From Thermoactinomyces vulgaris (GTDB lineage: Bacteria; Bacillota; Bacilli; Thermoactinomycetales; Thermoactinomycetaceae): DNA of 64,000 nt. The stretch is taken from the NCBI RefSeq assembly GCF_003688725.1, contig NZ_REFP01000007.1:230900-294899 (forward strand). Direction: 5' to 3'. Under the pieces are notes generated by a model. That model saw only the letters and a program-made list of their open reading frames with translations. It searched no databases and had not been told where the DNA came from. Shown piece after piece: positions 1 through 64,000 of the stretch. Numbering within the stretch: the stretch's first letter is position 1; every line of letters starts with the position of its first letter. Made by a program: the position numbers and the translations under genes.

Positions 1-126
1 ATAGTGAAAGTAGACGGCTATCAGGAAGAATGGGCGGAACGCTTAAGAGAGTACCTGCTTAAAAACCACCCGGCAGGCAGTGACAAGAAGATCAAGAAAG
101 AAGAATTGTTGAAATTGATTTCATAA
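1..126 (+). CDS. Imm6-like immunity protein, C-terminal part (cut by window edge)
   Basis: Frame 1 is open from the first base and ends in TAA after 41 residues. It carries the C-terminal signature shared by the other family members here: GYQEEW, then LREYLLKNHPAGS, then IKKEELL. The start lies outside the window. By family knowledge, Imm6-type proteins are small cytoplasmic proteins that neutralise polymorphic toxins delivered by neighbouring cells; that role is inferred from similarity to what I recall of the family. It is the first of at least five related copies in the window. Confidence 0.75.
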   Translation: MVKVDGYQEEWAERLREYLLKNHPAGSDKKIKKEELLKLIS

Positions 127-304
127 TTCTGTTTTGGTGATCATAAAAAGAGGCCTGCACCGGTAAAAAGATACGTTTTTTCGTTTTGGCTTGATCACCT
201 TGAAGGGGAATCCTGTCATAAGTTATATATCCAATAAGGAAATAATCAGAGTGATGTGAGACTTTTCTTCGAGAATTTAAAAAGTTGGAAAGGCGGGATT
301 TGCC

Positions 305-809
305 ATCGCATGGTATAAACATCTCAGTGAGGATGCAAAAGCGGCTTATGTATTGTGCTTATCGGAAAAGATGTTGGTTTTGACAAGAAATTACTCATGG
401 CATCGCCTGATTCGGAACGTGATGGATATGTGCTGGGAATGGGTTGAACATCGTAAATACAGTGCGGTGGAGATTTATGACGTGTTTGCTGATGAAGATG
501 ATGCACTGGTTTTCATTGAGCACTATCCGGGAGTGGTTGATAATCCTGCACTAAAATCTCTGTTTTTCTGCATATTTGACGGCATTTGTTATGTGATATG
601 GAAAGCTTATCAAACAGAGCAAGATTATTTTCCCCCCCATGCTGGAAAGCGAAAGTGATCAATCCATCGAGCTCTTTATGGAAAAAATCAGAGAAGTGGA
701 TGGCTGCCAGGAAGAATGGTCCGAACGTTTAAAGGAATATTTGCTTAAAAACTACCCGGCCGGAAGCGGCAAGAAGATTAAAAGAGAAGAGTTGTTGAAA
801 CTGATCTGA
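305..809 (+). pseudogene. Imm6-like immunity gene, frameshifted at a C7 tract
   Basis: Two frames together encode a full Imm6-like protein. The first covers WYKHLSEDAKAAY through QDYFP. The second covers MLESESDQ through the GCQEEW...LKEYLLKNYPAGS...IKREELLKLI end. They join at a run of seven C (632-638), where six would keep the frame. No ATG/GTG/TTG stands at the expected start: the codon before AWYKH is ATC, 9 bases after a GGCGGG ribosome site, and an in-frame TAA lies just upstream; a TTG at 353 is the first standard start. The sequence is very close to the copy at 2021-2572, so this is a recent duplicate. It may be dead, phase-variable, or intact apart from a sequencing error. Confidence 0.7.
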
Positions 810-1129
810 AAAAAATTTGATATTGCTAATTTGGAAGAATCTGTATCGATTGCGCCGCCTGGGTTGTTCCACCTTGCTCTTAAATTCCTTCTTTGGGCAA
901 ACACAATGTTCATCATGAGGTCCGGTTGATTTTCCAAATCCTTCTGCTCACTTCCGACTTATCTTGATTAGATTAGCACTTGTCAAAGACCAGAAAGTCT
1001 TTCATAAACATCCCTATTCACTTCCGCTTTTCCGCCTCTTCTTTTAAGTACATAATCACAGGCGGATTTCTTTTGGCGTTAAGTTTACTCAATCTTCAGT
1101 TCAATCATGAAACCAATTCTTTGATCGCT
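810..1129. other. Intergenic stretch, possible decayed coding sequence
   Basis: About 320 bases between the frameshifted Imm6-like gene and the minus-strand gene that ends at 1130. I see no convincing gene, terminator or RNA. On the minus strand, around 750-937, there is a short open stretch (MENQPDLMMNIVFAQRRN...) whose composition looks protein-like. It has no ribosome site and overlaps the neighbouring gene, so it may be a remnant of an old toxin or immunity gene. Confidence 0.3.
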
Positions 1130-1441
1130 TTATTCATTTACTTCTGCGCTTTGAAAAAGATTTTTATATTGTTTTGCCAAGTCAGGGTGGTCCAAGTAGG
1201 TATCCATGATCGTCAAAGCATCCAAAAAATGGCACTTCCGCAACTTCATGATGGTTTGTATACTCAACCCTTCAACCAGTGGTTCATCAGAGACGGCTTG
1301 ATGATCCAGCCATTCATCAAAAGGCTTTTGAAGCCGATCTGTCACCTTGTCTAAAAGGGATATCATCGCTTCAATTTCATGATCATGCCATCCTTCTCTT
1401 TGTAAAACTCTGATTAATTTTCTCTCATTGAATTCAAGCAT
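1130..1441 (-). CDS. Small unknown protein, paralogue of the gene at 1543
   Basis: 103 residues, ATG start with an AGGAGGT site 8 bases upstream on the minus strand. No recognised domain; predicted to be mostly helical and acidic, cytoplasmic, no signal or membrane segment. It is clearly related to the divergently transcribed protein at 1543-1857. Both begin ML(E/S)F(N/D)E, share DRLQ...(D/M)(E/Q)W, and share the C-terminal pattern (N/D)ALTIM(D/N)...DP(D/N)LA. A role in the surrounding immunity-gene array is inferred from position only. Confidence 0.7.
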   Translation of the reverse strand: MLEFNERKLIRVLQREGWHDHEIEAMISLLDKVTDRLQKPFDEWLDHQAVSDEPLVEGLSIQTIMKLRKCHFLDALTIMDTYLDHPDLAKQYKNLFQSAEVNE

Positions 1442-1542
1442 TTGTTTACCTCCTGATTTTTTAAACTATAATTAATTATACTTATCGTTTGGATGATTTT
1501 CTTATTTTATTATCTTGAACGTTAGCTCAGGAGGGAGAACTT

Positions 1543-1857
1543 TTGCTGAGTTTTGATGAAAATCAACTTAAATCTGTTTTGATTGAAGAAGAAGGAATTG
1601 AGGAATCGAAAACATCCTTTATCATAGAAAACCTGAAAAAATTGGACGATCGGCTTCAGGAAACGATGGATCAGTGGATGAAGGATCGGAGCATCTCTAA
1701 TTTCAATGTTGAAGGTGTTGATTTAAAGTTCATCATGGAAAAAGGGAAAGTAAATTTTCATAACGCGTTGACCATCATGAACGCTTTTTTGTATGATCCG
1801 AATTTAGCGGAAACTTATAGAAAAAATCCATACGCTTTTTCAGGGCCTATGCGATGA
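1543..1857 (+). CDS. Small unknown protein, divergent paralogue of the gene at 1130
   Basis: 104 residues from a TTG start; a strong GGAGGGA site lies 8 bases upstream and no better start is in frame. Same family as the 1130-1441 gene, with which it forms a head-to-head pair separated by only about 100 bases, so the two promoters sit between them. The C-terminus matches through ALTIMNAFLYDPNLAETY and then ends in an unrelated tail (SGPMR). I recognise no known family. The arrangement suggests an inverted duplication. Confidence 0.7.
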   Translation: MLSFDENQLKSVLIEEEGIEESKTSFIIENLKKLDDRLQETMDQWMKDRSISNFNVEGVDLKFIMEKGKVNFHNALTIMNAFLYDPNLAETYRKNPYAFSGPMR

Positions 1858-2020
1858 AAAAAGGTTGGTTCATCACTTTCTTTGATTTTCTTAGCGCATG
1901 CCCATCGGAAAATTTGGAAGGGAAGGGTGGTTATTCTTTTCGGATCACTCTCCGAACAACTTCTCTTCCCACGATTCCGCCAGCTTTCATCGTCCCTCCG
2001 ATGATCGCTTGACCGGTATC

Positions 2021-2572
2021 ATGTTTGGAATTCTAAAAGTTGGAAAGGCGGGACTTGCCATCGCTTGGTATGAACATCTCAGTGAGGATGCAAAAGCAGC
2101 TTATGTATTGTGCTTATCGGAAAAGATATTGGTTTTGACAAGAAGTTACCCGTGGCATCAATTGATTCGGAACATGATGGATATGTGTTGGGAATGGGTT
2201 GAAGGGAAAAAGTATGGTGCAGATGATCTGTATTATCAGTTTGATGACGAAGAAGACGGACTCATTTTTATTGAAGGAGAGAAGGAAGTGGCGGAAAGCC
2301 CGCAATTCATGCTCATTCTCCATACGATTCTGGAAGCAATTTGTTACATAGTGTGGCAAGCTTATAAGTATGAAAAGAAAGATTATCTTCCGCAAATCCT
2401 TGACTTGGTGAGTGATGAATCGATAGAAATGGATTTTATGGCAAAAATAAAGCGAATTCATGGTTATCAAGAAGAATGGTCTGAACATTTAAAAGAATAC
2501 TTGCTAAAAAATTACCCTGCCAGAAGTGATAAGCAAATCAAAAGAGAAGAATTGTTGAAGTTAATTTTATAA
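2021..2572 (+). CDS. Imm6-like immunity protein
   Basis: Full-length member of the local Imm6-like family. From the family-equivalent first residue (IAWYEHLSEDAKAAY) it is 170 residues long. The N-terminal half has LSEKILVL and MCWEWVEGKKYGADDLY; the C-terminal block is GYQEEW...LKEYLLKNYPA...IKREELLKLIL. The start is uncertain. ATG 2021 gives MFGILKVGKAG before the conserved part, while at the expected start after the GGCGGGA site there is an ATC codon, just as in the copy at 305. The upstream reading frame stays open to 1898, but that part looks non-coding. Nearest relative in the window is the frameshifted copy at 305-809. Confidence 0.75.
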   Translation: MFGILKVGKAGLAIAWYEHLSEDAKAAYVLCLSEKILVLTRSYPWHQLIRNMMDMCWEWVEGKKYGADDLYYQFDDEEDGLIFIEGEKEVAESPQFMLILHTILEAICYIVWQAYKYEKKDYLPQILDLVSDESIEMDFMAKIKRIHGYQEEWSEHLKEYLLKNYPARSDKQIKREELLKLIL

Positions 2573-2587
2573 AGACGATGGAGGATT

Positions 2588-2700
2588 AAGCATTCAAGAT
2601 AAATTCAAAGTTTTTTCCAATCCAACTTGGGAAACCGTTTATGAATTTTTGGAAATCATGGATGGATTTGACCGAATCCTTTCCACGTGAATTTTTAATG
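2588..2700 (+). pseudogene. Decayed fragment related to the gene at 3816
   Basis: A short frame reads IQDKFKVFSNPTWETVYEFL, then EIMDGFD, before a TGA. It matches the N-terminal pattern of the gene at 3816-4261 (NPDWKQIKSYLDQVDG): NP-x-W, hydrophobic spacing, DG. Beyond the stop, to about 2760, another frame has pieces such as NYQCDG that could be further remnants. No intact gene remains. This is an inference from a short match. Confidence 0.4.
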
Positions 2701-2766
2701 AAAAAATCAGATTGGCTTTCTGGAGAATGTGGATTTTGAAAATTATCAATGTGACGGGGGATCTTG

Positions 2767-3291
2767 ATGGGGAAATGGTATCAGAAAGTAAACATGGATG
2801 CAAAAGCCGCTTATTATTTAACGTTGTCAGAAAAAATATCGGAACCATTGGATTTTGGTGATGATTGGGATGCGGTTATCAGAAAATCCATCAATCTTTG
2901 TTGGGAATGGGTTGAGGCGAAGATGCATGATTCTTATGCCATGTATGATGGACTGACGGATGAAGACGAGGGTTTTTATGTTCTTTCAACTTTGGACGGT
3001 GTCTTCCAAGATGATTTGCAAGCGGAATCGGCGTATTGGTGTTTGTTCTTTGCCGTATCTTATACCTTAAAGCAAGCATTAATATTTGAAAACAAGGAAC
3101 ATCATGGTCCGCAAGAACTCGAATCCGTCAATGACGATTCCACCTATATTCAGTTTATGGAAGAAATCAAAAAAACAGAAGGCTACCAAGAAGAGTGGTC
3201 CCGGCGTTTAAAAGAGCACTTGCTTAAAAATTACCCAGCCGGAAGTGACGAGCAAATCAAAAGAGAAGAATTGTTGGCTTTGATTGTATAA
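2767..3291 (+). CDS. Imm6-like immunity protein
   Basis: 174 residues; ATG start with a GGGGG site 7 bases upstream (a TTG directly before it is possible). Conserved N-terminus GKWYQKVNMDAKAAY and LSEKI, central LCWEWVEAK, acidic middle, and C-terminal GYQEEW...LKEHLLKNYPAGS...IKREELL. The acidic, helical, soluble character suits a toxin-binding protein. No cognate toxin gene lies next to it, so it is probably an orphan immunity gene protecting against toxins of other strains. It is followed by a terminator-like hairpin that resembles those after other copies. Confidence 0.78.
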   Translation: MGKWYQKVNMDAKAAYYLTLSEKISEPLDFGDDWDAVIRKSINLCWEWVEAKMHDSYAMYDGLTDEDEGFYVLSTLDGVFQDDLQAESAYWCLFFAVSYTLKQALIFENKEHHGPQELESVNDDSTYIQFMEEIKKTEGYQEEWSRRLKEHLLKNYPAGSDEQIKREELLALIV

Positions 3292-3316
3292 ATGTATGAT
3301 TGAATAGAAGTATAAG

Positions 3317-3356
3317 TGAGGCTTGTTCTTTTTCACCGGAGCAGGCCTTTGGCTTG
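3317..3356 (+). terminator. Terminator-like hairpin after Imm6-like gene
   Basis: Inverted repeat AGGCTTGTTC / GAGCAGGCCT around a loop containing CACCGG, followed by a weak T-rich stretch. The same core (…CACCGG…, then TTGGCTTGG) recurs after the gene ending at 4904 and, degraded, at about 150-205, so the 3' flank was duplicated together with the genes. Confidence 0.5.
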
Positions 3357-3398
3357 GTTAAAAATGCAAGTGGATTTGTAAATGGGGGAAAATAATAG

Positions 3399-3803
3399 AT
3401 GAACTGTCTGTACTCCCGATTAAAAAGACTGCTGGAAATCACTGAATCTGAAGAATATGACATTGATTCGAGGAATTATCCACTGTTGGAGAAAAAATGC
3501 GAGGCAATGATTGGCGAAATCAGGGGGTATTTGGAAACATCGGCATCCAAGGATGAAATCGAAGACATTATTAAATCATATCCAGCAATTGTGTATTTAT
3601 TGCGAGTTGATTTGGCATTTGACTTATTTCACCAAGCATTCATGCTGGGATCTCTGGACAAAGATGTAATCATCGCATTTGCCCGTTTCATTTATGCGTA
3701 TGGCCCGGATTGGGATGAAGAATCGAAGCGAATTGAGGAATTTGTAGCTGAAAATAAACTTGAAGAGGCCGTAAAAATCGCCTTATCGGTAAAGTATGAT
3801 TGA
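3399..3803 (+). CDS. Small helical unknown protein in the immunity array
   Basis: 134 residues, ATG start after a GGGGGA site. No signal peptide or membrane segment; almost all helical and acidic (EESKRIEEFVAENKLEEAVKIAL at the C-terminus). I do not recognise the family. Its place between Imm6-like genes and an NPxW-type gene suggests another orphan immunity protein, but that rests on context only. Confidence 0.6.
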   Translation: MNCLYSRLKRLLEITESEEYDIDSRNYPLLEKKCEAMIGEIRGYLETSASKDEIEDIIKSYPAIVYLLRVDLAFDLFHQAFMLGSLDKDVIIAFARFIYAYGPDWDEESKRIEEFVAENKLEEAVKIALSVKYD

Positions 3804-3815
3804 ACAGGTGATCGA

Positions 3816-4261
3816 ATGAGTAAATGGGAACTAAGCCAGGTGGCGGGAAAGAAAAGATTAAAAATCCGGATTGGAAACAAATCAAAAGTTACTTGGATCA
3901 AGTGGATGGGGACCAAGTGGGTTGTGATTACTTTGATACTTTATATTTAACCAACCCGGATTTTGGCGACATGACCGTCACCGGGGGAAATGAAATCGAT
4001 GGTCGCCGACTGTACGCAGTATCATTTTTCCCGATAGAATTTGATTATCGCATACAATATTGTTTGGCAAATCCTGAGGTTCAAACACGAGATGAAGAAT
4101 TTGAAATGATCACAACCCAAGGAGTGGGAGCGGATTATAACAAGGAATGGTTGGTGGAATATGATCCGATGATTCAAGCTTTTAAACATTTCTTTGAAAC
4201 AGGAAAACTTGACGATGCACTAATTTGGGAAGATTTAGCACACAGAGTCCTTAAAAAATGA
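3816..4261 (+). CDS. Small immunity-like protein, probable frameshift near the start
   Basis: The body reads KEKIKNPDWKQIKSYLDQVDG and continues with an acidic alpha/beta sequence (DYFDTLYLTNPDFGDMTVTGG...FEMITTQGVGAD) to TGA at 4261. An ATG at 3824 opens this frame but has no ribosome site. ATG 3816, after AGGTG, reads MSKWELSQV in another frame and would join perfectly (…SQVGGKEKIKNP) if one G were restored in the GTGGCGGG run near 3830. I think 3816 is the true start and that one base is missing. The family is not identified; a decayed relative lies at 2588-2700. Confidence 0.6.
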
Positions 4262-4391
4262 AAAAATCGTTCCGATGTGTTTAAAAGTCATGTCAACGAT
4301 CCATCAAGGGTGAAGTATGAAAAGGTAAATGAAGAGGCCGAAGCTGCATATTTGCAGATTCATACTCCCGGGAAAGGGTGAAAGAGGTGCC

Positions 4392-4904
4392 ATGAGTTGG
4401 TACACCCAAATCAATGAAGAGGCTCGGGTGGCTTATTTATTGAGTTTAACAGAGAAAATCTTGGATCAAGTAACCAAAGGTCCCGCTGATGCCCGAAAAG
4501 CCGTTGATATGTGCTGGGCATGGGTCGAAGAGAAGAAATATGATGGCGGTGATCTTTACCTTGTATTTGAAAATGAAGAAGATGGCGGAGTCTCCATGTT
4601 TTATGAAGATGAAGTGGATGAGGAAAATTCTCAGCAGGCAGGTATGTGGTTATGCATCAATTATGCATTGGAGTACACCATCTGGCAGGCGTATAAATTT
4701 GAGTATGGTGATGATTGTTTTGTCCCACAACCCATTGAAATTGTTGATGATGAAATAATTGATGAATTTACAAAAGAAATAGCAAAAACAGAAGGCTACC
4801 AAGAAGAGTGGGCCAAGTGTTTAAAGGAATACCTGCTGAAACATTATCCGGCAGGAAGTGAAAAGAAGATTAAAAGAGAACAGTTGTTGGACTTGATTGC
4901 ATAA
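4392..4904 (+). CDS. Imm6-like immunity protein
   Basis: 170 residues from ATG 4392, with an AAAGAGGTG site 3-4 bases upstream. It shows the family's features in order: SWYTQINEEARVAY, LTEKIL, MCWAWVEEKKYDGGDLY, an acidic centre, PQPIEIVDDE, GYQEEW, LKEYLLKHYPAGS and IKREQLL. The VDDE segment before the C-terminal block is shared with the copy at 34205. Intact and probably functional. It is the last gene of the array, converging on the dikinase gene across a shared terminator. Confidence 0.8.
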   Translation: MSWYTQINEEARVAYLLSLTEKILDQVTKGPADARKAVDMCWAWVEEKKYDGGDLYLVFENEEDGGVSMFYEDEVDEENSQQAGMWLCINYALEYTIWQAYKFEYGDDCFVPQPIEIVDDEIIDEFTKEIAKTEGYQEEWAKCLKEYLLKHYPAGSEKKIKREQLLDLIA

Positions 4905-4910
4905 TTGTTG

Positions 4911-4946
4911 TAAAGAAGCCCGCACCGGTGAAGAAGGAGCGGGCTT
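4911..4946. terminator. Bidirectional terminator
   Basis: GC-rich inverted repeat AGCCCGC ... GCGGGCT with T-rich flanks on both strands, located between the convergent immunity gene (+) and dikinase gene (-). Confidence 0.7.
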
Positions 4947-4959
4947 TGGCTTGGTGAAA

Positions 4960-7620
4960 TTATTCCTTTTTATCCTCCAGGATTTCGACATAGCCGTTGG
5001 TTCCGTCAACACGGATGTATTGGCCATCTTTTAAGATTTGGGTTGCCTTTTCCACGCTGACGACCGCGGGGATGCCGTATTCCCGGGCAACGACGGATCC
5101 GTGGGTCATCATTCCCCCGACTTCGGTGATGAGCGCTTTGGCGGAATGGAACAAGGGGGTCCAACCAGGATCGGTGTAGGGAGCGACCAGGATCTCTCCT
5201 TTGTTTAATGTTCCTTCTTCCAACCGGCGGATGACTTTGACATACCCTTCCACCACCCCGGCTGATGCCGGAATGCCCACCAGAGCGCCCGGCGGGGCAT
5301 CTTTGTTTTCCACACCTCCATTGAAGGTTTCCCCTTCGCTGGTGATGATCCGGGGAGGCGTGAAATTCCGGTATACTTTTTCCTCTTCTTTGCGCCTGTC
5401 GATACGTCTGATAGCTTCGTCCCCAGCCAACCGGTTTTCCAACAGTCGGATCAATTCGTCAAGCGTGAGGTAAAAGACATCCTCTTTTTGTTTCAGGATA
5501 CCTTTTTCACTCAGTTTTTGCGCTTCTTCCAAAATCGCTTCCCGGTACAGCTCAAAATAGCGGATCATAATATATTTGGGCAATTCCCGGATACCCACCG
5601 TATTTCGGAAAATGGCGATCCACCGGGAAAGTTTTCTGGCTTTCCGGGCTCCGCCGCGGGTTGCTTTGACTTTTTCCAGCAAGGACTGGATGGCTTCCTG
5701 TGCTTCTTTTTCCCCTTGTTTAAATTTTTCGCGGTGCTCCCCGGGGGCATTGTTTTTCATATGGCTGAGAATGGACGGAATGAGCATGGCGGGCGCTTCT
5801 TTGTAGCGGACCCGGGTGATGTCGATCTCACCGGGTGCCCGCATCCCGAACTTTTTCATGAACCGGTCCAGTTCGGCTTGGAAAGCTGCACCGCCTTCCA
5901 CATGGTTAAGCCCTTCATAAAAATTGTGGTCTTCTGCTTGCTCCAGATAGCGGACCACGTCGGGATAACGTCTGGCTGCATCCGCCAAATCCCCGATCAT
6001 CAGCCCCATTTCGCTGGTGATATTACCGGGGGGAGACTTTTCAATGGCGTGATCCCAAGCCTCTTCGCCCATCCATTTTTTGATTTTCCTTTTGATCACC
6101 GCCAGAGCGATCACTCCGGTGTAGGTATAGGCCAACGGATCGGGAATGGTTTTGAACAAGGTATGATCCCGGATCAACCGGATGCGTTCGGCCCCGGCGT
6201 GTTTGGACAATTCCTTTTTGAAGCGGGCCAGGACTTGTTCAAAAGTGGAATAGGCCCGCTTCACAATCTGATTCGGATCTTCAAAGTACCATGTCCGAAT
6301 CATTCTGGGAATGATGTTTCCGTAGATACTCATGATTACTTTAATGGGACGCAAAGCTTGTTTCAATGCACCCCGCTTTGGCGTGAATCGTTGGAAGTCT
6401 TCACTTTGGATCACTTTTTTCAGCACCAGGATGCTGTCATCGGCGAGGGTGCTTTGCAGGATCTTCTGCTGCACGGGCTTTAAAAACAAGTAACTGGAAC
6501 AATCCCAGAAAAGACGTCCCCCTGTTTCCACAAACGGCGTCGTTTCATCATCAAAGGGGATGAGGGACTGGAACATAGAGATCCCGAGCGGTTTCATATA
6601 ATCGGTCATCATTTGCGAGTGCCCCACGGACAGATATACCCGGTAGCCTTCATTTTTTCGGGTAGGGATCGGATACAAGGAAGTGATCGGCCGGCTCTGA
6701 AGCAGGTAAAGGTTATTGCCTTCCAAACACCATTCCATATCTTGTTCCGAGCCGAAATGTTTCTCCACTTTTTTTCCCAGCGCTGCCAAGGCAAGAATTT
6801 TTTCATCCGGGAGCACCTGTTTTTGGCGAAGTTCCGGAGAAAGTTCCCGGACTTCGGTACCGCCTTCCGGGAGAGGAAAAACCCCTTTTTCTTTCTTGGC
6901 AATTTGTTTTTGGATGATTTCGTTGTCCCGCACTTTGTACAAATCGGCGGTTACAATCCCGGAAACCAGTGCTTCCCCCAATCCGAAACCGGCATCGATG
7001 GAGACCGTGCGCCGGTGTCCCGTGACCGGGTCGGCGGTAAACAGGATGCTTGACACGTCCGGAAAGACCATCCGTTGGACGACGACGGCCAAGGAAACGG
7101 AGTGATGATCAAAACCGTTTTTGAGGCGGTAGACAATGGCCCGGTCGGTAAAAAGGGAGGCCCAGCATTTTTTGACGGCCTTTAAAAGCGGTTCTTCTCC
7201 CTTGACGTTTAAGTAAGTTTCCTGCTGGCCGGCAAAAGAGGCATGGGGCAAGTCTTCAGCCGTTGCGCTGGAGCGGACGGCATAGGCATGCCCGGTTCCC
7301 AATTCCGTCCAAGCCCCGATGATTTCAGATTTTATTGAAGCGGGAAATTCCAGGGACTCAAAAAATTCCCGCACTTTTTGTCCGATTGAACGAATGGCGT
7401 CCAACTGATCGGGTTTCAGCTCATTCAAGCGATCCAACCAGTTTTTGAGCTCATCTTGTTCATCCATGATCCGGCGGTAAGCGCCGGTGGTGATGCAAAA
7501 CCCAGGGGGCACCGGAAATCCGGCTTTGGCCAATTCTCCCAGATTGGCTCCTTTTCCCCCGGCCATCGGCAAGCTGTGGCGATCCATTTCCTCAAAACGC
7601 AAAACATAATTCAAAGTCAT
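4960..7620 (-). CDS. PEP-utilising dikinase: rifampin phosphotransferase / PEP-synthase-like
   Basis: 886 residues, ATG with AAGGAAG ribosome site. An N-terminal ATP-grasp domain (about 1-315) shows GGKGANLGEL, PVPPGFC, AVRSSATAED, GLGEALVSG and LLQSRPIT. A central region (about 330-765) follows. The C-terminal swivelling phosphohistidine domain (about 775-886) has MTHGSVVAREYGIPAVV, with His as phosphate carrier. There is no TIM-barrel PEP/pyruvate domain after the His domain. That order and length fit the rifampin phosphotransferase (Rph) class, which moves the beta-phosphate of ATP to rifamycins, better than true PpsA. Annotation as 'PEP synthase' is common for this family. Single-gene unit, apparently under a c-di-AMP riboswitch. 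The actual substrate is unknown. Confidence 0.88.
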   Translation of the reverse strand: MTLNYVLRFEEMDRHSLPMAGGKGANLGELAKAGFPVPPGFCITTGAYRRIMDEQDELKNWLDRLNELKPDQLDAIRSIGQKVREFFESLEFPASIKSEIIGAWTELGTGHAYAVRSSATAEDLPHASFAGQQETYLNVKGEEPLLKAVKKCWASLFTDRAIVYRLKNGFDHHSVSLAVVVQRMVFPDVSSILFTADPVTGHRRTVSIDAGFGLGEALVSGIVTADLYKVRDNEIIQKQIAKKEKGVFPLPEGGTEVRELSPELRQKQVLPDEKILALAALGKKVEKHFGSEQDMEWCLEGNNLYLLQSRPITSLYPIPTRKNEGYRVYLSVGHSQMMTDYMKPLGISMFQSLIPFDDETTPFVETGGRLFWDCSSYLFLKPVQQKILQSTLADDSILVLKKVIQSEDFQRFTPKRGALKQALRPIKVIMSIYGNIIPRMIRTWYFEDPNQIVKRAYSTFEQVLARFKKELSKHAGAERIRLIRDHTLFKTIPDPLAYTYTGVIALAVIKRKIKKWMGEEAWDHAIEKSPPGNITSEMGLMIGDLADAARRYPDVVRYLEQAEDHNFYEGLNHVEGGAAFQAELDRFMKKFGMRAPGEIDITRVRYKEAPAMLIPSILSHMKNNAPGEHREKFKQGEKEAQEAIQSLLEKVKATRGGARKARKLSRWIAIFRNTVGIRELPKYIMIRYFELYREAILEEAQKLSEKGILKQKEDVFYLTLDELIRLLENRLAGDEAIRRIDRRKEEEKVYRNFTPPRIITSEGETFNGGVENKDAPPGALVGIPASAGVVEGYVKVIRRLEEGTLNKGEILVAPYTDPGWTPLFHSAKALITEVGGMMTHGSVVAREYGIPAVVSVEKATQILKDGQYIRVDGTNGYVEILEDKKE

Positions 7621-7720
7621 TCACTTCCTTTTTCAAAAATACGTTAACGGGTCTCATGGGATCTTGGAATCACTTTGTTTTTTAAGGAAATATATTGATG
7701 ACCACCTTGCCTTATACAAT

Positions 7721-7757
7721 AAGCCGCAAGAAGGAAGACTTCCTGCGGCTTTTTTTG
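7721..7757. terminator. Hairpin between riboswitch and dikinase gene
   Basis: Stem GCCGCA...GGAAG / CTTCC...TGCGGC. On the plus strand it is followed by seven T; on the minus strand, the direction of the riboswitch and dikinase gene, it is followed by the weaker tract TTATTGTAT. It sits about 40-70 bases downstream of the aptamer on the minus strand, where an expression platform is expected, so it may be the regulated terminator. Confidence 0.5.
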
Positions 7758-7789
7758 CACCACAAAAGAAACCGTGGCTTCAGCACGAT

Positions 7790-7930
7790 GTCACTCCTCC
7801 TCTCAGAACGCTTGCGAGGTTAGCTGACGGATTCGGGTGTTGAGAGTCACCCTACCCGGACAAACGGTTTGCCCGGGATTCACCCCGGAATAGGTGGTTC
7901 CCCCGCTCCCATCATGGGATTCAGCGATTT
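7790..7930 (-). promoter_or_regulatory. ydaO/yuaA-type c-di-AMP riboswitch
   Basis: Read on the minus strand, this segment has the hallmark blocks of the ydaO class. CGCTGAATCCCATGATGGGAG and GCGGGGGAACC open it, GGGGTGAATCC lies in the middle, and the 3' end is CGTCAGCTAACCTCGCAAGC followed by GTTCTGAGAGGAG. Recognition is from memory of the family consensus. These riboswitches usually turn genes off when c-di-AMP is high. The first gene downstream on this strand is the dikinase, whose start lies about 170 bases away. Confidence 0.88.
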
Positions 7931-8104
7931 TTATGAAGAGATTTATTCAGATTGAAATCATCTTACTCCCCGGTAAAAGGGTTGTAAAACAGAATCAAAG
8001 GCGATGGGTTTTCATTTCCGGCGTTTTGGTCCTTCTCATGCTGTTTTTGTTTTGTTTTCTCATTATTGTGGAGGATTTCGGGAGAAAATGTGTGTACTAG
8101 AAAA

Positions 8105-8138
8105 TGAAAGAAAAAGAGGCTGATTAGACAGCCTCTTT
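8105..8138 (-). terminator. Terminator of the galactonate operon
   Basis: Minus strand: AAAGAGGCTG, 6-base loop, CAGCCTCTTT followed by a T-rich tail. It lies just after the stop of the transporter gene. Confidence 0.8.
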
Positions 8139-8148
8139 AAGAAAGAAC

Positions 8149-9485
8149 TTATAAAGATGAAGCAGAAGAGCTTGCTGGATTCTCCTCATGGACAGCAATC
8201 CGTTCCACTTTTCCAACCAGAAAAATATAAGATAATGCACCGATTAAAGCCATGGTACCAATAAAGATCAGCGCTGGAGCGAAATTGCCATCTTTGATTA
8301 AGAATCCAATGACCAGAGGGACCACAATGGAAGAAAGGTTACCAATAAAGTTGAAAACACCACCGGTTAACCCAATCAGGTTTTTGGGGGCAAGGGAAGA
8401 GACGAGCACCCAGGTGATGGATGCGAGTCCATTTCCAAAGAAAGCGATGGTCATAAAGAAAATGATGAGAGCAGCACTGTTTACAAAGTTGGCTCCTATA
8501 ATGGAAATGGAAAGGAACAGCCCGACAATGATTGGTGTCTTGCGAGCAACCCCCATGGAAATGCCTCGTTTTACCAAATAATCAGACAAGAATCCAGAAA
8601 TCAATACACCTACAAAAGCTGCTAAAAAGGGAATAGAAGCTAAAAAACCAGATTGAATAAAGCCCAGTCCCCGATATTCGACGAGGTATGTGGGAAACCA
8701 AGTCAAGAAGAACCATAAGGTGGAAGTGACTGCAAATTGTCCAAGATAAATCCCCCAAAGCTTGCGATGGGTAAAGACTTCTTTTAAATCACTCCATTGA
8801 AATTTCTTTTTATCTTTGTTGGTTAGGTAATCTTTTGTATCGATTAATCCGCCTCCTTCTTTGATATAGTCCAGTTCGTCCTGGTTAACTTTTCGACTAT
8901 CGGAAGGATTGCGGTAAATCAAATACCAAATGGCAGACCAAATGATCCCGATCAGACCGGTTACAATCAATAATCCTCGCCAACCTAAGAAGTGTTGGAT
9001 CGTCACAAGCAATGGAGTTAAAAATGCCAAACCAACAAATTGACCCGAGGTGTACATTCCAATGGCCGAAGCTCTTTCACGATCCGGAAACCAACTGGTC
9101 ACAATTTTGTTATTGATCGGAAAGGCTGGGGCTTCAAATGCCCCAATTGCAAAACGAAGCCCAAACAAAGAAGCAAACCCTCTGGTAAAGCCTTGAAAAA
9201 GGGTCGCTAAGGACCAAGTAAACAAAGAAAGACTATAGATGATTCGGGGACCAAGTCGGTCTACCAACCATCCACCTGGAATTTGGAGAGCGGCATACGC
9301 CCAACCAAAGGCAGAAAAGATGAGTCCCAATTGGACCGAATTCAATTCAAATCTTGACTGATCGCCGTGGCGGCCACGGAGATATTGCTTCGATCCATAT
9401 AGTTGATGACAACGTTTACAAAAATGAGTGCCAAAATGGCGTAACGTACCCGTGTCGGTTTGTTTCGATTTTTCCGTTGATTCAT
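8149..9485 (-). pseudogene. dgoT: MFS sugar-acid transporter (DgoT/GudP-type), frameshifted
   Basis: The expected N-terminus MNQRKNRNKPTRVRYAI, then YMDRSNISVAATAISQD, is encoded from ATG 9485 after an AAGGAGAAAGGAG site. The reading frame then hits TGA. The rest (FELNSVQLGLIFSAFGWAYA through twelve predicted membrane segments) continues in another frame. One extra T at the TTT run 9349-9351 would restore AISQDFELNSV. The fold and the D-R-S/N motif in the first helix fit the anion:cation symporter family importing galactonate or similar acids by proton symport. It is the last gene of the dgo-like operon, 29 bases from dgoD. The break may be a sequencing error or a real loss of uptake. Confidence 0.8.
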
Positions 9486-9514
9486 GTCTGTTCTTGCTCC
9501 TTTCTCCTTTTGTT

Positions 9515-10663
9515 TTACCATTCGGCAATGCTACCATCTCGATGTCGCCAGACGGGATTGCGCCAGTTGTGTTCGATCTTTGCCATTTTTCTGACGTGTT
9601 CTTCATCAATCTCGATACCAAGTCCGGGATCGTTTGGAATCTGAACATATCCGTCTTTATATGCAAAAACCTGTTTGTTAACAAGGTAATCAAGCAAATC
9701 ACTACCTTGGTTATAATGAATGCCTAAGCTTTGTTCTTGGATAAAGGCGTTATAGCAGGTCGCATCTACATGCAAGCAAGCTGCCAAAGCAATGGGGCCC
9801 AATGGACAGTGGGGGGCAGCGGCTACATCAAATGCTTCAGCCATGGAAATAATTTTTTTGCATTCGGTGATTCCCCCGGCATGAGAAAGGTCTGGTTGGA
9901 TAATGTCTACATAACCATCAATTAAAAGATTTTTAAAATGCCAGCGCGAGAACATTCGCTCACCCGTAGCAATCGGGATATGGGTAGACTGTGCAATTTC
10001 TTTTAATGCTTCATTATTTTCTGGCAATACGGGTTCTTCGATAAACATGGGACGATACGGTTCGAGCTCTTTGGCTAAAATTTTGGCCATCGGCTTATGG
10101 ACGCGACCATGAAAATCAATGCCAATACCGACGGATGGGCCAACAGCTTCTCGAACTGCAGCGATCCTTTCGACGGCTTGGTCAATCTTTTCATAAGAAT
10201 CAATGATTTGCAGTTCCTCAGTACCATTCATTTTGACAGCGGTAAAACCGGATTCGACCGCTTTTTTGGCTGCATCTGCTACATTGGATGGACGATCGCC
10301 ACCAATCCAAGAATAAATACGGATAGAATCCCGGCAAGCGCCACCTAGCAATTGATAAACGGGAATGCCAAAATATTTCCCTTTCAGATCCCACAGGGCT
10401 TGATCAATGCCAGCAATGGCACTCATTAATATTGGTCCCCCTCGGTAAAAACCAGAGCGGTACATAAGGTTCCAATGGTCTTCAATCCGAAGAGGGTCTT
10501 GTCCAATTAAATACTCCATTAGTTCTTTAACGGCAGTTTTGACGGTTTCTGCCCGGCCTTCAATCACTGGTTCTCCCCAACCGATGAGTCCCTCATCGGT
10601 TTCTACTTTTAAAAACAGCCAGCGGGGTGGAACTTGAAACAATTTATAACCTGTTATTTTCAT
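9515..10663 (-). CDS. dgoD: D-galactonate dehydratase
   Basis: 382 residues, the same length as E. coli DgoD, with strong resemblance at the start ([34 protein letters not shown]) and at [24 protein letters not shown]. This is a mandelate-racemase/enolase-superfamily barrel: IDFHGR supplies the first metal ligand region, FIEEPV and ATGERM the next, and [12 protein letters not shown] the acid/base histidine area. It converts D-galactonate to 2-keto-3-deoxygalactonate in the De Ley-Doudoroff pathway. It lies 14 bases downstream of the aldolase gene, clearly in the same operon. Confidence 0.9.
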
Positions 10664-10677
10664 TAAACTTCGCTCCT

Positions 10678-11313
10678 TTATCTATGAATATGGTTTACAG
10701 CTGAGACAAATTGTTTTGCCTTGGACGTGATCGCTTTTAGTGATTCCTCATTAATTTCCTGTCTGGGATTGACGAGCGAACTCCCGATGCCACAACCGAC
10801 GGCGCCTGCTTCGATAAATTGAGCGATGTTATCTAGATCAATTCCGCCTGTAGGAAGGAGAGGAATCTGAGGAAGGGGACCACGCAGGTCCTTGATATAT
10901 CGAGGTCCCAACGTAGCTGGGAAAACCTTGATAATATCTCCACCATATTCATAAGCCCGAAGGATTTCCGTTGGTGTCAAAGCACCAGGAATGCTAATTA
11001 TCCCATATCGTTTGGTCATTTTAATGGTTTCCTCATCAGTTGTGGGAGATAAAATGAATTTGGCACCAGCCAGGATCGCAGCACGAGCGGTTTCTGCATC
11101 CAAGACCGTACCCGCTCCAATCACAACTTGGTCACCAAAGGTGTCTGTAGCCGCTTCCAAAACAGATAACACTTTGGGGGAGTTCATCGTGATTTCGACG
11201 ACATGAATCCCGCCATCCCTTAGCGCATGGATGATTTGAATCACATCGGAGGGATGAGCCCCGCGGATGATCGCGACAATTTTGTTCTCAACAATGCGAG
11301 CGTAAGTGTTCAC
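10678..11313 (-). CDS. dgoA: 2-dehydro-3-deoxy-6-phosphogalactonate (KDPG/KDPGal) aldolase
   Basis: 211 residues from a GTG start. Class I aldolase of the Eda/DgoA family: KIVAIIRG at the start, [34 protein letters not shown], then [25 protein letters not shown] with the Schiff-base lysine in IKVFPA, and LPTGGIDL. It splits the phosphorylated keto-deoxy sugar acid into pyruvate and glyceraldehyde-3-phosphate. The neighbouring dehydratase favours the galactonate version, but the sequence alone does not separate it from a KDPG aldolase. Confidence 0.88.
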
Positions 11314-11334
11314 TCCATCAGCTCCTTCCTTTAT

Positions 11335-12288
11335 TTAGCGTTCAATATCTTCTTGGTCCACGGATTTTAAAAACGCTTCCAATGTTTCGCGATCTGGAAG
11401 CCCTTCGATATCTCCAGGAACAGTAGTCACCATGGCTCCAATGGCGCAACCTCTTTCAACCGACTGGGAAATAGAGAGTCCATCCAACAAGCCTGAGAGC
11501 ACACCCGCTGCGAAACCATCTCCGGCCCCAACGGGATCGATCACTTTTTTCACTGGAAAACTGTGAATAAATCCCGATTGATTGTGAAGGGAATAGTAGG
11601 CGCCTTTTTCTCCACATTTTATGATCACGATTTCATTTCCGAGTTGATGGAAAACATCGGCCATTTCTTTGATATCTGTGGTTTCCGTTAGAAATATTCC
11701 TTCCTGATAACCGGGGAGGACCAGATCTGCCATTTCTGCCATCGATAAAAGCGTTTTTCTTGCTTCCTTCTTACTCCAAAGCTTAAGACGCAAATTAGGA
11801 TCAAAAACAATTTTCACGCCATGTTTTTTTGCCACGTCCATGCTATAGAATATCGCTTTCCGACAGGATTCACTTAATGCAGGTGTGATCCCGGTAAGAT
11901 AGAGGAAACGTGCGCTGGCGATGTAGTCTTCGTCAATTTGCTCATGATGGATGCGGCTAGCTGCTGAATGCTTCCGGTAATAGGTGATACGAACATCTTT
12001 TTCATTTCGAATTTCTTTAAAAAAGATGCCCGTCAAAGCTTGATCATCCACAGTGACACGACTTGTATCGACACCTTCTCCGCGAATTGAATGGAGTAGA
12101 AAGGCGCCAAATTCATCTTTTCCAATCCGACTGATCCAACCCGTCTTGTGCCCTAGCTTGGCTAACCCGATCAATGTATTGGTTTCAGCCCCAGCCATTT
12201 TTAATGAAAAATTTCGGGCGTATCTCATAGGCCCTCGTTGATCGGGAGTAAACAGTGCCATTGTTTCTCCAATACTGACAACATCCAT
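11335..12288 (-). CDS. PfkB-family 2-keto-3-deoxy sugar-acid kinase
   Basis: 317 residues, ATG start. A ribokinase/PfkB fold with MDVVSIGETMALF at the start, the GxxxN substrate region near AGAETNTLIGLAKLG, FDPNLR in the middle and DPVGAGDGFAAGVL, which holds the catalytic Asp and anion hole. It matches KdgK-type kinases and occupies the DgoK position in the operon, phosphorylating 2-keto-3-deoxygalactonate before aldol cleavage. E. coli DgoK belongs to a different kinase family, so this is a functional replacement in the same slot. Confidence 0.85.
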   Translation of the reverse strand: MDVVSIGETMALFTPDQRGPMRYARNFSLKMAGAETNTLIGLAKLGHKTGWISRIGKDEFGAFLLHSIRGEGVDTSRVTVDDQALTGIFFKEIRNEKDVRITYYRKHSAASRIHHEQIDEDYIASARFLYLTGITPALSESCRKAIFYSMDVAKKHGVKIVFDPNLRLKLWSKKEARKTLLSMAEMADLVLPGYQEGIFLTETTDIKEMADVFHQLGNEIVIIKCGEKGAYYSLHNQSGFIHSFPVKKVIDPVGAGDGFAAGVLSGLLDGLSISQSVERGCAIGAMVTTVPGDIEGLPDRETLEAFLKSVDQEDIER

Positions 12289-12302
12289 TCAAAAGCCTCC
12301 AA

Positions 12303-13064
12303 TTATTTGTGAAGTGCATGGGAATATCCAATGTTTTTTGAAATGATCAATGCAGTTTGTGAAAGTTTCTCTATGATTTGTTCTTTACGGTGAAGCATTC
12401 GCTCTCTCGGCCCTGCAACACTGATAGCTGCTTGTATCTTGTGGTCAGCGCCAAAGATAGGGGCAGCCAGGCAGAACAAGCCTTCTTCATTCTCCTCATC
12501 ATCCACGGCGTATCCTTGTTCTGCAAAGGTTTCGAGTTGTGTTTCCAATGTTTCCCTGTCTGTGATCGTCTTGGGTGTGATCGGAGTCAGTTTGATTTCA
12601 TCCAACAATGCTTTTCGATCTGGTTCTGGCAAAAATGCTAAGAAAGTTTTGCCTAAACCCGTGCAATATAAAGGTTTCCGATAACCTGGTTGCGCGGTGG
12701 TACGAATCGAACGATCACTGTCAATTTTGGCAACATAGACCAGTTCTTTCCCAGAGAGGACGGCCATAAAAACCGTTTCTTCCACTTCTTCCATCAATTT
12801 TTTAAGATACAGCCTTCCCTGTGATGAGATATCCAACGAATCCATAGCAACGGTTCCAATTTGGATCAGCTTGGGGCCTAATTGGTAACGTTTGAGCGAA
12901 TCTTGAGTGAGGTACCCTGCCTGAAGAAGAGTACGAACCAAATTGGAAGTGCTACTTTGTGGGATGGTGAGTTTCTCACTAATCTCTTTAATGGTCAGGC
13001 CTTCAGTGTTATTTGCCAGTAGCTCAAAAATGAGTAACACTCGTTCTGCAGATTTAACAGACAT
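12303..13064 (-). CDS. IclR-family transcriptional regulator
   Basis: 253 residues. N-terminal winged helix (1-65): SAERVLLIFELLANNTEGLTIKEIS, with recognition segment IPQSSTSNLVRTLL. C-terminal IclR effector domain (about 75-250): VYVAKIDSDRSIR, YCTGLGKTFLAF, EGLFCLAAPIF and AISVAGPRERM. First gene of the galactonate operon, and the putative operator palindrome sits immediately upstream, so it probably autoregulates the operon and responds to a pathway intermediate. The E. coli counterpart DgoR is a GntR protein, so only the position is conserved. Confidence 0.88.
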   Translation of the reverse strand: MSVKSAERVLLIFELLANNTEGLTIKEISEKLTIPQSSTSNLVRTLLQAGYLTQDSLKRYQLGPKLIQIGTVAMDSLDISSQGRLYLKKLMEEVEETVFMAVLSGKELVYVAKIDSDRSIRTTAQPGYRKPLYCTGLGKTFLAFLPEPDRKALLDEIKLTPITPKTITDRETLETQLETFAEQGYAVDDEENEEGLFCLAAPIFGADHKIQAAISVAGPRERMLHRKEQIIEKLSQTALIISKNIGYSHALHK

Positions 13065-13077
13065 TTTCCACCTCGCT

Positions 13078-13095
13078 AAATCACATATGTGATTT
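13078..13095. promoter_or_regulatory. Perfect palindrome, probable IclR operator
   Basis: AAATCACATATGTGATTT is an 18-base perfect inverted repeat, 14 bases upstream of the regulator start. A second, looser repeat (AATATTCCATATATGATATT) follows about 2 bases further upstream. The position overlaps the likely promoter of the galactonate operon. Confidence 0.6.
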
Positions 13096-13142
13096 AATAT
13101 TCCATATATGATATTTATAATCTGATCTTATCATAAGGCATC

Positions 13143-13177
13143 AAAATAAAAAACCCTGTTTATTCAAAAAACAGGGT
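13143..13177 (-). terminator. Terminator of the HNH gene
   Basis: Minus strand: ACCCTGTTT, loop TTTGAAT, AAACAGGGT and then TTTTTTATTTT. It separates the HNH gene from the galactonate operon promoter. Confidence 0.8.
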
Positions 13178-13240
13178 GTGACAAGATCAAGGTTTTTGTG
13201 GCCTTAGATCAAGAGGGATATTTGCTGTTTTTTCTTATAA

Positions 13241-14047
13241 CTAACAGTTGATGTTTAACCTTTTTTCTTTTTGATGGATCTTTTGGATTAACTTCTCGTT
13301 ATAATCTTTGCCATCGATCCCATTATGTACGCGTCGATGGCAGTTTGGACAAATGGCTGCGACATGTTCGGGATGGTCATATCCACCATCGGATAAGCGT
13401 CTTAAATGATGAACCTCAAGAAAGGGCTCATTCTTTTTATTGATAAAAGGAGCCGGTTGGCCGCATGCTTCGCATTTCCCTTTCGATCTGGCGAGTGCGT
13501 ATTTTTTGACCGCGAGTGTTCTTTTTCGGTAAATCACTTTCCCCTCAGAGATGGTGCTACTTTGTGTTTTTATTTGCTGATCAAGTGCTATCTTTTTTAA
13601 GGTATGAAGGTCGTTGGTTTTGAAATCTTCGGATTCTATCGGGGTTTCATCCCATTGATTGACGAGATCCGAAATTGCGAGGTGAAAAACAATAATCTCA
13701 CGTTGGCCATCGTTTTCAAAATGATGTCCGATGTAAGTTAACTGATTGACAAACGCTACGACTCCTTTTCGAACATACTGGAATAAATAAAGGTCTTTGC
13801 CATTTTCATTATGTTCTCGAATGGCTTTATTACCTTTCGTAAATTGCATCGGACCTTTTTGTCCTTCGCCTGTATAATAAAAAACACCGTCTTCCCAATA
13901 ATCTTTATAGCCGTAGTTTTGTCCAGACTCTCCTGTGAAAAGCATGATAAATGGGTAATTTTTTGGAGTAGAAATGCCTCCATAACGTTGTCCACCATAG
14001 AGTTCGTGAAGTTTTCTGCGCTGGTATTCTTTTCCGATGATAAACAT
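13241..14047 (-). CDS. HNH endonuclease with SRA-like domain (McrA/ScoMcrA type)
   Basis: 268 residues, ATG with AGGAGG site. The N-terminal half (about 5-120) has GGQRYGGISTPKNYPFIMLFTGESG, then YGYKDYWEDG, YYTGEGQKG and GNKAIREH; this is the pattern I associate with SRA/YDG-like domains that recognise modified DNA. The C-terminal HNH domain (about 195-255) has CEACG ... EVHHLRRLSDGG ... CPNCHRRVH: four Zn-binding cysteines and the catalytic His. Likely a type IV restriction enzyme that cuts modified (methylated or phosphorothioated) foreign DNA. Stand-alone gene at the edge of the defence-like island. Confidence 0.82.
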   Translation of the reverse strand: MFIIGKEYQRRKLHELYGGQRYGGISTPKNYPFIMLFTGESGQNYGYKDYWEDGVFYYTGEGQKGPMQFTKGNKAIREHNENGKDLYLFQYVRKGVVAFVNQLTYIGHHFENDGQREIIVFHLAISDLVNQWDETPIESEDFKTNDLHTLKKIALDQQIKTQSSTISEGKVIYRKRTLAVKKYALARSKGKCEACGQPAPFINKKNEPFLEVHHLRRLSDGGYDHPEHVAAICPNCHRRVHNGIDGKDYNEKLIQKIHQKEKRLNINC

Positions 14048-14168
14048 AGATGAGGAAACCTCCTAATATTATCTATAAATATATATTCGGACGAATAAAT
14101 ATTTTTTATTAATTATAAATTAAATTATACAATTCGATTTATTAGAACGAATGATTGCCCAAAAATAA

Positions 14169-14194
14169 AACCCCCGTCTGTACAAGACGGAGGC
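14169..14194. repeat. Hairpin repeat, copy 1
   Basis: CCCCGTCTGTACAAGACGGAGG. It forms a stem with T-rich flank on the minus strand (GGGGGTTTTATTTTT) and is nearly identical to the hairpin at 15491-15513. The two copies flank the kptA-acetyltransferase pair. Confidence 0.6.
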
Positions 14195-14287
14195 TTTCCA
14201 ATATATCTGTCGGGTTCTTTTTTAGGATTGTCCCAGCTCGTAAAATTGTTTATATTCAACTTGTCATTTTTCGTTCAAAGGAGCTTG

Positions 14288-14839
14288 ATGGTTTTGTTAA
14301 AATCAGATGTCCGTCTGAGTAAGTTTCTGAGCAAAGTTTTACGTCATAAGCCGGAGATGATCGGTCTTGAGTTGGATCAAAATGGATGGGTGGATGTGGA
14401 GCAGCTTTTGATGGCATGCCGCAACCATGGGGTTCCGATGGATCGGACGGTGTTGGAGCGGATTGTGGCGACGAATGAGAAGCGGCGTTTTGCTTTTAGT
14501 GAAGACGGACAAAAGATCCGGGCGAATCAAGGGCATTCCATCGTGGTGGATTTAAATCTCAAGCCGGTGCAACCGCCCGAACGGTTGTATCATGGAACGG
14601 CGGAACGTTTTCTTCATTCCATCCGTCAAAAGGGGCTGGTGAAAGGAAAACGGCATCATGTGCATTTGTCCGGGGATCCGGATACAGCCCGTAAGGTGGG
14701 AAGCAGACACGGAAAACCTGTCATTTTGGTTGTTCTGGCAAAGGAGATGCATGAGGAAGGATATGTCTTTTTTCGTTCTGCCAATGGGGTTTGGTTGACA
14801 GATCATGTTCCGGTCCGCTATTTAAAGGAAAGGAAATAA
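14288..14839 (+). CDS. kptA: RNA 2'-phosphotransferase (Tpt1/KptA)
   Basis: 183 residues from ATG 14288, with AAAGGAG just upstream; the open frame extends further 5' but is not conserved-looking. N-terminal winged-helix part: RLSKFLSKVLRHKPEMIGLELDQNGWVDVEQLL. C-terminal ADP-ribosyltransferase-like part: LYHGTAERFLHSIRQKGL and HVHLSGDPDTARKVGSRHG, plus VFFRSANGVWLTDHVP. Arg and His of the R-H-R-R set are visible. The enzyme uses NAD+ to remove a 2'-phosphate from RNA. Bacterial substrates are not settled, although repair of cleaved and ligated tRNA is a known idea. Its place among defence genes fits RNA repair. Confidence 0.92.
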   Translation: MVLLKSDVRLSKFLSKVLRHKPEMIGLELDQNGWVDVEQLLMACRNHGVPMDRTVLERIVATNEKRRFAFSEDGQKIRANQGHSIVVDLNLKPVQPPERLYHGTAERFLHSIRQKGLVKGKRHHVHLSGDPDTARKVGSRHGKPVILVVLAKEMHEEGYVFFRSANGVWLTDHVPVRYLKERK

Positions 14840-14866
14840 ACGATTTGCGGTCATTGTTTTCAGCAT

Positions 14867-15427
14867 TTAGTTATTCAATGATTTCTCCTGCCACGTTTCC
14901 TGCGTGATGGCATAGATGTGATGGTCTTCCCAGACACCGTTGATTTGTAAATAGTATTTGGAGAGACCGACATAAAGAAAGCCCACTTTTTCGACCACCC
15001 GGATGGAAGCGGTGTTTCGAGGCATGATCGCGGCTTCAACGCGATGTAAACCGGCTTGGTTGAAAGCGAAGTCCAAAGCCAAAGTGACGGCTTCTGTTGT
15101 ATATCCTTTTCTTTGCATCGAATGATCCATCAAATAACCGATGGTGGCATTTTGAAAAGCTGCGCGAACAATATGGCTCAGATTGACTTGGCCGATCAAT
15201 TGATCCGTGGAGGCCAGGAAAATACCGAAACTGTATCCCGAGTCGTTTTCCCACTTCCGAAGGTTTTTTTCGATTTTTTCTTTTTGCCCTTCCAACGTGT
15301 AATAAGCGTCGGGCCGGATGGGTTCAAACGGCTGGAAATATTTCAGATTGCGGGTTCTCAATTCATACAACGCTTCGGCATCGGAAAGTTCTAACTTTCT
15401 GATATAAATTCGATTGGTTGAAAGCAT
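14867..15427 (-). CDS. GNAT N-acetyltransferase, RimJ/RimL type
   Basis: 186 residues from ATG 15427 after GGAGC. The pattern is typical of ribosomal-protein or spermidine-type GNAT enzymes: RIYIRKLELSDAEALYELR, a middle IGQVNLSHIVR and IGYLMDHSMQRKGYTTEAV with the acetyl-CoA loop (QRKGYT), HRVEAAIMPRNTASIRVVEKVGF near the C-terminus. It transfers acetyl from acetyl-CoA to an amine, probably a protein N-terminus; the substrate cannot be read from sequence. It faces kptA tail to tail. Confidence 0.85.
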   Translation of the reverse strand: MLSTNRIYIRKLELSDAEALYELRTRNLKYFQPFEPIRPDAYYTLEGQKEKIEKNLRKWENDSGYSFGIFLASTDQLIGQVNLSHIVRAAFQNATIGYLMDHSMQRKGYTTEAVTLALDFAFNQAGLHRVEAAIMPRNTASIRVVEKVGFLYVGLSKYYLQINGVWEDHHIYAITQETWQEKSLNN

Positions 15428-15488
15428 AATTTTTGCTCCTTTATGAAAAAATAATGAATTAACAAATTGTTTCTTTATTTTAGTGCAA

Positions 15489-15513
15489 AACCTCCGTCTG
15501 AACAAGACGGAGG
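15489..15513. repeat. Hairpin repeat, copy 2 (probable minus-strand terminator)
   Basis: CCTCCGTCTGAACAAGACGGAGG. It lies just after the stop of the minus-strand gene 15522-17048, and on that strand is followed by TTTTGC, so it can act as a terminator. Nearly identical to copy 1 at 14171. Confidence 0.6.
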
Positions 15514-15521
15514 TCTGTTAT

Positions 15522-17048
15522 TTAACGCAGATGGTTTGCAAACTGCTTTTTCGTCGAGATTTCCATTTCTCCATCCTTTTTATCTGCATCTTCTTCCTCT
15601 TCATCTCTAAAGTCATCATCCACACGCATTTTTGCACGAATGGTTGCAAGATCCGAGGCAATATTCAGTTGGCTTCGGTTCAGGTTGAAAATGACTTGTT
15701 CCATTTTTTCTTTGGGAATTTGCTTTTGCAATTCAGATTCAATGGTTTGGATCAACCGGTTCATGACGGTGTTGAAAAAGGAGCGGATGGTTTGATCACT
15801 GTGGGTTCGGTGATCGTACCATTTGGTGAAACCATAAGCCCCCGCCAAATCTTCCATGGTTTTTTGCTTGAAGCTGCGCCCTTTATAAGCAATATATTGG
15901 AGCAGTTGGTAAGCTAAGGACAATTCGTCTTTTTTGCTTAATGTGGTGTTAAATAATCGGGTTTTGTGGAACGCGGCTGTTTCAATTAACTCTTCGATGT
16001 CAAAGGAACGACTGGAAGTGCAGTGCTTTTGGATTATTTTTTGAATGGACGCAGAGGATTGGATGACGTTGAACAGTTCTTTTGCATCGTTTTGCCAGTG
16101 TTTTTTGGAGGTGGAAAGCAATTTGGAGGCAGTTTCGACGAATTGTTCATAAGTTTTTTCCACTGCTTCATTCGGAGAGGTTCTGGCTTTTGGATAGATA
16201 GTGCAGGATTGACATTCGGACTGAATGGGGCATTGCGCACAGCGAAAGGGCAAAGGTTTTGAGTTTTTGTGCAGGCCGCCTTCCACTTGATGAACAATCT
16301 CATTGACTCCACTTAATAAAGTGTTCATTTTTTTCGTCAGCTTTTTTTCTTTTTTCCAAAGAATTGTTTTGGTTTCGTTTTGATATTTAATTTGGCCGAT
16401 GATGTGATCTGTGAAAAAATGTGAATGGAAGATTTTCATTTGGGCGGCCAATTCAATGAGATCACTTTTTTTGCTGTACCGGAGATAGCCGGGGATTTTA
16501 TCATTGGAACGATCCAAGTGGATATAAAATTTGTTTCCTTCATAAGTCACCTCCAGTTTGGTACCAAGGGGAGGTTTTGATGAAAAATCATAGAGAACCA
16601 ATGAAGGGTTGATTTTTAATTCTTTCAAAAGCAGCCGGTATGGATCCAATTGTTTCTCCAGGATGCGGACCGTCCACTGTTTCCAGTTCTTATGGAGCCA
16701 CCAGAGCACCCCGATTACTAATCCGGTCAGAAAGATATATAACACATACGATTTGAGGACCAACATAGCCAGGAGTAAGGAACCTAGGAAAATGATTGGC
16801 TCATTTGGTCTTTTCTTTTTGGTGTGACGTTTACGCTTTTTCGTCTTTGCTCTTTTCTTGGCGTAAAAGAGGTCCTTTTTTAGCTTTTGATAATGCTCAT
16901 AACGCTTTTTTCGTTTTTCATATCGCCTTCGTTGAGCAGATATATCAATATTCCATTGATATTCATTATCCGTCTTTCGTTTGAACCAGTATTCCGGACA
17001 ATACAAATAATCCTTTAATTCTTTGGTATTGATTTTCTCCATGTTCAT
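15522..17048 (-). CDS. Membrane protein with Cas4-like cysteine motifs, unknown function
   Basis: 508 residues from ATG 17048 (GTG 17051 is in frame before it). In order: YLYCPEYW near the N-terminus; a very basic Lys/Arg stretch (about 35-80); two hydrophobic segments (about 84-120); a region with IPGYLRYSKKSDLIELAAQM and GQIKYQ; a cysteine cluster CAQCPIQSECQSC; a helical part; then the motif NRSQLNIASDLATIRA and an acidic tail. One N-terminal Cys plus a later Cys cluster, with an LIELAAQ-then-G-x-I-x-Y region between, resembles Cas4 nucleases, but the expected E-x-K is not visible, so it may be inactive. It forms a pair with 17057-17428, 9 bases upstream. The Cas4 link is my inference. Confidence 0.6.
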   Translation of the reverse strand: MNMEKINTKELKDYLYCPEYWFKRKTDNEYQWNIDISAQRRRYEKRKKRYEHYQKLKKDLFYAKKRAKTKKRKRHTKKKRPNEPIIFLGSLLLAMLVLKSYVLYIFLTGLVIGVLWWLHKNWKQWTVRILEKQLDPYRLLLKELKINPSLVLYDFSSKPPLGTKLEVTYEGNKFYIHLDRSNDKIPGYLRYSKKSDLIELAAQMKIFHSHFFTDHIIGQIKYQNETKTILWKKEKKLTKKMNTLLSGVNEIVHQVEGGLHKNSKPLPFRCAQCPIQSECQSCTIYPKARTSPNEAVEKTYEQFVETASKLLSTSKKHWQNDAKELFNVIQSSASIQKIIQKHCTSSRSFDIEELIETAAFHKTRLFNTTLSKKDELSLAYQLLQYIAYKGRSFKQKTMEDLAGAYGFTKWYDHRTHSDQTIRSFFNTVMNRLIQTIESELQKQIPKEKMEQVIFNLNRSQLNIASDLATIRAKMRVDDDFRDEEEEDADKKDGEMEISTKKQFANHLR

Positions 17049-17056
17049 CACTCTTT

Positions 17057-17428
17057 CTATGTATTTGTGATCGTTTGAATTACATCACTGGCGGTGCTGA
17101 TGGCTGCAAGCAAAGTGGAACCCAATTGAAGCTCTGGATGGATGTTTTCAATTTTTTCCCGGAAGCGTGTCAGTTTGCTCTTGGAGACTTCATCGTTTTT
17201 CATTTCTTCCAAGAGGTCCTCCGTCGTGGCACTCAGTTTTACCAGTTCTTTGTCAGGGTTGGGCACGTTTACCAATGCTTCGTGCAACTTTTGAAGAGCG
17301 ATCCATAATTTTTCCATGAGGTCTTCTTGGGATGATTGGGAATAAGAGGCGTGAATGGTTGCCTGATCACTGGCAATATTGACTTGGCTTTTGGAGCTGT
17401 TAAAAGTGGCGTTGCCTTGGATTTTCAT
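17057..17428 (-). CDS. Small helical protein sharing a NIASDxATI motif with its neighbour
   Basis: 123 residues from ATG 17428 after AAGGGGGGAAG. The N-terminus MKIQGNATFNSSKSQVNIAS continues DQATIHA; the rest is helical (residues 30-100, with charged heptad-like stretches) and ends in a weakly hydrophobic segment (LLAAISTASDVIQTI). The N-terminal motif recurs near the C-terminus of the Cas4-like membrane protein encoded next, as SQLNIASDLATIRA. The two genes are 9 bases apart and form one operon. A short motif shared between neighbours is typical of partner proteins that self-assemble; the actual function is unknown. Confidence 0.65.
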   Translation of the reverse strand: MKIQGNATFNSSKSQVNIASDQATIHASYSQSSQEDLMEKLWIALQKLHEALVNVPNPDKELVKLSATTEDLLEEMKNDEVSKSKLTRFREKIENIHPELQLGSTLLAAISTASDVIQTITNT

Positions 17429-17883
17429 TGGACTTCCCCCCTTCTTTTTGATTCCCGTAAGCCATAAAACGATTATATTATGAAAATATAATATATACAA
17501 AAATTTTCATCAAAATTCGATTGCTATGATTCTTGATCCAAAAGGATTTAACCATTTTTTCTCCGTATTCTTCAAATTCTTGCGGGGAATGACATCGATC
17601 CGGTATCTTTTTGGTTTATTAATTTTTATGTGAGGATTTGAAACAGTGACAAATCGGATGTTGTGAAATATTTATGTGGTTGCAAAGTGGCAACAAGCTT
17701 ATAAACGATGAAATCCGGCTTTTTTCGCTAAAGAGAAGGAATTTAATTTTATCAAATTCATTTTGATTTTGACTGATTTGTAAAGAAAAGAGGTTTTTTT
17801 ACAAAAAGCGTTGGATAATTTTTAAATGTTTATGTTTTATTATATTAAAACAAAATTTTTGTCGATGTGAGAGGAGGAGAAAG
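17429..17883. promoter_or_regulatory. AT-rich divergent promoter region
   Basis: About 450 bases between the minus-strand pair and the Cmr-linked membrane gene. Very AT-rich, with several T and A runs and a TATTATATT stretch about 50 bases before the membrane gene. No gene, CRISPR repeat or clear RNA was seen. It should hold the promoters for both directions, so the two units may be controlled together. Confidence 0.45.
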
Positions 17884-18870
17884 ATGCGAAAACACTTTCT
17901 GCTTTTACTGACAGTCCTGATGCTTTCCGGAGTTTTTCTGATTCCGGCAGAAGGACAAGCTCAAGAATCTCAGGATGTGGAAGCGTTAAGAAAAGAAGTG
18001 GAAAGCCTTCGCTCTGAAGTCGAAAAGCTGAAAACCAAAAATGATGAGTACAACTTTTTAAAAGAGCAGATCAAGGAATTTAAAAATTCAGCAGATAAGG
18101 ACATGGATGATAACCGTGCATTCGTAGAAAGAGAATGGGATAAGTTTTTAACCTTTTTATATGTTGTTGGGGGATTAGCTGCCTTTTTCCTCGGAGCATC
18201 TTTTTTTTCGTTTTGTAAGAAATTGAAAGACAAAGCTGAGCAAGAATATGAGGACTTGAAGAAAAAATCAATGGATAAATTTGAAAAACAAAAAGCAGAA
18301 GTGGAAGAAGAATTCAGTAAGAAATGGGATCGATTTGTAAAAGAAAACAAATTGAATAAAAGAGTAGATGACTTAGAGCAGTTGATGGAAAATGAACGGA
18401 GATATAAAGAAGCGAAGATACTGGTTCTCGGGTCAGAGGAAGATTTGTATAAGATGCAGGAATATCTAAATCCCGCGCTGATCAAGCGAGGAGTGAGAAT
18501 ACCTGAGTACTTTTCTTTGGACAAAAATGCTAATCAAGTACCTAAAGAAGAGATAAAAGAGAAACTGAAAGATAAAGAGATTGTTGTTTATTACTATGAT
18601 CCAAAAGTAAAAGAAGAACAGGGTAAAAAAGAAATTTCACCAGATTTAAGGATGAAAGCAATAATGGAATTAATCAAAAATGAGAATTTACAGGTGCCTG
18701 TAATTATTTATAGCTATAAAAAAGGGGAAAACGGATGGTTAGAAAAAAGTGATAAGGATTTCATCGATGATTTTGATTTTATTTGGCTTGTGCTTGCAAA
18801 CTATCCCTCAACTTTATTAGGCCATATCTTTACATATATCCATGCACTCCCTGAAAAAAAGGAGGGCTGA
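17884..18870 (+). CDS. Secretory-signal, coiled-coil membrane protein linked to the Cmr operon
   Basis: 328 residues, ATG after GAGGAGGAG. Signal peptide (1-25, ending near EGQAQ), coiled coil (about 30-75: EALRKEVESLRSEVEKL), one membrane segment (about 93-115: FLTFLYVVGGLAAFFLGASF), a second coiled coil (about 117-175), and a C-terminal alpha/beta domain (about 178-328) with strand-like KILVLGS, EIVVYYYDP and VPVIIYSYK. The predicted topology puts the C-terminal domain in the cytoplasm. The stop codon is 4 bases from cmr1, whose ribosome site lies inside this gene, so co-transcription is nearly certain. I recognise no CARF, CorA, HEPN or other known type III effector. It may be a membrane effector or tether responding to Cas10 signalling. 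Confidence 0.75.
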   Translation: MRKHFLLLLTVLMLSGVFLIPAEGQAQESQDVEALRKEVESLRSEVEKLKTKNDEYNFLKEQIKEFKNSADKDMDDNRAFVEREWDKFLTFLYVVGGLAAFFLGASFFSFCKKLKDKAEQEYEDLKKKSMDKFEKQKAEVEEEFSKKWDRFVKENKLNKRVDDLEQLMENERRYKEAKILVLGSEEDLYKMQEYLNPALIKRGVRIPEYFSLDKNANQVPKEEIKEKLKDKEIVVYYYDPKVKEEQGKKEISPDLRMKAIMELIKNENLQVPVIIYSYKKGENGWLEKSDKDFIDDFDFIWLVLANYPSTLLGHIFTYIHALPEKKEG

Positions 18871-18874
18871 GCAC

Positions 18875-19906
18875 ATGAAGCATCCCAGGATCACAGCCAG
18901 GTTTCGTGTGATGACTCCATTAAAATTACATGGTGCATATAACAAAGGAAAAAAACCGATAGTCGAGCTTCGCATTCCTTCCATCAAAGGAGCGCTACGG
19001 TATTGGTACCGGGCTGCCAATCCGCATTATAAGAAAACAGTGGAACCACTCGGGATCACGCAAGAAGAGTATCTGTTTGGCGGTGCCAATGGAAAAGCCG
19101 GACAATCGGCTTTTTTGATGCGGTTTTTAGAAAAACCCAAGGGAAAAGGAAACTCAGATTTTTATAAGGATAAAAGTTTTGAAATTGAATTTTTATTACG
19201 ACCCAATTTCAAACAGGGTAAAAAGCCGGATCCGGATTGGCGGGGACTGCTGGCCAGCATTTGGCTGCTCGGCCATTTTGGGGGTGTGGGAGCAAAAGTC
19301 CGTCGCGGATACGGGATGATTGCTTTGGAAAAATGGGAAGCGAAGAATTGTGAAAAGCTTCAATCCATGATCGATAATGATTTCCCGATTTTACATAACG
19401 CCAAATCATTTGAAGATTGGGAAGAGAATTTAACAAGATGCTGGAATAATTTCGTGGTGAACTGTGATCCGAACGATGAACAAAGCCATACCATCCTGGA
19501 TCATCATTCATCATTATTTGTATCAGTTGTCAATGACAAATGTGCTGATGATGTACGGAAGACTGCAGACAATATTATCAAAAATTTTTGTTCCAAAAAT
19601 AAAAGAAATGCAGTCATCTTTGGTCTTCCAAAACGTACTCAAGGCGGTACATTGGAGCCGAAAGATAAAGAATATGATCGAACTCCTTCGCCGGTTTGGT
19701 TAAGGGTGTTTCAAGTCAAGCAGCGATACCACTCAGCCTTTTTGTTTTTAACCACTCAATTTCCGAAAGAATTGCATTTGAGAAAAAAGAGAAATAGACA
19801 AACATATTTTGAGGATTATCCACCCGTAGACTTTGCCGGAGCCATTCAATCATTTAAAGATCAATTAAAAGAGGAACATTACCGGAGGGTATGCGGCTAT
19901 GAATGA
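18875..19906 (+). CDS. cmr1: Type III-B CRISPR RAMP protein Cmr1
   Basis: 343 residues from ATG 18875 (AAAGGAGGG 8 bases upstream; an earlier in-frame ATG at 18842 lies inside the preceding gene and is less likely). RAMP/RRM fold: ARFRVMTPLKLHGAYNKG, ELRIPSIKGALRYWYRA, EEYLFGGANGKAGQSAFLM and the Gly-rich GGVGAKVRRGYGM. Cmr1 caps the Cmr complex near the 3' end of the crRNA. Overlaps the Cas10 gene by 8 bases. Confidence 0.92.
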   Translation: MKHPRITARFRVMTPLKLHGAYNKGKKPIVELRIPSIKGALRYWYRAANPHYKKTVEPLGITQEEYLFGGANGKAGQSAFLMRFLEKPKGKGNSDFYKDKSFEIEFLLRPNFKQGKKPDPDWRGLLASIWLLGHFGGVGAKVRRGYGMIALEKWEAKNCEKLQSMIDNDFPILHNAKSFEDWEENLTRCWNNFVVNCDPNDEQSHTILDHHSSLFVSVVNDKCADDVRKTADNIIKNFCSKNKRNAVIFGLPKRTQGGTLEPKDKEYDRTPSPVWLRVFQVKQRYHSAFLFLTTQFPKELHLRKKRNRQTYFEDYPPVDFAGAIQSFKDQLKEEHYRRVCGYE

Positions 19907-21848
19907 TCAACGATTGCTTCATTTTTCCATCGGTCCGGTACAGGATTTTGTGGCGCAGGCCAGACGGACGCGGGATTTGCTGGCCGGCTCTTTTTTGTTG
20001 TCTTATTTGTCAGGATGTGCCATGGCTTATATTACGGAAAACAAGGGAGAAATCGTGTTTCCCAGAGTGTATGAGGATCCGCTGGTAAAGGCGATTCGAC
20101 AATCCGGCTTGAAGGAGATGCGTGTGGACGGACCGTGGATCGGGTCATTGCCCAACCGCTTTACCGCCTCCATCCCGGAAGATTTCCGTCCGGAAGCATG
20201 TGAAAAGGCGGTGCTTGAAGCATGGGAAAGGATCGCGGATGCTGTTTGGAAGCGGTTTGTGGCGAGACCGGCATCTGCGGGTAAAAACACCAGGGAGATT
20301 TGGGAACGCCAAGTGAAAAACTGGTGGGAAATCACATGGGTGGTGGCTGATAGCCCCAGTCAGTTAAATTACCGGAAGTATTGGCGCAGTTATCTTCCCA
20401 CAGATGAACCGGGAGACAAATGCATGCTCATTTCCCGGTTGCAGGAGTTGTCCGGGTATGTGCGGGCCAAAGAGAGGAAAAAACAAAGTGTTTTTTGGAG
20501 GTGCTTTAAGGACCATCTGGGACAAACCCATGCCTTGGAAATTAAGGAAGAAACTGAACGGTTGAGTGCGATTGGCACCATCAAGCGCCTTTTCCCACGT
20601 GTCACCCAAGAGGCGATCGGTTGGAAATGGACGGATCATGCTGTTTCTTTTCCGTCGGTATATCATTTGTCTGCTCATTCCGGGATGAAACAGGCACTTC
20701 ATGAGTGTCCCGACCTTGCCGTTGATTTTGCGAAAAAAGCGAGGGAATACGGAATTTTGAAAAGTCCTGCCGCCAAAAATCACTTTCCCAATTTACGGGC
20801 TGAAGCGGAAAAAGCGGGGGCGGAAGCATTTTTGACGCTGGATGCCAAGGCTTTTTATCCCAACGAGTTGGACAAGCTGATCGAAAACGATAAACAGGCC
20901 CGAGAAGATCTGAAGAAGCATTTGGATGCATTGAACAAACAGTTGGGAAAACCGTTTGCGAATTATTATGCACTCCTTGTCATGGACGGGGACAAGTTGG
21001 GAGACTTGTTGCAAGCTTTAAAGGACACCCGTGAAGAATGGAAGGTCAGTCAGGCTTTGTCCGTTTTTTCACTGGGGGATGAAAAGGAGCCGGGCTTGGC
21101 CGATTACATTCGTGACCGGTATGACGGCGTGACGATTTATGCCGGCGGGGACGATTTGATGGCGATGTTTCCGCTGGATCAGGCAATCCCGGCCGCTGTC
21201 GATCTTTCCAAGCGGTATAAAAAGGCGTTTGAAAAAGTATTTTCCAAGGATCATATTGCAGCGAAAACGGCAACGGGTTCGGCCGCGATCCTTTTTGCCC
21301 ATTACAAGGTTCCGTTGAAAGAAGTGGTGAAGGAAGGGCACCGCTTGCTGGATGATGTGGCCAAAAGCGGGACCGGCCGCGACAGCTTGGCCGTCGGGGT
21401 TTGGACAAGCTCGGGGATTGCCACACAGTGGTCGGCACCTTGGGAGCATTTTGTGTTGGATTGGGAAACGAACCGGACCGTGTTTGATGACATTCGGGAA
21501 AGCCTGCAAAAGAAAGACGATCCGCTTTTGTCCAACAGCTTTTTATATAAATTGTCCATGTATGAGTCATTGTTGGAAAATCAGGTGGAAGCGGTTCTCG
21601 ACCGGAAACAGGTCAAACGGTTATTGATTTCAGACTATGTCCGGATTTTGGGAGATTCCGGAAAATGGACCGATGAGAAGAAAGAAAAGATCGAAGAGCA
21701 AATGGATCGGTTGCTCCAAGTCTGCTTTGTCGTGAAGCGATCGATGGAGGGGGACACCGTCCGACTCAAAGAGACGAACGAATTCAAAGCAGATGGAGCG
21801 ATCTTGGCGAAGTTTTTGGCACAGAAAGGATTCGAAAAAGATGCATAA
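19899..21848 (+). CDS. cmr2: Type III-B Cas10 (Cmr2), no HD domain, GGDD intact
   Basis: 649 residues. It begins directly with the first palm region (LLHFSIGPVQDFVAQARRTRDL). The usual N-terminal HD nuclease of many Cas10 proteins is absent, which also explains its modest length. Metal-binding DGDKLGDLL at about 363 and the cyclase motif GGDD at residues 416-419 are both intact. Known role: on target RNA binding, the palm domains make cyclic oligoadenylates that switch on ancillary effectors. Without HD, direct DNA cleavage by this subunit is unlikely, so immunity should depend on signalling and on Cmr4 RNA cleavage. Confidence 0.94.
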   Translation: MNDQRLLHFSIGPVQDFVAQARRTRDLLAGSFLLSYLSGCAMAYITENKGEIVFPRVYEDPLVKAIRQSGLKEMRVDGPWIGSLPNRFTASIPEDFRPEACEKAVLEAWERIADAVWKRFVARPASAGKNTREIWERQVKNWWEITWVVADSPSQLNYRKYWRSYLPTDEPGDKCMLISRLQELSGYVRAKERKKQSVFWRCFKDHLGQTHALEIKEETERLSAIGTIKRLFPRVTQEAIGWKWTDHAVSFPSVYHLSAHSGMKQALHECPDLAVDFAKKAREYGILKSPAAKNHFPNLRAEAEKAGAEAFLTLDAKAFYPNELDKLIENDKQAREDLKKHLDALNKQLGKPFANYYALLVMDGDKLGDLLQALKDTREEWKVSQALSVFSLGDEKEPGLADYIRDRYDGVTIYAGGDDLMAMFPLDQAIPAAVDLSKRYKKAFEKVFSKDHIAAKTATGSAAILFAHYKVPLKEVVKEGHRLLDDVAKSGTGRDSLAVGVWTSSGIATQWSAPWEHFVLDWETNRTVFDDIRESLQKKDDPLLSNSFLYKLSMYESLLENQVEAVLDRKQVKRLLISDYVRILGDSGKWTDEKKEKIEEQMDRLLQVCFVVKRSMEGDTVRLKETNEFKADGAILAKFLAQKGFEKDA

Positions 21849-21851
21849 CCA

Positions 21852-23028
21852 ATGAAAGTGGATATGGCGTTTTCGTGCATTGGACACTTTGTTTTTCCGG
21901 GATGGAACCCCGTTTAATATGGAGGAGACGGGGGTGGCGCCGCAAGGAGTGTTTCCACCTTCAATCTTCACTTTGCAAGGTGCCATCCGGGCGGCAATGG
22001 CCTATTTTATCAAACAGTGGGTTCCCGGAAGAAAGTGGCCCAAAGAGCTGGGAGGCGAATACATCGATACCCACGGGCTTTCCTTGGAGGAAAAGCGGAA
22101 AGTCTGGGCACAGCCGGATTCACTGGGAAATTTAAGATTGTCCGGACCATATTTGCAAATGCATGGAAAACGATACGACCCGGTACCGCTGGTGTTGTAC
22201 GGCACCAGAGAGCGGTTGACCCGGCTTTCCCCGACAGAAAAAAGTGGTGAAAGCGACTTTTTGCAAGAGAAATTCTTTTTGTCTCCGGACCGTCATCTGC
22301 CGGATGGTAAATGGATCGAGGACTGGTGGGTCGATTGTGAAGGGATGGAGGCCATTCTGGAGGGAGGCGTTCCCGAACCGGATTCGTTTCTCTGTCCAAA
22401 AGATTATTGGAAACCGGAGCGGCGTGTCGGGATCAAGCGGGGCCCCAACCGGACGGCTGAGGATCATCATCTGTATGCCGTCACACACACTCGTCCGGAC
22501 CGGGATCTGGAAGTCGTGGTGGAAGTCTTCGGAATGGATGAAAAATGGCAAGTGCCGGAGAAGTTCATGATTCCGTTGGGCGGGGAAGGCCGTTTTGCGG
22601 AAGTGACGGTGGAAGAAAAAGATGCGGAAGATGATTCCGGTTTTCCTGGCATCCCTGAAGATAAACAATTTCACCAAGATGGAAATGGTTATTTTACGGT
22701 GACTTTGCTGACGCCCGGCCGGTATCCGGATATGAAAGAAGCGGTGAACCAAGGACCGCCGGAAATCAGGGAACATCTTTCATCCGCTGTTTGCCTTTCC
22801 GCCGGCATCGGCAAAGCGGTGCAAATCGGCGGTTGGAATGTGGCCAGAACATGGCCGCGGACGCTGATGACTTTTCTTCCGTCCGGAAGCACCTGGTTTT
22901 ATCAGGCGGATCCGGAGGAGTTGGTCAAATTTAAGCATTTACATGGAGTGACAACGGGAGAATACCAGGAATACGGGATGGGACAAATGGTGATCGGAAC
23001 CTGGAAGAAGAGAGGAGAAGCGAAATGA
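21852..23028 (+). CDS. cmr3: Type III-B CRISPR protein Cmr3, probable frameshift at the start
   Basis: The main frame reads WRFRALDTLFFRDGTPFN, then PPSIFTLQGAIRAAM, and continues to TGA 23028, with the Gly-rich GEYQEYGMGQMVIG end. This is typical Cmr3, a RAMP that holds the crRNA 5' handle next to Cas10. There is no ATG in this frame. A TTG at 21880 would start inside the conserved ALDTLFF motif (382 residues). ATG 21852 reads MKVDM in another frame, and one extra base near 21865 would give MKVDIWRFRALDTLFFRDG. A missing base is therefore likely. It ends in ATGA overlap with cmr4. Confidence 0.85.
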
Positions 23029-23876
23029 AAGGATACATCTTGGGAATGTTGGCTGAAACACCGGTTCATCCAGGAGCCGGACAAGTATACAGTGTCATCG
23101 ATTTGCCGGTCGCCCGGGAGAAAACCACCGGCAGTCCGACCATTCCGGGCTCCGGTTTGAAAGGGGCTTTGAGAGAAAAATGGTTGGAGGAAAAAGGGGA
23201 AAAAGGTTTGGAAGATTTATTTGGTAAACAAGATCATGCGGGCGCCTTTGGGGTGGCGGATGCACGTCTGTTGTTGCTTCCCGTCCGTTCCTTGACCGGG
23301 CATTACCGTTGGGTGACAAGCCCTTATTTACTGAAACGGTTTTACCGGGATATGAAAATGGCCGGGGTGTTGGATAAACAGAATTCTTTTCCGCTCGAAA
23401 TTCCGGAAATTAATAACGGGGAAATGATTGCTGCTGGTGTATATGAAAAAGATAAACCAATCTTCCTGGAAGAGTTAACATTTAAGGTTCGGGAAGAAAC
23501 GGACCTGATAGACCGCTTGGTTCCGTATTTAAAGAAATTGATCCGTCATCCTTTTTTACATAAAGAGTTGAAAAACAGGCTTTCGATCATCAATGACGAT
23601 GAGTTTGCTTACTTTGCCCGCTACGGGTTGCCGGTAAATTTCCGGAATGAATTGGAGTCCGGAACGAAAAAAAGCAATAACTTGTGGCAGGAAGAAGTGA
23701 TTCCGCCGGATACGCTTTTTTATACGATGTTTGTGGCCCGGTTTGGTAACGAGGAAAAATTGAAGGAGTTTACTGATTATCTGAAAGATAGCCATTACCT
23801 CCAAGTCGGGGGAAATGAAACGATCGGCCAAGGTTGGATAGTGACCCGAGTGTTGGGAGGCGGACAGAATGAGTGA
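23025..23876 (+). CDS. cmr4: Type III-B CRISPR backbone ribonuclease Cmr4
   Basis: 283 residues. RAMP protein that multimerises along the crRNA and cuts bound target RNA at 6-nt steps. TPVHPGAGQVYSVIDLPVAR places an Asp at residue 26, matching the catalytic Asp known from Pyrococcus Cmr4. SPTIPGSGLKGALRE is the crRNA-binding Gly-rich loop and GNETIGQGW the C-terminal one. So target RNA cleavage should be active. Starts within the ATGA that ends cmr3 and overlaps cmr5 by 8 bases. Confidence 0.94.
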   Translation: MKGYILGMLAETPVHPGAGQVYSVIDLPVAREKTTGSPTIPGSGLKGALREKWLEEKGEKGLEDLFGKQDHAGAFGVADARLLLLPVRSLTGHYRWVTSPYLLKRFYRDMKMAGVLDKQNSFPLEIPEINNGEMIAAGVYEKDKPIFLEELTFKVREETDLIDRLVPYLKKLIRHPFLHKELKNRLSIINDDEFAYFARYGLPVNFRNELESGTKKSNNLWQEEVIPPDTLFYTMFVARFGNEEKLKEFTDYLKDSHYLQVGGNETIGQGWIVTRVLGGGQNE

Positions 23877-24297
23877 CAGAACTTTGGAGCAACAGCGCGC
23901 TGCTTATTCATTGAGCGTGGTAAGCGAGGTAAAACAAAGAGACAAAACGGGAAAACAGGGGGATGAGTACGCCGGTTATGTGGTGAATTTGGCGGGAGCC
24001 ATTCTGATCAACGGATTGGGGCAGGCTTTGGCCCAGTTGCGTTCGGCAGCCAAAGATAAGGCGGATGATCCCCATGAATGGTTGTATCAGCATATTAACA
24101 AGTGGATTTGTAAAAAGCATCCGCATTCCGAGTTTGAAGAGGATAAAGATCTGCTTTTGCAATTAAGCCGGAAATCCCGGGCAGATTATCAGTGGGCGTT
24201 GATGGAGACGTTGGCGTTTTTGGAGTGGCATCGCAAGATCGCTGTGGCCGAACTGAAAAAGTCAGAGCCCGGGGAGGAGAAAGATGAGAAGCAATAA
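23869..24297 (+). CDS. cmr5: Type III-B CRISPR small subunit Cmr5
   Basis: 142 residues, all helical. The start (TLEQQRAAYSLSVVSEVK) and KQGDEYAGYVVNLAGAILINGLGQALAQL are typical of Cmr5, the small subunit that lines the belly of the complex alongside Cmr4. EFLEWHRKIA-like C-terminal helix is present (TLAFLEWHRKIAVAEL). Overlaps both flanking genes, so tight translational coupling is expected. Confidence 0.92.
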   Translation: MSDRTLEQQRAAYSLSVVSEVKQRDKTGKQGDEYAGYVVNLAGAILINGLGQALAQLRSAAKDKADDPHEWLYQHINKWICKKHPHSEFEEDKDLLLQLSRKSRADYQWALMETLAFLEWHRKIAVAELKKSEPGEEKDEKQ

Positions 24298-25141
24298 ACA
24301 AGAAAACCAATTTTTTATACCTTTATATCATTTGGGTTCGTCGAAGCCTGATATCCGTGCATTAATGAAGGAAAAAGGAAATGCAGGATTATGGTATGAA
24401 AAATTTTGTGATCAATGGAACTGTAGACTTAGTAAAAATCGAAAATTCATCAGAAAATTGGCTTTGGAAGGAACCGGGAAACAACAGTGGAATAATAAAA
24501 TTGCTAAAATCGGTAAAGTTGGGGACGCGGAAGAGATTGAAAGGGCGAAATACCGTTTGCAGCAATTGGTAAATAAAAAAAAGGGGAAGCTGATCCGGAT
24601 GAAAACCGTTTCCCGATTTGTTCCGGGTATGGGACGACCGAATCCAGTTGAAAACGGGTTGAACTGGCATCCGACACTGGGGGTTCCCTATTTGCCGGGT
24701 TCTTCGGTCAAAGGAGTTGTCCGGACTTGGGCGGAGTTTTATGAGGAGAATGATAAAAATCAAGAAGATATTCAACACATCTTTGGCAGTGACCGGACTG
24801 GTTCGGAACAAAACGATAAGAACCGCCAAGCAGGAAGTGTCCTCTTTTTTGATGCCATTCCGGCAACTCCAATCCGGTTGGTGGAAGATGTGATGACCCC
24901 ACACTTTTCAACATACTACACGGATCCGGGAAATATTTCTCCGAGAGAACGGGAGAACCCCATTCCCATTCCTTTTTTGGCCGTGGACGAAAATCAGCCA
25001 TTTCTCTTTGCGGTTGCTCCCTGTGAGGAAAAAAACATAAAAGATGTGGACAAAGTGGTTCATTGGTTGAAAGAAGCGATGAGTTGGACCGGGGCCGGGG
25101 CCAAGACGGCTGTGGGTTACGGTCGTTTTGAAGAAATCTGA
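24284..25141 (+). CDS. cmr6: Type III-B CRISPR RAMP protein Cmr6
   Basis: 285 residues. Signature GMGRPNPVENGLNWHPTLGV, followed by PYLPGSSVKGVVRTWAEF (Gly-rich loop after the HPTLG motif), a DAIPATP segment and the C-terminal GAGAKTAVGYGRF. Cmr6 joins Cmr1 at the crRNA 3' end. Last gene of the operon, followed by a strong hairpin terminator. No cas6, cas1, cas2 or repeat array follows, so crRNA must come from another locus. Confidence 0.93.
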   Translation: MRSNKQENQFFIPLYHLGSSKPDIRALMKEKGNAGLWYEKFCDQWNCRLSKNRKFIRKLALEGTGKQQWNNKIAKIGKVGDAEEIERAKYRLQQLVNKKKGKLIRMKTVSRFVPGMGRPNPVENGLNWHPTLGVPYLPGSSVKGVVRTWAEFYEENDKNQEDIQHIFGSDRTGSEQNDKNRQAGSVLFFDAIPATPIRLVEDVMTPHFSTYYTDPGNISPRERENPIPIPFLAVDENQPFLFAVAPCEEKNIKDVDKVVHWLKEAMSWTGAGAKTAVGYGRFEEI

Positions 25142-25143
25142 TA

Positions 25144-25186
25144 AAAAATTGCCGGTTGAAGTGTTTCAACCGGCAATTTCTTTTTG
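25144..25186. terminator. Terminator between cmr6 and def
   Basis: AAATTGCCGGTTGAA / TTCAACCGGCAATTT stem with 4-base loop, T-rich on the plus side and an A-run on the other flank. It serves the Cmr operon and probably the convergent deformylase gene. Confidence 0.85.
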
Positions 25187-25194
25187 AACAGATG

Positions 25195-25770
25195 TTAAAA
25201 AAGGCTCCGGCAGTCGTCCGGCACTTGAAAAGGGTTTTCTTTATTGATGCGATCATAAAACATGATTCCGTTCAGGTGATCGATCTCATGTTGAATGACA
25301 ATGGAAGCATAACCTTTCAATTTCAAGGTGACTTCTTTGCCCTCTAAATTAAACGCTTTGACCTTGACCCATTCGTAACGGGGGACAAAGCCCTTTACTT
25401 CCCGGTCGACGGAGAGGCAGCCTTCCCCTTGCGGCAAATACACCATCATAATGGAATGGCTGATGATCTTTGGATTGACGAGGGCATATTCGTGTTCCGT
25501 CCCTTCCTCATCCGCGAAGTAAGCCGTAAACATGCGTTTGTTCAAGCCGATTTGATTGGCGGACAAGCCGACACCTGCCCGCAGTTGATACTTTTTGGAC
25601 AACACGGGGTCTTGGCTGTTTTTCAAGAAGTTCATCATACAGATTAACGTTTCTTGATCCTGTTTGGACAAAGGTACGTTCACTTCCCGGGTCCGTTTGC
25701 GCAAAATCGGATGGCCTTCCCTTACAATGTCTTTCATGGTAATGGTATAACCTGTGTGAAATTTACTCAT
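25195..25770 (-). CDS. def: Peptide deformylase
   Basis: About 190 residues. Removes the formyl group from nascent protein N-termini with a metal-dependent active site. All three motifs are present: GVGLSANQIG (family GxGLAAxQ, with Ser for Ala), EGCLS with the Cys ligand, and QHEIDHLNG with the two His and Glu. The rest (IVREGHPILRKRT, LKNSQDP, VPRYEWVKVKAF) resembles the longer B. subtilis enzyme. Start is unclear: ATG 25770 overlaps the upstream regulator's stop and is coupled to it; ATG 25785 and ATG 25737 are alternatives. Confidence 0.93.
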   Translation of the reverse strand: MSKFHTGYTITMKDIVREGHPILRKRTREVNVPLSKQDQETLICMMNFLKNSQDPVLSKKYQLRAGVGLSANQIGLNKRMFTAYFADEEGTEHEYALVNPKIISHSIMMVYLPQGEGCLSVDREVKGFVPRYEWVKVKAFNLEGKEVTLKLKGYASIVIQHEIDHLNGIMFYDRINKENPFQVPDDCRSLF

Positions 25771-25963
25771 AGATAAATAACTCATCCACCTTTACCTTTA
25801 AAACTTTGGATAATTTGAATGCCAATTCCAGCGTGGGGTCGTATTTATCGTTTTCGATGCAATTGATTGTTTGTCTCGCCACTCCGCAAGCCTTGGCAAG
25901 TTGCTCTTGAGTGAGCCCCAGCTTTTTGCGGATTTCTTTGATTTTGTTTTTCAACCGTATCAC
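25763..25963 (-). CDS. Small XRE-family HTH regulator
   Basis: 66 residues from GTG 25963. A bare Cro/CI-type helix-turn-helix: IKEIRKKLGLTQEQLAKACGV ARQTINCIENDKYDPTLELAFKL in two adjoining blocks, ending VDELF. The form is that of YozG/YvaO-type one-domain regulators that often control a coupled membrane or enzyme gene. Its last codons overlap the deformylase gene, an unusual partner; there is no other gene in the unit. The target is unknown. Confidence 0.8.
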   Translation of the reverse strand: MIRLKNKIKEIRKKLGLTQEQLAKACGVARQTINCIENDKYDPTLELAFKLSKVLKVKVDELFIYE

Positions 25964-26146
25964 CCGTGTCAAAAGAATTGGACATTTACAGTTTAACAAT
26001 TCATCACAGGATGTCAATTACTTTGGACATTTTCGGTTTTATATTTCTGGCAAATCATATGATCAGAGATCATAAAGCTAATCCTTATTCGTATCTGCAT
26101 GATATAATTTGAGTGGTCTATTTTTTGCTCAAGGGCAGGTGGCATC

Positions 26147-26605
26147 ATGACGATTTATTTTTACCGGGTAAATGAACCATATGGCTGTTTTTCCAATTTT
26201 TCTCCGCACGGCTTCAGGTTGGATGGGAAATGGTGGCCGACAAGTGAGCATTATTTTCAGGCGCAAAAATTTGCCGGGACGCCATATGAAGAAAAAGTCC
26301 GGTTGGCAAAAAGTCCGATGGAAGCGGCCAATACCGGCAGGGATCGACGGTTGCCTTTGCGGGATGATTGGGAAGACGTGAAAGATGACATCATGCGGAA
26401 AGCCGTTCTCAAAAAGTTTCAAACCCACAAGGAGATCCGGGAAATCTTGTTGTCCACCGGAGATGAACTTATTGTTGAAAAGACACCGGTGGATCGTTAT
26501 TGGGGATGCGGCCCCGACGGAAAAGGAAAAAACCGGTTGGGGGAAATTTTGATGGAAGTCCGGGAAATCTTGCGCGGGGAAAAGGAAAGCGGAAACGAAT
26601 CTTAA
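26147..26605 (+). CDS. NADAR (YbiA/RibX-like) N-glycosidase-family protein
   Basis: 152 residues, ATG with AGGTGG site. Typical NADAR motifs: IYFYRVNEPYGCFSNFSPHGF, WWPTSEHYFQAQKF, RLAKSPMEAANTGRDRRLPLRDDW, MRKAVLKKF and a C-terminal YWGCGPDGKGKNRLGEILMEVR. Known members hydrolyse riboflavin intermediates or remove ADP-ribose from nucleic acids and occur in DNA ADP-ribosylation systems (for example with DarT). No DarT partner is visible here, so housekeeping or solitary defence roles are both open. Confidence 0.9.
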   Translation: MTIYFYRVNEPYGCFSNFSPHGFRLDGKWWPTSEHYFQAQKFAGTPYEEKVRLAKSPMEAANTGRDRRLPLRDDWEDVKDDIMRKAVLKKFQTHKEIREILLSTGDELIVEKTPVDRYWGCGPDGKGKNRLGEILMEVREILRGEKESGNES

Positions 26606-26670
26606 ACAAGCAGGCCCGGGAACGAAAAATTTGTATAATGGAAAGAAGCCGGAAGAGAGGAGGAACAACA

Positions 26671-27105
26671 GTGGCTCAATGGGGATATTTTTTGAATTTT
26701 ATCTATTATCTCGGCGTTTCCATTCCGCTTGTACTTTTGGGTTATTTGTTGTTTTTGTGGTCAACGCCTTACCGTGAAATCGAGTTGATCCGTGCCGGAG
26801 CGGATACAGAGGATGACACCAAAGTGCGGGCGGCCAAAGCGGCGGCCCATGATTTGGGCGGAAAAGTGTTGGGGTTGGTCATTGTGGTGGCTTCTGCCAT
26901 TTTTAATTCCGTGAACCTGGTGGATTTGATCATCTGGGGAGTGGTGGGGATTTTGTTTCATTTGGCGATTTTTTTCCTGTTCCACTGGCTTGCGCCGTTT
27001 AGTGTGTTGAAGGAAATCCCCAAAGGTAATGTGTCCGTGGCGATTTTCTCTTCCAGACTCCATATTGCAGCCGGAATTTTGATGGCGGCATTGATCAGTT
27101 ATTAA
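26671..27105 (+). CDS. DUF350 (YjfL-type) membrane protein
   Basis: 144 residues from GTG 26671, preceded by GAGGAGG and by TATAAT at 26633 (about 38 bases before the start), so it has its own promoter. Four predicted membrane segments in two repeats, with a polar pair after the first (TPYREIELIRAG) and AHDLGGKVLGLVI before the second, as in DUF350 proteins. The function is not known; some relatives sit with glutathionylspermidine-synthase-like genes, absent here. Confidence 0.8.
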   Translation: MAQWGYFLNFIYYLGVSIPLVLLGYLLFLWSTPYREIELIRAGADTEDDTKVRAAKAAAHDLGGKVLGLVIVVASAIFNSVNLVDLIIWGVVGILFHLAIFFLFHWLAPFSVLKEIPKGNVSVAIFSSRLHIAAGILMAALISY

Positions 27106-27323
27106 ATCGGATAAACTGAAAGATCCATAGCAGAGCCGTTTTGTCGCAAAGATGAAATGGCTCTTTTTTTGGGCGGATGGCGGGAGTTCAAAAAGACACG
27201 GAAACCGGCAAACAGGCATAGGAATATCATCAAAGATAGGGATTGTATCCAAAGGTATATTCTGTTAATATCAAATAAAAACAAACTATTTTGATGAGAA
27301 TTATTGGCGTTCGCCCGGGAGGC

Positions 27324-27983
27324 ATGGATATGACGGAAGCATTATTTAATGATTTGTTTGATGAATGGGCCGACCATTATGATGAAACCGTTTTCGGGGG
27401 CCATGAGGAATATAAAGAGGTGTTTGAAGGATATGCCGGCATTTTGAAAACGGTGGTGGATGCTCTTCAACTTCCGGAACAAAGTCTGGTGTTGGAGTTT
27501 GGCGTGGGTACCGGAAATTTGTCCCGTTTGCTTTTAAAAACCGGTTACCGGGTGATCGGGATCGAGCCATCGGAAGCGATGAGGAAAAAGGCAAAAGAAA
27601 AAGTGCCGGATTTAGAGCTGTATGAAGGACACTTCCTGGATGTTCCGGCGGAGATCCCACCTGTTGACGCGATTGTAAGCACTTATGCCTTTCACCATTT
27701 GCCGGATGAAATGAAAGACCGGGCACTCCGCGAGTTGGCCGGCCGTTTGAATCCGGGAGGGAAAATCGTGTTTGCCGATACTGTTTTCCGGGATGAAGAG
27801 ACAAAGCGAAATATGCAACAAGAAGCGGAAGAACGCGGTTTCCACGAGCTGGCAACGGATTTGAAACGGGAGTTTTATCCAGTGGTGAGCCGTTTGGAAA
27901 ACGCTTTCCAACAGGCGGGGTTGACCGTGGCCTTCAAACAGCTGAACCGTTTTGTATGGCTGATGACGGCGCAAAAAGCCTGA
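27324..27983 (+). CDS. yrrT: Class I SAM methyltransferase, YrrT-like
   Basis: 219 residues from ATG 27324 with GGGAGG upstream. NDLFDEWADHYDETVFGGHEEYKEVFEGYAGIL in pieces at the start is highly characteristic of Bacillus YrrT. The SAM-binding motif I is LEFGVGTGNLSRLLL, followed by GIEPSEAM and IVSTYAFHHLPDEMK. In Bacillus yrrT opens the mtn-mccAB methionine-to-cysteine operon; here that operon is missing and a terminator follows, so it is a solitary copy. The substrate is unknown. Confidence 0.82.
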   Translation: MDMTEALFNDLFDEWADHYDETVFGGHEEYKEVFEGYAGILKTVVDALQLPEQSLVLEFGVGTGNLSRLLLKTGYRVIGIEPSEAMRKKAKEKVPDLELYEGHFLDVPAEIPPVDAIVSTYAFHHLPDEMKDRALRELAGRLNPGGKIVFADTVFRDEETKRNMQQEAEERGFHELATDLKREFYPVVSRLENAFQQAGLTVAFKQLNRFVWLMTAQKA

Positions 27984-28012
27984 AGAGAAAACCGGTTTTT
28001 CAGACGGTTGCA

Positions 28013-28046
28013 AGCGATCGGGAGAGAAATCCTGATCGCTTTTTTG
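28013..28046 (+). terminator. Terminator after yrrT
   Basis: AGCGATCGGGA / TCCTGATCGCT stem followed by six T. Confidence 0.8.
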
Positions 28047-28193
28047 TGTTCTGGTCTTACGGACAATCTGATGATATGCTTAAAGTTGGACGGGATCCGT
28101 TGGTTGCGCGGATTCAGCCGTCGATGTGGTGAAGCAAACGGCAAGAGTTTACGTTTGAAACGGATGACTCAGGTGACGGGTGGTGAAAGATGA

Positions 28194-29114
28194 ATGCGTC
28201 AGACCAAACGCATGAGTTTGGAGCAAGCCATGGCAGACTTGGTGAAAGATGGCGAATCGGTTGTGATGGGCGCCTGTCTGGAGGCGATGATTCCGTTTGC
28301 GGCTGCTTATGAGTTGATTCGTCAGAAAAAAGAAAATTTAACGTTAATTGCGCCCATCTCCGATATTTTGTTTGATGTGATGATTGGTGCCGGCGCGGTG
28401 GACCGCCTGATTGCCGCGTGGTCCGGCAATGTGAGTGCGGGCCTTGGCTACAATTACCGCCGGGCGATGGAAAAAGGGGTTCCCCGCCCCCTCAAAGTGG
28501 AGGATCACAGCAATTTTACCATCGGTTTGGCCCTGTTGGCAGGAGCGATGGGAGTTCCGTTTTTGCCGACCCGGTCGTTGTTGGGATCGGATCTTCTCAA
28601 AACCAATCCGAAGCTTCAGGTCGGCACTTCTCCGCTCGGGGAGGAAAAACTGGTGTATGTTCCCGCCCTGACGCCGGATGTTGCCATTTTGGGCGTGCAG
28701 CGCGCGGATGAATTTGGAAATGCGCACCTCTGGGGAAATTTTGGCGTGGCGCAAGAAGCCGCCATGGCGAGCAAAAAAGTGATTTTGCTGGCGGAAGAAA
28801 TCGTGCCGGGCGACGTGATCACCAGCGACCCCAACCGATTGCTGGTTCCCGGATTCAAAGTGTCGGCCGTGGTGCATTGTCCGGGATTTTGCCATCCCTC
28901 CCCCATGCCGGGATATTATCAACGGGATCATTCCTTCTTTCACGATTACCATCAAGAGAGCAAGGATGAAGAAGGTTTTCGGAAGTGGTTGAACCAATGG
29001 GTTTTGTCAGTTTCTTCCCATGAGGAATACCTCCGGTTGCTCGGAAGCTGTTGGGAGAGGTTGAAGATAAAGAAAAAAGCGTTGGCGGCAGAAGTGAACT
29101 ATGCTTACGAATAA
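28194..29114 (+). CDS. CoA-transferase subunit A (GctA/IpdA-like)
   Basis: 306 residues, ATG after GGTGGTGAAAG. Family I CoA-transferase alpha chain: SLEQAMADLVKDGESVVMGA, FDVMIGAGAVDRLIAAW, then FLPTRSLLGSDLL, ALTPDVAILGVQRADEFGNAHLWG and VILLAEEIV. The closest classes are glutaconate CoA-transferase and the steroid-ring enzyme IpdA. It works with the next gene as a heterodimer moving CoA between acids, or as a ring hydrolase in the IpdAB version. It could feed the large acyl-CoA operon at 35-43 kb. Confidence 0.85.
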   Translation: MRQTKRMSLEQAMADLVKDGESVVMGACLEAMIPFAAAYELIRQKKENLTLIAPISDILFDVMIGAGAVDRLIAAWSGNVSAGLGYNYRRAMEKGVPRPLKVEDHSNFTIGLALLAGAMGVPFLPTRSLLGSDLLKTNPKLQVGTSPLGEEKLVYVPALTPDVAILGVQRADEFGNAHLWGNFGVAQEAAMASKKVILLAEEIVPGDVITSDPNRLLVPGFKVSAVVHCPGFCHPSPMPGYYQRDHSFFHDYHQESKDEEGFRKWLNQWVLSVSSHEEYLRLLGSCWERLKIKKKALAAEVNYAYE

Positions 29115-29136
29115 TGCCGGAGAGGGAGTGGGAGAA

Positions 29137-29919
29137 ATGGATTATACCACCGAAGAACTGATGGTGATTGCCGCAGCGAGGGAAATTCGGGACAAAGATG
29201 TTGTTTTTGTCGGGATGAGGCTCCCGATGCTGGCTTTTGCCGTGGCCAAAAAACTGCATGCTCCCGACGCCATCGGATTTTTCGAATGCGGGATCGTCCG
29301 GGACGAGCCTTCCGATGAACTGTTATACACGATGGGGGATCCTCCCAATGTGACAGGAGCCCAGTGGTGCACCTCCACCAATCACTTGATGTTTCTCATG
29401 CAACAAGGATGTGTCGATGTCGGGTTTATCGGCGGGGCGCAAATTGACCGTTACGGAAATATCAATACCTCCTATCTTGGAGGAAACACAACTCCCAAGG
29501 TGAAACTGCCCGGAAGCGGGGGAGCGGCGGATATCGCCTCGCTTTCCAACCGGTTGTTGGCCATCATGAACCATGAAAAACGGAGACTCACCGACCGCGT
29601 GGACTACATCACTTCCCCCGGGTTCGGCAATGGGAGCGGATGGCGGGAATCCGTGGGATTGCCCCGGGGAGGATTATCCACTTTAATCACCAATTTGGGG
29701 GTTTTAAAGCCGGATCCTGAAACCAAAGAATTGATGCTTGCAACCATTCATCCCGGCGTCACTTTTGAACAAGTGCAAGAAAACACCGACTGGCCGTTAA
29801 AGCGGTTTGACTCGCTTACCGAAACCCTGCCTCCTTCCGGAGAAGAACTGAAAACCCTCCGCTCGATCGATCCGGAAGGTTTTTGGACAGGACGCCGGGG
29901 TATTCGGACAGGTGGTTGA
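29137..29919 (+). CDS. CoA-transferase subunit B (GctB/IpdB-like)
   Basis: About 260 residues from ATG 29137 (GGGAG upstream; ATG 29101 overlapping the previous gene is the alternative). Partner of the preceding subunit: YTTEELMVIAAAREIRDKD, FFECGIVRDEP, GCVDVGFIGGAQIDRYGNIN, PGSGGAADIASL and ITNLGVLKPDPETKELML. In glutaconate CoA-transferase the catalytic Glu lies in the beta chain near the FFECG-like motif, which here keeps a Glu; IpdB-type enzymes differ in this region, so the reaction type needs structural comparison. Ends at a terminator. Confidence 0.85.
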   Translation: MDYTTEELMVIAAAREIRDKDVVFVGMRLPMLAFAVAKKLHAPDAIGFFECGIVRDEPSDELLYTMGDPPNVTGAQWCTSTNHLMFLMQQGCVDVGFIGGAQIDRYGNINTSYLGGNTTPKVKLPGSGGAADIASLSNRLLAIMNHEKRRLTDRVDYITSPGFGNGSGWRESVGLPRGGLSTLITNLGVLKPDPETKELMLATIHPGVTFEQVQENTDWPLKRFDSLTETLPPSGEELKTLRSIDPEGFWTGRRGIRTGG

Positions 29920-29936
29920 TAAACAGTTTGTGGATT

Positions 29937-29966
29937 AAAGCACCTGCTTGTTGCAGGTGCTTTTGT
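29937..29966 (+). terminator. Terminator after CoA-transferase genes
   Basis: AAAGCACCTGC / GCAGGTGCTTTT with a short loop. Confidence 0.85.
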
Positions 29967-30060
29967 ATGGGGGATAATGAAATAATCTTGTGATAAGGAC
30001 AGAAATTTCATAAAATTAATAATCATCCATTTCTTCGGTTGAAAGGAAAAGGAGGAATGG

Positions 30061-30080
30061 GGTTACGGGTTTTCGTAACC
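30061..30080 (+). promoter_or_regulatory. Stem-loop directly before the toxin ribosome site
   Basis: GGTTACG / CGTAACC with a 6-base loop, ending at the base before AAAGGAC, the toxin gene's ribosome site. No T-run follows, so it is not a terminator. It could modulate translation of the toxin. Confidence 0.45.
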
Positions 30081-30088
30081 AAAGGACA

Positions 30089-31570
30089 ATGGCGAAGAGA
30101 CTGATTCAATATCTTTTAATTAGTTTGATGGCATTGTCAGGGATTGGTTTTTGGCATCAAGGTGTGGTGCTGGCAGACGGCATTCAAGTTCCCACTGTCA
30201 ATGACGAGTTTGACCAATTTGAACAGAAAGAACCGATTCAACAGGAACAGCCTGTTTTGTCCCCTCCGGTCGATGAACAGAAAGGAATTGTGGATCAGAT
30301 TACCGAACCATTGTCAGAGATCGTGGACTGGTTGGGGGACAAAATTTCCGGATCATGGGAATGGCTCAAAGCGAAAGCCGCTGCCTTTTGGGATTGGTTA
30401 ACTGAGATTTGTTCCAAAATGGCGGAAGTTGTTGTGGATGCGCTGTCAACAGTTTGGGAATGGGTGAAAAAATATAAAGAATATATTGCTTGTGCTGTTG
30501 TTTTGGTCATTGGCATTGTCTTATGTTTTTTTCCGCTCACGTCCGGATTGGGAGCTTCCATTCTGTGGGGAATGGGGATTTCCTTTCTGGTTAGTGCCGG
30601 TCTGAATGGCGGAATTAATAAGGACACTTTCATGGAGGCGGCCATCGGTGGAGTGCTTGGGGTTTTGGGATTTGGCATTGCCGGAGGTCTTGCCAAAGGA
30701 CTGGCATCCGGCATTGGTCAAAAGTTGATCATGGGTTTGAAAAATACCCCGGGCTTGGGTGCTGTTCTCCGGGGAGGACAACAACTGCTTCCTAAGTTGC
30801 CTGGTCCGTTTCAAAAAATGTTTTCCAGAACCGGGCTCATCGGAGCCGTCGAGGGTGCCGGAACCAGTGTGGCAGATGATATCCTTCATAACCGGAATAT
30901 CAATGTGCTTAATGCCATTATGGCCGGCGTTTTTGGAGCTGGTGCCGTTGCAGTGGTTCATTTTGCCACTCCGGCGGTCAATAAAGCTTTCACTTCACTG
31001 GAGCCGATTCTGGGCAAAACCCCGATTGTCAAAAACATCATCATGAAAGTGGACGGGTGTGTGGGAAACCGTACATCGGCAGGTTATCTTGCCGCTATTG
31101 AAATCCCCGGTTCATGTTTAAAAGTATTGGATTCCAAAACCATTCCGGATGAGATGCGGAGTCCTCATGTCAATCTCACTGGAAAAATACAGTACGGAGA
31201 ATCCGATTTAAGTCAAATTGTCCAAGCTTACCGGAAAAAGAACAATCTAAGCTCAGGAAGAAACGTAGCCGTCTTTGAATATATCCAAAATGGCGAATAC
31301 AAAATCATCATAAAAGAAAGTGGTTATGGACATTCTGAGAGAAAAATCGCCAGAGAATTGGAACAAGAAGGAATACATCCTGAGCAGGTAACCCGAATCT
31401 ATTCGGAACTGGAGCCTTGCGTGATCCCGGGTGGAATGTGCCAACCGTTTATCGATAAAAATTTTCCAAATGCCAAAGTTACTTATAGTTTTGAATACGG
31501 AAACACCAGAGAGTCAAGGAGGAAAGGAGTCAATGAACTTAAAAAATCAGTCAAAGAAATAATGAAATAA
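30089..31570 (+). CDS. Secreted polymorphic toxin with C-terminal deaminase-type domain
   Basis: 493 residues. Signal peptide (1-30), a linker, Trp-rich amphipathic helices (about 70-130: IVDWLGDKISGSWEWLKAK), two hydrophobic segments (about 130-175) and a Gly/Ala-rich region (to about 300). The C-terminal toxin domain (about 390-493) has GYGHSERKIA with His415 and Glu417, and LEPCVIPGGMC with Cys444 and Cys451. H-x-E plus PC-x6-C is the zinc site of the cytidine-deaminase superfamily, as in secreted nucleic-acid deaminase toxins (XOO_2897/YwqJ/DddA-like groups). All four key residues are present, so it should be active. The gene after it is the likely immunity partner. Confidence 0.85.
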   Translation: MAKRLIQYLLISLMALSGIGFWHQGVVLADGIQVPTVNDEFDQFEQKEPIQQEQPVLSPPVDEQKGIVDQITEPLSEIVDWLGDKISGSWEWLKAKAAAFWDWLTEICSKMAEVVVDALSTVWEWVKKYKEYIACAVVLVIGIVLCFFPLTSGLGASILWGMGISFLVSAGLNGGINKDTFMEAAIGGVLGVLGFGIAGGLAKGLASGIGQKLIMGLKNTPGLGAVLRGGQQLLPKLPGPFQKMFSRTGLIGAVEGAGTSVADDILHNRNINVLNAIMAGVFGAGAVAVVHFATPAVNKAFTSLEPILGKTPIVKNIIMKVDGCVGNRTSAGYLAAIEIPGSCLKVLDSKTIPDEMRSPHVNLTGKIQYGESDLSQIVQAYRKKNNLSSGRNVAVFEYIQNGEYKIIIKESGYGHSERKIARELEQEGIHPEQVTRIYSELEPCVIPGGMCQPFIDKNFPNAKVTYSFEYGNTRESRRKGVNELKKSVKEIMK

Positions 31571-31630
31571 CAGACTGGGACATCCAGATGTTCAAAAGTG
31601 TTGGAATGCATAAACAGGGAGGCTGGATCC

Positions 31631-32170
31631 ATGGCTGAGTTGACTAAAGAATTAAAAGCGTTTTGGAAAGACCAACTGGTTCCGTTTCATCATGAACAGC
31701 TGCCCCAATCCGGTTTGTCCGATTCAACTCTGACGTTCTTATCATCGGTCGGGTTGCCGCTGGATTCTGAGAAGGTGAAAGGAAGCCCTTTTTATCTTCA
31801 TTTTTATGATCAGCCCAAAATGAAAAGGGATCATGAGGGTGAGGACTATTTGATGATCGCTGAGAATGAAGGAAATGAAATCGGGATCCATTGCCAGACG
31901 GATTGTTTGTATTATTTGGATTCCTTCTTTGCCAAAGGAAAAAGGTGGATGAACGCGGACCTTTCCACATTTCTGATGTTTCTCAAAATTTATCTGCGTC
32001 ACCAGCCGCAACTGATCGATTCGATGGAGACGGGGGATGAAGAAAGAATTCGGGGGATCGTCGGGGAGATCAAACGACAATTTCATCAATTCGATCCAAA
32101 AGCTTTGGGAGAGGAAGAAACCTATTGGGCGGTGATTCTTGAGCAAGTGGAAGATGGTTTGATTTGCTGA
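31631..32170 (+). CDS. Immunity protein, SUKH-like
   Basis: 179 residues from ATG 31631 with GGGAGG 8 bases upstream. Soluble, acidic alpha/beta protein: LPQSGLSDSTLTFLSSVGLPLD and YLMIAENEGNEIGIHC are in the style of the SUKH-4 group of immunity proteins, which bind and block nuclease or deaminase toxins; LSTFLMFLKIYL follows. It lies 60 bases after the deaminase toxin gene, in the classical toxin-immunity order, so it is most likely the cognate antidote. Family placement is by eye. Confidence 0.72.
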   Translation: MAELTKELKAFWKDQLVPFHHEQLPQSGLSDSTLTFLSSVGLPLDSEKVKGSPFYLHFYDQPKMKRDHEGEDYLMIAENEGNEIGIHCQTDCLYYLDSFFAKGKRWMNADLSTFLMFLKIYLRHQPQLIDSMETGDEERIRGIVGEIKRQFHQFDPKALGEEETYWAVILEQVEDGLIC

Positions 32171-32342
32171 TATGCATATCATCGGAAAGCCGGGAGCTGA
32201 GAAATTCAGCTCTCGATTTTTTATTGAGCGTGAAAATCGGAGAGGGGATGATTTGCGGACTTATCTGATTTAAAATATAAATATAAATTTTTTGTTTTTA
32301 AAGGTGGCGGCCGGTTGGATGACACAGGGAGGGCAGCAGAAA

Positions 32343-32625
32343 GTGAAGTGGTATAAAAAAGTAAACACCGATGCAAAAGCGGCTTATTTATTGGCTTTGT
32401 CCGAAAAGATCGTGTACAAAATATCCGGCCGTGAATGGTTTCAAGAAGCAAGGGAAGCGATGGACAGGTGTTGGGAGTTGGAAAGTGATGAAATGATTGA
32501 TCAGTTTACGGACAAAGTGAATAAAATTAACGGATACCAAGAGCAATGGGCGGAACGTTTGTAACAATATCTTTTGCAAAATTATCCGTCCGGAAGTAAC
32601 AACAAGATCCGGCAGGAAACATGCG
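32343..32625 (+). pseudogene. Imm6-like pseudogene (internal deletion and stop)
   Basis: Starts well (GTG after GGGAGGGC; KWYKKVNTDAKAAYLLALSEKI). It then jumps from MDRCWELE directly to SDEMIDQFTDKV, missing the central 60-70 residues of intact copies. TAA follows QWAERL where the copy at 34205 has CAA; beyond the stop the frame continues QYLLQNYPSGSNNKIRQE. So it carries a deletion and a nonsense mutation. It lies right behind the toxin-immunity pair, a usual place for orphan immunity genes. Confidence 0.75.
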
Positions 32626-32748
32626 GAGCAGGGAAGAGCTGGAGGCGGAAAACGGGACTTTCGGGATGTACCGGACTTTCTTTCTTGCGGTGGGTCCGAT
32701 GTGAATCTTTTATTTTTGTCTCATCAAAAAACAAGGGGGCGAACCAAA

Positions 32749-33987
32749 ATGAACACCCGTTTGCCTTTGCAACGGGAAACGATGGGATCTCAACAACCGG
32801 CTTATTATCGGTGGTTGATTTTGACGATTGCAACTTGGTCTCAAGCTTCTGCAACGTTGGTCACTTACGGAGTCGGGCCGCTGGCCGCGATTTGGCAGGA
32901 ACAATGGGGATGGACCACTTTCCAGGCGGGGTTGTTGGTTTCTGCCGTCCAAATCGGCCCTTTATTGTCGATGCTCTTTATTGGTCATGCATTGGATCAA
33001 TACGGGGAACGCTGGCTGATCAGTTTGGGTTCGGTTTTGTTGGGGCTTTCGTTTTTCTTTGTATCGTTTACGGAGAATTACTTCTTGTTGTTGGGATTGC
33101 TCGGGATTGTCGGGATTTGGTATGGAACGGCCCAACCCGGGGGAAGCAAGGTGATTTTGCGCTGGTTCTCAGAAAGGGAAAGAGGCTTGGCCATGGGCAT
33201 CCGGCAGGCTGGCATTCCCATCGGAGGGGCCATCGGCGGAATGTTGCTTCCGTTCTTGTCTTTTCATTTCGGATGGAAAACGGCGGTATATACCCAGGCG
33301 TCCCTTGCCATCTTCGGTGGCTTGTTGTTCTTGGTTTTATACCGTGATCCGCCTCTTCCGCGCCAAAGCCAAAACAACCGCAATGCACAATTCAAAGAAA
33401 AGATCAAAGAGATTGCCGAAAATAAAAAAATGTTTCCGGTTTTATGCACCGGGATCATCATGGTTTCCCTTCAAATGGTTTTGGTGGGCCATTTGATGAT
33501 CTTCTTCAGCAATGAGACCAATGTGGAACTGGTTCACGCGGGACAGCTGTTATCCACGGCTTTGCTGAGCGGAATGGCAGGGAGGATTGTGCTGGCTTAC
33601 ATCAGTGACAAGTGGTGGGGCGGAAACAGGAAATATCCGCTTCATCTTTCCATCTGGGCATCCGTGTTGGGCGTCTCTGTTTTGATTTTCCTTCCCGCGT
33701 CTCTGCCTGTGTGGGTTCTCTTTCTCTTGTCGGCATGGCTGGGCTTTTTTGGCATCGGATGGTTCAGTTCCTTTCTTTTGGCAGTGGCCGAGAACGCCCC
33801 GCCTCAGGCAGACGGATTGATGGTCAGCTATGCGCTCACACTCAACCAAGTGGCCATCATCCTGGCTCCGGCCGTTTTCGGGTTTATCGTGGATATGCAA
33901 TCTTATTCCGTGGCTTGGTTGCTTATGGATTTGTTGCTGATCGGTAATGGATTGTTACTTTTAAAGAAAAGGACATTTGAAGGATAA
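32749..33987 (+). CDS. MFS transporter
   Basis: 412 residues from ATG 32749 (AAGGGGG upstream). Twelve predicted membrane helices; the loop between helices 2 and 3 is GHALDQYGERW, the MFS signature D-x5-R region, and FSERERGLAMGIRQAGIPIGG is the helix 4-5 motif typical of the oxalate/monocarboxylate and CynX-like groups. Likely imports or exports an organic acid; the substrate is unknown. Single gene between two Imm6 regions with its own terminator. Perhaps connected to the organic-acid operon downstream. Confidence 0.85.
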   Translation: MNTRLPLQRETMGSQQPAYYRWLILTIATWSQASATLVTYGVGPLAAIWQEQWGWTTFQAGLLVSAVQIGPLLSMLFIGHALDQYGERWLISLGSVLLGLSFFFVSFTENYFLLLGLLGIVGIWYGTAQPGGSKVILRWFSERERGLAMGIRQAGIPIGGAIGGMLLPFLSFHFGWKTAVYTQASLAIFGGLLFLVLYRDPPLPRQSQNNRNAQFKEKIKEIAENKKMFPVLCTGIIMVSLQMVLVGHLMIFFSNETNVELVHAGQLLSTALLSGMAGRIVLAYISDKWWGGNRKYPLHLSIWASVLGVSVLIFLPASLPVWVLFLLSAWLGFFGIGWFSSFLLAVAENAPPQADGLMVSYALTLNQVAIILAPAVFGFIVDMQSYSVAWLLMDLLLIGNGLLLLKKRTFEG

Positions 33988-33997
33988 TTTGGTGCAT

Positions 33998-34023
33998 GCC
34001 ACTCAGATCAGAGTGGCTTTTTT
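33998..34023 (+). terminator. Terminator after MFS gene
   Basis: GCCACTC / GAGTGGC stem with 6-base loop and six or more T. Confidence 0.85.
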
Positions 34024-34044
34024 ATGACCATAAGTGGAGAGGGA

Positions 34045-34115
34045 TTGTTTGAAACAATATCTGTTTTACAACCATCCGGCGGGAAGCAGGAAGAATCAAA
34101 AGGGAAGACACTGAG
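34045..34115 (+). pseudogene. Remnant of an Imm6-like gene 3' end
   Basis: The frame LKQYLFYNHPAGSRKNQKGR matches the C-terminal block of the intact copy at 34205 (LQQYLLHNHPAESNKK). One base is missing before ATCAAAAGGGAAGA, which otherwise encodes IKRE. No other part of the gene remains. Confidence 0.65.
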
Positions 34116-34204
34116 TGAAGTTGATGAATTGATTTTTGATATATTGATTCCTGCCCGCAGGTTTTTGCATAAATCAGAAATGAAAAGATAAACAGGTGAT
34201 ACCC

Positions 34205-34708
34205 ATGAAATGGATTTCAAACGTTCATGATGACGCCGGGCCGGCTTATTTATTGGCTTTAACAGAAAAACTGATCAACCGGTTGAAAGGAACAAAGGGT
34301 TATCCGCAGTTGAAAAAGACGATTGGCATGTGTTGGGAATGGGTGGAGGAGAAAAAACACAGTGCGGATGATATTTATTTCGAGTTTGACAATGAAAATG
34401 ACACGGGGGTGTCGATCTATCTTGAGCTGACCGATGATCCGCAAGAAGAGCAGATTTGGGTGTGTGCAATGTACGCCATTTGTTATACCATATGGCGGGC
34501 ATATGATCACGCAAATGAAAAATACATTCCCCAACCCATTGAAATGGTTGATCATGACACGATTGAAGAATTTATGAAGCAGATCAGACAAATCGACGGA
34601 TACCAAGCAGAATGGGCAGAGCGCTTGCAACAATATCTGCTTCACAACCATCCGGCGGAAAGTAACAAGAAAATCAAGAGAAATGAACTATTGAAGCACA
34701 TCGATTAA
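34205..34708 (+). CDS. Imm6-like immunity protein
   Basis: 167 residues from ATG 34205 (GTG 34196 is possible). Complete: KWISNVHDDAGPAYLLALTEKL, MCWEWVEEKKHSADDIYFEF, an acidic strand, AICYTIWRAYDH, PQPIEMVDHDTIEEF, GYQAEWAERLQQYLLHNHPAES, IKRNELL, each block matching the copies at 1-5 kb. The intact copy nearest to the toxin gene. It probably protects against a toxin other than the deaminase, whose own partner is the SUKH-like gene. Confidence 0.8.
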   Translation: MKWISNVHDDAGPAYLLALTEKLINRLKGTKGYPQLKKTIGMCWEWVEEKKHSADDIYFEFDNENDTGVSIYLELTDDPQEEQIWVCAMYAICYTIWRAYDHANEKYIPQPIEMVDHDTIEEFMKQIRQIDGYQAEWAERLQQYLLHNHPAESNKKIKRNELLKHID

Positions 34709-34720
34709 AACGAAACCGGG

Positions 34721-34756
34721 ACAGTCTTTCCAAACAACGGGAAGGCTGTTTTGATT
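34721..34756 (+). terminator. Terminator after Imm6-like gene
   Basis: ACAGTCTTTCC / GGAAGGCTGT stem followed by TTTTGATTT. Confidence 0.7.
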
Positions 34757-34853
34757 TGCGCAGATCCCGGTTGGCTGATGGCTTCAAAGCATATCTTTCT
34801 TGTTCAGGCATATATATTTACTTGCGACGTGGAGGGAAAAAGGAGGAGGTTTT

Positions 34854-35279
34854 GTGCAATTTTATTACGGGGAGAAAATGCCGCTTCGCATTCTGGATGA
34901 AGCCGAGTTTTGGAAGCAGCAGGAGGCGGAACACACTGTTGTGATCAAAGAACTGGTCAAAAATTTGGAATCCCGGTATGTGGAGGCATTGAATGAGTGG
35001 GAAAAAGCTTTGACGGATACCCATCAGCTGGTGGTTCGCTGGATTGAGACGAAGGTCCGGTTGCCCTGCAAAAAAAATCCGGAGTTGGAGTGCCGTGTGA
35101 ATCATTTGATCCGGTTTTGCCTCCATCAAAGTGAGCAGTTTATCAAATTGTGCAGGATGATTCGCGACCAAAGCGCTGCTTTTCAAGGGAACAGGACGGC
35201 GCAAGTGGTGATGAATCATATTATTCGTGAATCCGAATATTTTATCGGGATCGCGCAAACAATCCTCTATCGATGTTGA
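34854..35279 (+). CDS. DUF2935-family protein
   Basis: 141 residues from GTG 34854 with AGGAGGT 5 bases upstream (an upstream TTG has no ribosome site). QFYYGEKMPLRILDEAEFWKQQEAEHTVVI is the DUF2935 opening in two blocks; EAEHTVVI contains the Glu/His typical of ferritin-like helical-bundle proteins, and HESxY-type residues (IIRESEYFIGIAQTIL) close it. Function is not established; Firmicutes carry it widely. Single gene with terminator on each side. Confidence 0.75.
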   Translation: MQFYYGEKMPLRILDEAEFWKQQEAEHTVVIKELVKNLESRYVEALNEWEKALTDTHQLVVRWIETKVRLPCKKNPELECRVNHLIRFCLHQSEQFIKLCRMIRDQSAAFQGNRTAQVVMNHIIRESEYFIGIAQTILYRC

Positions 35280-35288
35280 ATGGCTGAA

Positions 35289-35323
35289 GACTCCTGTCCC
35301 GGTGGGGGAACAGGAGTTTTTTG
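35289..35323 (+). terminator. Terminator after DUF2935 gene
   Basis: ACTCCTGT / ACAGGAGT stem followed by six T. Confidence 0.85.
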
Positions 35324-35468
35324 TCGGGGGAAATCAAGTCAAAATTGCATGAGCAAAAATGACTGAACCAATGTAAAAAGGACTTACGACATGAACCGGG
35401 TGGATCCGCATGGTTCCCAAACTCCTTGTCAACAGGCGGTTTCATGCCGGCAGATTCTCCATTTATAT

Positions 35469-35485
35469 TTGGCATAAAATTTGCA
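35469..35485 (+). promoter_or_regulatory. Sigma-54 (-24/-12) promoter of the acyl-CoA operon
   Basis: TTGGCATAAAATTTGCA. GG at 35471 and GC at 35483 are separated by exactly ten bases, as the sigma-54 consensus TGGCAC-N5-TTGC requires; only the C of GGCAC differs. It lies 42 bases before the first gene of the operon, which ends at a sigma-54 activator gene. Confidence 0.85.
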
Positions 35486-35526
35486 ATTTAAAAAATAACG
35501 AGACATGGGACAAGGAGGGGGTTTTC

Positions 35527-36270
35527 TTGCGCTTTGCCGGAAAAGTGGCGGTTGTCACCGGTGCAGGAAGCGGGATAGGCGAAGCGATTGCCAAACGGTT
35601 GGCACAGGAAGAAGCATACGTGGTTCTGGTCGGCCGGACATTGAGCAAGTTGGAAAGGGTGGCCGGCGAAATCGGGGAGTCGCATGCAACCACGTACTCG
35701 GCCGATGTGACAAGTGAACAGGAAGTCAAACGGCTTTCGGATTTTATTGAAGAAAAGTTCGGCCAGATCGACATTCTCGTCAATAACGCCGGCAGTTCAA
35801 AACTGAATTTGCTGGAAAATATTTCGGTTGAGGAATGGGAAGGAGTGCAGGCAGCCAACCTGCGCAGTGTGTTTCTGGTCACCAAAGAATTGTCCAAACG
35901 GATGAAGGGCGGACAAAACCGGGCCATTGTCAATATTGCCTCTATTTCGGGAATGAAACCGGGGACGCTGTTTGCCCATTACTCCGCGGCCAAAGCCGGA
36001 GTGATCAATCTGACCCGTGCGTTTGCTTATGAGCTTTCCGCTTACGGCATCCGTGTCAACTCCGTCAGCCCCGGATTTATTAAAACCCCGTTGATTGAAG
36101 ACAGTTTGAATAACCCCGGTTTTGCCAAAACGATTGAGCGCCACACCGTTTTGAAACGGGTGGGGAAACCGGAGGAAGTGGCGGGGACCGTCGCCTTTTT
36201 GGTTTCCGACGATGCTTCGTACATCACCGGGGCGGACATTGTAGTCGACGGCGGCTGGCTGATTAAATAA
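35527..36270 (+). CDS. Short-chain dehydrogenase/reductase
   Basis: 247 residues from TTG 35527 with AAGGAGGGGG upstream. Classical SDR: cofactor motif TGAGSGIGEA, NNAGSS (NNAG), the active-site Ser in IASISG and YSAAK with Tyr and Lys. C-terminal ITGADIVVDGGW is typical of FabG-like enzymes. NAD(P)-dependent oxidation or reduction of a hydroxy/keto acyl-CoA is the likely role, given the operon. First gene behind the sigma-54 promoter, 25 bases before the dehydrogenase gene. Confidence 0.88.
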   Translation: MRFAGKVAVVTGAGSGIGEAIAKRLAQEEAYVVLVGRTLSKLERVAGEIGESHATTYSADVTSEQEVKRLSDFIEEKFGQIDILVNNAGSSKLNLLENISVEEWEGVQAANLRSVFLVTKELSKRMKGGQNRAIVNIASISGMKPGTLFAHYSAAKAGVINLTRAFAYELSAYGIRVNSVSPGFIKTPLIEDSLNNPGFAKTIERHTVLKRVGKPEEVAGTVAFLVSDDASYITGADIVVDGGWLIK

Positions 36271-36295
36271 ACGGTTGATTTGAAGGAGGCGGAAC

Positions 36296-37477
36296 ATGAT
36301 CGATTTTGAGCTGACCCCGGAGCAGAAGGAAATCCGACGGCTGGCACATGATTTTGCTGAAAAAGAAATCCGCCCTCATGCGGCTTACCATGATGAGACC
36401 GAGGAGTTTCCCTGGGAGATCGTCAAAAAGGCGCACAAACTGGGGTTGACGACCTTTTCATATCCTGAGGAATATGGCGGCGGAGGCATCGAAGATCCGG
36501 TGGCCAGCCTGCTGGTTTCCGAAGAACTGGCTTGGGGATGTGCCGGCATTGCAGTGGCGATCAACGGGTCGCATCTGCCCGCAGCCGCCATCATGGCCAT
36601 GGGAACCACCGAACAGAAGAAAAAATGGATCCCGATGCTGTGTGATCCCGATCGTTGTTTGATCGGCGCCATGGGGCTGACGGAACCCGGGGCCGGTTCG
36701 GATGTGTCTTCCATTCAAACCACGGCCCGGCGGGAAGGAGATGTGTATGTATTAAACGGGACCAAACAGTTTATCACCAACGGGGGCATCGCGGACATCC
36801 ACGTGGTGTTTGCCACTTTGGACCGGAGCAAAGGCTGGAAGGGCATTGCGGCATTTCTCATTGATGACAAAAACACGCCGGGTTTTTCCATGGGGCGCAA
36901 AGAAAAGAAGATGGGGGTCCGGGCGTCCCATACCGCACAGATCATCCTGGAAGATGTGCGGGTTCCGGTTGAAAACCGGCTGGGCGGGGAACCGGGGGAT
37001 CCGGAATATGTCCCGGGGTATGTCGGGGCATTAAAAATGTTGGAGCACACCCGGCCGGGAGTGGCTGCCTCCGCCATTGGCATTGCCCGGGCGGCCTATG
37101 AATATGCCCTGCAGTACGCCAAGGAGCGAATCCAATTTAAAAAAACGATTATTGAACATCAAGCCGTTGCCTTCAAACTGGCTGACATGGCCACCCGGAT
37201 TGATGCCGCCCGGCTTTTGACCTGGAGGGCCGGTTGGATGCGGCACCGGAAGATTCCTTTTCACCGGGGCGAAGGCAGTATGGCGAAGTTGTTTGCCGGG
37301 GATGTCGCCGTAGAAACCACGATGGATGCCATTCAAATCCTCGGCGGCTATGGATATATCAAGGAGTATCCGGTGGAAAAATGGACCCGGGACGCCAAGA
37401 TCTATCAAATTTGGGAAGGAACGGCCGAGATCCAAAGGCTCGTGATCTCCCGGGCCATTGCCAAACACGGGAAATGA
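36296..37477 (+). CDS. Acyl-CoA dehydrogenase
   Basis: 393 residues, ATG with GGAGG. FAD-dependent enzyme of beta-oxidation making the 2,3-double bond. Signatures: EEYGGGG, GAMGLTEPGAGSD, NGTKQFITNGG, then KKMGVRASHTAQIILEDVRVP, the helical C-terminal domain with AFKLADM and DAIQILGGYGYIKEYPVEKWTRDAKI; YQIWEGTAEIQR carries the catalytic Glu. One of three dehydrogenases in the operon; chain or branch specificity is not visible. Confidence 0.92.
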   Translation: MIDFELTPEQKEIRRLAHDFAEKEIRPHAAYHDETEEFPWEIVKKAHKLGLTTFSYPEEYGGGGIEDPVASLLVSEELAWGCAGIAVAINGSHLPAAAIMAMGTTEQKKKWIPMLCDPDRCLIGAMGLTEPGAGSDVSSIQTTARREGDVYVLNGTKQFITNGGIADIHVVFATLDRSKGWKGIAAFLIDDKNTPGFSMGRKEKKMGVRASHTAQIILEDVRVPVENRLGGEPGDPEYVPGYVGALKMLEHTRPGVAASAIGIARAAYEYALQYAKERIQFKKTIIEHQAVAFKLADMATRIDAARLLTWRAGWMRHRKIPFHRGEGSMAKLFAGDVAVETTMDAIQILGGYGYIKEYPVEKWTRDAKIYQIWEGTAEIQRLVISRAIAKHGK

Positions 37478-37498
37478 CGGTAAGGGAGGAAACGACAA

Positions 37499-37945
37499 GT
37501 GGATGTGAATGCATTCCGGAAATGGGTGGGCAAAGAATCCGTTCCGGTCAAAAATGAAGTGGAAAAAGGCGCCATCCGCAAATTTGCCGAAGCGATCGGG
37601 GATCCCAATCCGCTGTATCATGATGAGGCGTATGCCCAAACCACCCGCCACGGCCGGATCATCGCACCGCCGACGTTTTTCCGGACATTTGACTATGGCA
37701 CGATTCCGGGGTTTTCCCTCAAGACGGACGGTCTCATTCACGGGGAACAACAGTTTGAATACTTCCGTCCCGTTTATGCAGGGGATGTGATTTACTGCTC
37801 GACGAAATTGGCAGATGTTTATGAAAAGAAAGGGAAATTGGGGAAGATGATCTTTTTGCTGTATGAGCAAAAAGGCGTGGATGAAGCGGGAGAAACGGTC
37901 TTTATTGCCCGGTCCAACGTGATTTACCGGGGACAGGAGGGATGA
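37499..37945 (+). CDS. MaoC-like hydratase, first (non-catalytic) half
   Basis: 148 residues from a GTG start with GGGAGG upstream. Hot-dog fold: FAEAIGDPNPLYHDEAYA, then RIIAPPTFFRTF, and FEYFRPVYAGDVI. It has the N-terminal-type hot dog in which the catalytic His-Gly of the R-hydratase motif is replaced by Pro-Pro (IAPPTF). As in HadA/ChsH-type pairs it should bind the acyl chain and need the following gene for catalysis. The genes overlap by 4 bases. Confidence 0.85.
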   Translation: MDVNAFRKWVGKESVPVKNEVEKGAIRKFAEAIGDPNPLYHDEAYAQTTRHGRIIAPPTFFRTFDYGTIPGFSLKTDGLIHGEQQFEYFRPVYAGDVIYCSTKLADVYEKKGKLGKMIFLLYEQKGVDEAGETVFIARSNVIYRGQEG

Positions 37946-38361
37946 AGTTGCGGACATTTCAACCGGGGGATCCGATCGGCCCGTTCAAAAAACCGCCGGT
38001 CACCCGTACCCAGTTGGTGATGTATGCGGGAGCGTCGGGAGATTTCAACCCCATTCATTATGATGACGATTATGCCCGAAAATCCGGATTGGGCGGAGTG
38101 ATTGCCCACGGCATGCTGACCATGGCCTTTGTCGGGCAAATGCTGACCGACCTGATCGGGACGGACGGGGATTTGAGAACATTCGGGGTCCGGTTTACGG
38201 GAATGGTTCGTCCGGGCGATGAGATCACCTGTGAAGGACGGGTGAAAGAAACGAGATGGGAAGAAGGAAAACAAGTGGTTTGTTGTGACATTTGGGCATC
38301 GACGCAAAATGGGGACCGGGTTGTCACCGGCAAGGCGGAATTTTCCGTCCCGGCAGCGTGA
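37942..38361 (+). CDS. MaoC-like enoyl-CoA hydratase, catalytic half
   Basis: 139 residues, ATG in an ATGA overlap with the first half. The R-hydratase motif is complete: YAGASGDFNPIHYDDDYA with catalytic Asp and IAHGMLTMAF with catalytic His-Gly. It hydrates trans-2-enoyl-CoA to the 3R-hydroxy form as a heterodimer with the preceding protein. The pairing is known from actinobacterial steroid side-chain and FAS-II systems; the substrate here is open. Confidence 0.88.
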   Translation: MKLRTFQPGDPIGPFKKPPVTRTQLVMYAGASGDFNPIHYDDDYARKSGLGGVIAHGMLTMAFVGQMLTDLIGTDGDLRTFGVRFTGMVRPGDEITCEGRVKETRWEEGKQVVCCDIWASTQNGDRVVTGKAEFSVPAA

Positions 38362-38387
38362 TTTTTTCAATAAGGAGTGGATGAAAT

Positions 38388-39140
38388 ATGAGATTGAAAG
38401 ACCGTGTGGGGATTGTCACCGGATCGGGAAGAGGGATTGGCGCGGCAACGGCGATACGCCTGGCGGAAGAAGGAGCCAAGATCACCGTGACGGATGTGAA
38501 TACTGATACCTGTGAAGAAACGGCGCAAAAAATTCGCGAAGCCGGAGGAGAAGCCATTGCGATCCCTTGCGACATCACGAAACGGCAAGAAATGGAAGAT
38601 GTGGTGCAAAAAACTGTGGACGCGTTTGGCCGGTTGGATATCCTGGTGAATAATGCCGGGGTGATCCGCGATAATCTGGTCCATAAAATGACCGACGAAG
38701 ATTGGGATATCGTCATGGATGTGCATCTGAAAGGAACCTTTTATGCATCCAGGGCGGCCCAACGGTTCATGGTGCCAAACCGCTACGGGAAAATTGTCAA
38801 TTTCAGTTCCACTTCGGCGCTCGGCAACCGGGGACAATTGAATTACTCGACGGCTAAAGCGGGTATTCAAGGGTTCACCAAAACGCTGGCCATTGAACTT
38901 GGCAAATTTAACATCAATGTCAATGCCGTGGCCCCCGGTTTTATCGAAACGGACATGACCCGGCAAACGGCGGAAAGGATCGGGGTTCCCTTTGAAGATT
39001 TTAAAAAAGCGGCAGCACAAACCATTCCGCTGGGGAGAACAGGCAAACCCATTGACGTGGCCAATGCGGTCTTGTTCCTGGTGTCGGATGAAGCCAGTTT
39101 CATCACAGGGCAAGTGCTTTATGTCCGGGGCGGGGTTTGA
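38388..39140 (+). CDS. Short-chain dehydrogenase, FabG-like
   Basis: 250 residues, ATG after AAGGAG. GSGRGIGAATA cofactor loop, DVNTDTCEET (Asp after strand 2 favours NAD), NNAG VIRDN in the centre, FSSTSAL with the active Ser, YSTAKAG with Tyr and Lys, PLGRTGKPIDVANAVLFLVSD. Likely 3-hydroxyacyl-CoA dehydrogenase matching the 3R-specific hydratase before it. Directly followed by the thioesterase gene. Confidence 0.9.
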   Translation: MRLKDRVGIVTGSGRGIGAATAIRLAEEGAKITVTDVNTDTCEETAQKIREAGGEAIAIPCDITKRQEMEDVVQKTVDAFGRLDILVNNAGVIRDNLVHKMTDEDWDIVMDVHLKGTFYASRAAQRFMVPNRYGKIVNFSSTSALGNRGQLNYSTAKAGIQGFTKTLAIELGKFNINVNAVAPGFIETDMTRQTAERIGVPFEDFKKAAAQTIPLGRTGKPIDVANAVLFLVSDEASFITGQVLYVRGGV

Positions 39141-39620
39141 TTGAAGCCGTCCATTTGGGAAGAGGTGCAAAAAAACGGCACCGAGATGGAAAAGTTGCTG
39201 CTTGAGCGGGTGGAACAGGCGATTGTAAACGTCCGGGAAAATGTCTCAACGCATCTTCATGAAATGATTGGTTTCAAAGGGAAGTGGACATCCGAAAAAA
39301 CGTTTCAATTTGAAACCGAAGTGACTCCGTTTTTGTGGAACTTGAACCAAGCCGTCCATGGCGGCGTGATTGCCTACATTGCGGATACGACGATGGGATC
39401 GTTGGTCTACTCCCGACTGCCGCCGTGTAAAATGTCGGTGACTTCTGAAATGAAAATCAATTACATCCGTGCTGTGCACAAAGGGAGATTGAAGACACAG
39501 GCAGAGTTGTTGCATCTGGGCAAGCGGACGGCGGTGGCAGAGTGCAGGCTTTATGACGGGGATGATCAGCTGGTTGCCGTCGCCAGCGCCTCTTTTGCCA
39601 TCCTGGATCAGAAAATCTGA
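39141..39620 (+). CDS. PaaI-type hot-dog thioesterase
   Basis: About 159 residues. It starts at a TTG abutting the preceding stop (an internal ATG at 39186 is an alternative). NQAVHGGVIAYIADTTMGSL is the PaaI-type motif: HGG plus a catalytic Asp in the following helix. SEMKINYIRAVHKGRL and AECRLYD finish the hot dog. It probably hydrolyses acyl-CoAs, releasing CoA from dead-end intermediates. Translationally coupled to its neighbour. Confidence 0.82.
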   Translation: MKPSIWEEVQKNGTEMEKLLLERVEQAIVNVRENVSTHLHEMIGFKGKWTSEKTFQFETEVTPFLWNLNQAVHGGVIAYIADTTMGSLVYSRLPPCKMSVTSEMKINYIRAVHKGRLKTQAELLHLGKRTAVAECRLYDGDDQLVAVASASFAILDQKI

Positions 39621-39642
39621 TGCGAAAAAGGGGGAAACTTTG

Positions 39643-41268
39643 GTGGACAAGGTAACCGTGGTGGGCGGGGTGAGTCATGCCAAAGGACAACCGTTTGCAT
39701 ACGAAACGCTGTCTCTGCCGCAAATGTTTGACCGCACAGTGGAACGACACCCGGACCGGACCGCCGTTTATTTTTATGACCGGGAGATTTCCTACAAAAC
39801 GTTGCAAGACATGTCCAAGCGGGTTTCCGGCGCATTGCGGGCCTGCGGGGTGAAAAAAGGGGACCGGATCGGGATCATGTTGCCAAACTGTCCGCCTTAT
39901 GTGGTTTCTTTTTTTGGTGTCTTGCGGCGGGGAGCGGTCGTGGTTCAGATCAACCCGATGTATACCCGGCGGGAGTTGGAAGCCATTTTAACCGATTCCG
40001 GAGCGGACGTGTTGATCGTTTTCGGGGAGTTGTATCCGCGTGTCCAAAAAATAAAATCTTTTTCCCGGTTGAGAAAAGTGATCATCGTGGAGACGGATTC
40101 GTTCCGGTTGGAAAATCCGCTTTCGCATGAGGTTTCTTGGAAAGCGTTTCTCCATGAGGCGGCACCGGTTCCCGATGAACCTGTGGATCCTAAGTGCGAC
40201 GTGGCGGTGTTTCAATATACCGGAGGAACCACGGGACGTTCGAAAGGCGCCATGCTGACCCATCAAAATCTGGTGGTGAATGTCCAGCAAATTCATGCGC
40301 ATGCCAGCGAAAACCCCCTGACGGAGCAGGACAAAATTTTAACCGTGATCCCGCTCTTTCATGTGTATGGCATGACTTGCGCCATGAATTTCGGCTTTTT
40401 TCTCGGCAGTTCCCTGATTTTGCTGCCCCGGTTCGAATCGCTGGAAGTGCTGAAAACCATTCAAAAGCACCGCCCCGCTTATTTTCCCGGGGTGCCCACG
40501 ATGTATGTCGCTTTAAACGCATATCCGGGAGCGGAAAAATACGGTGTGGATGCCATCCGGATCATCAACAGCGGATCGGCATCCCTGCCGGTTGAATTGA
40601 TTCAGTCGTTTGAGAAAAAGACCGGTGCCGTGATGTATGAAGGTTACGGTTTGTCGGAAGCCTCCCCCACCACGCACAGCAACCCTCGCTCCGGGCAGAG
40701 AAAGCCGGGAAGTGTGGGCATTCCCCTTCCGGGAACGGAAGCCAAAATTGTGGATCTGGAAACCGGAACCCGGACGGTAAAGATCGGGGAAACCGGGGAA
40801 CTTGTGATCCGCGGGCCGCAAGTGATGAAAGGGTATTGGAACATGCCGGATGAAACCAAACAAACCCTTCGAAACGGCTGGCTATATACCGGGGATATCG
40901 CCCGCATGGACGAAGACGGCTATTTTTACATCGTGGACCGGAAAAAAGATTTGATCATTGCCGGCGGATACAACATTTATCCGCGGGAAGTGGAAGAAGT
41001 GCTGTACACCCATCCGGCTGTTCTGGAAGCGGCGGTGGTCGGGGTGCCGGATCCGTACCGCGGCGAAACGGTCAAAGCGTATTTGGTGTTCAAACCGGGG
41101 GCCAAAGCAACGAGTCAAGAGTTGGAAGCGTTTTGCCGCGGGCATCTGGCACCGTTTAAAGTGCCGAAACAGTTTGAAATCCGTTCCTCCCTTCCCAAAA
41201 ATGCCGTCGGGAAAATATTACGCCGGGTGTTGAGGGATGAAGCGAAAAAAGGAGGGGACAACCCGTGA
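39643..41268 (+). CDS. Acyl-CoA ligase (FadD-like)
   Basis: About 541 residues from GTG 39643 with GGGGG upstream (TTG 39640 also possible). Adenylate-forming enzyme: YTGGTTGRSKGAMLTHQNL (ATP loop), IPLFHVYGM, YEGYGLSEASP, then YTGDIARMDEDGYFYIVDRKKD and IAGGYNIYPREVEEVL, with the C-terminal catalytic Lys in NAVGKILRR. It activates a fatty or other organic acid to the CoA ester, entry step to the pathway. Overlaps the next gene by 4 bases. Confidence 0.92.
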   Translation: MDKVTVVGGVSHAKGQPFAYETLSLPQMFDRTVERHPDRTAVYFYDREISYKTLQDMSKRVSGALRACGVKKGDRIGIMLPNCPPYVVSFFGVLRRGAVVVQINPMYTRRELEAILTDSGADVLIVFGELYPRVQKIKSFSRLRKVIIVETDSFRLENPLSHEVSWKAFLHEAAPVPDEPVDPKCDVAVFQYTGGTTGRSKGAMLTHQNLVVNVQQIHAHASENPLTEQDKILTVIPLFHVYGMTCAMNFGFFLGSSLILLPRFESLEVLKTIQKHRPAYFPGVPTMYVALNAYPGAEKYGVDAIRIINSGSASLPVELIQSFEKKTGAVMYEGYGLSEASPTTHSNPRSGQRKPGSVGIPLPGTEAKIVDLETGTRTVKIGETGELVIRGPQVMKGYWNMPDETKQTLRNGWLYTGDIARMDEDGYFYIVDRKKDLIIAGGYNIYPREVEEVLYTHPAVLEAAVVGVPDPYRGETVKAYLVFKPGAKATSQELEAFCRGHLAPFKVPKQFEIRSSLPKNAVGKILRRVLRDEAKKGGDNP

Positions 41269-42458
41269 TGAACTTTGCTTTGTCCGGGGAACAAAAGGCG
41301 GTTGCCGATTTGGTCCGGCGCTTTGTGGACCGGGAAATCCGGCCGTATATCCAAAAATGGGATGCCGAAGGGCATTTTGAGACGAAAATTTTGAAACGGC
41401 TGGCTGAATTGCAACTCATGGGGGTATGCATCCCGGAAAAGTACGGCGGTGCCGGAATGGATTACAATACGCTGGCCATCGTGTGTGAAGAGTTGGAACG
41501 GGGAGACATTGCTTTTCGCACTGCGGTTTCGGTTCACACCGGCTTAAACAGCCTGACGTTGTTGCAGTGGGGCAATGAGGAGCAGAAAGAAAAGTATTTG
41601 ACGCCCCAAGCCCGTGGCGGGAAGATCGGCGCTTTCGGGCTCACCGAGCCGGATGCCGGATCCGATGTGGCGGCAATTTCCACGACCGCCGTGAGAGACG
41701 GGGATGTTTACCGGTTAAACGGACAAAAGACATGGATTTCCTTATGCGATGTGGCGGATCATTTTCTGATTTTTGCCAAAACGGATCCTTCAAAAAAACA
41801 CAAGGGCATCAGTTGTTTTATCGTGGAACGCACTTTTGAGGGCGTCACGGCCCGGGCCATTCAGGGAAAATTGGGAATTCGCGCCGGCAATACCGGAGAA
41901 GTGTTTCTGGATGATGTCCGGGTTCCGGCGGAAAATCGTGTGGGGGAAGAGGGAGAAGGATTTAAGATTGCCATGTCGGCCCTGGACAACGGACGCTTCA
42001 CGGTGGCCGCCGGAGCCTGCGGTTTGATCCGGGCGTGTCTGGAAGCCAGTGTCAAGTACTGCCATGAACGCAAAACCTTTGGCAAGGAAATCGGCCGCCA
42101 TCAATTGGTCCAGCAAATGATCGCCAAAATGTCCCGGAACCTGGACATTTCCCGCTTGCTGGTCTACCGGGCCGGATGGTTGAAAAACGAAGGAAAACGG
42201 AACACAAGGGAAACTTCGATGGCCAAGTGGTTTGCCTGTGACGCCGCTTTTGAGGCGGCCAATGATGCGGTCCAAATTCACGGGGCATACGGTTATTCCA
42301 ATGAATATCCGGTGGAACGTTATCTCCGCAACAAAGCGCCGGTGATTTATGAAGGAACCCGTGAAATCCATACCATCATGCAAGGGGAATATGCGCTTGG
42401 TTACCGGGTGGACCGGCCGTTAAACCGGAATTTGCCGGCTTGGCCTTTTGAAGACTGA
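41265..42458 (+). CDS. Acyl-CoA dehydrogenase, second
   Basis: 397 residues. SGEQKAVADLVRRFVDREI, GAFGLTEPDAGSD, NGQKTWISLCD, then GKLGIRAGNTGEVFLDDVRVP; C-terminal VQIHGAYGYSNEYPVERYLR and VIYEGTREIHTIMQGEYALG. The last part (catalytic Glu in YEGT, then IMQGEYALG) resembles glutaryl-CoA and short-branched dehydrogenases. It differs from the first and third enzymes, so the operon may process several chain types. Confidence 0.9.
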   Translation: MMNFALSGEQKAVADLVRRFVDREIRPYIQKWDAEGHFETKILKRLAELQLMGVCIPEKYGGAGMDYNTLAIVCEELERGDIAFRTAVSVHTGLNSLTLLQWGNEEQKEKYLTPQARGGKIGAFGLTEPDAGSDVAAISTTAVRDGDVYRLNGQKTWISLCDVADHFLIFAKTDPSKKHKGISCFIVERTFEGVTARAIQGKLGIRAGNTGEVFLDDVRVPAENRVGEEGEGFKIAMSALDNGRFTVAAGACGLIRACLEASVKYCHERKTFGKEIGRHQLVQQMIAKMSRNLDISRLLVYRAGWLKNEGKRNTRETSMAKWFACDAAFEAANDAVQIHGAYGYSNEYPVERYLRNKAPVIYEGTREIHTIMQGEYALGYRVDRPLNRNLPAWPFED

Positions 42459-42467
42459 GGAGGAGAG

Positions 42468-43619
42468 ATGGTTCCCATGATCACCTTTCCGGATGAATTG
42501 CGACAGATTGCCAAAACAGTAAAGGATTTTGTGGAGAATGAAGTGGAGCCGTATGCCAACCGGATTGAGGAAGAGGATCAGGTTCCCGGACATTTGCTGG
42601 AAAAAGCCAAACAGTTGGGGCTTTTCGGTCTGGGGATTCCCGAGGAATACGGCGGATTGGGGCTCGGGGTGACAGGCAAATGCCTGGTGTTGGAAAATCT
42701 GGGGCGCACCCATAACGGATTTGTTTCCATCATCGGTGCCCACACCGGCATTGGCAGTACCGGCATTGTCCGGTTGGGCAGCCGGCATTTGAAAGAAAAA
42801 TATTTGCCGGATCTGGCCGCCGGGAACAAGTTGGCCGCCTTTGCCTTGACCGAACCGGAAGCCGGATCGGATGCCGCGTCCATCAAAACCCGGGCGGAGA
42901 AAAAAGGAGACCGGTGGATCTTAAACGGGATGAAACATTTTATCACCAATGGTCCCGATGCCGATCTTTTCACAGTGATTGCGGTGACCGATCTCGGCAA
43001 AGGAGTGAAGGGAGGTTTTACCGCTTTTGCGGTGGAAAAAAGTTTCCCCGGCTTGAAAATCGGAGCAGTCGACAAAAAAATGGGACTCCGGGGTTCGCAC
43101 ACGGCACAAATCTTCTTTGAAGATTGTGAGGTGCCGGAGGAAAATGTGATTGGCGAAGTGGGAAACGGTTATGTATCCGCCTTGAAAATTTTGACGGAAG
43201 GGCGGTGCACCCTGGCGGCACGGGCTTACGGCTCCTGCCAAAAATTGATTGAGTTGGCCACGGAGTATATGAAACAAAGGGTGCAATTCGGCAGGCCCAT
43301 CGCCGAAAACCAGGGGTTGCAATGGATGCTGGCAGAGATGGCCACGGAAACCGAAGTGGGGCGGGCATTCAACTACCACGTTGCAAAGAAGTTGGAAAAC
43401 GGGGAAAAAGCGATCAAGGAAGCAGCCATGACCAAGTATTATGCCACTGAGACCTATAACCGGGTGGCGGATCGTGCCCTGCAAATTTTCGGCGGCGCCG
43501 GTTACATGAAGGAAACCGCTGTGGAACGGTATTACAGGGATGCGAGAATCACCAAAATTTATGAAGGGACCAATGAAATCCAAAAGAATATTATTGCGTC
43601 CCAACTTCTTGGAAAGTAG
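42468..43619 (+). CDS. Acyl-CoA dehydrogenase, third
   Basis: 383 residues, ATG after GAGGAGG. IPEEYGGLGLG, FALTEPEAGSD, NGMKHFITNGPDADLF, then KKMGLRGSHTAQIFFEDCEVP and ALQIFGGAGYMKETAVERYYRDARI; the catalytic Glu is in IYEGTNEIQKN. The ordinary short/medium-chain type. Last enzyme of the operon, followed by a strong terminator and then the sigma-54 activator. Confidence 0.9.
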   Translation: MVPMITFPDELRQIAKTVKDFVENEVEPYANRIEEEDQVPGHLLEKAKQLGLFGLGIPEEYGGLGLGVTGKCLVLENLGRTHNGFVSIIGAHTGIGSTGIVRLGSRHLKEKYLPDLAAGNKLAAFALTEPEAGSDAASIKTRAEKKGDRWILNGMKHFITNGPDADLFTVIAVTDLGKGVKGGFTAFAVEKSFPGLKIGAVDKKMGLRGSHTAQIFFEDCEVPEENVIGEVGNGYVSALKILTEGRCTLAARAYGSCQKLIELATEYMKQRVQFGRPIAENQGLQWMLAEMATETEVGRAFNYHVAKKLENGEKAIKEAAMTKYYATETYNRVADRALQIFGGAGYMKETAVERYYRDARITKIYEGTNEIQKNIIASQLLGK

Positions 43620-43628
43620 ATTCGTTTG

Positions 43629-43668
43629 GGCTTACCGGCCGGATGTTCGGCACGGTAAGCCTTTTTTA
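43629..43668 (+). terminator. Terminator of the acyl-CoA operon
   Basis: GGCTTACCG / CGGTAAGCC stem followed by six T. Confidence 0.85.
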
Positions 43669-43733
43669 TAGAGGAATATTCAAATTTAACAAATAATTAT
43701 TAATAGATGACCTTTTTTGGAAGGGGCGTCAAG

Positions 43734-45419
43734 ATGGAAAAAGTCGGGGAGATTCAAGAAATGAAGAAGTTGGAAACGGGAATCGCCGTTTTTGACCGTG
43801 AGGGAAAAGTTTTGTATACGGATGGCAAGATTTTACGGTGGTTGGAGGGGACCGGACAAACCGGTTTAAAACAATTGGTTTTTGAGAAAAAAACGTCTTT
43901 GCCTGCCAGCTGGATCATCAAGCACCAAGAGCGGTATTTGCAAATGAATCTGTATTCCTGCCAGGGGATGGTCATCTTGGTTGTGGTTAATCTGACCGCA
44001 CTCAAAGAGATGGAAGAGCAATTGGAGGAAGCTAAAGCCGTGCGGGATGAATTGGATGCCACGATTCAAAATTCCTATGATGCCATTTATATTGTGGATG
44101 CCAACGGCATTACCCGCAAAACCAATGATGCGATCGAACGGTTGACCGGCATCCCGAAGGAGTATTATATCGGCAAGGATATGCGCTATCTGGAGAAACG
44201 GGGGATTGTGAAAAAATCGGTTTCCTTTGAGGTGATGAAAAAGAAAAAGCCGGTCACCATGGTTCAGGAAACGGCCACGGGAAAAGTGTTGTTGATGACC
44301 GGAAGCCCGGTGTTTAATGAGGAAGGTGAAGTGATCCGGGTGGTGACCAATCTCCGCGATATCTCCGAATTAAACCGGCTGAAAGAAGAGTTGTCGCAGC
44401 TTCGCAAATTCCACGCCGGCGATGAACCGGTGGTTGTTGAAAGCCCCGAGATGAAGCAAGTGATGGAGCTGGCCGGACGCGTCGCCGAAACCGACACGAC
44501 GGTGTTATTGCTCGGAGAATCCGGCGTGGGGAAAGAAGTGATTGCCCGCATGATTCACAAAAACAGCAAACGCTATGAAAAAGGTGCGTTTATTAAAGTC
44601 AATTGCGGGGCCATCCCGGAAGAACTTTTGGAATCAGAGCTTTTCGGTTATGAATCCGGAGCGTTTACGGGAGCGAAAAAAGAAGGGAAAGCCGGTTTGT
44701 TTGAACTGGCCCATGAGGGAACTCTTTTTTTGGACGAGATCGGGGAAATGCCGGTTCGGTTGCAGGTCAAACTGCTCCGGGTTTTGCAAGATCAGGAATA
44801 CCGCCGGCTGGGCGGGGTGAAAACGATCAAAGTGAATACAAGGATCATTGCCGCCACCAATCGTGACTTGAGAAAAATGGTGGCGGAGGGGAAATTCCGG
44901 GAAGATTTGTATTACCGTTTGTGCGTGGTGCCGATTGAGATTCCTCCGCTCAGGAAACGGCCGCAGGATATTGTGCCGATGATCCGTTTTTACATGGAGA
45001 AATATAACCGCAAATACCAAACCCATAAGCAAATGGCCTGGGAAACCATGCAGGTGTTGCAAAACTATCATTGGCCGGGAAATATCCGGGAATTGGCCAA
45101 TCTGATTGAACGATTGCTGGTGACAACGCCATCGGATGTGATCCTTCCGGAACATTTGCCTTTTTTATCCGGTGGCAAGCGGACGGCCCAAAATGAGTTC
45201 GCGGAAGCTGTCGAATACTTGGATGCCGAAAAACTCGGCGGATTGAAAAAGGTCATGAAACAGATGGAACGGCAGATCATTTCTTCTGCCTTTCAGAAAT
45301 ACAACAGTTCTTATGAAGTGGCAAAAGCACTGAAAATCAGCCAGTCCACCGCGATCCGCAAAGCGTACCAATACGGGATCCGAAGCAAAAACAAAAACAT
45401 CAGGAAGAAACGTTTATAA
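43734..45419 (+). CDS. Sigma-54-dependent activator with PAS domain
   Basis: 561 residues from ATG 43734 (GGAAGGGG upstream). A sensory part with PAS-like region (about 110-220: TIQNSYDAIYIVDANGITRKTN), then the AAA+ domain (about 240-465) with Walker A GESGVGKEV, ESGAFTGA carrying the GAFTGA loop that contacts sigma-54, and GTLFLDEIGEMP (Walker B). C-terminal Fis-type HTH: NSSYEVAKALKISQSTAIRKA. It is the obvious candidate to drive the sigma-54 promoter at 35469, likely sensing a fatty acid or its CoA ester through PAS. Confidence 0.93.
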   Translation: MEKVGEIQEMKKLETGIAVFDREGKVLYTDGKILRWLEGTGQTGLKQLVFEKKTSLPASWIIKHQERYLQMNLYSCQGMVILVVVNLTALKEMEEQLEEAKAVRDELDATIQNSYDAIYIVDANGITRKTNDAIERLTGIPKEYYIGKDMRYLEKRGIVKKSVSFEVMKKKKPVTMVQETATGKVLLMTGSPVFNEEGEVIRVVTNLRDISELNRLKEELSQLRKFHAGDEPVVVESPEMKQVMELAGRVAETDTTVLLLGESGVGKEVIARMIHKNSKRYEKGAFIKVNCGAIPEELLESELFGYESGAFTGAKKEGKAGLFELAHEGTLFLDEIGEMPVRLQVKLLRVLQDQEYRRLGGVKTIKVNTRIIAATNRDLRKMVAEGKFREDLYYRLCVVPIEIPPLRKRPQDIVPMIRFYMEKYNRKYQTHKQMAWETMQVLQNYHWPGNIRELANLIERLLVTTPSDVILPEHLPFLSGGKRTAQNEFAEAVEYLDAEKLGGLKKVMKQMERQIISSAFQKYNSSYEVAKALKISQSTAIRKAYQYGIRSKNKNIRKKRL

Positions 45420-45422
45420 TGA

Positions 45423-45462
45423 AAAAACTGCATGGAAGAAAACCGGTTCCATGCAGTTTTTG
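45423..45462. terminator. Bidirectional terminator
   Basis: AAAACTGCATGGAA / TTCCATGCAGTTTTT between the convergent activator and rocD genes. Confidence 0.85.
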
Positions 45463-45477
45463 TGTTGGAAAAAATGA

Positions 45478-46680
45478 TCAGCGGGCAAATACCGATTTGA
45501 TTTTTTCGATCGCCCAGTCCAGCTCCTCTTTTTTGATCACCAGCGGTGGGGCGAAGCGAATCACATTTTCATGGGTTTCTTTGCAGAGCAATCCTTCTTC
45601 TTTTAATTTTTCACAATAAGGACGGGCCGCTTCATGCAGTTCAACACCGATGAAAAGGCCTCTGCCCCGGACTTCTTTGATCGCCGGATGGTCAATTTCT
45701 TTTAATTTGGATTGGAAATAGTCGCCGAGTTCCAATGAACGATCGGCCAATTTTTCCTCTGTAATCACATCAAGGGAAGCGATCGATACGGCGCAGGCAA
45801 GAGGGTTTCCGCCAAATGTGGAACCATGGGAACCCGGTTCAAAGACCCCCAGAATCTCCTCGTTGGCAACCACGCAAGAAATGGGCATCACGCCGCCGCC
45901 CAAGGCTTTCCCGAGGATGTAAACATCCGGAACCACGCCTTCCCAATCGCAGGCAAACATTTTGCCGGTCCGCCCGAGCCCGGTTTGGATCTCATCGGCC
46001 ATAAATAAAACACGATGCGCTTTACAGACTTCATACGCTTCCTTTAAAAATCCGTCCGGCGGGATGTTGATGCCGGCTTCTCCTTGGATCGGTTCAAACA
46101 GGAAGGCCGCCGTGTTTTCATGGATCGCTTCTTTTAACGCATCGATGTCGCCGTAGGGGATAAGCCGGATTCCGGGCAACATCGGGCCGAAACCGCGCTG
46201 ATAATCGGCTTCGGAAGACAACGAAACGGCGAGCATGGTCCGTCCGTGGAAGTTTCCGGTGCAGGCAATCACTTCCGCTTTGTCCGGTTCCACGCCTTTT
46301 TTCTCATAAGCCCATCTCCGGGCGGCTTTAAAGGCGGTTTCCACTGCTTCGGCTCCGGTGTTCATGGGCAGGGCCATGTCTTTTCCCGTCAGCTTGCAGA
46401 TTTTTTCCAGCCACGGTCCCAGTTGGTCATTGTGAAACGCACGGGAAGTCAGGGTGACCCGGTTTGCCTGTTCTTTCAAAGCTTGAATGATTTTCGGGTG
46501 CCGGTGTCCTTGGTTGACGGCGGAGTAAGCACTGAGCATATCCAAATATTTATTTCCATCCGGATCTTTCACCCAAACGCCTTCCGCTTCGGAGACAACG
46601 ACCGGAAGCGGATGATAGTTGCGTGCTCCATAGCGGTTGGTTTGGTCAATGATTTGACCGGACCGGTTTGTCGTGGTCAT
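45478..46680 (-). CDS. rocD: Ornithine aminotransferase
   Basis: 400 residues from ATG 46680 with GGAGGG upstream. PLP enzyme moving the delta-amino group of ornithine to 2-oxoglutarate. [20 protein letters not shown] is the typical opening; [43 protein letters not shown] and [11 protein letters not shown] with the Schiff-base Lys follow. Arginine and ornithine catabolism. Its sigma-54 promoter and the divergent rocR fit the Bacillus roc regulon. Confidence 0.94.
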
Positions 46681-46760
46681 GATGATCCCTCCAGTTTTCA
46701 ACTTGATTTTTCATGGGTGAGGAAAGTTTGATGGGATAAAACTGTTCGGTAAGAGTACAG

Positions 46761-46776
46761 AGCAAATTTCATGCCA
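46761..46776 (-). promoter_or_regulatory. Sigma-54 (-24/-12) promoter of rocD
   Basis: Minus strand: TGGCATGAAATTTGCT. GG and GC are ten bases apart, matching the sigma-54 consensus in spacing; it is nearly the same sequence as the promoter at 35469. It lies about 80 bases upstream of the rocD start. Confidence 0.85.
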
Positions 46777-46819
46777 GTCAGTTCGTTGCCCGGATGGCGC
46801 GGTTTTATGTAAGAACGGG

Positions 46820-46836
46820 TGCAAATAAATTTTGCG
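46820..46836. promoter_or_regulatory. Imperfect palindrome, possible RocR binding site
   Basis: TGCAAATAAATTTTGCG; arms TGCAAA and TTTGCG differ by one base. A half-site-like TTTTGCATC lies at about 46872-46880. It sits about 45 bases upstream of the sigma-54 promoter on the rocD side, a normal place for an activator site. The Bacillus RocR site is, as I recall, a similar TGCAAAA-type palindrome. Confidence 0.5.
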
Positions 46837-46944
46837 TATGACAAGTATTGACCCAAAAATGTGCCAAGATATTTTGCATCGGCGAAAATCCGTTTATAAT
46901 CAAAGTATATACTCCATGACCGACGGATGCGGGAGGCAAGGAAG

Positions 46945-48381
46945 ATGAACAGTTCGCAAGGAAAGAAGGGTCTGTCTCCCAGGCAGATGGATGCAATTTT
47001 TAAGCAATTGATCGATGATGTGGAGATCGGCATTCATATGATCGACCGCAGCGGAAAGACCATCATTTACAATCAAAAAATGGCGGAAATCGAATCGATG
47101 AAGCGTGAAGATGTTCTCCATAAAAATGTTTTGGAGGTGTTTTCCTTTTCCCGTGATCAAGGAAGCACCTTGTTGGAAGCGGTCCGGACGGGAAAAGAAA
47201 CCCGGCGGGTGAAACAGACGTATTACAACAATAAAGGAAAAGAGATCACCACCATCAATGATACGTATCCGATCCGGGTTGACGGTGAAATCATCGCGGC
47301 GGTGGAAATGGCCAAAGACATCACCAAACTGGAACATGTCATGAAAGACAATGCGTGGCGGAACAAAAACACCACTTACACGTTTGACCAAATTATCGGG
47401 CAAAGCGAAGCTATCCGTTTTGTCATCAAAGAAGCCCAAAGGGCGACCCGCACTTCTTCTTCGGTGCTGTTGGCGGGGGAAACCGGAACCGGAAAGGAAC
47501 TGTTTGCGCAAAGCATCCACAATGGCAGTCCCCGCATGAAAGGGCCGTTCATTGCGCAAAATTGCGCGGCGATCCCGCACAGCCTGGCGGAAAGCATTCT
47601 GTTTGGCACCAAAAAAGGAGCGTTTACCGGAGCGGTGGATCAGCCGGGCTTGTTTGAACAGGCCGATGGCGGAACCCTGCTGCTGGATGAGATCCATGCG
47701 TTGAATCCTTTGGTGCAAGCCAAATTGCTCCGGGCCATACAGGAAAAAACCATCCGCAGGGTCGGGGATACCCGGGATAAAAAGGTGGATGTGCGCATTC
47801 TTGCCACCATCAATGAAGATCCGGTCGATGCGGTGCACCGCAACCGGTTGCGAAAAGACCTGTATTATCGCCTCAGTGTGGTGACGCTGTACATTCCGCC
47901 CTTGCGTGAACGCAAAGAAGACCTGGAACCGTTGGCACATCATTTTATCGACAAATACAATAAATGGTTCCATTTAAATGTCCGGGCGGTCAGCCCGGAA
48001 GCCTGGAAGATTTTTGTTCAGCATGACTGGCCGGGAAATGTGCGGGAATTGGAACATGTGATTGAAGGAGCGATGAACCGGATTGTGGATGAAGCGGTGA
48101 TGGATGTTTGCCATCTTCCGTTGCGGTTGAGAAAAAAATACGAGCATGACTCCGGCGCGGCCGGATCGGTTCCGACACAATCCACCGGTTGGATTCCGGA
48201 ATGGTTCCGCGGCCAAACCTTGCAGGAAAAAATGGAAGAGGCGGAAAAAAGGCTGATTCAAGAAGCCTTGAAAGAAAATGACGGGAATATCACCCGGACT
48301 GCAAAATCTCTTGGCATCTCCCGGCAGAGTTTGCAGTATCGGATGAAAAAGTACCATCTGGCAACCGGAGAGACGCGTTAA
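46945..48381 (+). CDS. rocR: RocR-like sigma-54 activator of arginine/ornithine catabolism
   Basis: 478 residues from ATG 46945 (GGGAGGCAAGGAAG upstream; TATAAT at 46895). PAS domain (about 15-125: VEIGIHMIDRSGKTIIYNQKM), AAA+ domain (about 150-380) with GETGTGKELFAQSIH, KKGAFTGAVDQPG (GAFTGA) and GGTLLLDEIHAL, and a C-terminal HTH NITRTAKSLGISRQSLQYRMKKY. Order and the head-to-head position with rocD match Bacillus RocR, which senses ornithine or citrulline. Terminator follows. Confidence 0.92.
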   Translation: MNSSQGKKGLSPRQMDAIFKQLIDDVEIGIHMIDRSGKTIIYNQKMAEIESMKREDVLHKNVLEVFSFSRDQGSTLLEAVRTGKETRRVKQTYYNNKGKEITTINDTYPIRVDGEIIAAVEMAKDITKLEHVMKDNAWRNKNTTYTFDQIIGQSEAIRFVIKEAQRATRTSSSVLLAGETGTGKELFAQSIHNGSPRMKGPFIAQNCAAIPHSLAESILFGTKKGAFTGAVDQPGLFEQADGGTLLLDEIHALNPLVQAKLLRAIQEKTIRRVGDTRDKKVDVRILATINEDPVDAVHRNRLRKDLYYRLSVVTLYIPPLRERKEDLEPLAHHFIDKYNKWFHLNVRAVSPEAWKIFVQHDWPGNVRELEHVIEGAMNRIVDEAVMDVCHLPLRLRKKYEHDSGAAGSVPTQSTGWIPEWFRGQTLQEKMEEAEKRLIQEALKENDGNITRTAKSLGISRQSLQYRMKKYHLATGETR

Positions 48382-48394
48382 ACAAAACCATTCC

Positions 48395-48442
48395 AAACCT
48401 TGCAGTCAGACGGGCCATTGCCTGATCGTTGCAAGGTTTTTC
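48395..48442 (+). terminator. Terminator after rocR
   Basis: AAACCTTGCA / TGCAAGGTTTTT stem with a long loop. The following ~180 bases to the next terminator show nothing I can identify. Confidence 0.7.
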
Positions 48443-48626
48443 AAGTACAAAAAAATTGTGATTGACACGTGTGAAGAAGGAACCGCCAAAGTGATGGAAT
48501 AAATGGAATTCCACTTGTCCCCATGACCACAAGAAACAACCACTGATCACGCCTTCCGATTGGCCGTTGCCGAAACCGTTGGCCAAAATGCAGAAAGCAG
48601 CTTGAGCGGGGATGATGAGGAATCAA

Positions 48627-48666
48627 TAAAAAAAGCGCCCGGCCATCAATGGTCCGGGCGCTTTTC
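48627..48666 (-). terminator. Terminator of the arginase-like gene
   Basis: Minus strand: AAAAGCGCCCGG / CCGGGCGCTTTT followed by a T-run. Confidence 0.85.
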
Positions 48667-48670
48667 AGCT

Positions 48671-49405
48671 TTAAGAGGACAAGATTTGCTGAAGGATGGA
48701 TAAATTGGCTGTTTCATTTCGTTTCAGTTCGTTGCGGTGAGACCAAACTTCAGCCGGGGAAACGGGAAGTTCACCACAGACATCCACACCGAGTACTTTT
48801 TTCCGGCGGATGAGGCGGCCAAGAGCCTCGAGCAAATCCGACAACCGCATGTTTCCCTGGTCCCAGTTCGTAATTGCGTCGGCACGGTCCAGGACATCTT
48901 TGTCAATACTGATATAGATATCCTCGGTTGGAATGGCCGATACGAGTTGATCCCATTGCCGGTTCAGCCACAAAACGATTTTGTTTTTCAACCGGGACGG
49001 AAACGCTTTGGACTTTGAACAGGTCCCTACCAAAAAAACCTTTTGGAGAAAAGGCAAATTTCCGAGCGCTTCCGCGACCCAGGAACCACAAGAAAGCAAC
49101 TTGCTTCCTGTAAGCGGCTGGCTGTCGGTATGGTTGTCAAAAAGGACAAGAGTAAACGGTTGACGGAATTTTTGTAAAAACAAATAGGTGACATAGTGAT
49201 GATTCCCGTTCCCGATAAAGGTGATGCCCCGGCCGGTTTTTTCAGGAATCCGTTCCGTTAACTTTTGCCATGCTTGTCCGGAACAATAGAGGTTGGTTCC
49301 GGGGATATCTTGAAGTTCAATCCATTCATTGGCGACACGGGAAAGTTGAGGTTGTTCCTGATACGTATTGTCAAAATTTAAAAGCGTGACTTCTCTCAGT
49401 TCCAT
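48671..49405 (-). CDS. Arginase/agmatinase-family protein
   Basis: 244 residues from ATG 49405 (AAAGGAA upstream). Ureohydrolase fold: GNGNHHYVTY, then LFDNHTDSQ (metal-binding D-x-H-x-D motif with Asn between) and YISIDKDVL (second metal motif D-x-D). EVWSHRNELKRN closes it. Short for a canonical arginase (about 300). The N-terminal part is unlike arginase, so it may be a diverged formimidoyl- or agmatine-type hydrolase. Its place beside rocD/rocR suggests arginine metabolism. Confidence 0.78.
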   Translation of the reverse strand: MELREVTLLNFDNTYQEQPQLSRVANEWIELQDIPGTNLYCSGQAWQKLTERIPEKTGRGITFIGNGNHHYVTYLFLQKFRQPFTLVLFDNHTDSQPLTGSKLLSCGSWVAEALGNLPFLQKVFLVGTCSKSKAFPSRLKNKIVLWLNRQWDQLVSAIPTEDIYISIDKDVLDRADAITNWDQGNMRLSDLLEALGRLIRRKKVLGVDVCGELPVSPAEVWSHRNELKRNETANLSILQQILSS

Positions 49406-49499
49406 CAATATCATTTCCTTTCTGAATAAAAAAGAAATGAAGTACAGAACCAAGTGAAAGTTGTATACCCTTCCGGACGGGGATCCAAACATCAATGAC

Positions 49500-49531
49500 G
49501 AAAAAACCAACCGCAAAGCGGTTGGTTTTTT
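49500..49531. terminator. Terminator of the lipoprotein gene
   Basis: AAAAACCAACCGC / GCGGTTGGTTTTTT, symmetrical with T-runs on both strands; its end overlaps the stop of the lipoprotein gene. Confidence 0.85.
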
Positions 49532-50375
49532 AAATTTGTCTGGCGCTGTTTTTTATATCAGCGGGCACTTCGATTTTACCGTTGTACTCACCTTTTAAAT
49601 TCATTTCCATTTGTTGTTCCAGTTTCAAGGTATCTTGGTCATTGGTAACCAGGATATGCATTTCTTGCAGGGTCTTGGTTTGTTTGAAGTTGTTTTTGTC
49701 GATATAAATCTTTTGATTCAATTTCTCAAACTTCATATTTTGCAATTTGGACGGGTCGAAGCCCGAGCTTTGCAGGCCTCGGATGACTTGATCTTTCATC
49801 ATGCTCTCAAAGGTTTGACCGTCTTGTTTCAAGGCCGTAAAATCAATGGACAGAACGTATTGGTTGCCTTCTTCATTTAAGGAAACGCCGGCGGGAAGAG
49901 CATTTCCACCCAATTTTTCAAACAGTTGCTCCACCTGTTTGATGCCTGACATCGGATCCTGGGAGGCATCCATGGCGGAGGTGTCCACGGTGGTTTTCAC
50001 CCAACCCATTTGCGGGATTTTGTTGTAAAGGGCGTTGTCGGCAAGGAACATCTCAATTTCTTCCGACGCACCGCTGGATTCGGTTTTTCCTTTTAAGTGT
50101 AAGGCCACCGGATTCATGGTGACATCAATGGTGGAAGTGTTGCGGGTTTTGATGGCTTGCGACACATCGCCGGAGGCTACCGTAATGGTTTGATTCGTTT
50201 TGACATCGTATGTATGCCCGCCTTTTTCCATGGTTTGCATGGATTTATCAATCACTTGGGTGGGAGTGAGTTTGGGTTGATCTGCGGCCGTTTCGTTTTC
50301 TTTGCCGCCGCAACCCGTCAAGAGAAGGGCCCCCGAAAGGGTCATGACTGAAAATAATTTCCACAAACTTCGCAT
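49530..50375 (-). CDS. Secreted lipoprotein, DUF6612/LolA-like
   Basis: 281 residues. Signal peptide with lipobox LLTGC (Cys about 22), so anchored outside the membrane. The mature part is beta-rich: repeating strands such as GHTYDVKTNQTITV, DVTMNPVALHLKGKTES, MFLADNALYNKIPQMGWVKTTVD, and KIYIDKNNFKQTKTLQEMHI, as in the DUF6612 and outer-membrane LolA-like half-barrel families. In spore-formers these bind lipids or envelope parts; the function is not assigned. Confidence 0.75.
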   Translation of the reverse strand: MRSLWKLFSVMTLSGALLLTGCGGKENETAADQPKLTPTQVIDKSMQTMEKGGHTYDVKTNQTITVASGDVSQAIKTRNTSTIDVTMNPVALHLKGKTESSGASEEIEMFLADNALYNKIPQMGWVKTTVDTSAMDASQDPMSGIKQVEQLFEKLGGNALPAGVSLNEEGNQYVLSIDFTALKQDGQTFESMMKDQVIRGLQSSGFDPSKLQNMKFEKLNQKIYIDKNNFKQTKTLQEMHILVTNDQDTLKLEQQMEMNLKGEYNGKIEVPADIKNSARQI

Positions 50376-50593
50376 AACACTTTGACTCCTTTGCTTCCGT
50401 AATCTGTGTAATATTTTAGCATAAATTAAATTTTTTAGATATAATAATTATGTCTGAAACGTAAAATTTAAAAAATATTTGCCATAAAATGAAATATTTC
50501 GTGATGGAAAAAGAAGCAAAAATTGACGCATTTTTTATTTTACCCGGATAAGGCGAAAATTGCAAACAATTGTTCGTTTGCGAAGAAAGGGGA

Positions 50594-51288
50594 ATGAAGA
50601 TGCCGGATCATGACGTGATTTATCAAGAACAAGCTTCCATGTATGACCGGTTGATTTCCAAACAAAAAAGCGTGATCCCTTTTCTTGAAAAAATCCATTC
50701 AGGAAAAGGAGCCGATATTGTGGACATAGAGGCCGGGACCGGAAGGCTGACCGTGCCGCTGGCAAAAGTTTCCCGCAGTATCGTGGCCTTGGATGAATCA
50801 GCCGGGATGCTGGCTGTGACGGCAGAAAAGCTGAAAGCGGAGGGCCTAGATCATTGGCAGGTGCAGGTGGCCGATCATCGCCGCCTTCCGATGGAAGATG
50901 ACCAAGCCGATTTGGTGGTGGCCGGATGGAGCATCTGTTATCTGGCCAGTTCCAATCATCCGACATGGAGAAAAAATTTAAGCCAAATCATCGGGGAGAT
51001 CCGGCGTGTCTTGAAACCGGGGGGGGGACCGTCGTCATTTTTGAAACGATGGGAACCGCCACGGAAGAACCGGATCCTCCGGATTTTTTACGCCGGTATT
51101 ACCGGGCTCTGGAAGAAGAATACGGTTTTTCCCATTCGGTCAACCGCACTGATTACACATTCCGGGATCTGGACGAAGCGGAAGAATTGACACGCTTTTT
51201 CTTTGGCGGTGAAGTGGCGGACAAAGTGAGAAAAAACGGCTGGGTGCAAGTGCCCGAATGGGCGGGCGTATGGTGGCGGTCATGGTGA
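50594..51288 (+). pseudogene. SAM methyltransferase, frameshifted at a G9 tract
   Basis: Starts at ATG 50594 (GAAAGGGG upstream): DVIYQEQASMYDRLISKQKS, with SAM motif DIEAGTGRLTVPLA (the usual Gly after D-x-E is Ala, a variation) and VVAGWSICYLASSN. At KPGG the frame breaks within nine consecutive G (51019-51027). The other frame continues TVVIFETMGTATEEP, then DFLRRYYRALEEEYGF, and ends VPEWAGVWWRSW. One more or two fewer G would restore it. Class I methyltransferase of the UbiE-like kind, substrate unknown. Confidence 0.8.
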
Positions 51289-51356
51289 GCCGGTGATACG
51301 GAATCAAGGGTTTCGTGATAAAATAAACATAGTCTGTTCATGAAGGGATGAGTTGC

Positions 51357-52169
51357 ATGGAAATGATCGACGCAGATCTGTTAAACAGGATCCGCAGCCA
51401 AAAACCCTTGATTCACAATATCACCAACGTGGTGGTGACGGCATTTACAGCTAACGGGTTGCTTGCATTGGGAGCGTCCCCTGTCATGGCTTATGCCAAG
51501 GAAGAGGTGGCTGACATGGCCAAGCTCTCGCAAGCGCTCGTTTTAAATATCGGCACGCTTCAAACCGACGTGGTGGAAGCCATGATCATTGCCGGCAAAT
51601 CAGCCAACCGGCACGGGGTTCCGGTCATCTTTGACCCCGTTGGCGTGGGCAGCACCCCCTACCGGCTGGAAATGGCGCAAAAAATTTTGTCGGAAGTAAA
51701 CGTTTCGGTGATCCGGGGAAACGCCGGGGAGATTTCCGGATTGACCGGTCAGACCGGATTGACCAAAGGCGTGGATGCGCAGGAGGAAGAAACCGCCGGT
51801 TTGGTGGAAAATGCAGCCGCATGTGCAAAATCCTTCAAAGCGGTGGTGGCAATGACCGGCAAGGAAGATCTCATCACGGACGGATCCACTCATTATTTGG
51901 TGCAAAACGGCCATCCTTTATTGATGAAAGTAACCGGCACGGGTTGCCTGCTTTCTTCTGTATTGGGAGCCTTTACCGCAGTGGGGGCAAACCATTTACA
52001 GGCCGTCGTCACCGGTGTCGCCGCCTATGGGGTGGCAGGCGAATTGGCGGCTGAAGAAACAGGAGAAAAGGGCCCCGGATCTTTCCAAACGGCCTTTTTG
52101 GATCAACTGCATTGGGTTACTGACAAAGATTTGCAATCAATGGCCCGGGTGCAAAAGGTAAATCCGTAG
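51357..52169 (+). CDS. thiM: Hydroxyethylthiazole kinase
   Basis: 270 residues from ATG 51357 (GAAGGGA upstream; other ATGs at 51348 and 51363). Phosphorylates hydroxyethylthiazole in thiamine salvage. LIHNITNVVVTAFTANGLLALGASPVMAYA is the characteristic opening in continuous blocks; PVIFDPVGVGSTPYR, VIRGNAGEI and TGTGCLLSSVLGAF with the catalytic Cys follow. No thiE or thiD is next to it and no TPP riboswitch is visible upstream. Confidence 0.94.
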   Translation: MEMIDADLLNRIRSQKPLIHNITNVVVTAFTANGLLALGASPVMAYAKEEVADMAKLSQALVLNIGTLQTDVVEAMIIAGKSANRHGVPVIFDPVGVGSTPYRLEMAQKILSEVNVSVIRGNAGEISGLTGQTGLTKGVDAQEEETAGLVENAAACAKSFKAVVAMTGKEDLITDGSTHYLVQNGHPLLMKVTGTGCLLSSVLGAFTAVGANHLQAVVTGVAAYGVAGELAAEETGEKGPGSFQTAFLDQLHWVTDKDLQSMARVQKVNP

Positions 52170-52243
52170 CAGAAACCGGAAACACACCCTGCAACAGACT
52201 TCGTATTCAGAGGACGAACCACCAATAGAAAGGATGTCCGTTT

Positions 52244-53248
52244 ATGTTATTAAGTGTTTTGGACCAATCCCCGATCCCTGAGGGGAAAAATGCCGTGGAA
52301 GCTTTGGCGGATACGACCCGGTTTGCCCAAGAAACCGAAAAAATGGGTTATCATCGCTTTTGGGTGTCCGAACACCACTTTACCCAAAGCTTGGCCGGAT
52401 CGAGCCCGGAAGTTTTGATCAGCCATTTGGCGGCCAAAACTTCCCGCATGCGGATCGGTTCCGGAGGCGTGATGCTTCCGCACTACAGCCCGTATAAAGT
52501 GGCAGAAAATTTCAAGGTGTTGGAGGCACTTTATCCCAACCGGATTGACTTGGGGGTGGGAAGAGCACCGGGCGGAATGCCGCTGGCGACCCGCGCCCTG
52601 CAGGAAGGAAAGAAAACGTTGGGTCATGACACATATCCGGAGCAATTGAAAGACTTGATCATTTATCTGTATGATTTGACGGAGGAAAATGAAAAGTTCC
52701 CTGGCCTGTTGGCCACCCCGCAAATCGAAACGGCTCCGGAATTGTGGCTTTTGGGCTCCAGCGGGGGCAGTGCGTCGCTGGCGGCCGAATACGGGGCAGG
52801 TTATTCGTTCGCCCAATTTATCAACGGGGCCGGAGGGGAAGAAGTGACCCGGTATTACCGGGAACATTTCCGACCTTCCCGGGTGAACCAAAAACCGCGG
52901 ACCATGGTTTCCATTTTTGCGGTGTGCGGGGAAACGGAGGAAGAAGCGGAAAAGCTGGCGAGCTCGCTCGATTTGTCCCTGCTTTTGATCGAAAAAGGAG
53001 AAGCCCGGGGCGGGATTCCTTCCGTGGAAACGGCGTTAAATTATCCCTATGACGCGTTTGACCGGTTCCAAATCAAAGAAAACCGCAAACGGGTGGTTGT
53101 CGGCGATCCCGCTCATGTCAAGGAAAAAATTCTCCGGCTGAGCGAAGCGTATCAAGCCGATGAGGTGATGCTGGTTTCCATCATGCATGACTTTGAAGCC
53201 AAGCTGAAATCTTATCGGTTGATCGCCGAAGCGTTTGGCATGATCTGA
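52244..53248 (+). CDS. LLM-class flavin-dependent oxidoreductase
   Basis: 334 residues, ATG. Bacterial luciferase-like barrel of the LuxA/YtmO type: LSVLDQSPIPEGKNAVEAL, RFWVSEHHFTQSLAGSSPEVL, RIGSGGVMLPHYSPYKVAENF, RIDLGVGRAPGG and LGSSGGSASLAAEYGAGYSFAQF. Oxidises an unknown substrate using FMNH2 or F420. Single gene; the terminator is shared with sodC. Confidence 0.88.
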   Translation: MLLSVLDQSPIPEGKNAVEALADTTRFAQETEKMGYHRFWVSEHHFTQSLAGSSPEVLISHLAAKTSRMRIGSGGVMLPHYSPYKVAENFKVLEALYPNRIDLGVGRAPGGMPLATRALQEGKKTLGHDTYPEQLKDLIIYLYDLTEENEKFPGLLATPQIETAPELWLLGSSGGSASLAAEYGAGYSFAQFINGAGGEEVTRYYREHFRPSRVNQKPRTMVSIFAVCGETEEEAEKLASSLDLSLLLIEKGEARGGIPSVETALNYPYDAFDRFQIKENRKRVVVGDPAHVKEKILRLSEAYQADEVMLVSIMHDFEAKLKSYRLIAEAFGMI

Positions 53249-53256
53249 AAACAGAA

Positions 53257-53288
53257 GGCAGGGCTTCCACCGCCCTGCCTGTTATTTT
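53257..53288. terminator. Bidirectional terminator
   Basis: AGGCAGGGC / GCCCTGCCT between convergent LLM and sodC genes, T-rich on the plus side. Confidence 0.75.
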
Positions 53289-53872
53289 GTTTCTTCGATG
53301 ATGCCGCAAGCGATCCGGTCCCCGGCATCTCCGGCAGGATCCGACTTCAGGTCATCCGCTTTTTCATGAATCACCAGTGCGGTTCCCCCGCTTTTCAGCA
53401 GAGAATGGGATGCTTCCGGATTCAGCGTCACTCCGTCCACAGTCAAGGTGACATTCACCTTTCCGTCCGAATTCACGGTGATGTTGTCCAAATCCCCGGC
53501 GTGGGCTCCTTCCGGGTTTTCTTTTCCGTGTTTTTTGCCTTCCGGATTAAAATGTCCGCCGGCAGATTTGAAATCCGGTGCTTCGCATTTGCCGGTTTCA
53601 TGGATATGGAAGCCATGTTCGCCGGGAGCCAGGTGATCCGCTGTGAGATGGATTCGCACGCCGTTTTCATCTTCCGTGATTCTCGCTTGTCCCACGGAAT
53701 GTCCCCCACTGTCGGTCAGATTGGCCACTGCTTTGCGCAGAGGGGTTCCTTCCGGTGTTTTTTCTTCCGTTGCATGAGGATCCCCGGGAGCCGTGGCATC
53801 TTCGCTCGGGGTACATCCCAAGCTTCCCGCCATCAGCAACACAAAAATGGAAAAAAGAGAATAGAAGCGCAT
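53282..53872 (-). CDS. sodC: Cu/Zn superoxide dismutase, lipoprotein
   Basis: 196 residues. Lipobox AGSLGC (Cys20) anchors it outside the membrane. All metal ligands of the family are present: HIH (FHIHETGKC) and GGHFNP, then KKHG, AHAGDL (zinc His and Asp) and ALVIHEKADD; the Cys pair GKC / IACG can form the disulfide, and DRIACG holds the Arg near the channel. B. subtilis YojM lacks a copper ligand; this copy appears complete and therefore probably active. Confidence 0.9.
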   Translation of the reverse strand: MRFYSLFSIFVLLMAGSLGCTPSEDATAPGDPHATEEKTPEGTPLRKAVANLTDSGGHSVGQARITEDENGVRIHLTADHLAPGEHGFHIHETGKCEAPDFKSAGGHFNPEGKKHGKENPEGAHAGDLDNITVNSDGKVNVTLTVDGVTLNPEASHSLLKSGGTALVIHEKADDLKSDPAGDAGDRIACGIIEETK

Positions 53873-54013
53873 GGGTGCATTCCTCCTGAAAGCTGAATTT
53901 CCCTCATTATTTAAACAATTTATATATTTGTCAAGGATTTCCGGGAAAGAAAGGGAAGGGGACTCGTTTGGATCGGATATTTTTATATAATAGAACTGAA
54001 AGGAGGATAAGTG

Positions 54014-54490
54014 GTGAAAACAGCGGATTTATGCGATCATTATTCGTCACTGGGTGTGTGCGAAAACATTTTTTTGAATTTTGGAAAGAAAAAGCGGTTT
54101 AACGGCCCGATTCATACGGTGAAAGTGTTTGAAGACAATGTGCTGGTCAAAGAAGCTTTACAAACTGTTCCCTCCGGCGCCGTGTTGGTCGTCGACGGCG
54201 GAGGTTCCAACCGCTGTGCATTGATGGGGGACCGGCTGGCAACGATCGCCGTGGAACGGAATCTGGCCGGCGTCATCATCAACGGTTGCATTCGCGATTC
54301 AGCCGAAATCAATGAAATGGATCTCGGCGTGCGGGCCCTAGGCACCTGCCCCGTCAAAAGCAAGAAAGAAGGAAAAGGCAAGCGGGACATCACCGTCTCC
54401 TTCGCCGGCGTTCACTGGAAACCAGGCTGGTATGCTTACGCCGATGAAGATGGCATTGTGCTCTCGGACAAGCCATTGACCTTGGACTGA
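54014..54490 (+). CDS. rraA: RraA-family protein
   Basis: 158 residues from GTG 54014 (a GTG directly before is possible) after AAAGGAGG. KTADLCDHYSSLGVCENIF, then VVDGGGSNRCALMGDRLATIAVERN and GVIINGCIRDSAEINEMDLGVRALG. This is the RraA fold: in E. coli an RNase E regulator, in others a metal-dependent aldolase. G-D-x(20)-R-D motif for metal and substrate is present (GDRLA...RDS), so aldolase activity is possible. Single gene, with a GC-rich hairpin after it (54501-54535) that has no T-run. Confidence 0.88.
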   Translation: MKTADLCDHYSSLGVCENIFLNFGKKKRFNGPIHTVKVFEDNVLVKEALQTVPSGAVLVVDGGGSNRCALMGDRLATIAVERNLAGVIINGCIRDSAEINEMDLGVRALGTCPVKSKKEGKGKRDITVSFAGVHWKPGWYAYADEDGIVLSDKPLTLD

Positions 54491-54702
54491 AAAATGGTCG
54501 TCGACCCCCGGCGGAAAAGAAATCCCGGGGGTCAAATGATACGGAATATTCCTTCAATATTCTCAAGGTGATTGAAAAAACTTAATATGTCTTCCTTGTC
54601 ATTTCAGAAGGATTGACCGCAAAAAAACAAAGGATCCGGTTGCCTTGGGGCTTCCTTTCAGTTTTTGATTGCGGAAAAATGGTCTCAGAGGAGGGAGAAA
54701 TC

Positions 54703-55065
54703 ATGCAAGGGAAACGATCCGATCGTCTTTGGCTGGGAATTTGCGCTGTCATCATTATCTTTTCAGGTGTTTTGAAAGCAATGAACAACGGGATGGATGC
54801 TCTTTTGCCCTTGTCATTGGGGGTGTCTGTTGTTCTTTATGTATTTTCTAATCTGGATATCAGAAAGAATGATGAAAGAACTCAGTTGATCAAAGGCAAG
54901 AGTGGATTTTTGGCTTATGTAATCGGTCTGATCAGTGTCGGGGTTGTGTATGCTTCTTCAAGAGCGAATCTTATTGATACCGAATCCGGTGTTTTGATTG
55001 CATTGTCCATTTTTATGATTTCTTATCCCTTGTGTTTGTTTGTGTACAGCCGCTTGAATGAATGA
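54703..55065 (+). CDS. Small four-helix membrane protein, unknown
   Basis: 120 residues from ATG 54703 with GAGGAGGGAG upstream. Hydrophobic helices at about 10-27, 34-50, 67-85 and 95-115, with a charged loop DIRKNDERTQLIKGKSG. The loop resembles DUF2178-type proteins (RxDERxxxI), which often sit beside small HTH regulators; none is here. Function unknown. Confidence 0.7.
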   Translation: MQGKRSDRLWLGICAVIIIFSGVLKAMNNGMDALLPLSLGVSVVLYVFSNLDIRKNDERTQLIKGKSGFLAYVIGLISVGVVYASSRANLIDTESGVLIALSIFMISYPLCLFVYSRLNE

Positions 55066-55085
55066 GTGGCAAAGATACCTCTGGT

Positions 55086-55518
55086 TCAATTCTGAAATCC
55101 ATCGGCTTTTCTTTTCCTGTGTTCTTTAAATTCAAACAGTTTGACGAAAATGTAGACCAGCAAAGCGGAGATCGTTGAGTAATAAAAAGGAAGAAAATTC
55201 GGGCTGTCCTCCATTTGCAAATTTACTTTAAACATCCATTGGTCAGCAATAAAACCGAAGAAGAGATATGACAGCAATGCGATTCCATGTTTCCACGGGT
55301 TCTGAACTGAATGCAAAAGCCGGTCGGTTACATAAGAGACTGCAAGTCCGTAAGTAAAGAAACCACATGAGCTGTAAAGAAAAGAAAGAACAAATAACAT
55401 TTCAACATAAAGGATAAGAGGCATCAGAAAAAATGATGATATATAAAAACATATGGTAAACAGCAAATGACAAAGCGGCAAAAAATAATGCCAACAACCT
55501 TTTTCCGAAACCGATCAT
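55086..55518 (-). pseudogene. Small membrane protein, frameshifted paralogue of the gene at 55945
   Basis: ATG 55518 opens MIGFGKRLLALFFAALSFAV like the paralogue at 55945 but runs into TGA near 55400. The second frame carries the rest, VEMLFVLSFLYSSCGFFTYG, then LAVSYVTDRLLHSVQNPWKH and EFKEHRKRK. One base inserted or lost around 55405-55415 separates them. About four membrane helices. The two paralogues share a nearly identical DNA block of about 75 bases (55289-55365 and 56107-56183). Confidence 0.6.
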
Positions 55519-55944
55519 AAGAATCCCCTTTGTTTTTGGCATAAATATTATATAGAATATAGAGAATATTAACAAAGAAAAGATTTTAAAGAGTGTACAT
55601 AAGCGAAAAGGGGATGCTCAATATTTCATAACCTAAAAAAACAGATTTCCTTGGGTTCTTTTTGTCGCAGTAAGTCTTACCTTTTTTCTGGACCGTGGTT
55701 TTCTTCTAACACTGGCTCAGGTTCAACCGGGATCGAAAAAGAGCAAAGTCAATCATGGATTATTCAATCGGCCTTCCAGCCGGAGGATCCCCCGCTGTAT
55801 AATTGTCGCTTGCATTGTATTTTCACCTTTTCCTATATTCTATTTTACCAATAAGAAATTATTTTCTGGATATTTATGATGGATTGTTGCTTTCTAAGTA
55901 CTATCCACATAGATTAAGGTGTGGAAGTGTTTGAATGACACAAA
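55519..55944. other. Intergenic, AT-rich, nothing recognised
   Basis: About 430 bases between the two membrane-protein paralogues. On the minus strand TATAAT (near 55550) is a likely -10 for the 55086 gene. The middle (about 55690-55800) has a more GC-rich block without a usable reading frame. I see no RNA gene or terminator. Confidence 0.4.
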
Positions 55945-56337
55945 TCAACTTTTCCGATTCTCTTGAAATTCAAAGAGTTTCACACAAACAAATACAAATA
56001 AAGCAGCGGTTGTTGAGAAATATCCAATCCAATGGGTTGTATCGATTTGTAAAATCCACCGGTCAGCCATCCATCCAAACAAACTGTAGCAGAGCAATGC
56101 AATCCCGTGTTTCCACGGGTTCTGAACTGAATGCAAAAGCCGGTCGGTTACATAAGAGACTGCCAGTCCGTAAGTAAAGATTCCGCAACCGCCATATATA
56201 AAAGAGAAAACGAACATTGTTTCAACCGTCGAACTGTCTAAAGCAGGATCATCGATGATACCGAGAAACATATAATATATGGCAAATAACAAAGTGGCAA
56301 AAAATAATGCCAACAACCTTTTTCCGAAACTGATCAT
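55945..56337 (-). CDS. Small membrane protein, unknown
   Basis: 130 residues, ATG after GGAGAC. About four hydrophobic helices with a conserved centre GIFTYGLAVSYVTDRLLHSVQ and the C-terminal EFQENRKS. Intact tandem paralogue of the broken gene at 55086-55518. No family recognised; no cues from the neighbours. Confidence 0.7.
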   Translation of the reverse strand: MISFGKRLLALFFATLLFAIYYMFLGIIDDPALDSSTVETMFVFSFIYGGCGIFTYGLAVSYVTDRLLHSVQNPWKHGIALLCYSLFGWMADRWILQIDTTHWIGYFSTTAALFVFVCVKLFEFQENRKS

Positions 56338-56450
56338 GGGAGTCTCCTTTGTATTTTATACAAAAATTATATTAAAAATATATAATATTAACAATATAAA
56401 TGAAAAGGCTCTTCCTGATCTTGGACGTGAAAAGGAGGAAGAAGAAGATT

Positions 56451-57449
56451 ATGCCGACGATCCCGGAAGTGTTTCAGCGCGTAAATCGTGAAAAGTTTAT
56501 ACGCAAGGAGGACGGGAGCCTGATCCCGCAGATTTCATCTGATGGCGCGATCCGTGGCAGTCTTGAATTATTGGATGTCCAAAAAGGACAGCGGGTCCTG
56601 GAGATCGGTACGGGTTCCGCGTACAGCACGGCATTGATCGCCTTACTTTCCGGGCCCGACGGCAAGGTTGTCTCTTTGGATATTGAGCCGAAACTCACCC
56701 GACGTGCACGCCGGATGTTTGAAGACCAAAATTTGCATCAGGTGCAATTTGAAACCCGGGACGGGCGCAACGGTTGGGCAGCGGGTTCCCCATATGACCG
56801 GATTGTGGCTTGGACAACCCCGGATCTTCTTCCTGAAGCGTGGAAACATCAATTGAAAGAAGGCGGTTGGGTGGTAACGCCATTTAAAGCGCTTCCAATT
56901 GCGGACACCAATGTTGTGGTTCGACTGATCAAAAGAAACGGGAAACTGAAAGGGGAAAATGTCATTCCGGGTTCGTACATTGCCATGACGGAAAGAACAC
57001 CGGAAGAGTTTTTCGGACCTTGGATTCATGCCCACTGGTCGGGAGAAGGAGAGAATCCGTGGTGGGTCAGTTCCTCCTGGATGGAAAGACCGGTTGATTC
57101 TGACTGGGTCTGTCAATTCCTCTATCTCAATCCAACAACTCCTCCTTTTCCGGAAGTTGGCGACGAGCTTCGGGCATTCTTGCTGGCAGTAAATCCCGAT
57201 GGTCTGACAACGGCAGAGCGATCGGATGGAAGCTATATCGGATACAGCAGTCCGGAAGGATTTGCATTGCTTTCCCTCCGGGATTCTCAATGGATCACAA
57301 CGGACGAAAGGCATGCACATGTTCTAATCCGTTGGAGGGAATCGTGGAACCGACAAAAACGTCCATCTTACAGCCGGATCAAAGCCTGGGTGGTTGGGAA
57401 ACGAGTCCGGGTTGAACTGAAAAAGGAACCGGAACCAAAGGAAATTTAG
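56451..57449 (+). CDS. Protein-L-isoaspartate methyltransferase family (PCMT-like)
   Basis: 332 residues from ATG 56451 after AAAAGGAGG. N-terminal PCMT region (about 10-190): VNREKFIRKEDGSLIPQ, ISSDGAIRGSLELLDVQKGQ, VLEIGTGSAYSTALIA (SAM motif), VVSLDIEPKL and GWAAGSPYDRIVAWTTPDLLPEAW. Extended by about 130 residues with its own domain (NPTTPPFPEVGDEL...SPEGFALLSL). Such long versions occur in actinobacterial peptide systems, where they modify ribosomal peptides; none is visible here. Repair of damaged proteins is the default guess. Confidence 0.8.
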   Translation: MPTIPEVFQRVNREKFIRKEDGSLIPQISSDGAIRGSLELLDVQKGQRVLEIGTGSAYSTALIALLSGPDGKVVSLDIEPKLTRRARRMFEDQNLHQVQFETRDGRNGWAAGSPYDRIVAWTTPDLLPEAWKHQLKEGGWVVTPFKALPIADTNVVVRLIKRNGKLKGENVIPGSYIAMTERTPEEFFGPWIHAHWSGEGENPWWVSSSWMERPVDSDWVCQFLYLNPTTPPFPEVGDELRAFLLAVNPDGLTTAERSDGSYIGYSSPEGFALLSLRDSQWITTDERHAHVLIRWRESWNRQKRPSYSRIKAWVVGKRVRVELKKEPEPKEI

Positions 57450-57599
57450 GCTATTCAATTTTGCCGTTCTTGTGCTTCTGAACGTGTAAACCAAACATTA
57501 ATACTGTTTTTTCCATGGAGTCATAAAGCCTTATGATCTAACAAAAATAATTGATGTCATAACTATATTCGGAATTTAGTAAAGAGAGGGAATTTAACA

Positions 57600-58013
57600 A
57601 TGTTAATTACATTAAAAGATGATTTGCCAAACAGTAAGCAATTTTTTGACCTGTACCAAACGACGGGATGGAAACATCCATTTACTAAAGAGCGTTTATT
57701 TCAGGCAATATCAAACAGCTGGTATTCTGTTTCAGCTTACAAAGAAGACGAGCTGGTCGGATTTGGAAGAGTGATATCTGATGGAGTTTATCAAGCCCTG
57801 ATCTGCGACTTGATTGTAAGTTCAAAATATCAAGGAAAAGGGATCGGAACCCGTATTCTATGCAGGCTTTTAGATCAGTGTAAAGAAAATGACATCCTTT
57901 TGGTGATGCTATTTAGTGCCAAAGGAAAGTTCAGCTATTATGAAAGATTTGGTTTTGTTCAACACAGTCCTGACGCACCAGGAATGATATGGGATAAAAC
58001 AAAATATGTCTGA
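57600..58013 (+). CDS. GNAT N-acetyltransferase
   Basis: 137 residues, ATG after GAGAGGGA. Typical GNAT: SVSAYKEDELVGFGRVISDG, ALICDLIVSSKYQGKGIGTRIL with the acetyl-CoA loop QGKGIG, and YYERFGFVQ, PGMIWDK at the C-terminus. Substrate unknown. The downstream transposase gene starts inside its last codons, so an IS insertion may have set its 3' end. Confidence 0.85.
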   Translation: MLITLKDDLPNSKQFFDLYQTTGWKHPFTKERLFQAISNSWYSVSAYKEDELVGFGRVISDGVYQALICDLIVSSKYQGKGIGTRILCRLLDQCKENDILLVMLFSAKGKFSYYERFGFVQHSPDAPGMIWDKTKYV

Positions 58014-58998
58014 TACGTCTCCGTATAAACACCAAACCAAGAATATCGGGCTACTTGTTCACCCAGAGGTGAGCAAAGCAACCAGTAAGATTTTCAAAGA
58101 GTTTTCTCATGGGAAATTTCCGTCTGCTGTAGTGAACCAGACGATTCGGGAAGTCAAGTCAAAAAAGAAAAAGCAAAACGCGAAATCATTCAAAAAGCTA
58201 TGGTGTTGCTTCAACAATCAGAACCTCAAGATGGAAAAGGTTGGAGACTTCTATACGGTTTCCTTTCCAACTTTGGAAAAGCGGATCGGTGTACCCGTTG
58301 TAGCCCGTCCTTATCAGCAAGCATGGTTAGAGAGAATCCTAAACGGAACCGTCAAACAGGGTGCCAGCGAGCTATACAGGAAAAAAGGAATGGTATATCG
58401 CCATTCCAATCACTTTTGAAGTAGAACAACGGAAACTAAAGTCATGGGAGTTGATCTGGGACTGAGATACATAGCTGTCGCCAGTGTTGGAACAAAATCA
58501 TTATTCTTCAAAGGAAATCAAGTTGCTTTTGTTCGTAGACTTTTTGCGGCTAGACGAAGAAAGCTAGGTAAACTGAAAAAACTTTCCGCCATCAAAAAAT
58601 CAAAAGATAAAGAGTCTCGTTGGATGAAAGATCAGAACCATAAAATCAGCCGTCAAATCGTAGATTTCGCATTGACCAACGGTGTTGGTATCATTCGAAT
58701 GGAAGATTTGACGGAGATTTGAAATCGGGCAAAGTCTAAAAAAGAAGCTGGTAGAAACCTTCATTCATGGGCTTTCTATCAGCTACAGAAAATGATTAAG
58801 TACAAAGCAGAAATGGTAGGTATCTGCTTTGAATTAGTTAAACCGGACTACACCAGTCAAACTTGTAAATGTGGTCATCGTGAAAAAGCGAATCGAATTG
58901 GCATCCAGTTCAGATGCAAAAAGTGTGGTTATACCTGCCATGCTGATCTGAATGGAGCAATTAATATAGCTAAAGCCCATTCTGGGTTAGTAGCCTAG
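58006..58998 (+). pseudogene. tnpB: IS605-type TnpB (RNA-guided nuclease), broken
   Basis: Pieces in three frames make one TnpB. Part 1 includes SFKKLWCCFNNQNLKMEK and RPYQQAWLERILNGTVKQGA. A frame change near 58380 (poly-A) gives WYIAIPITFEVEQRKLKS, and another leads to MGVDLGLRYIAVASVG with the first catalytic Asp. EDLTEI (Glu) runs into TGA at about 58720. Last is CKCGHREKANRIGIQFRCKKC and HADLNGAINIAKA with zinc finger and third Asp. No tnpA is present. The gene is a dead remnant, though the RuvC residues survive. Confidence 0.88.
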
Positions 58999-59157
58999 CG
59001 TACTGGTAACAGGTACGCCGCCCATGTGGGTACACTCTAACCACATGGGACGGGGTGATGACACACCCCTGAACTTGGGCGTTGTCCAAAACGGAAACGG
59101 ACTACGGACGCTAACGACCCAAGAATCCCACGGCTTCAGCCGTGTGGAGTGTCAATA
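58900..59157 (+). ncRNA. omegaRNA region and right end of the IS605-type element
   Basis: After the tnpB stop the sequence is rich in hairpins (CCCATGTGG / CCACATGGG at about 59022-59049; GGGGTG / CACCCC beside it) and ends with CCCACGGCTTCAGCCGTG and TGGAGTGTCAA at about 59129-59157, the usual IS605-family right-end hairpin. By family knowledge the guide RNA of TnpB comes from the overlap of tnpB's 3' end and this right end. Exact ends are uncertain. Confidence 0.65.
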
Positions 59158-59441
59158 TGGGAGAATCATTTGTTGGACTTGGACGAAAACGGTATATTGA
59201 TATAGAAAAACCCCCTGGATGGGCCGGTTGTTTGGGGAAAGGGCATTGATTTGAGAAAATGGAAGATTTGCAGAATCGGGGTTTGGTCATACAATCCGCT
59301 TCCGGACATCAAGCCGGTTGGCGGTTTTTTTGTTTGGCGGGAAAGGAACGCGGCGGGAGGGCTTTTTGTCTGTTTCTGTGGTATTCTGTTTAGGATAGAG
59401 AAGATGAAATGGAAAACAGAATATGAATTCAGAAGAGGTTG

Positions 59442-61193
59442 ATGAAGATGAAAGTGGTATTGGCGACGTTAAATGCAAAGTACATTCATACATCTTTGGC
59501 GTTGCGGTATTTAAAAGCGTACAGCGGCCGGGAATTTGATGTGGAGATCGCGGAGTATACGATCAAGGATCCGGCGATGAATGTGGTTTCGGATCTGTTT
59601 CAACGCCGGCCGGATGTGATCGGTTTTTCATGTTACATATGGAATATTGAAGAGACCATCCCGATTTTGGATATGATAAAAAAGATCATGCCTCAGACAA
59701 AGATTGTGCTGGGCGGTCCGGAAGTGTCGTATGACACCCGTGAATGGATGGACCGGTTGCCGCAAGTGGATTTTATTGTGATGGGGGAAGGGGAAGCGAC
59801 GTTTCATCACTTGCTGAAGGAGATCAGCGCAGAAGAGCGGTATGATCAGGTGTTGGGCGTGGCTTACCGCCAAGGGGAAGAAGTGATTCTCAATCCGCCG
59901 CGGCCCAAGTTGGACTTGAATGAGATCCCGACTCCGCACCGGTTTCCGGAAGATCTGCCCGATTTGTCCAAACGGGTGATTTATTTCGAGACGAGCCGGG
60001 GATGTCCGTTCAAATGCCAGTTTTGTTTGTCCAGCATTGAAGTGGGGGTCCGGTATTTTGATATCGAGCGGACGAAGGCGGACCTTATGTACTTGATTGA
60101 AAACGGGGCGAAGCTGATCAAATTTGTCGACCGGACGTTTAATATCAAGCGGGATTATGCGCTGGAGATTTTCCAGTTTCTCATTGACCATCACCAGGGA
60201 TGTGTGTTCCAGTTTGAGATCACGGCAGATATCATGCGGCCGGAAGTGTTGCAATTTTTGACGGAAAACGCGCCTCCGGGGATTTTTCGTTTTGAAATCG
60301 GGGTTCAATCGACGAACGACCCGACCAACTTGGCGGTGAAACGGAGACAAAACTTCTCCAAACTGTCGCGCACGGTGAACATGATCAAAGAAAGCGGCAA
60401 GATTGCCCAGCACCTGGATTTGATCGCCGGATTGCCCCATGAAGATTATGACACGTTTAAAAAGACATTTAATGATGTATTTGCCCTGCGGCCGGAAGAA
60501 TTGCAACTGGGCTTTTTGAAAATGTTGAGAGGAACGGGACTTCGCATCCAGGCTGATCAGTATGAGTATGTTTACATGGAGCGGGCACCTTATGAGATCT
60601 TGGGCAACAAGGACCTTTCCTTTGCCGACATTGTCCGCATCAAGCGCGTGGAGGATGTGTTGGAAAAGTATTGGAATGCGCATCGCATGGACCACACCTT
60701 GAACTATTTGATTGAGCACGAGTTTCCTTCTGCCTTTGACTTTTTCCAGGAGTTTGGCGACTACTGGGAGAAGCAGGGATGGCAACGAATCGGGCATCAG
60801 TTGGAAGATCTCTTTTTGCGTCTGGTTTCCTTTCTGAAAAGCAGGGGCACTTCACAGCCGGATGTGATTTTGGGATTGATGAAGTATGACTATTATCTCA
60901 ATCATCGTCACCGTCCGCGCAAAGTGTGGTGGGACTGGACGCTGAGCAAGGAGGAACAAGCCGCTTATTTGAAAATGGCGCTGAAATCACCGGAGAAAGT
61001 CTCGGGAGATTTCGGGGAGCAACCGGTGAGCGAAAGGCAGTTGTTCAAGCATGCGGTGATCGAGTCGGTGCCGTTTGATTTGAAAAGATACCTTAAGACC
61101 GGCGAATTCCTCTTGAAAAAACAGTTGATGATCGCTTATTATGAACCGGGTAAACCGGTGAAGATTTATACCATGGATCCAGACAATGACTAA
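59442..61193 (+). CDS. B12-binding radical SAM protein (DUF4080 type)
   Basis: 583 residues from ATG 59442 (TTG at 59439 before it). B12-binding Rossmann part (1-140: VVLATLNAKYIHTSLALRYLK, VIGFSCYIWNIEET), then the radical SAM core with RGCPFKCQFC (C-x3-C-x2-C for the 4Fe-4S cluster), GAKLIKFVDRTFN and RFEIGVQS. The C-terminal DUF4080 part spans about 420-583. Works in anaerobic-type methyl or ring chemistry; substrate unknown. Widespread in Bacillales. Confidence 0.9.
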   Translation: MKMKVVLATLNAKYIHTSLALRYLKAYSGREFDVEIAEYTIKDPAMNVVSDLFQRRPDVIGFSCYIWNIEETIPILDMIKKIMPQTKIVLGGPEVSYDTREWMDRLPQVDFIVMGEGEATFHHLLKEISAEERYDQVLGVAYRQGEEVILNPPRPKLDLNEIPTPHRFPEDLPDLSKRVIYFETSRGCPFKCQFCLSSIEVGVRYFDIERTKADLMYLIENGAKLIKFVDRTFNIKRDYALEIFQFLIDHHQGCVFQFEITADIMRPEVLQFLTENAPPGIFRFEIGVQSTNDPTNLAVKRRQNFSKLSRTVNMIKESGKIAQHLDLIAGLPHEDYDTFKKTFNDVFALRPEELQLGFLKMLRGTGLRIQADQYEYVYMERAPYEILGNKDLSFADIVRIKRVEDVLEKYWNAHRMDHTLNYLIEHEFPSAFDFFQEFGDYWEKQGWQRIGHQLEDLFLRLVSFLKSRGTSQPDVILGLMKYDYYLNHRHRPRKVWWDWTLSKEEQAAYLKMALKSPEKVSGDFGEQPVSERQLFKHAVIESVPFDLKRYLKTGEFLLKKQLMIAYYEPGKPVKIYTMDPDND

Positions 61194-61195
61194 GC

Positions 61196-61230
61196 CCTTT
61201 CTCCTCTTTGGAGAAGAGGGTTTATTTTTA
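61196..61230 (+). terminator. Terminator after radical SAM gene
   Basis: CCCTTTCTCC / GGAGAAGAGGG stem followed by TTTATTTTTA. Confidence 0.75.
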
Positions 61231-61326
61231 TCAGGAAAATCGAAGAATAGGATATCTTCCGGAGAAAGATGATGTTATACTAGATGGCTGTGAATATCAG
61301 AAAACAGAAAGTGAAAGTGATGCGAA

Positions 61327-62157
61327 ATGGTTTTGCGAATGGTGATTATTGTCCTTTCTTCCATCTTGATTGCCTTTGCATGGAATGTGTTTTTGTTGCC
61401 GCATAAGATTTTAAGCAGCGGCGTTTCCGGGATCGCCATGATTATCAGTTTGTTGACGCCGATCAACACCGGGGTCATCAACTTTGCTTTGAACCTTCCT
61501 TTGCTTCTGCTCGGATACATGAAGCTGGGAAAAAAGTTTATCACCAATACGATTCTTTCGGTGGTCGTCACTTCGGTGGCTTTGTGGTTGATTCCTGTTG
61601 AACCGATTTCCAGCGACCCGATCTTGTCCTCGCTGTTCGGGGGTGTGCTCGCCGGCATCGGCACCGGATTTATCTTTCGTTCATCCGGTTCCACCGGTGG
61701 ATTGGATATCATTGTCTTTTTGCTGACCCGAAAAAAAGAGATTTCTTTGGGGACGCTCACCTTTACCATGAATGCGGTGATCGTGTTTGTTTCAGGGTTT
61801 CTGTTTGACTGGGACACGGCTCTTTACACCATGTTGTCCATTTTTGCCACCGGTAAAGTGATTGACATGATTCATACCAAACATTTGAAAGTCACCTTGA
61901 TGATTATCACTAGCAAAGGTGAGGAAATCCGGAAAAGCCTGATTTCCAGATTGGTGCGGGGAATCACGATTGTCGACGGGGAGGGAGCCTACACCCGGGA
62001 AAAACGGAAAGTCTTGTTCATGATTATTTCCCGCTACCAACTGGCGGAAGTGAAAAGGGTGATTATGGAAAACGATCCCAAAGCGTTTGTCAATATCATG
62101 GAAACCGTGGAAGTGATGGGATATTTCCACCGGGATTTCAATGAAGAAAATGGTTAA
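61327..62157 (+). CDS. YitT-family membrane protein
   Basis: 276 residues. Five or so membrane helices (to about 165), with LPHKILSSGVSGIAMIISL and FRSSGSTGGLDIIVFLL typical of the YitT/DUF161 family, and a cytoplasmic C-terminal DUF2179 domain (about 185-270: RGITIVDGEGAYTREKRKVLFMII). Function unknown, possibly a transporter with a regulatory domain. Single gene between radical SAM and idi. Confidence 0.9.
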   Translation: MVLRMVIIVLSSILIAFAWNVFLLPHKILSSGVSGIAMIISLLTPINTGVINFALNLPLLLLGYMKLGKKFITNTILSVVVTSVALWLIPVEPISSDPILSSLFGGVLAGIGTGFIFRSSGSTGGLDIIVFLLTRKKEISLGTLTFTMNAVIVFVSGFLFDWDTALYTMLSIFATGKVIDMIHTKHLKVTLMIITSKGEEIRKSLISRLVRGITIVDGEGAYTREKRKVLFMIISRYQLAEVKRVIMENDPKAFVNIMETVEVMGYFHRDFNEENG

Positions 62158-62237
62158 AAAACGTTGAACTTTGCATGAAGCCAGTAAGACTTGCGTTAAA
62201 CTATAGTTGGAATTGCCTGTGAGGAAAGGATTGCGTT

Positions 62238-63281
62238 ATGAAGTCGAAGTCTCGGGTGCAGAAACGAAAGAACGAACATATCGAAATCGTGCTGAATGAA
62301 AATGTGACCAGCCGGCAAGTGACCACCGGATTGGAACATTACCGCTTTGTTCATCAGGCGTTGCCGGAGCTGGATTTTCGTGAAATTGATCTTTCCTGTA
62401 CCTTTTTGGGGAAACCTTTGAAGGCCCCGCTTTTCATCAGTTCGATGACCGGCGGGACCGAAGAAACGGGGGAGATTAACCGCATGTTGGCCATTGCGGC
62501 CCAGGAGTGCGGGTGGGCGATGGCGCTGGGATCAATGCGTGTGATTCTGGATCGGCCGGCGGTGGAACACACCTTTCAAGTCCGGCGCCATGCCCCGGAT
62601 ATTCCGGTGATTGCCAATATCGGAGCCGTGCAATTGAATCACGGGGTCGGGGAAGAAGAATGTTACCGTTTTGTGGAGACAGCGGAAGCCGATGCGCTGG
62701 TTTTGCACTTGAATTCGATGCAAGAAGTGTTTCAGCCGGAGGGGGACGTCAATTTCAAAGGCATCCTCCGGAAAATTGAAAAGCTGTGCCGGCGCGTTTC
62801 ATTTCCCATCGGTGTCAAGGAAGTGGGTTGGGGAATCAACGGCGAATTGGTCAAAACCCTGTTTGATTGCGGTGTACAGTTTGTGGATGTGGCCGGAGCG
62901 GGAGGCACTTCGTGGAGTCAGGTGGAAAAACACCGGACCACCCCCTTGTTGAAAAATGCGGCGCAAGCTTTTGAAAATTGGGGAATTCCGACGGCGGAAT
63001 GTGTGATCGAAGCGCGGAGTGCGGCTCCTTCCGGAACGATCCTTGCCAGCGGCGGATTGAAAAACGGGGTGGATGCCGCGAAGGCGATCGCGTTGGGAGC
63101 AGATCTGGCCGGATTTGGACGTTCGCTTTTGCCCTATGCGGCCGATAACCGGCAGGATATGTTGATCGACCGGCTCCGGCAGGTGATGATGGAAATGAAA
63201 ATCGCCATGTTTGGAGCAGGCATCGGTTCCGTTAAGGAACTTTCCCGGACCGACCGGCTGGTATTTCATGCATGGCAGTGA
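62238..63281 (+). CDS. fni: Isopentenyl-diphosphate isomerase, type 2
   Basis: 347 residues, ATG after GAGGAAAGG. FMN-dependent enzyme making DMAPP from IPP. RKNEHIEIVLNENV, APLFISSMTGGT (FMN-binding), GSMRVIL, VIANIGAVQLN, then FPIGVKEVGWGI with active Lys and FVDVAGAGGTSW and ILASGGLKNGVDAAKAIALGADLAG. It serves isoprenoid synthesis. Bacillales frequently carry this FMN version instead of type 1. Confidence 0.94.
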   Translation: MKSKSRVQKRKNEHIEIVLNENVTSRQVTTGLEHYRFVHQALPELDFREIDLSCTFLGKPLKAPLFISSMTGGTEETGEINRMLAIAAQECGWAMALGSMRVILDRPAVEHTFQVRRHAPDIPVIANIGAVQLNHGVGEEECYRFVETAEADALVLHLNSMQEVFQPEGDVNFKGILRKIEKLCRRVSFPIGVKEVGWGINGELVKTLFDCGVQFVDVAGAGGTSWSQVEKHRTTPLLKNAAQAFENWGIPTAECVIEARSAAPSGTILASGGLKNGVDAAKAIALGADLAGFGRSLLPYAADNRQDMLIDRLRQVMMEMKIAMFGAGIGSVKELSRTDRLVFHAWQ

Positions 63282-63324
63282 TCGCGGTGTAATCGCTTCC
63301 GTTCAGGTTGACAACGGGCCGGTG

Positions 63325-63353
63325 GTTAATATTTAATAAAATTAAATATTAAC
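63325..63353. promoter_or_regulatory. Perfect inverted repeat, probable MarR operator
   Basis: Arms GTTAATATTTAAT and ATTAAATATTAAC around a 3-base centre (29 bases). It lies 42 bases upstream of the marR-type gene start, as expected for an autoregulated operator. Confidence 0.7.
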
Positions 63354-63394
63354 TTTCCTAACCAATGGGAATGAGATGGAAAGCGGGGAGACGG

Positions 63395-63847
63395 ATGACA
63401 TTTGATCATGAGAACATTATTACCAACATTCAAATGAAACAATATGCCATTACCCGGAGAATCGGACAGCATATCACCACGGCGTTATCCGAAATCGGTT
63501 TGACCCGGGCGCAGTTTCATATATTGAATTATATCGGATCGAGCGACCGATGCCGGGCGACCGACATTGCAAACATGATGGAGGTCAAGCCCAGTGCGGT
63601 GACGTTGATGATAGACCGTTTGGAAGCCCACCAGTGGGTAAGGCGCTCCCAGGATGCTTTTGACCGTCGTGTGGTTGTCATTGAACTGACGGAAGAAGGA
63701 AAAAATATATTGTCCAAAGCGAAAAAAATCAGTGAAGAAGTGGTGAAACATTATTTGTCCAATTTGTCCCAAGACGATTTGATCCGCTTGTTGGAAATTT
63801 ATGAAAAACTGGAGAGAATTGTAAACGACGAAAAACGGGCGGAATAA
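63395..63847 (+). CDS. MarR-family regulator
   Basis: 150 residues from ATG 63395 with GGGGAG upstream. Winged helix: QYAITRRIGQHITTALSEIGL, RAQFHILNYIG, RATDIANMMEVKPSAVTLMIDRLEA (recognition helix SAVTLMIDRL) and RRSQDAFDRRVVVIELTEEG, with the wing DxRxxxxxLT. It probably represses the next gene, which begins at the window's end, and its own promoter at the palindrome. Ligand unknown. Confidence 0.88.
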   Translation: MTFDHENIITNIQMKQYAITRRIGQHITTALSEIGLTRAQFHILNYIGSSDRCRATDIANMMEVKPSAVTLMIDRLEAHQWVRRSQDAFDRRVVVIELTEEGKNILSKAKKISEEVVKHYLSNLSQDDLIRLLEIYEKLERIVNDEKRAE

Positions 63848-63961
63848 ATTTTTTCGGAAAATGTTGAAGGGTCTATCACTGCAAAAAGACGCCAAAATGC
63901 CAGTAAAAAAAGAGAAAAATCCCCCTTAAAAAAGATCAGAAATGGAGGGCGGATTTGTCAA

Positions 63962-64000
63962 ATGGCGAAAGTTGTGTATTCAATACAATTCAAGGATATT
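63962..64000 (+). CDS. Start of a gene cut by the window end
   Basis: ATG 63962 follows GGAGGGCGG and reads MAKVVYSIQFKDI before the window ends. It is the likely target gene of the MarR regulator; the MarR-plus-next-gene order often means a drug efflux system, but the 13 residues do not allow identification. Confidence 0.4.
   Translation, partial: MAKVVYSIQFKDI

Follow-up and report, generated by a model that had tools for sequence, protein, structure and literature searches.

The window, by which we mean the entire 64,000-nucleotide stretch of Thermoactinomyces vulgaris DNA analysed here, contains two adjacent genes that we interpret, with about an even chance of being right, as a split, membrane-anchored two-gene module of the PDC-M14B type, in which a catalytically dead Cas4-like sensor would be coupled by a short motif to a small helical partner. 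The initial annotation had placed an open reading frame at 15522-17048, which is indeed present on the minus strand and encodes a protein of 508 amino acids; its description covered approximately residues 1-290 and overlooked the M14B-like C-terminal domain, the motif and the partner gene. This protein, the large component, comprises a degenerate Cas4-like domain with a predicted membrane hairpin, a PDC-M14B-like helical domain, the motif and an acidic tail, in that order, and the small component combines an N-terminal motif with a helical domain. The features of the locus, in window coordinates, are the following:

17057-17428, minus strand: small component, 123 amino acids, directly upstream of the large component and in the same direction
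17348-17404, minus strand: N-terminal motif FNSSKSQVNIASDQATIHA, residues 9-27 of the small component (motif matching)
15522-17048, minus strand: large component, 508 amino acids (open reading frame and profile matches)
16959-17048, minus strand: N-terminal Cas4 segment, residues 1-30, with Cys17 in YLYCPEYW (TIGR00372 and PADLOC Cas4 matches within residues 7-65)
16689-16799, minus strand: predicted two-helix membrane hairpin, residues 84-120, following a K/R-rich stretch (hydropathy)
16203-16607, minus strand: degenerate Cas4 core, residues 148-282 (hhalign)
16506-16517, minus strand: L178-D179-R180-S181 where E-x-K would stand (aligned to the four intact Cas4-like membrane proteins)
16203-16241, minus strand: C270-x2-C273-x5-C279 (-x2-C282), presumed Fe-S ligands with Cys17 (conservation)
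15696-16160, minus strand: helical domain, residues 297-451, corresponding to the N-terminal half of PDC-M14B (PDLC04449)
15633-15689, minus strand: C-terminal motif FNLNRSQLNIASDLATIRA, residues 454-472 of the large component (motif matching)

The large component starts at a GTG at 17051 or an ATG at 17048, from which its residues are numbered throughout, and its stop lies at 15522; an alternative start is the ATG at 17042, which has AAAGAG 5' of the codon. The gap between the two genes is accordingly 8 or 14 nucleotides, set by the choice of start codon. The ATG of the small component is preceded by a G-rich stretch.

Profile comparisons support a Cas4 ancestry for the N-terminal domain of the large component, a relation that the initial annotation had suggested from sequence patterns and proposed to check by a profile search against Cas4 families. 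Direct matches are weak: TIGR00372 aligns with residues 7-60 (E 0.007, 16.2 bits, below the curated cut-off of 65), and three PADLOC Cas4 models align with residues 7-65, 7-60 and 190-281 (E 7e-4 to 2e-3). These matches sit at the expected ends of the Cas4-like part, with the K/R-rich stretch and the hydrophobic hairpin between them. Profile-profile scores are strong. In hhalign, a profile of five relatives scored 81.1 (Prob 97.3, E 1.9e-11) against four intact Cas4-like membrane proteins from this order, and 45.7 (Prob 85.4, E 5.8e-6) against 28 Cas4 sequences (drawn from 30 loci, of which L060 and L065 yielded none). The maxima over 100 column shuffles of each target were 21.8 and 19.9, respectively, and the reversed targets gave 18.9 and 13.8. 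The intact membrane family is in turn connected with Cas4: its L049 protein, from the same genome, matches TIGR00372 with 69.2 bits and so passes the cut-off of 65, which the L017 protein, at 42.1 bits, does not reach. Furthermore, the profile of this intact family matches PDB entry 4ic1 at E 1.1e-4; the entry is titled as an uncharacterised protein, and we take it to be a Sulfolobus Cas4. Sequence searches of the PDB with the large component itself, and with a four-row profile of its residues 1-290 (A9), returned no nuclease. The stretch IPGYLRYSKKSDLIELAAQM and the later GxIxY motif (GQIKY), both pointed out earlier, are present. Two Pfam matches on the large component, Gemini_AL1 (E 0.0026) and Protocadherin (E 0.23), lie below the cut-offs of their own models and were set aside as chance.

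The intact protein encoded in the same genome (L049 1177-1749; G000:C1, around 630650-631021) is a single-TM Cas4-like nuclease that ends in C-x2-C-x6-C, and no YxCPxxW segment was seen in it; its gene lies downstream of a thioredoxin reductase-like gene, and L043 has a similar neighbour. At L017 (1011-3214 and beyond), a CRISPR-like array with 32 repeat copies at a spacing of 72-81 nucleotides is found some 5 kb from the intact TM-Cas4-like gene.

Most of the remainder of the large component and nearly all of the small one correspond to complementary parts of a single known profile. PDLC04449, the PADLOC model for PDC-M14B, matches the large component over residues 297-476, equivalent to profile positions 9-178 (E 9.5e-16), extending through the C-terminal motif; it matches the small component over residues 6-120, equivalent to positions 153-265 in the C-terminal half (E 2.9e-10). 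Complementary matches of the same kind recur in L054 from Seinonella peptonophila, which has the same two-gene arrangement as the window. Ordinary M14B is a single protein of about 265 amino acids, encoded at loci in six genomes outside the order (L028-L033) and found in 7 of the 398 genomes of the phylum sample, the window's own genome included. Each M14B of L028-L033 adjoins a protein of about 150 amino acids resembling the zinc-ribbon protein M14A, an identification confirmed by profile in both cases tested (L028 and L029); in L033 it lies on the opposite strand. The motif occurs once, internally, in each of six aligned M14B proteins, and both window pieces carry this junction motif. In the window's genome the sole M14A match is partial (profile positions 19-87, E 6.1e-7) and lies on a different contig. 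In Polycladospora (L056), Thermoactinomyces daqus (L055) and genome G039 (L116), the Cas4-like and M14B-N-like proteins are products of separate adjacent genes, the latter being matched directly by the M14B-N profile in L055 and L116 and assigned by position and motif, with no profile match, in L056. Thus, the two remain linked even when unfused. The defence label that PADLOC attaches to PDC-M14 is that of a candidate, i.e. a prediction; a literature search over open-licence PMC found no paper naming PDC-M14, and to our knowledge no experiment ties it or the present module to defence.

The sequence common to the two window genes is SQ[LV]NIASDxATI; the pair scores 62, and the best of 134 control ORFs scores 40. 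M14B-type matches were found in 16 of the 42 genomes of the order surveyed, and across the order small motif-plus-helix genes adjoin very different partners: 1) SF1-type helicases matched by Pfam AAA_11/AAA_12 (L035, L115, L123, L126); 2) NACHT- or NPHP3-type (STAND) NTPases with Sel1 repeats, likewise by Pfam (L114, L121); 3) small membrane proteins (L112, L120) and helicase-like proteins (L117, L119), both recognised by eye; 4) a partner in L113 for which the Pfam search gave no match. In 13 of 19 small-gene loci, a terminus of an adjacent ORF matches the N-terminus of the small protein better than do all 134 non-adjacent ORFs. The six loci that failed this test are L056, where the match is in the next-but-one gene, L113, where it is internal, and L034, L118, L122 and L124, four of the 19 small genes for which no neighbour with a matching motif was found. 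L125, where the module is fused, and L116, G001 and G038, where no small gene was seen, were excluded from both the adjacency and the specificity counts.

Specificity was assessed on 15 pairs, namely the 13 adjacency-positive ones with L056 and L113, which were chosen for having a match, so that the ranking tests specificity and not frequency. The small protein ranks its cognate partner first in 12 of the 15, and the cognate total was reached by none of 20000 permutations. The three that rank other partners higher are L114 and L115, whose cognate comes third, and L117, whose cognate comes second; L115, L117 and L119 are mutually similar helicase-type loci. In the reverse direction, 11 of 15 partners place their own small protein first. 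In L056 the motifs on the large and the small side have both diverged, together, and have another sequence in common (scores 107 and 112). In a smaller comparison the large-protein motif of L014 scored 57 against the small protein of L013 and 52 against its own, and the interrupted L012 copy scored 66 against the window's small protein, for which the window's own large protein scored 62. The co-variation is partly phylogenetic, because homologous pairs share descent.

Among other loci of this type, the window's own genome encodes a small motif-plus-helix gene before an interrupted-looking STAND/Sel1 NTPase, with no matching motif found (L034 6082-9792), and another after an SF1-type helicase with a matching C-terminal motif (L035 2963-6523). 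In L125 (5063-8488) the small module is fused to the C-terminus of a 1141-aa protein that appears helicase-like by eye.

A less probable reading of these data is that the motif is a plain oligomerisation element, such as a β-solenoid or similar structure, left over from the fission of an ancestral protein and having no part in templated signalling. The single, internal occurrence of the motif in the six aligned M14B proteins fits such an origin, and the halves in the window could simply reassemble. This reading has to contend with the pairing of the same small-protein type with unrelated SF1 helicases, STAND NTPases and small membrane proteins. Given these varied partners, and the occurrence of the matching motif at either of their termini, fission of M14B alone is an insufficient explanation.

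The initial annotation had also noted a Lys/Arg-rich stretch and two hydrophobic helices inserted in the large component. Residues 84-120 are indeed strongly hydrophobic, with a best 19-residue mean of 2.28, and are predicted to form a hairpin. Such a hydrophobic hairpin is present in four of five members tested (the window, L054, L055 and L056); membrane anchoring is not universal, because L014 lacks it. No clear transmembrane helix is seen in the small protein, for which the best 19-residue mean was 0.87-1.58 in four homologues. We consider it rather unlikely that the membrane protein is itself the effector, forming a two-helix pore or otherwise disrupting the membrane, with the small protein as adaptor or inhibitor and the dead Cas4 domain serving only in regulation. 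The recurrence of the predicted hairpin speaks for that arrangement, as does a weak match of a PADLOC '2TM' effector model to the Cas4-like protein of L056 (E 0.0022). Against it, L014 has lost the hairpin and kept the rest, and of the 11 motif pairs that lack a Cas4-like protein, 8 have a sensor-like helicase or NTPase as their large partner (six by Pfam, L117 and L119 by eye).

AlphaFold2 models built on 6 and 4 rows reached mean pLDDT values of 54.6 and 54.4, too low to confirm the fold or the proximity of the cysteines. The predicted order of core elements in these low-confidence models is a strand (163-170), a second strand (173-180), a helix (194-211), a third strand (216-222) and a further helix. 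When a low-pLDDT model was compared with the PDB, the matches listed included weak ones to EndoMS, a Pyrococcus abyssi repair endonuclease, Card1 and EXO5 at Z 3.9-4.7, and AddAB at Z 5.1 amid many unrelated rows. Foldseek with the low-pLDDT model gave nothing at E 0.001, and the best 50 rows of each PDB comparison held no match above noise; nor was a Cas4 chain among them, an absence that carries no weight as evidence. For the C-terminal domain model, the best rows, all at Z of 6.0 or below, were helical bundles such as HEPN and FAT, and they are not relied on here.

Examination of the catalytic positions shows that the Cas4-like domain has lost its active site. The alignment covers seven members: the window protein, L054, L014, L056, L055, L116 and the interrupted copy L012. 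The acidic position of E-x-K holds no acid in any of the seven, being Leu in six and Tyr in L055; the catalytic Lys is Arg (R180) in all seven; and the Gln of the QLAAY motif position is absent throughout. The catalytic Asp is lost too, although the alignment is less certain there and acidic residues lie close by in some members. The earlier reading of a missing active site is therefore borne out by the E, Lys and Gln positions; that the E-x-K is replaced also stands, with the correction that the site, L178-D179-R180, precedes the Pro and does not follow it.

Conservation elsewhere in the domain is pronounced. The six intact members are invariant in both alignments at L15, C17, W21, R180, P186 and Y188, as well as at G218, Y222, R269, C270, C273 and C279, and the intact members are only 20-34 percent identical to the window protein. 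The single N-terminal cysteine proposed within YLYCPEYW is thus Cys17, one of the invariant residues. The C-x2-C-x5-C-x2-C cluster proposed near the end of the domain is present at C270, C273, C279 and C282, of which the last is not among the invariant residues, and in L054 the final spacing is x6 rather than x5. C17, C270, C273 and C279 reproduce the Cas4 pattern of one N-terminal cysteine, as in CRISPR Cas4, and a C-terminal C-x2-C-x5-C, and presumably hold an Fe-S cluster. Also in common with Cas4 and Cas4-like (RecB-type, Fe-S) nucleases are the core helix followed by GxIxY and the profile-profile similarity; unlike Cas4, the large component has lost E-x-K and Gln, has Arg for Lys, contains the hairpin and K/R-rich insert, is fused to a second domain and comes from a genome with no cas1 match. 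It is improbable that the protein is still a nuclease, with an active site rebuilt around D179/R180 and nearby acidic residues: a [D/A/L]-R pair does stand where the x-K of E-x-K stood, and some members have acidic residues near the lost Asp position, but Ala replaces D179 in L014 and Leu replaces it in L055, and neither an acid at the E position nor the Gln is found in any of the seven. Judging by these alignments, the Cas4-like core seems to have remained constrained once catalysis was lost. A conserved core without catalytic residues fits a binding or sensing domain rather than decay. The copy in G001 is interrupted; hence, loss of the gene also occurs.

The Cmr1-6 genes of a type III-B CRISPR system begin about 1.8 kb upstream of the large component in divergent orientation, with a gene for a 328-aa membrane protein between, and the initial annotation had remarked on a Cas4 relative beside this operon. 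Comparison does not support a link between the two: of the six further genomes that carry a member of the family, none has Cmr2 on the same contig. It is on another contig in G001, G030, G032 and G039 and was not found in G031 and G038; the members in G001 and G038 sit at contig edges, and in G001 Cmr2 may be near across the gap. No cas1 match was obtained in the window's own genome at E 0.001, and no CARF/SAVED profile matched the 508-aa protein. It is therefore highly improbable that the large component is an accessory protein of the neighbouring Cmr system, since with an unconserved adjacency and no cas1 a type III accessory or spacer-acquisition role explains the gene poorly, and the Cmr neighbourhood looks incidental.

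Other genes nearby include that of the 328-aa protein (17884-18870, plus strand), directly upstream of cmr1, which begins with a signal-like segment, contains a further hydrophobic helix and weakly matches PADLOC membrane-protein models (Mem_02, E 8.6e-5; C3a59, E 0.0012). The window further encodes a protein weakly matching the HNH end of IscB (13241-14047, minus strand; 37 bits, cut-off 175) and an RNA 2'-phosphotransferase (14228-14839, plus strand; NF002014, E 1.7e-82). Diverged repeat copies (142-nt and 111-nt families and others) form two clusters about 30 kb apart, at 16-4908 and 32349-34712.

Within the window's order, members of the family were detected in 7 of 42 genomes, with named relatives in Seinonella, Thermoactinomyces and Polycladospora. 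Seinonella belongs to the Thermoactinomycetaceae, a family of filamentous, spore-forming Bacillota. Full-layout members were confined to this order in searches of the class and phylum samples (398 genomes each) with profile A3 and of the class sample with profile A10, the class sample itself including genomes of the order. Outside the order, there were only M14B-type matches (G100, G250, G353) or Cas4-core matches (G546, G650). Searching the order with the single protein did not reveal the G039 member (L116), which was also not among the matches listed for the class-sample searches with A3 and A10 and was found through M14B only; divergent family members can therefore escape searches. No relatives of the large protein were found in phages and plasmids (tblastn, E 0.01), plasmids searched with the small protein gave none at E 0.001, and viral contigs gave none of either; genome contigs searched with the single large protein gave no relative, and with alignment A3 they gave three. 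The Seinonella copy adjoins genes that by eye read as a type I restriction system, a defence-type setting that speaks for the preferred reading given below. In L116 (4499-9963) the gene of the Cas4-like member forms an operon-like series with genes resembling those of PP2C, VWA and protein-kinase proteins; the PP2C and kinase calls are weak NCBIfam matches, and the VWA call was made by eye. A stop interrupts the M14B-N gene of this locus.

In light of these observations, our preferred reading, the split sensor module, can be set out as follows. A PDC-M14B-type protein would have been taken apart into two genes, gene fission being the direction of change that we infer: the N-terminal helical half was joined to a catalytically dead Cas4-like domain anchored in the membrane, giving the 508-aa protein, the C-terminal half became the small upstream gene of 123 codons' worth of protein, and each half would have retained a copy of the short motif from the former junction. 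By analogy with NLR/BELL amyloid signalosomes, sensing would fall to the large protein, and the small one would be the partner that is assembled. Carrying a four-Cys cluster and an Arg at the position of the catalytic Lys, the Cas4-like domain might bind a cue at the membrane, either nucleic acid or redox, and not cut; the reading of a DNA or redox cue there would be the likeliest step. Clustering of the large protein would then expose its C-terminal motif, which could pair edge-to-edge with the motif of the small protein and so assemble the latter at the membrane, where its helical domain would halt growth or kill the cell. The ligand, the cross-β pairing, the effector action and the defence role are all parts that we infer.

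The nearest known systems share some features with this module and differ in others. With PDC-M14 the window pair shares M14B, matched by the two genes on complementary halves; it departs from PDC-M14 in having M14B divided between two genes, a dead membrane Cas4 attached to the N-terminal half, and no adjacent M14A. In the literature searched (open-licence PMC), nothing on point concerning membrane or inactive Cas4-like proteins was found among the entries listed. According to PMC7889193, NLR/BELL amyloid signalosomes are defined by two proteins, one of them small and helical, that have a cognate short motif in common, and the BASS/NLR signalosomes that it describes from filamentous bacteria resemble the window pair in having adjacent genes, a common short motif and a small helical partner. 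In those signalosomes the motif is at the N-terminus of the NLR and the C-terminus of the effector, whereas here the large protein carries it C-terminally and the small one N-terminally; moreover, the partner here is not an NLR, as no NTPase domain matches the large protein. The likeness is one of gene layout, and any amyloid here is putative. Similarly, according to PMC8195603, the EADs and TRADD-N of conflict systems are small helical domains thought to mediate homotypic assembly with effectors; the small protein is likened to them by description, with no named EAD family among the Pfam matches obtained.

PMC7889193 also asks whether bacteria have signalling amyloids in NLR-independent pathways. 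The paired-motif loci, with their helicase, membrane-protein and dead-nuclease partners, make that question directly testable. We tentatively suggest that short templating motifs outside NLRs could act as a general plug, by which one type of small helical protein pairs, by way of cognate motifs, with helicases, STAND NTPases, membrane proteins and a membrane-anchored dead Cas4 that would sense foreign DNA on its entry at the membrane and set off the small protein, and such coupling may serve virus defence. A dead, membrane-anchored Cas4 would be a case of a CRISPR-family nuclease turned to probable sensing and no longer working as an enzyme, and PDC-M14, an uncharacterised candidate, gains a domain logic of two halves joined by a motif.
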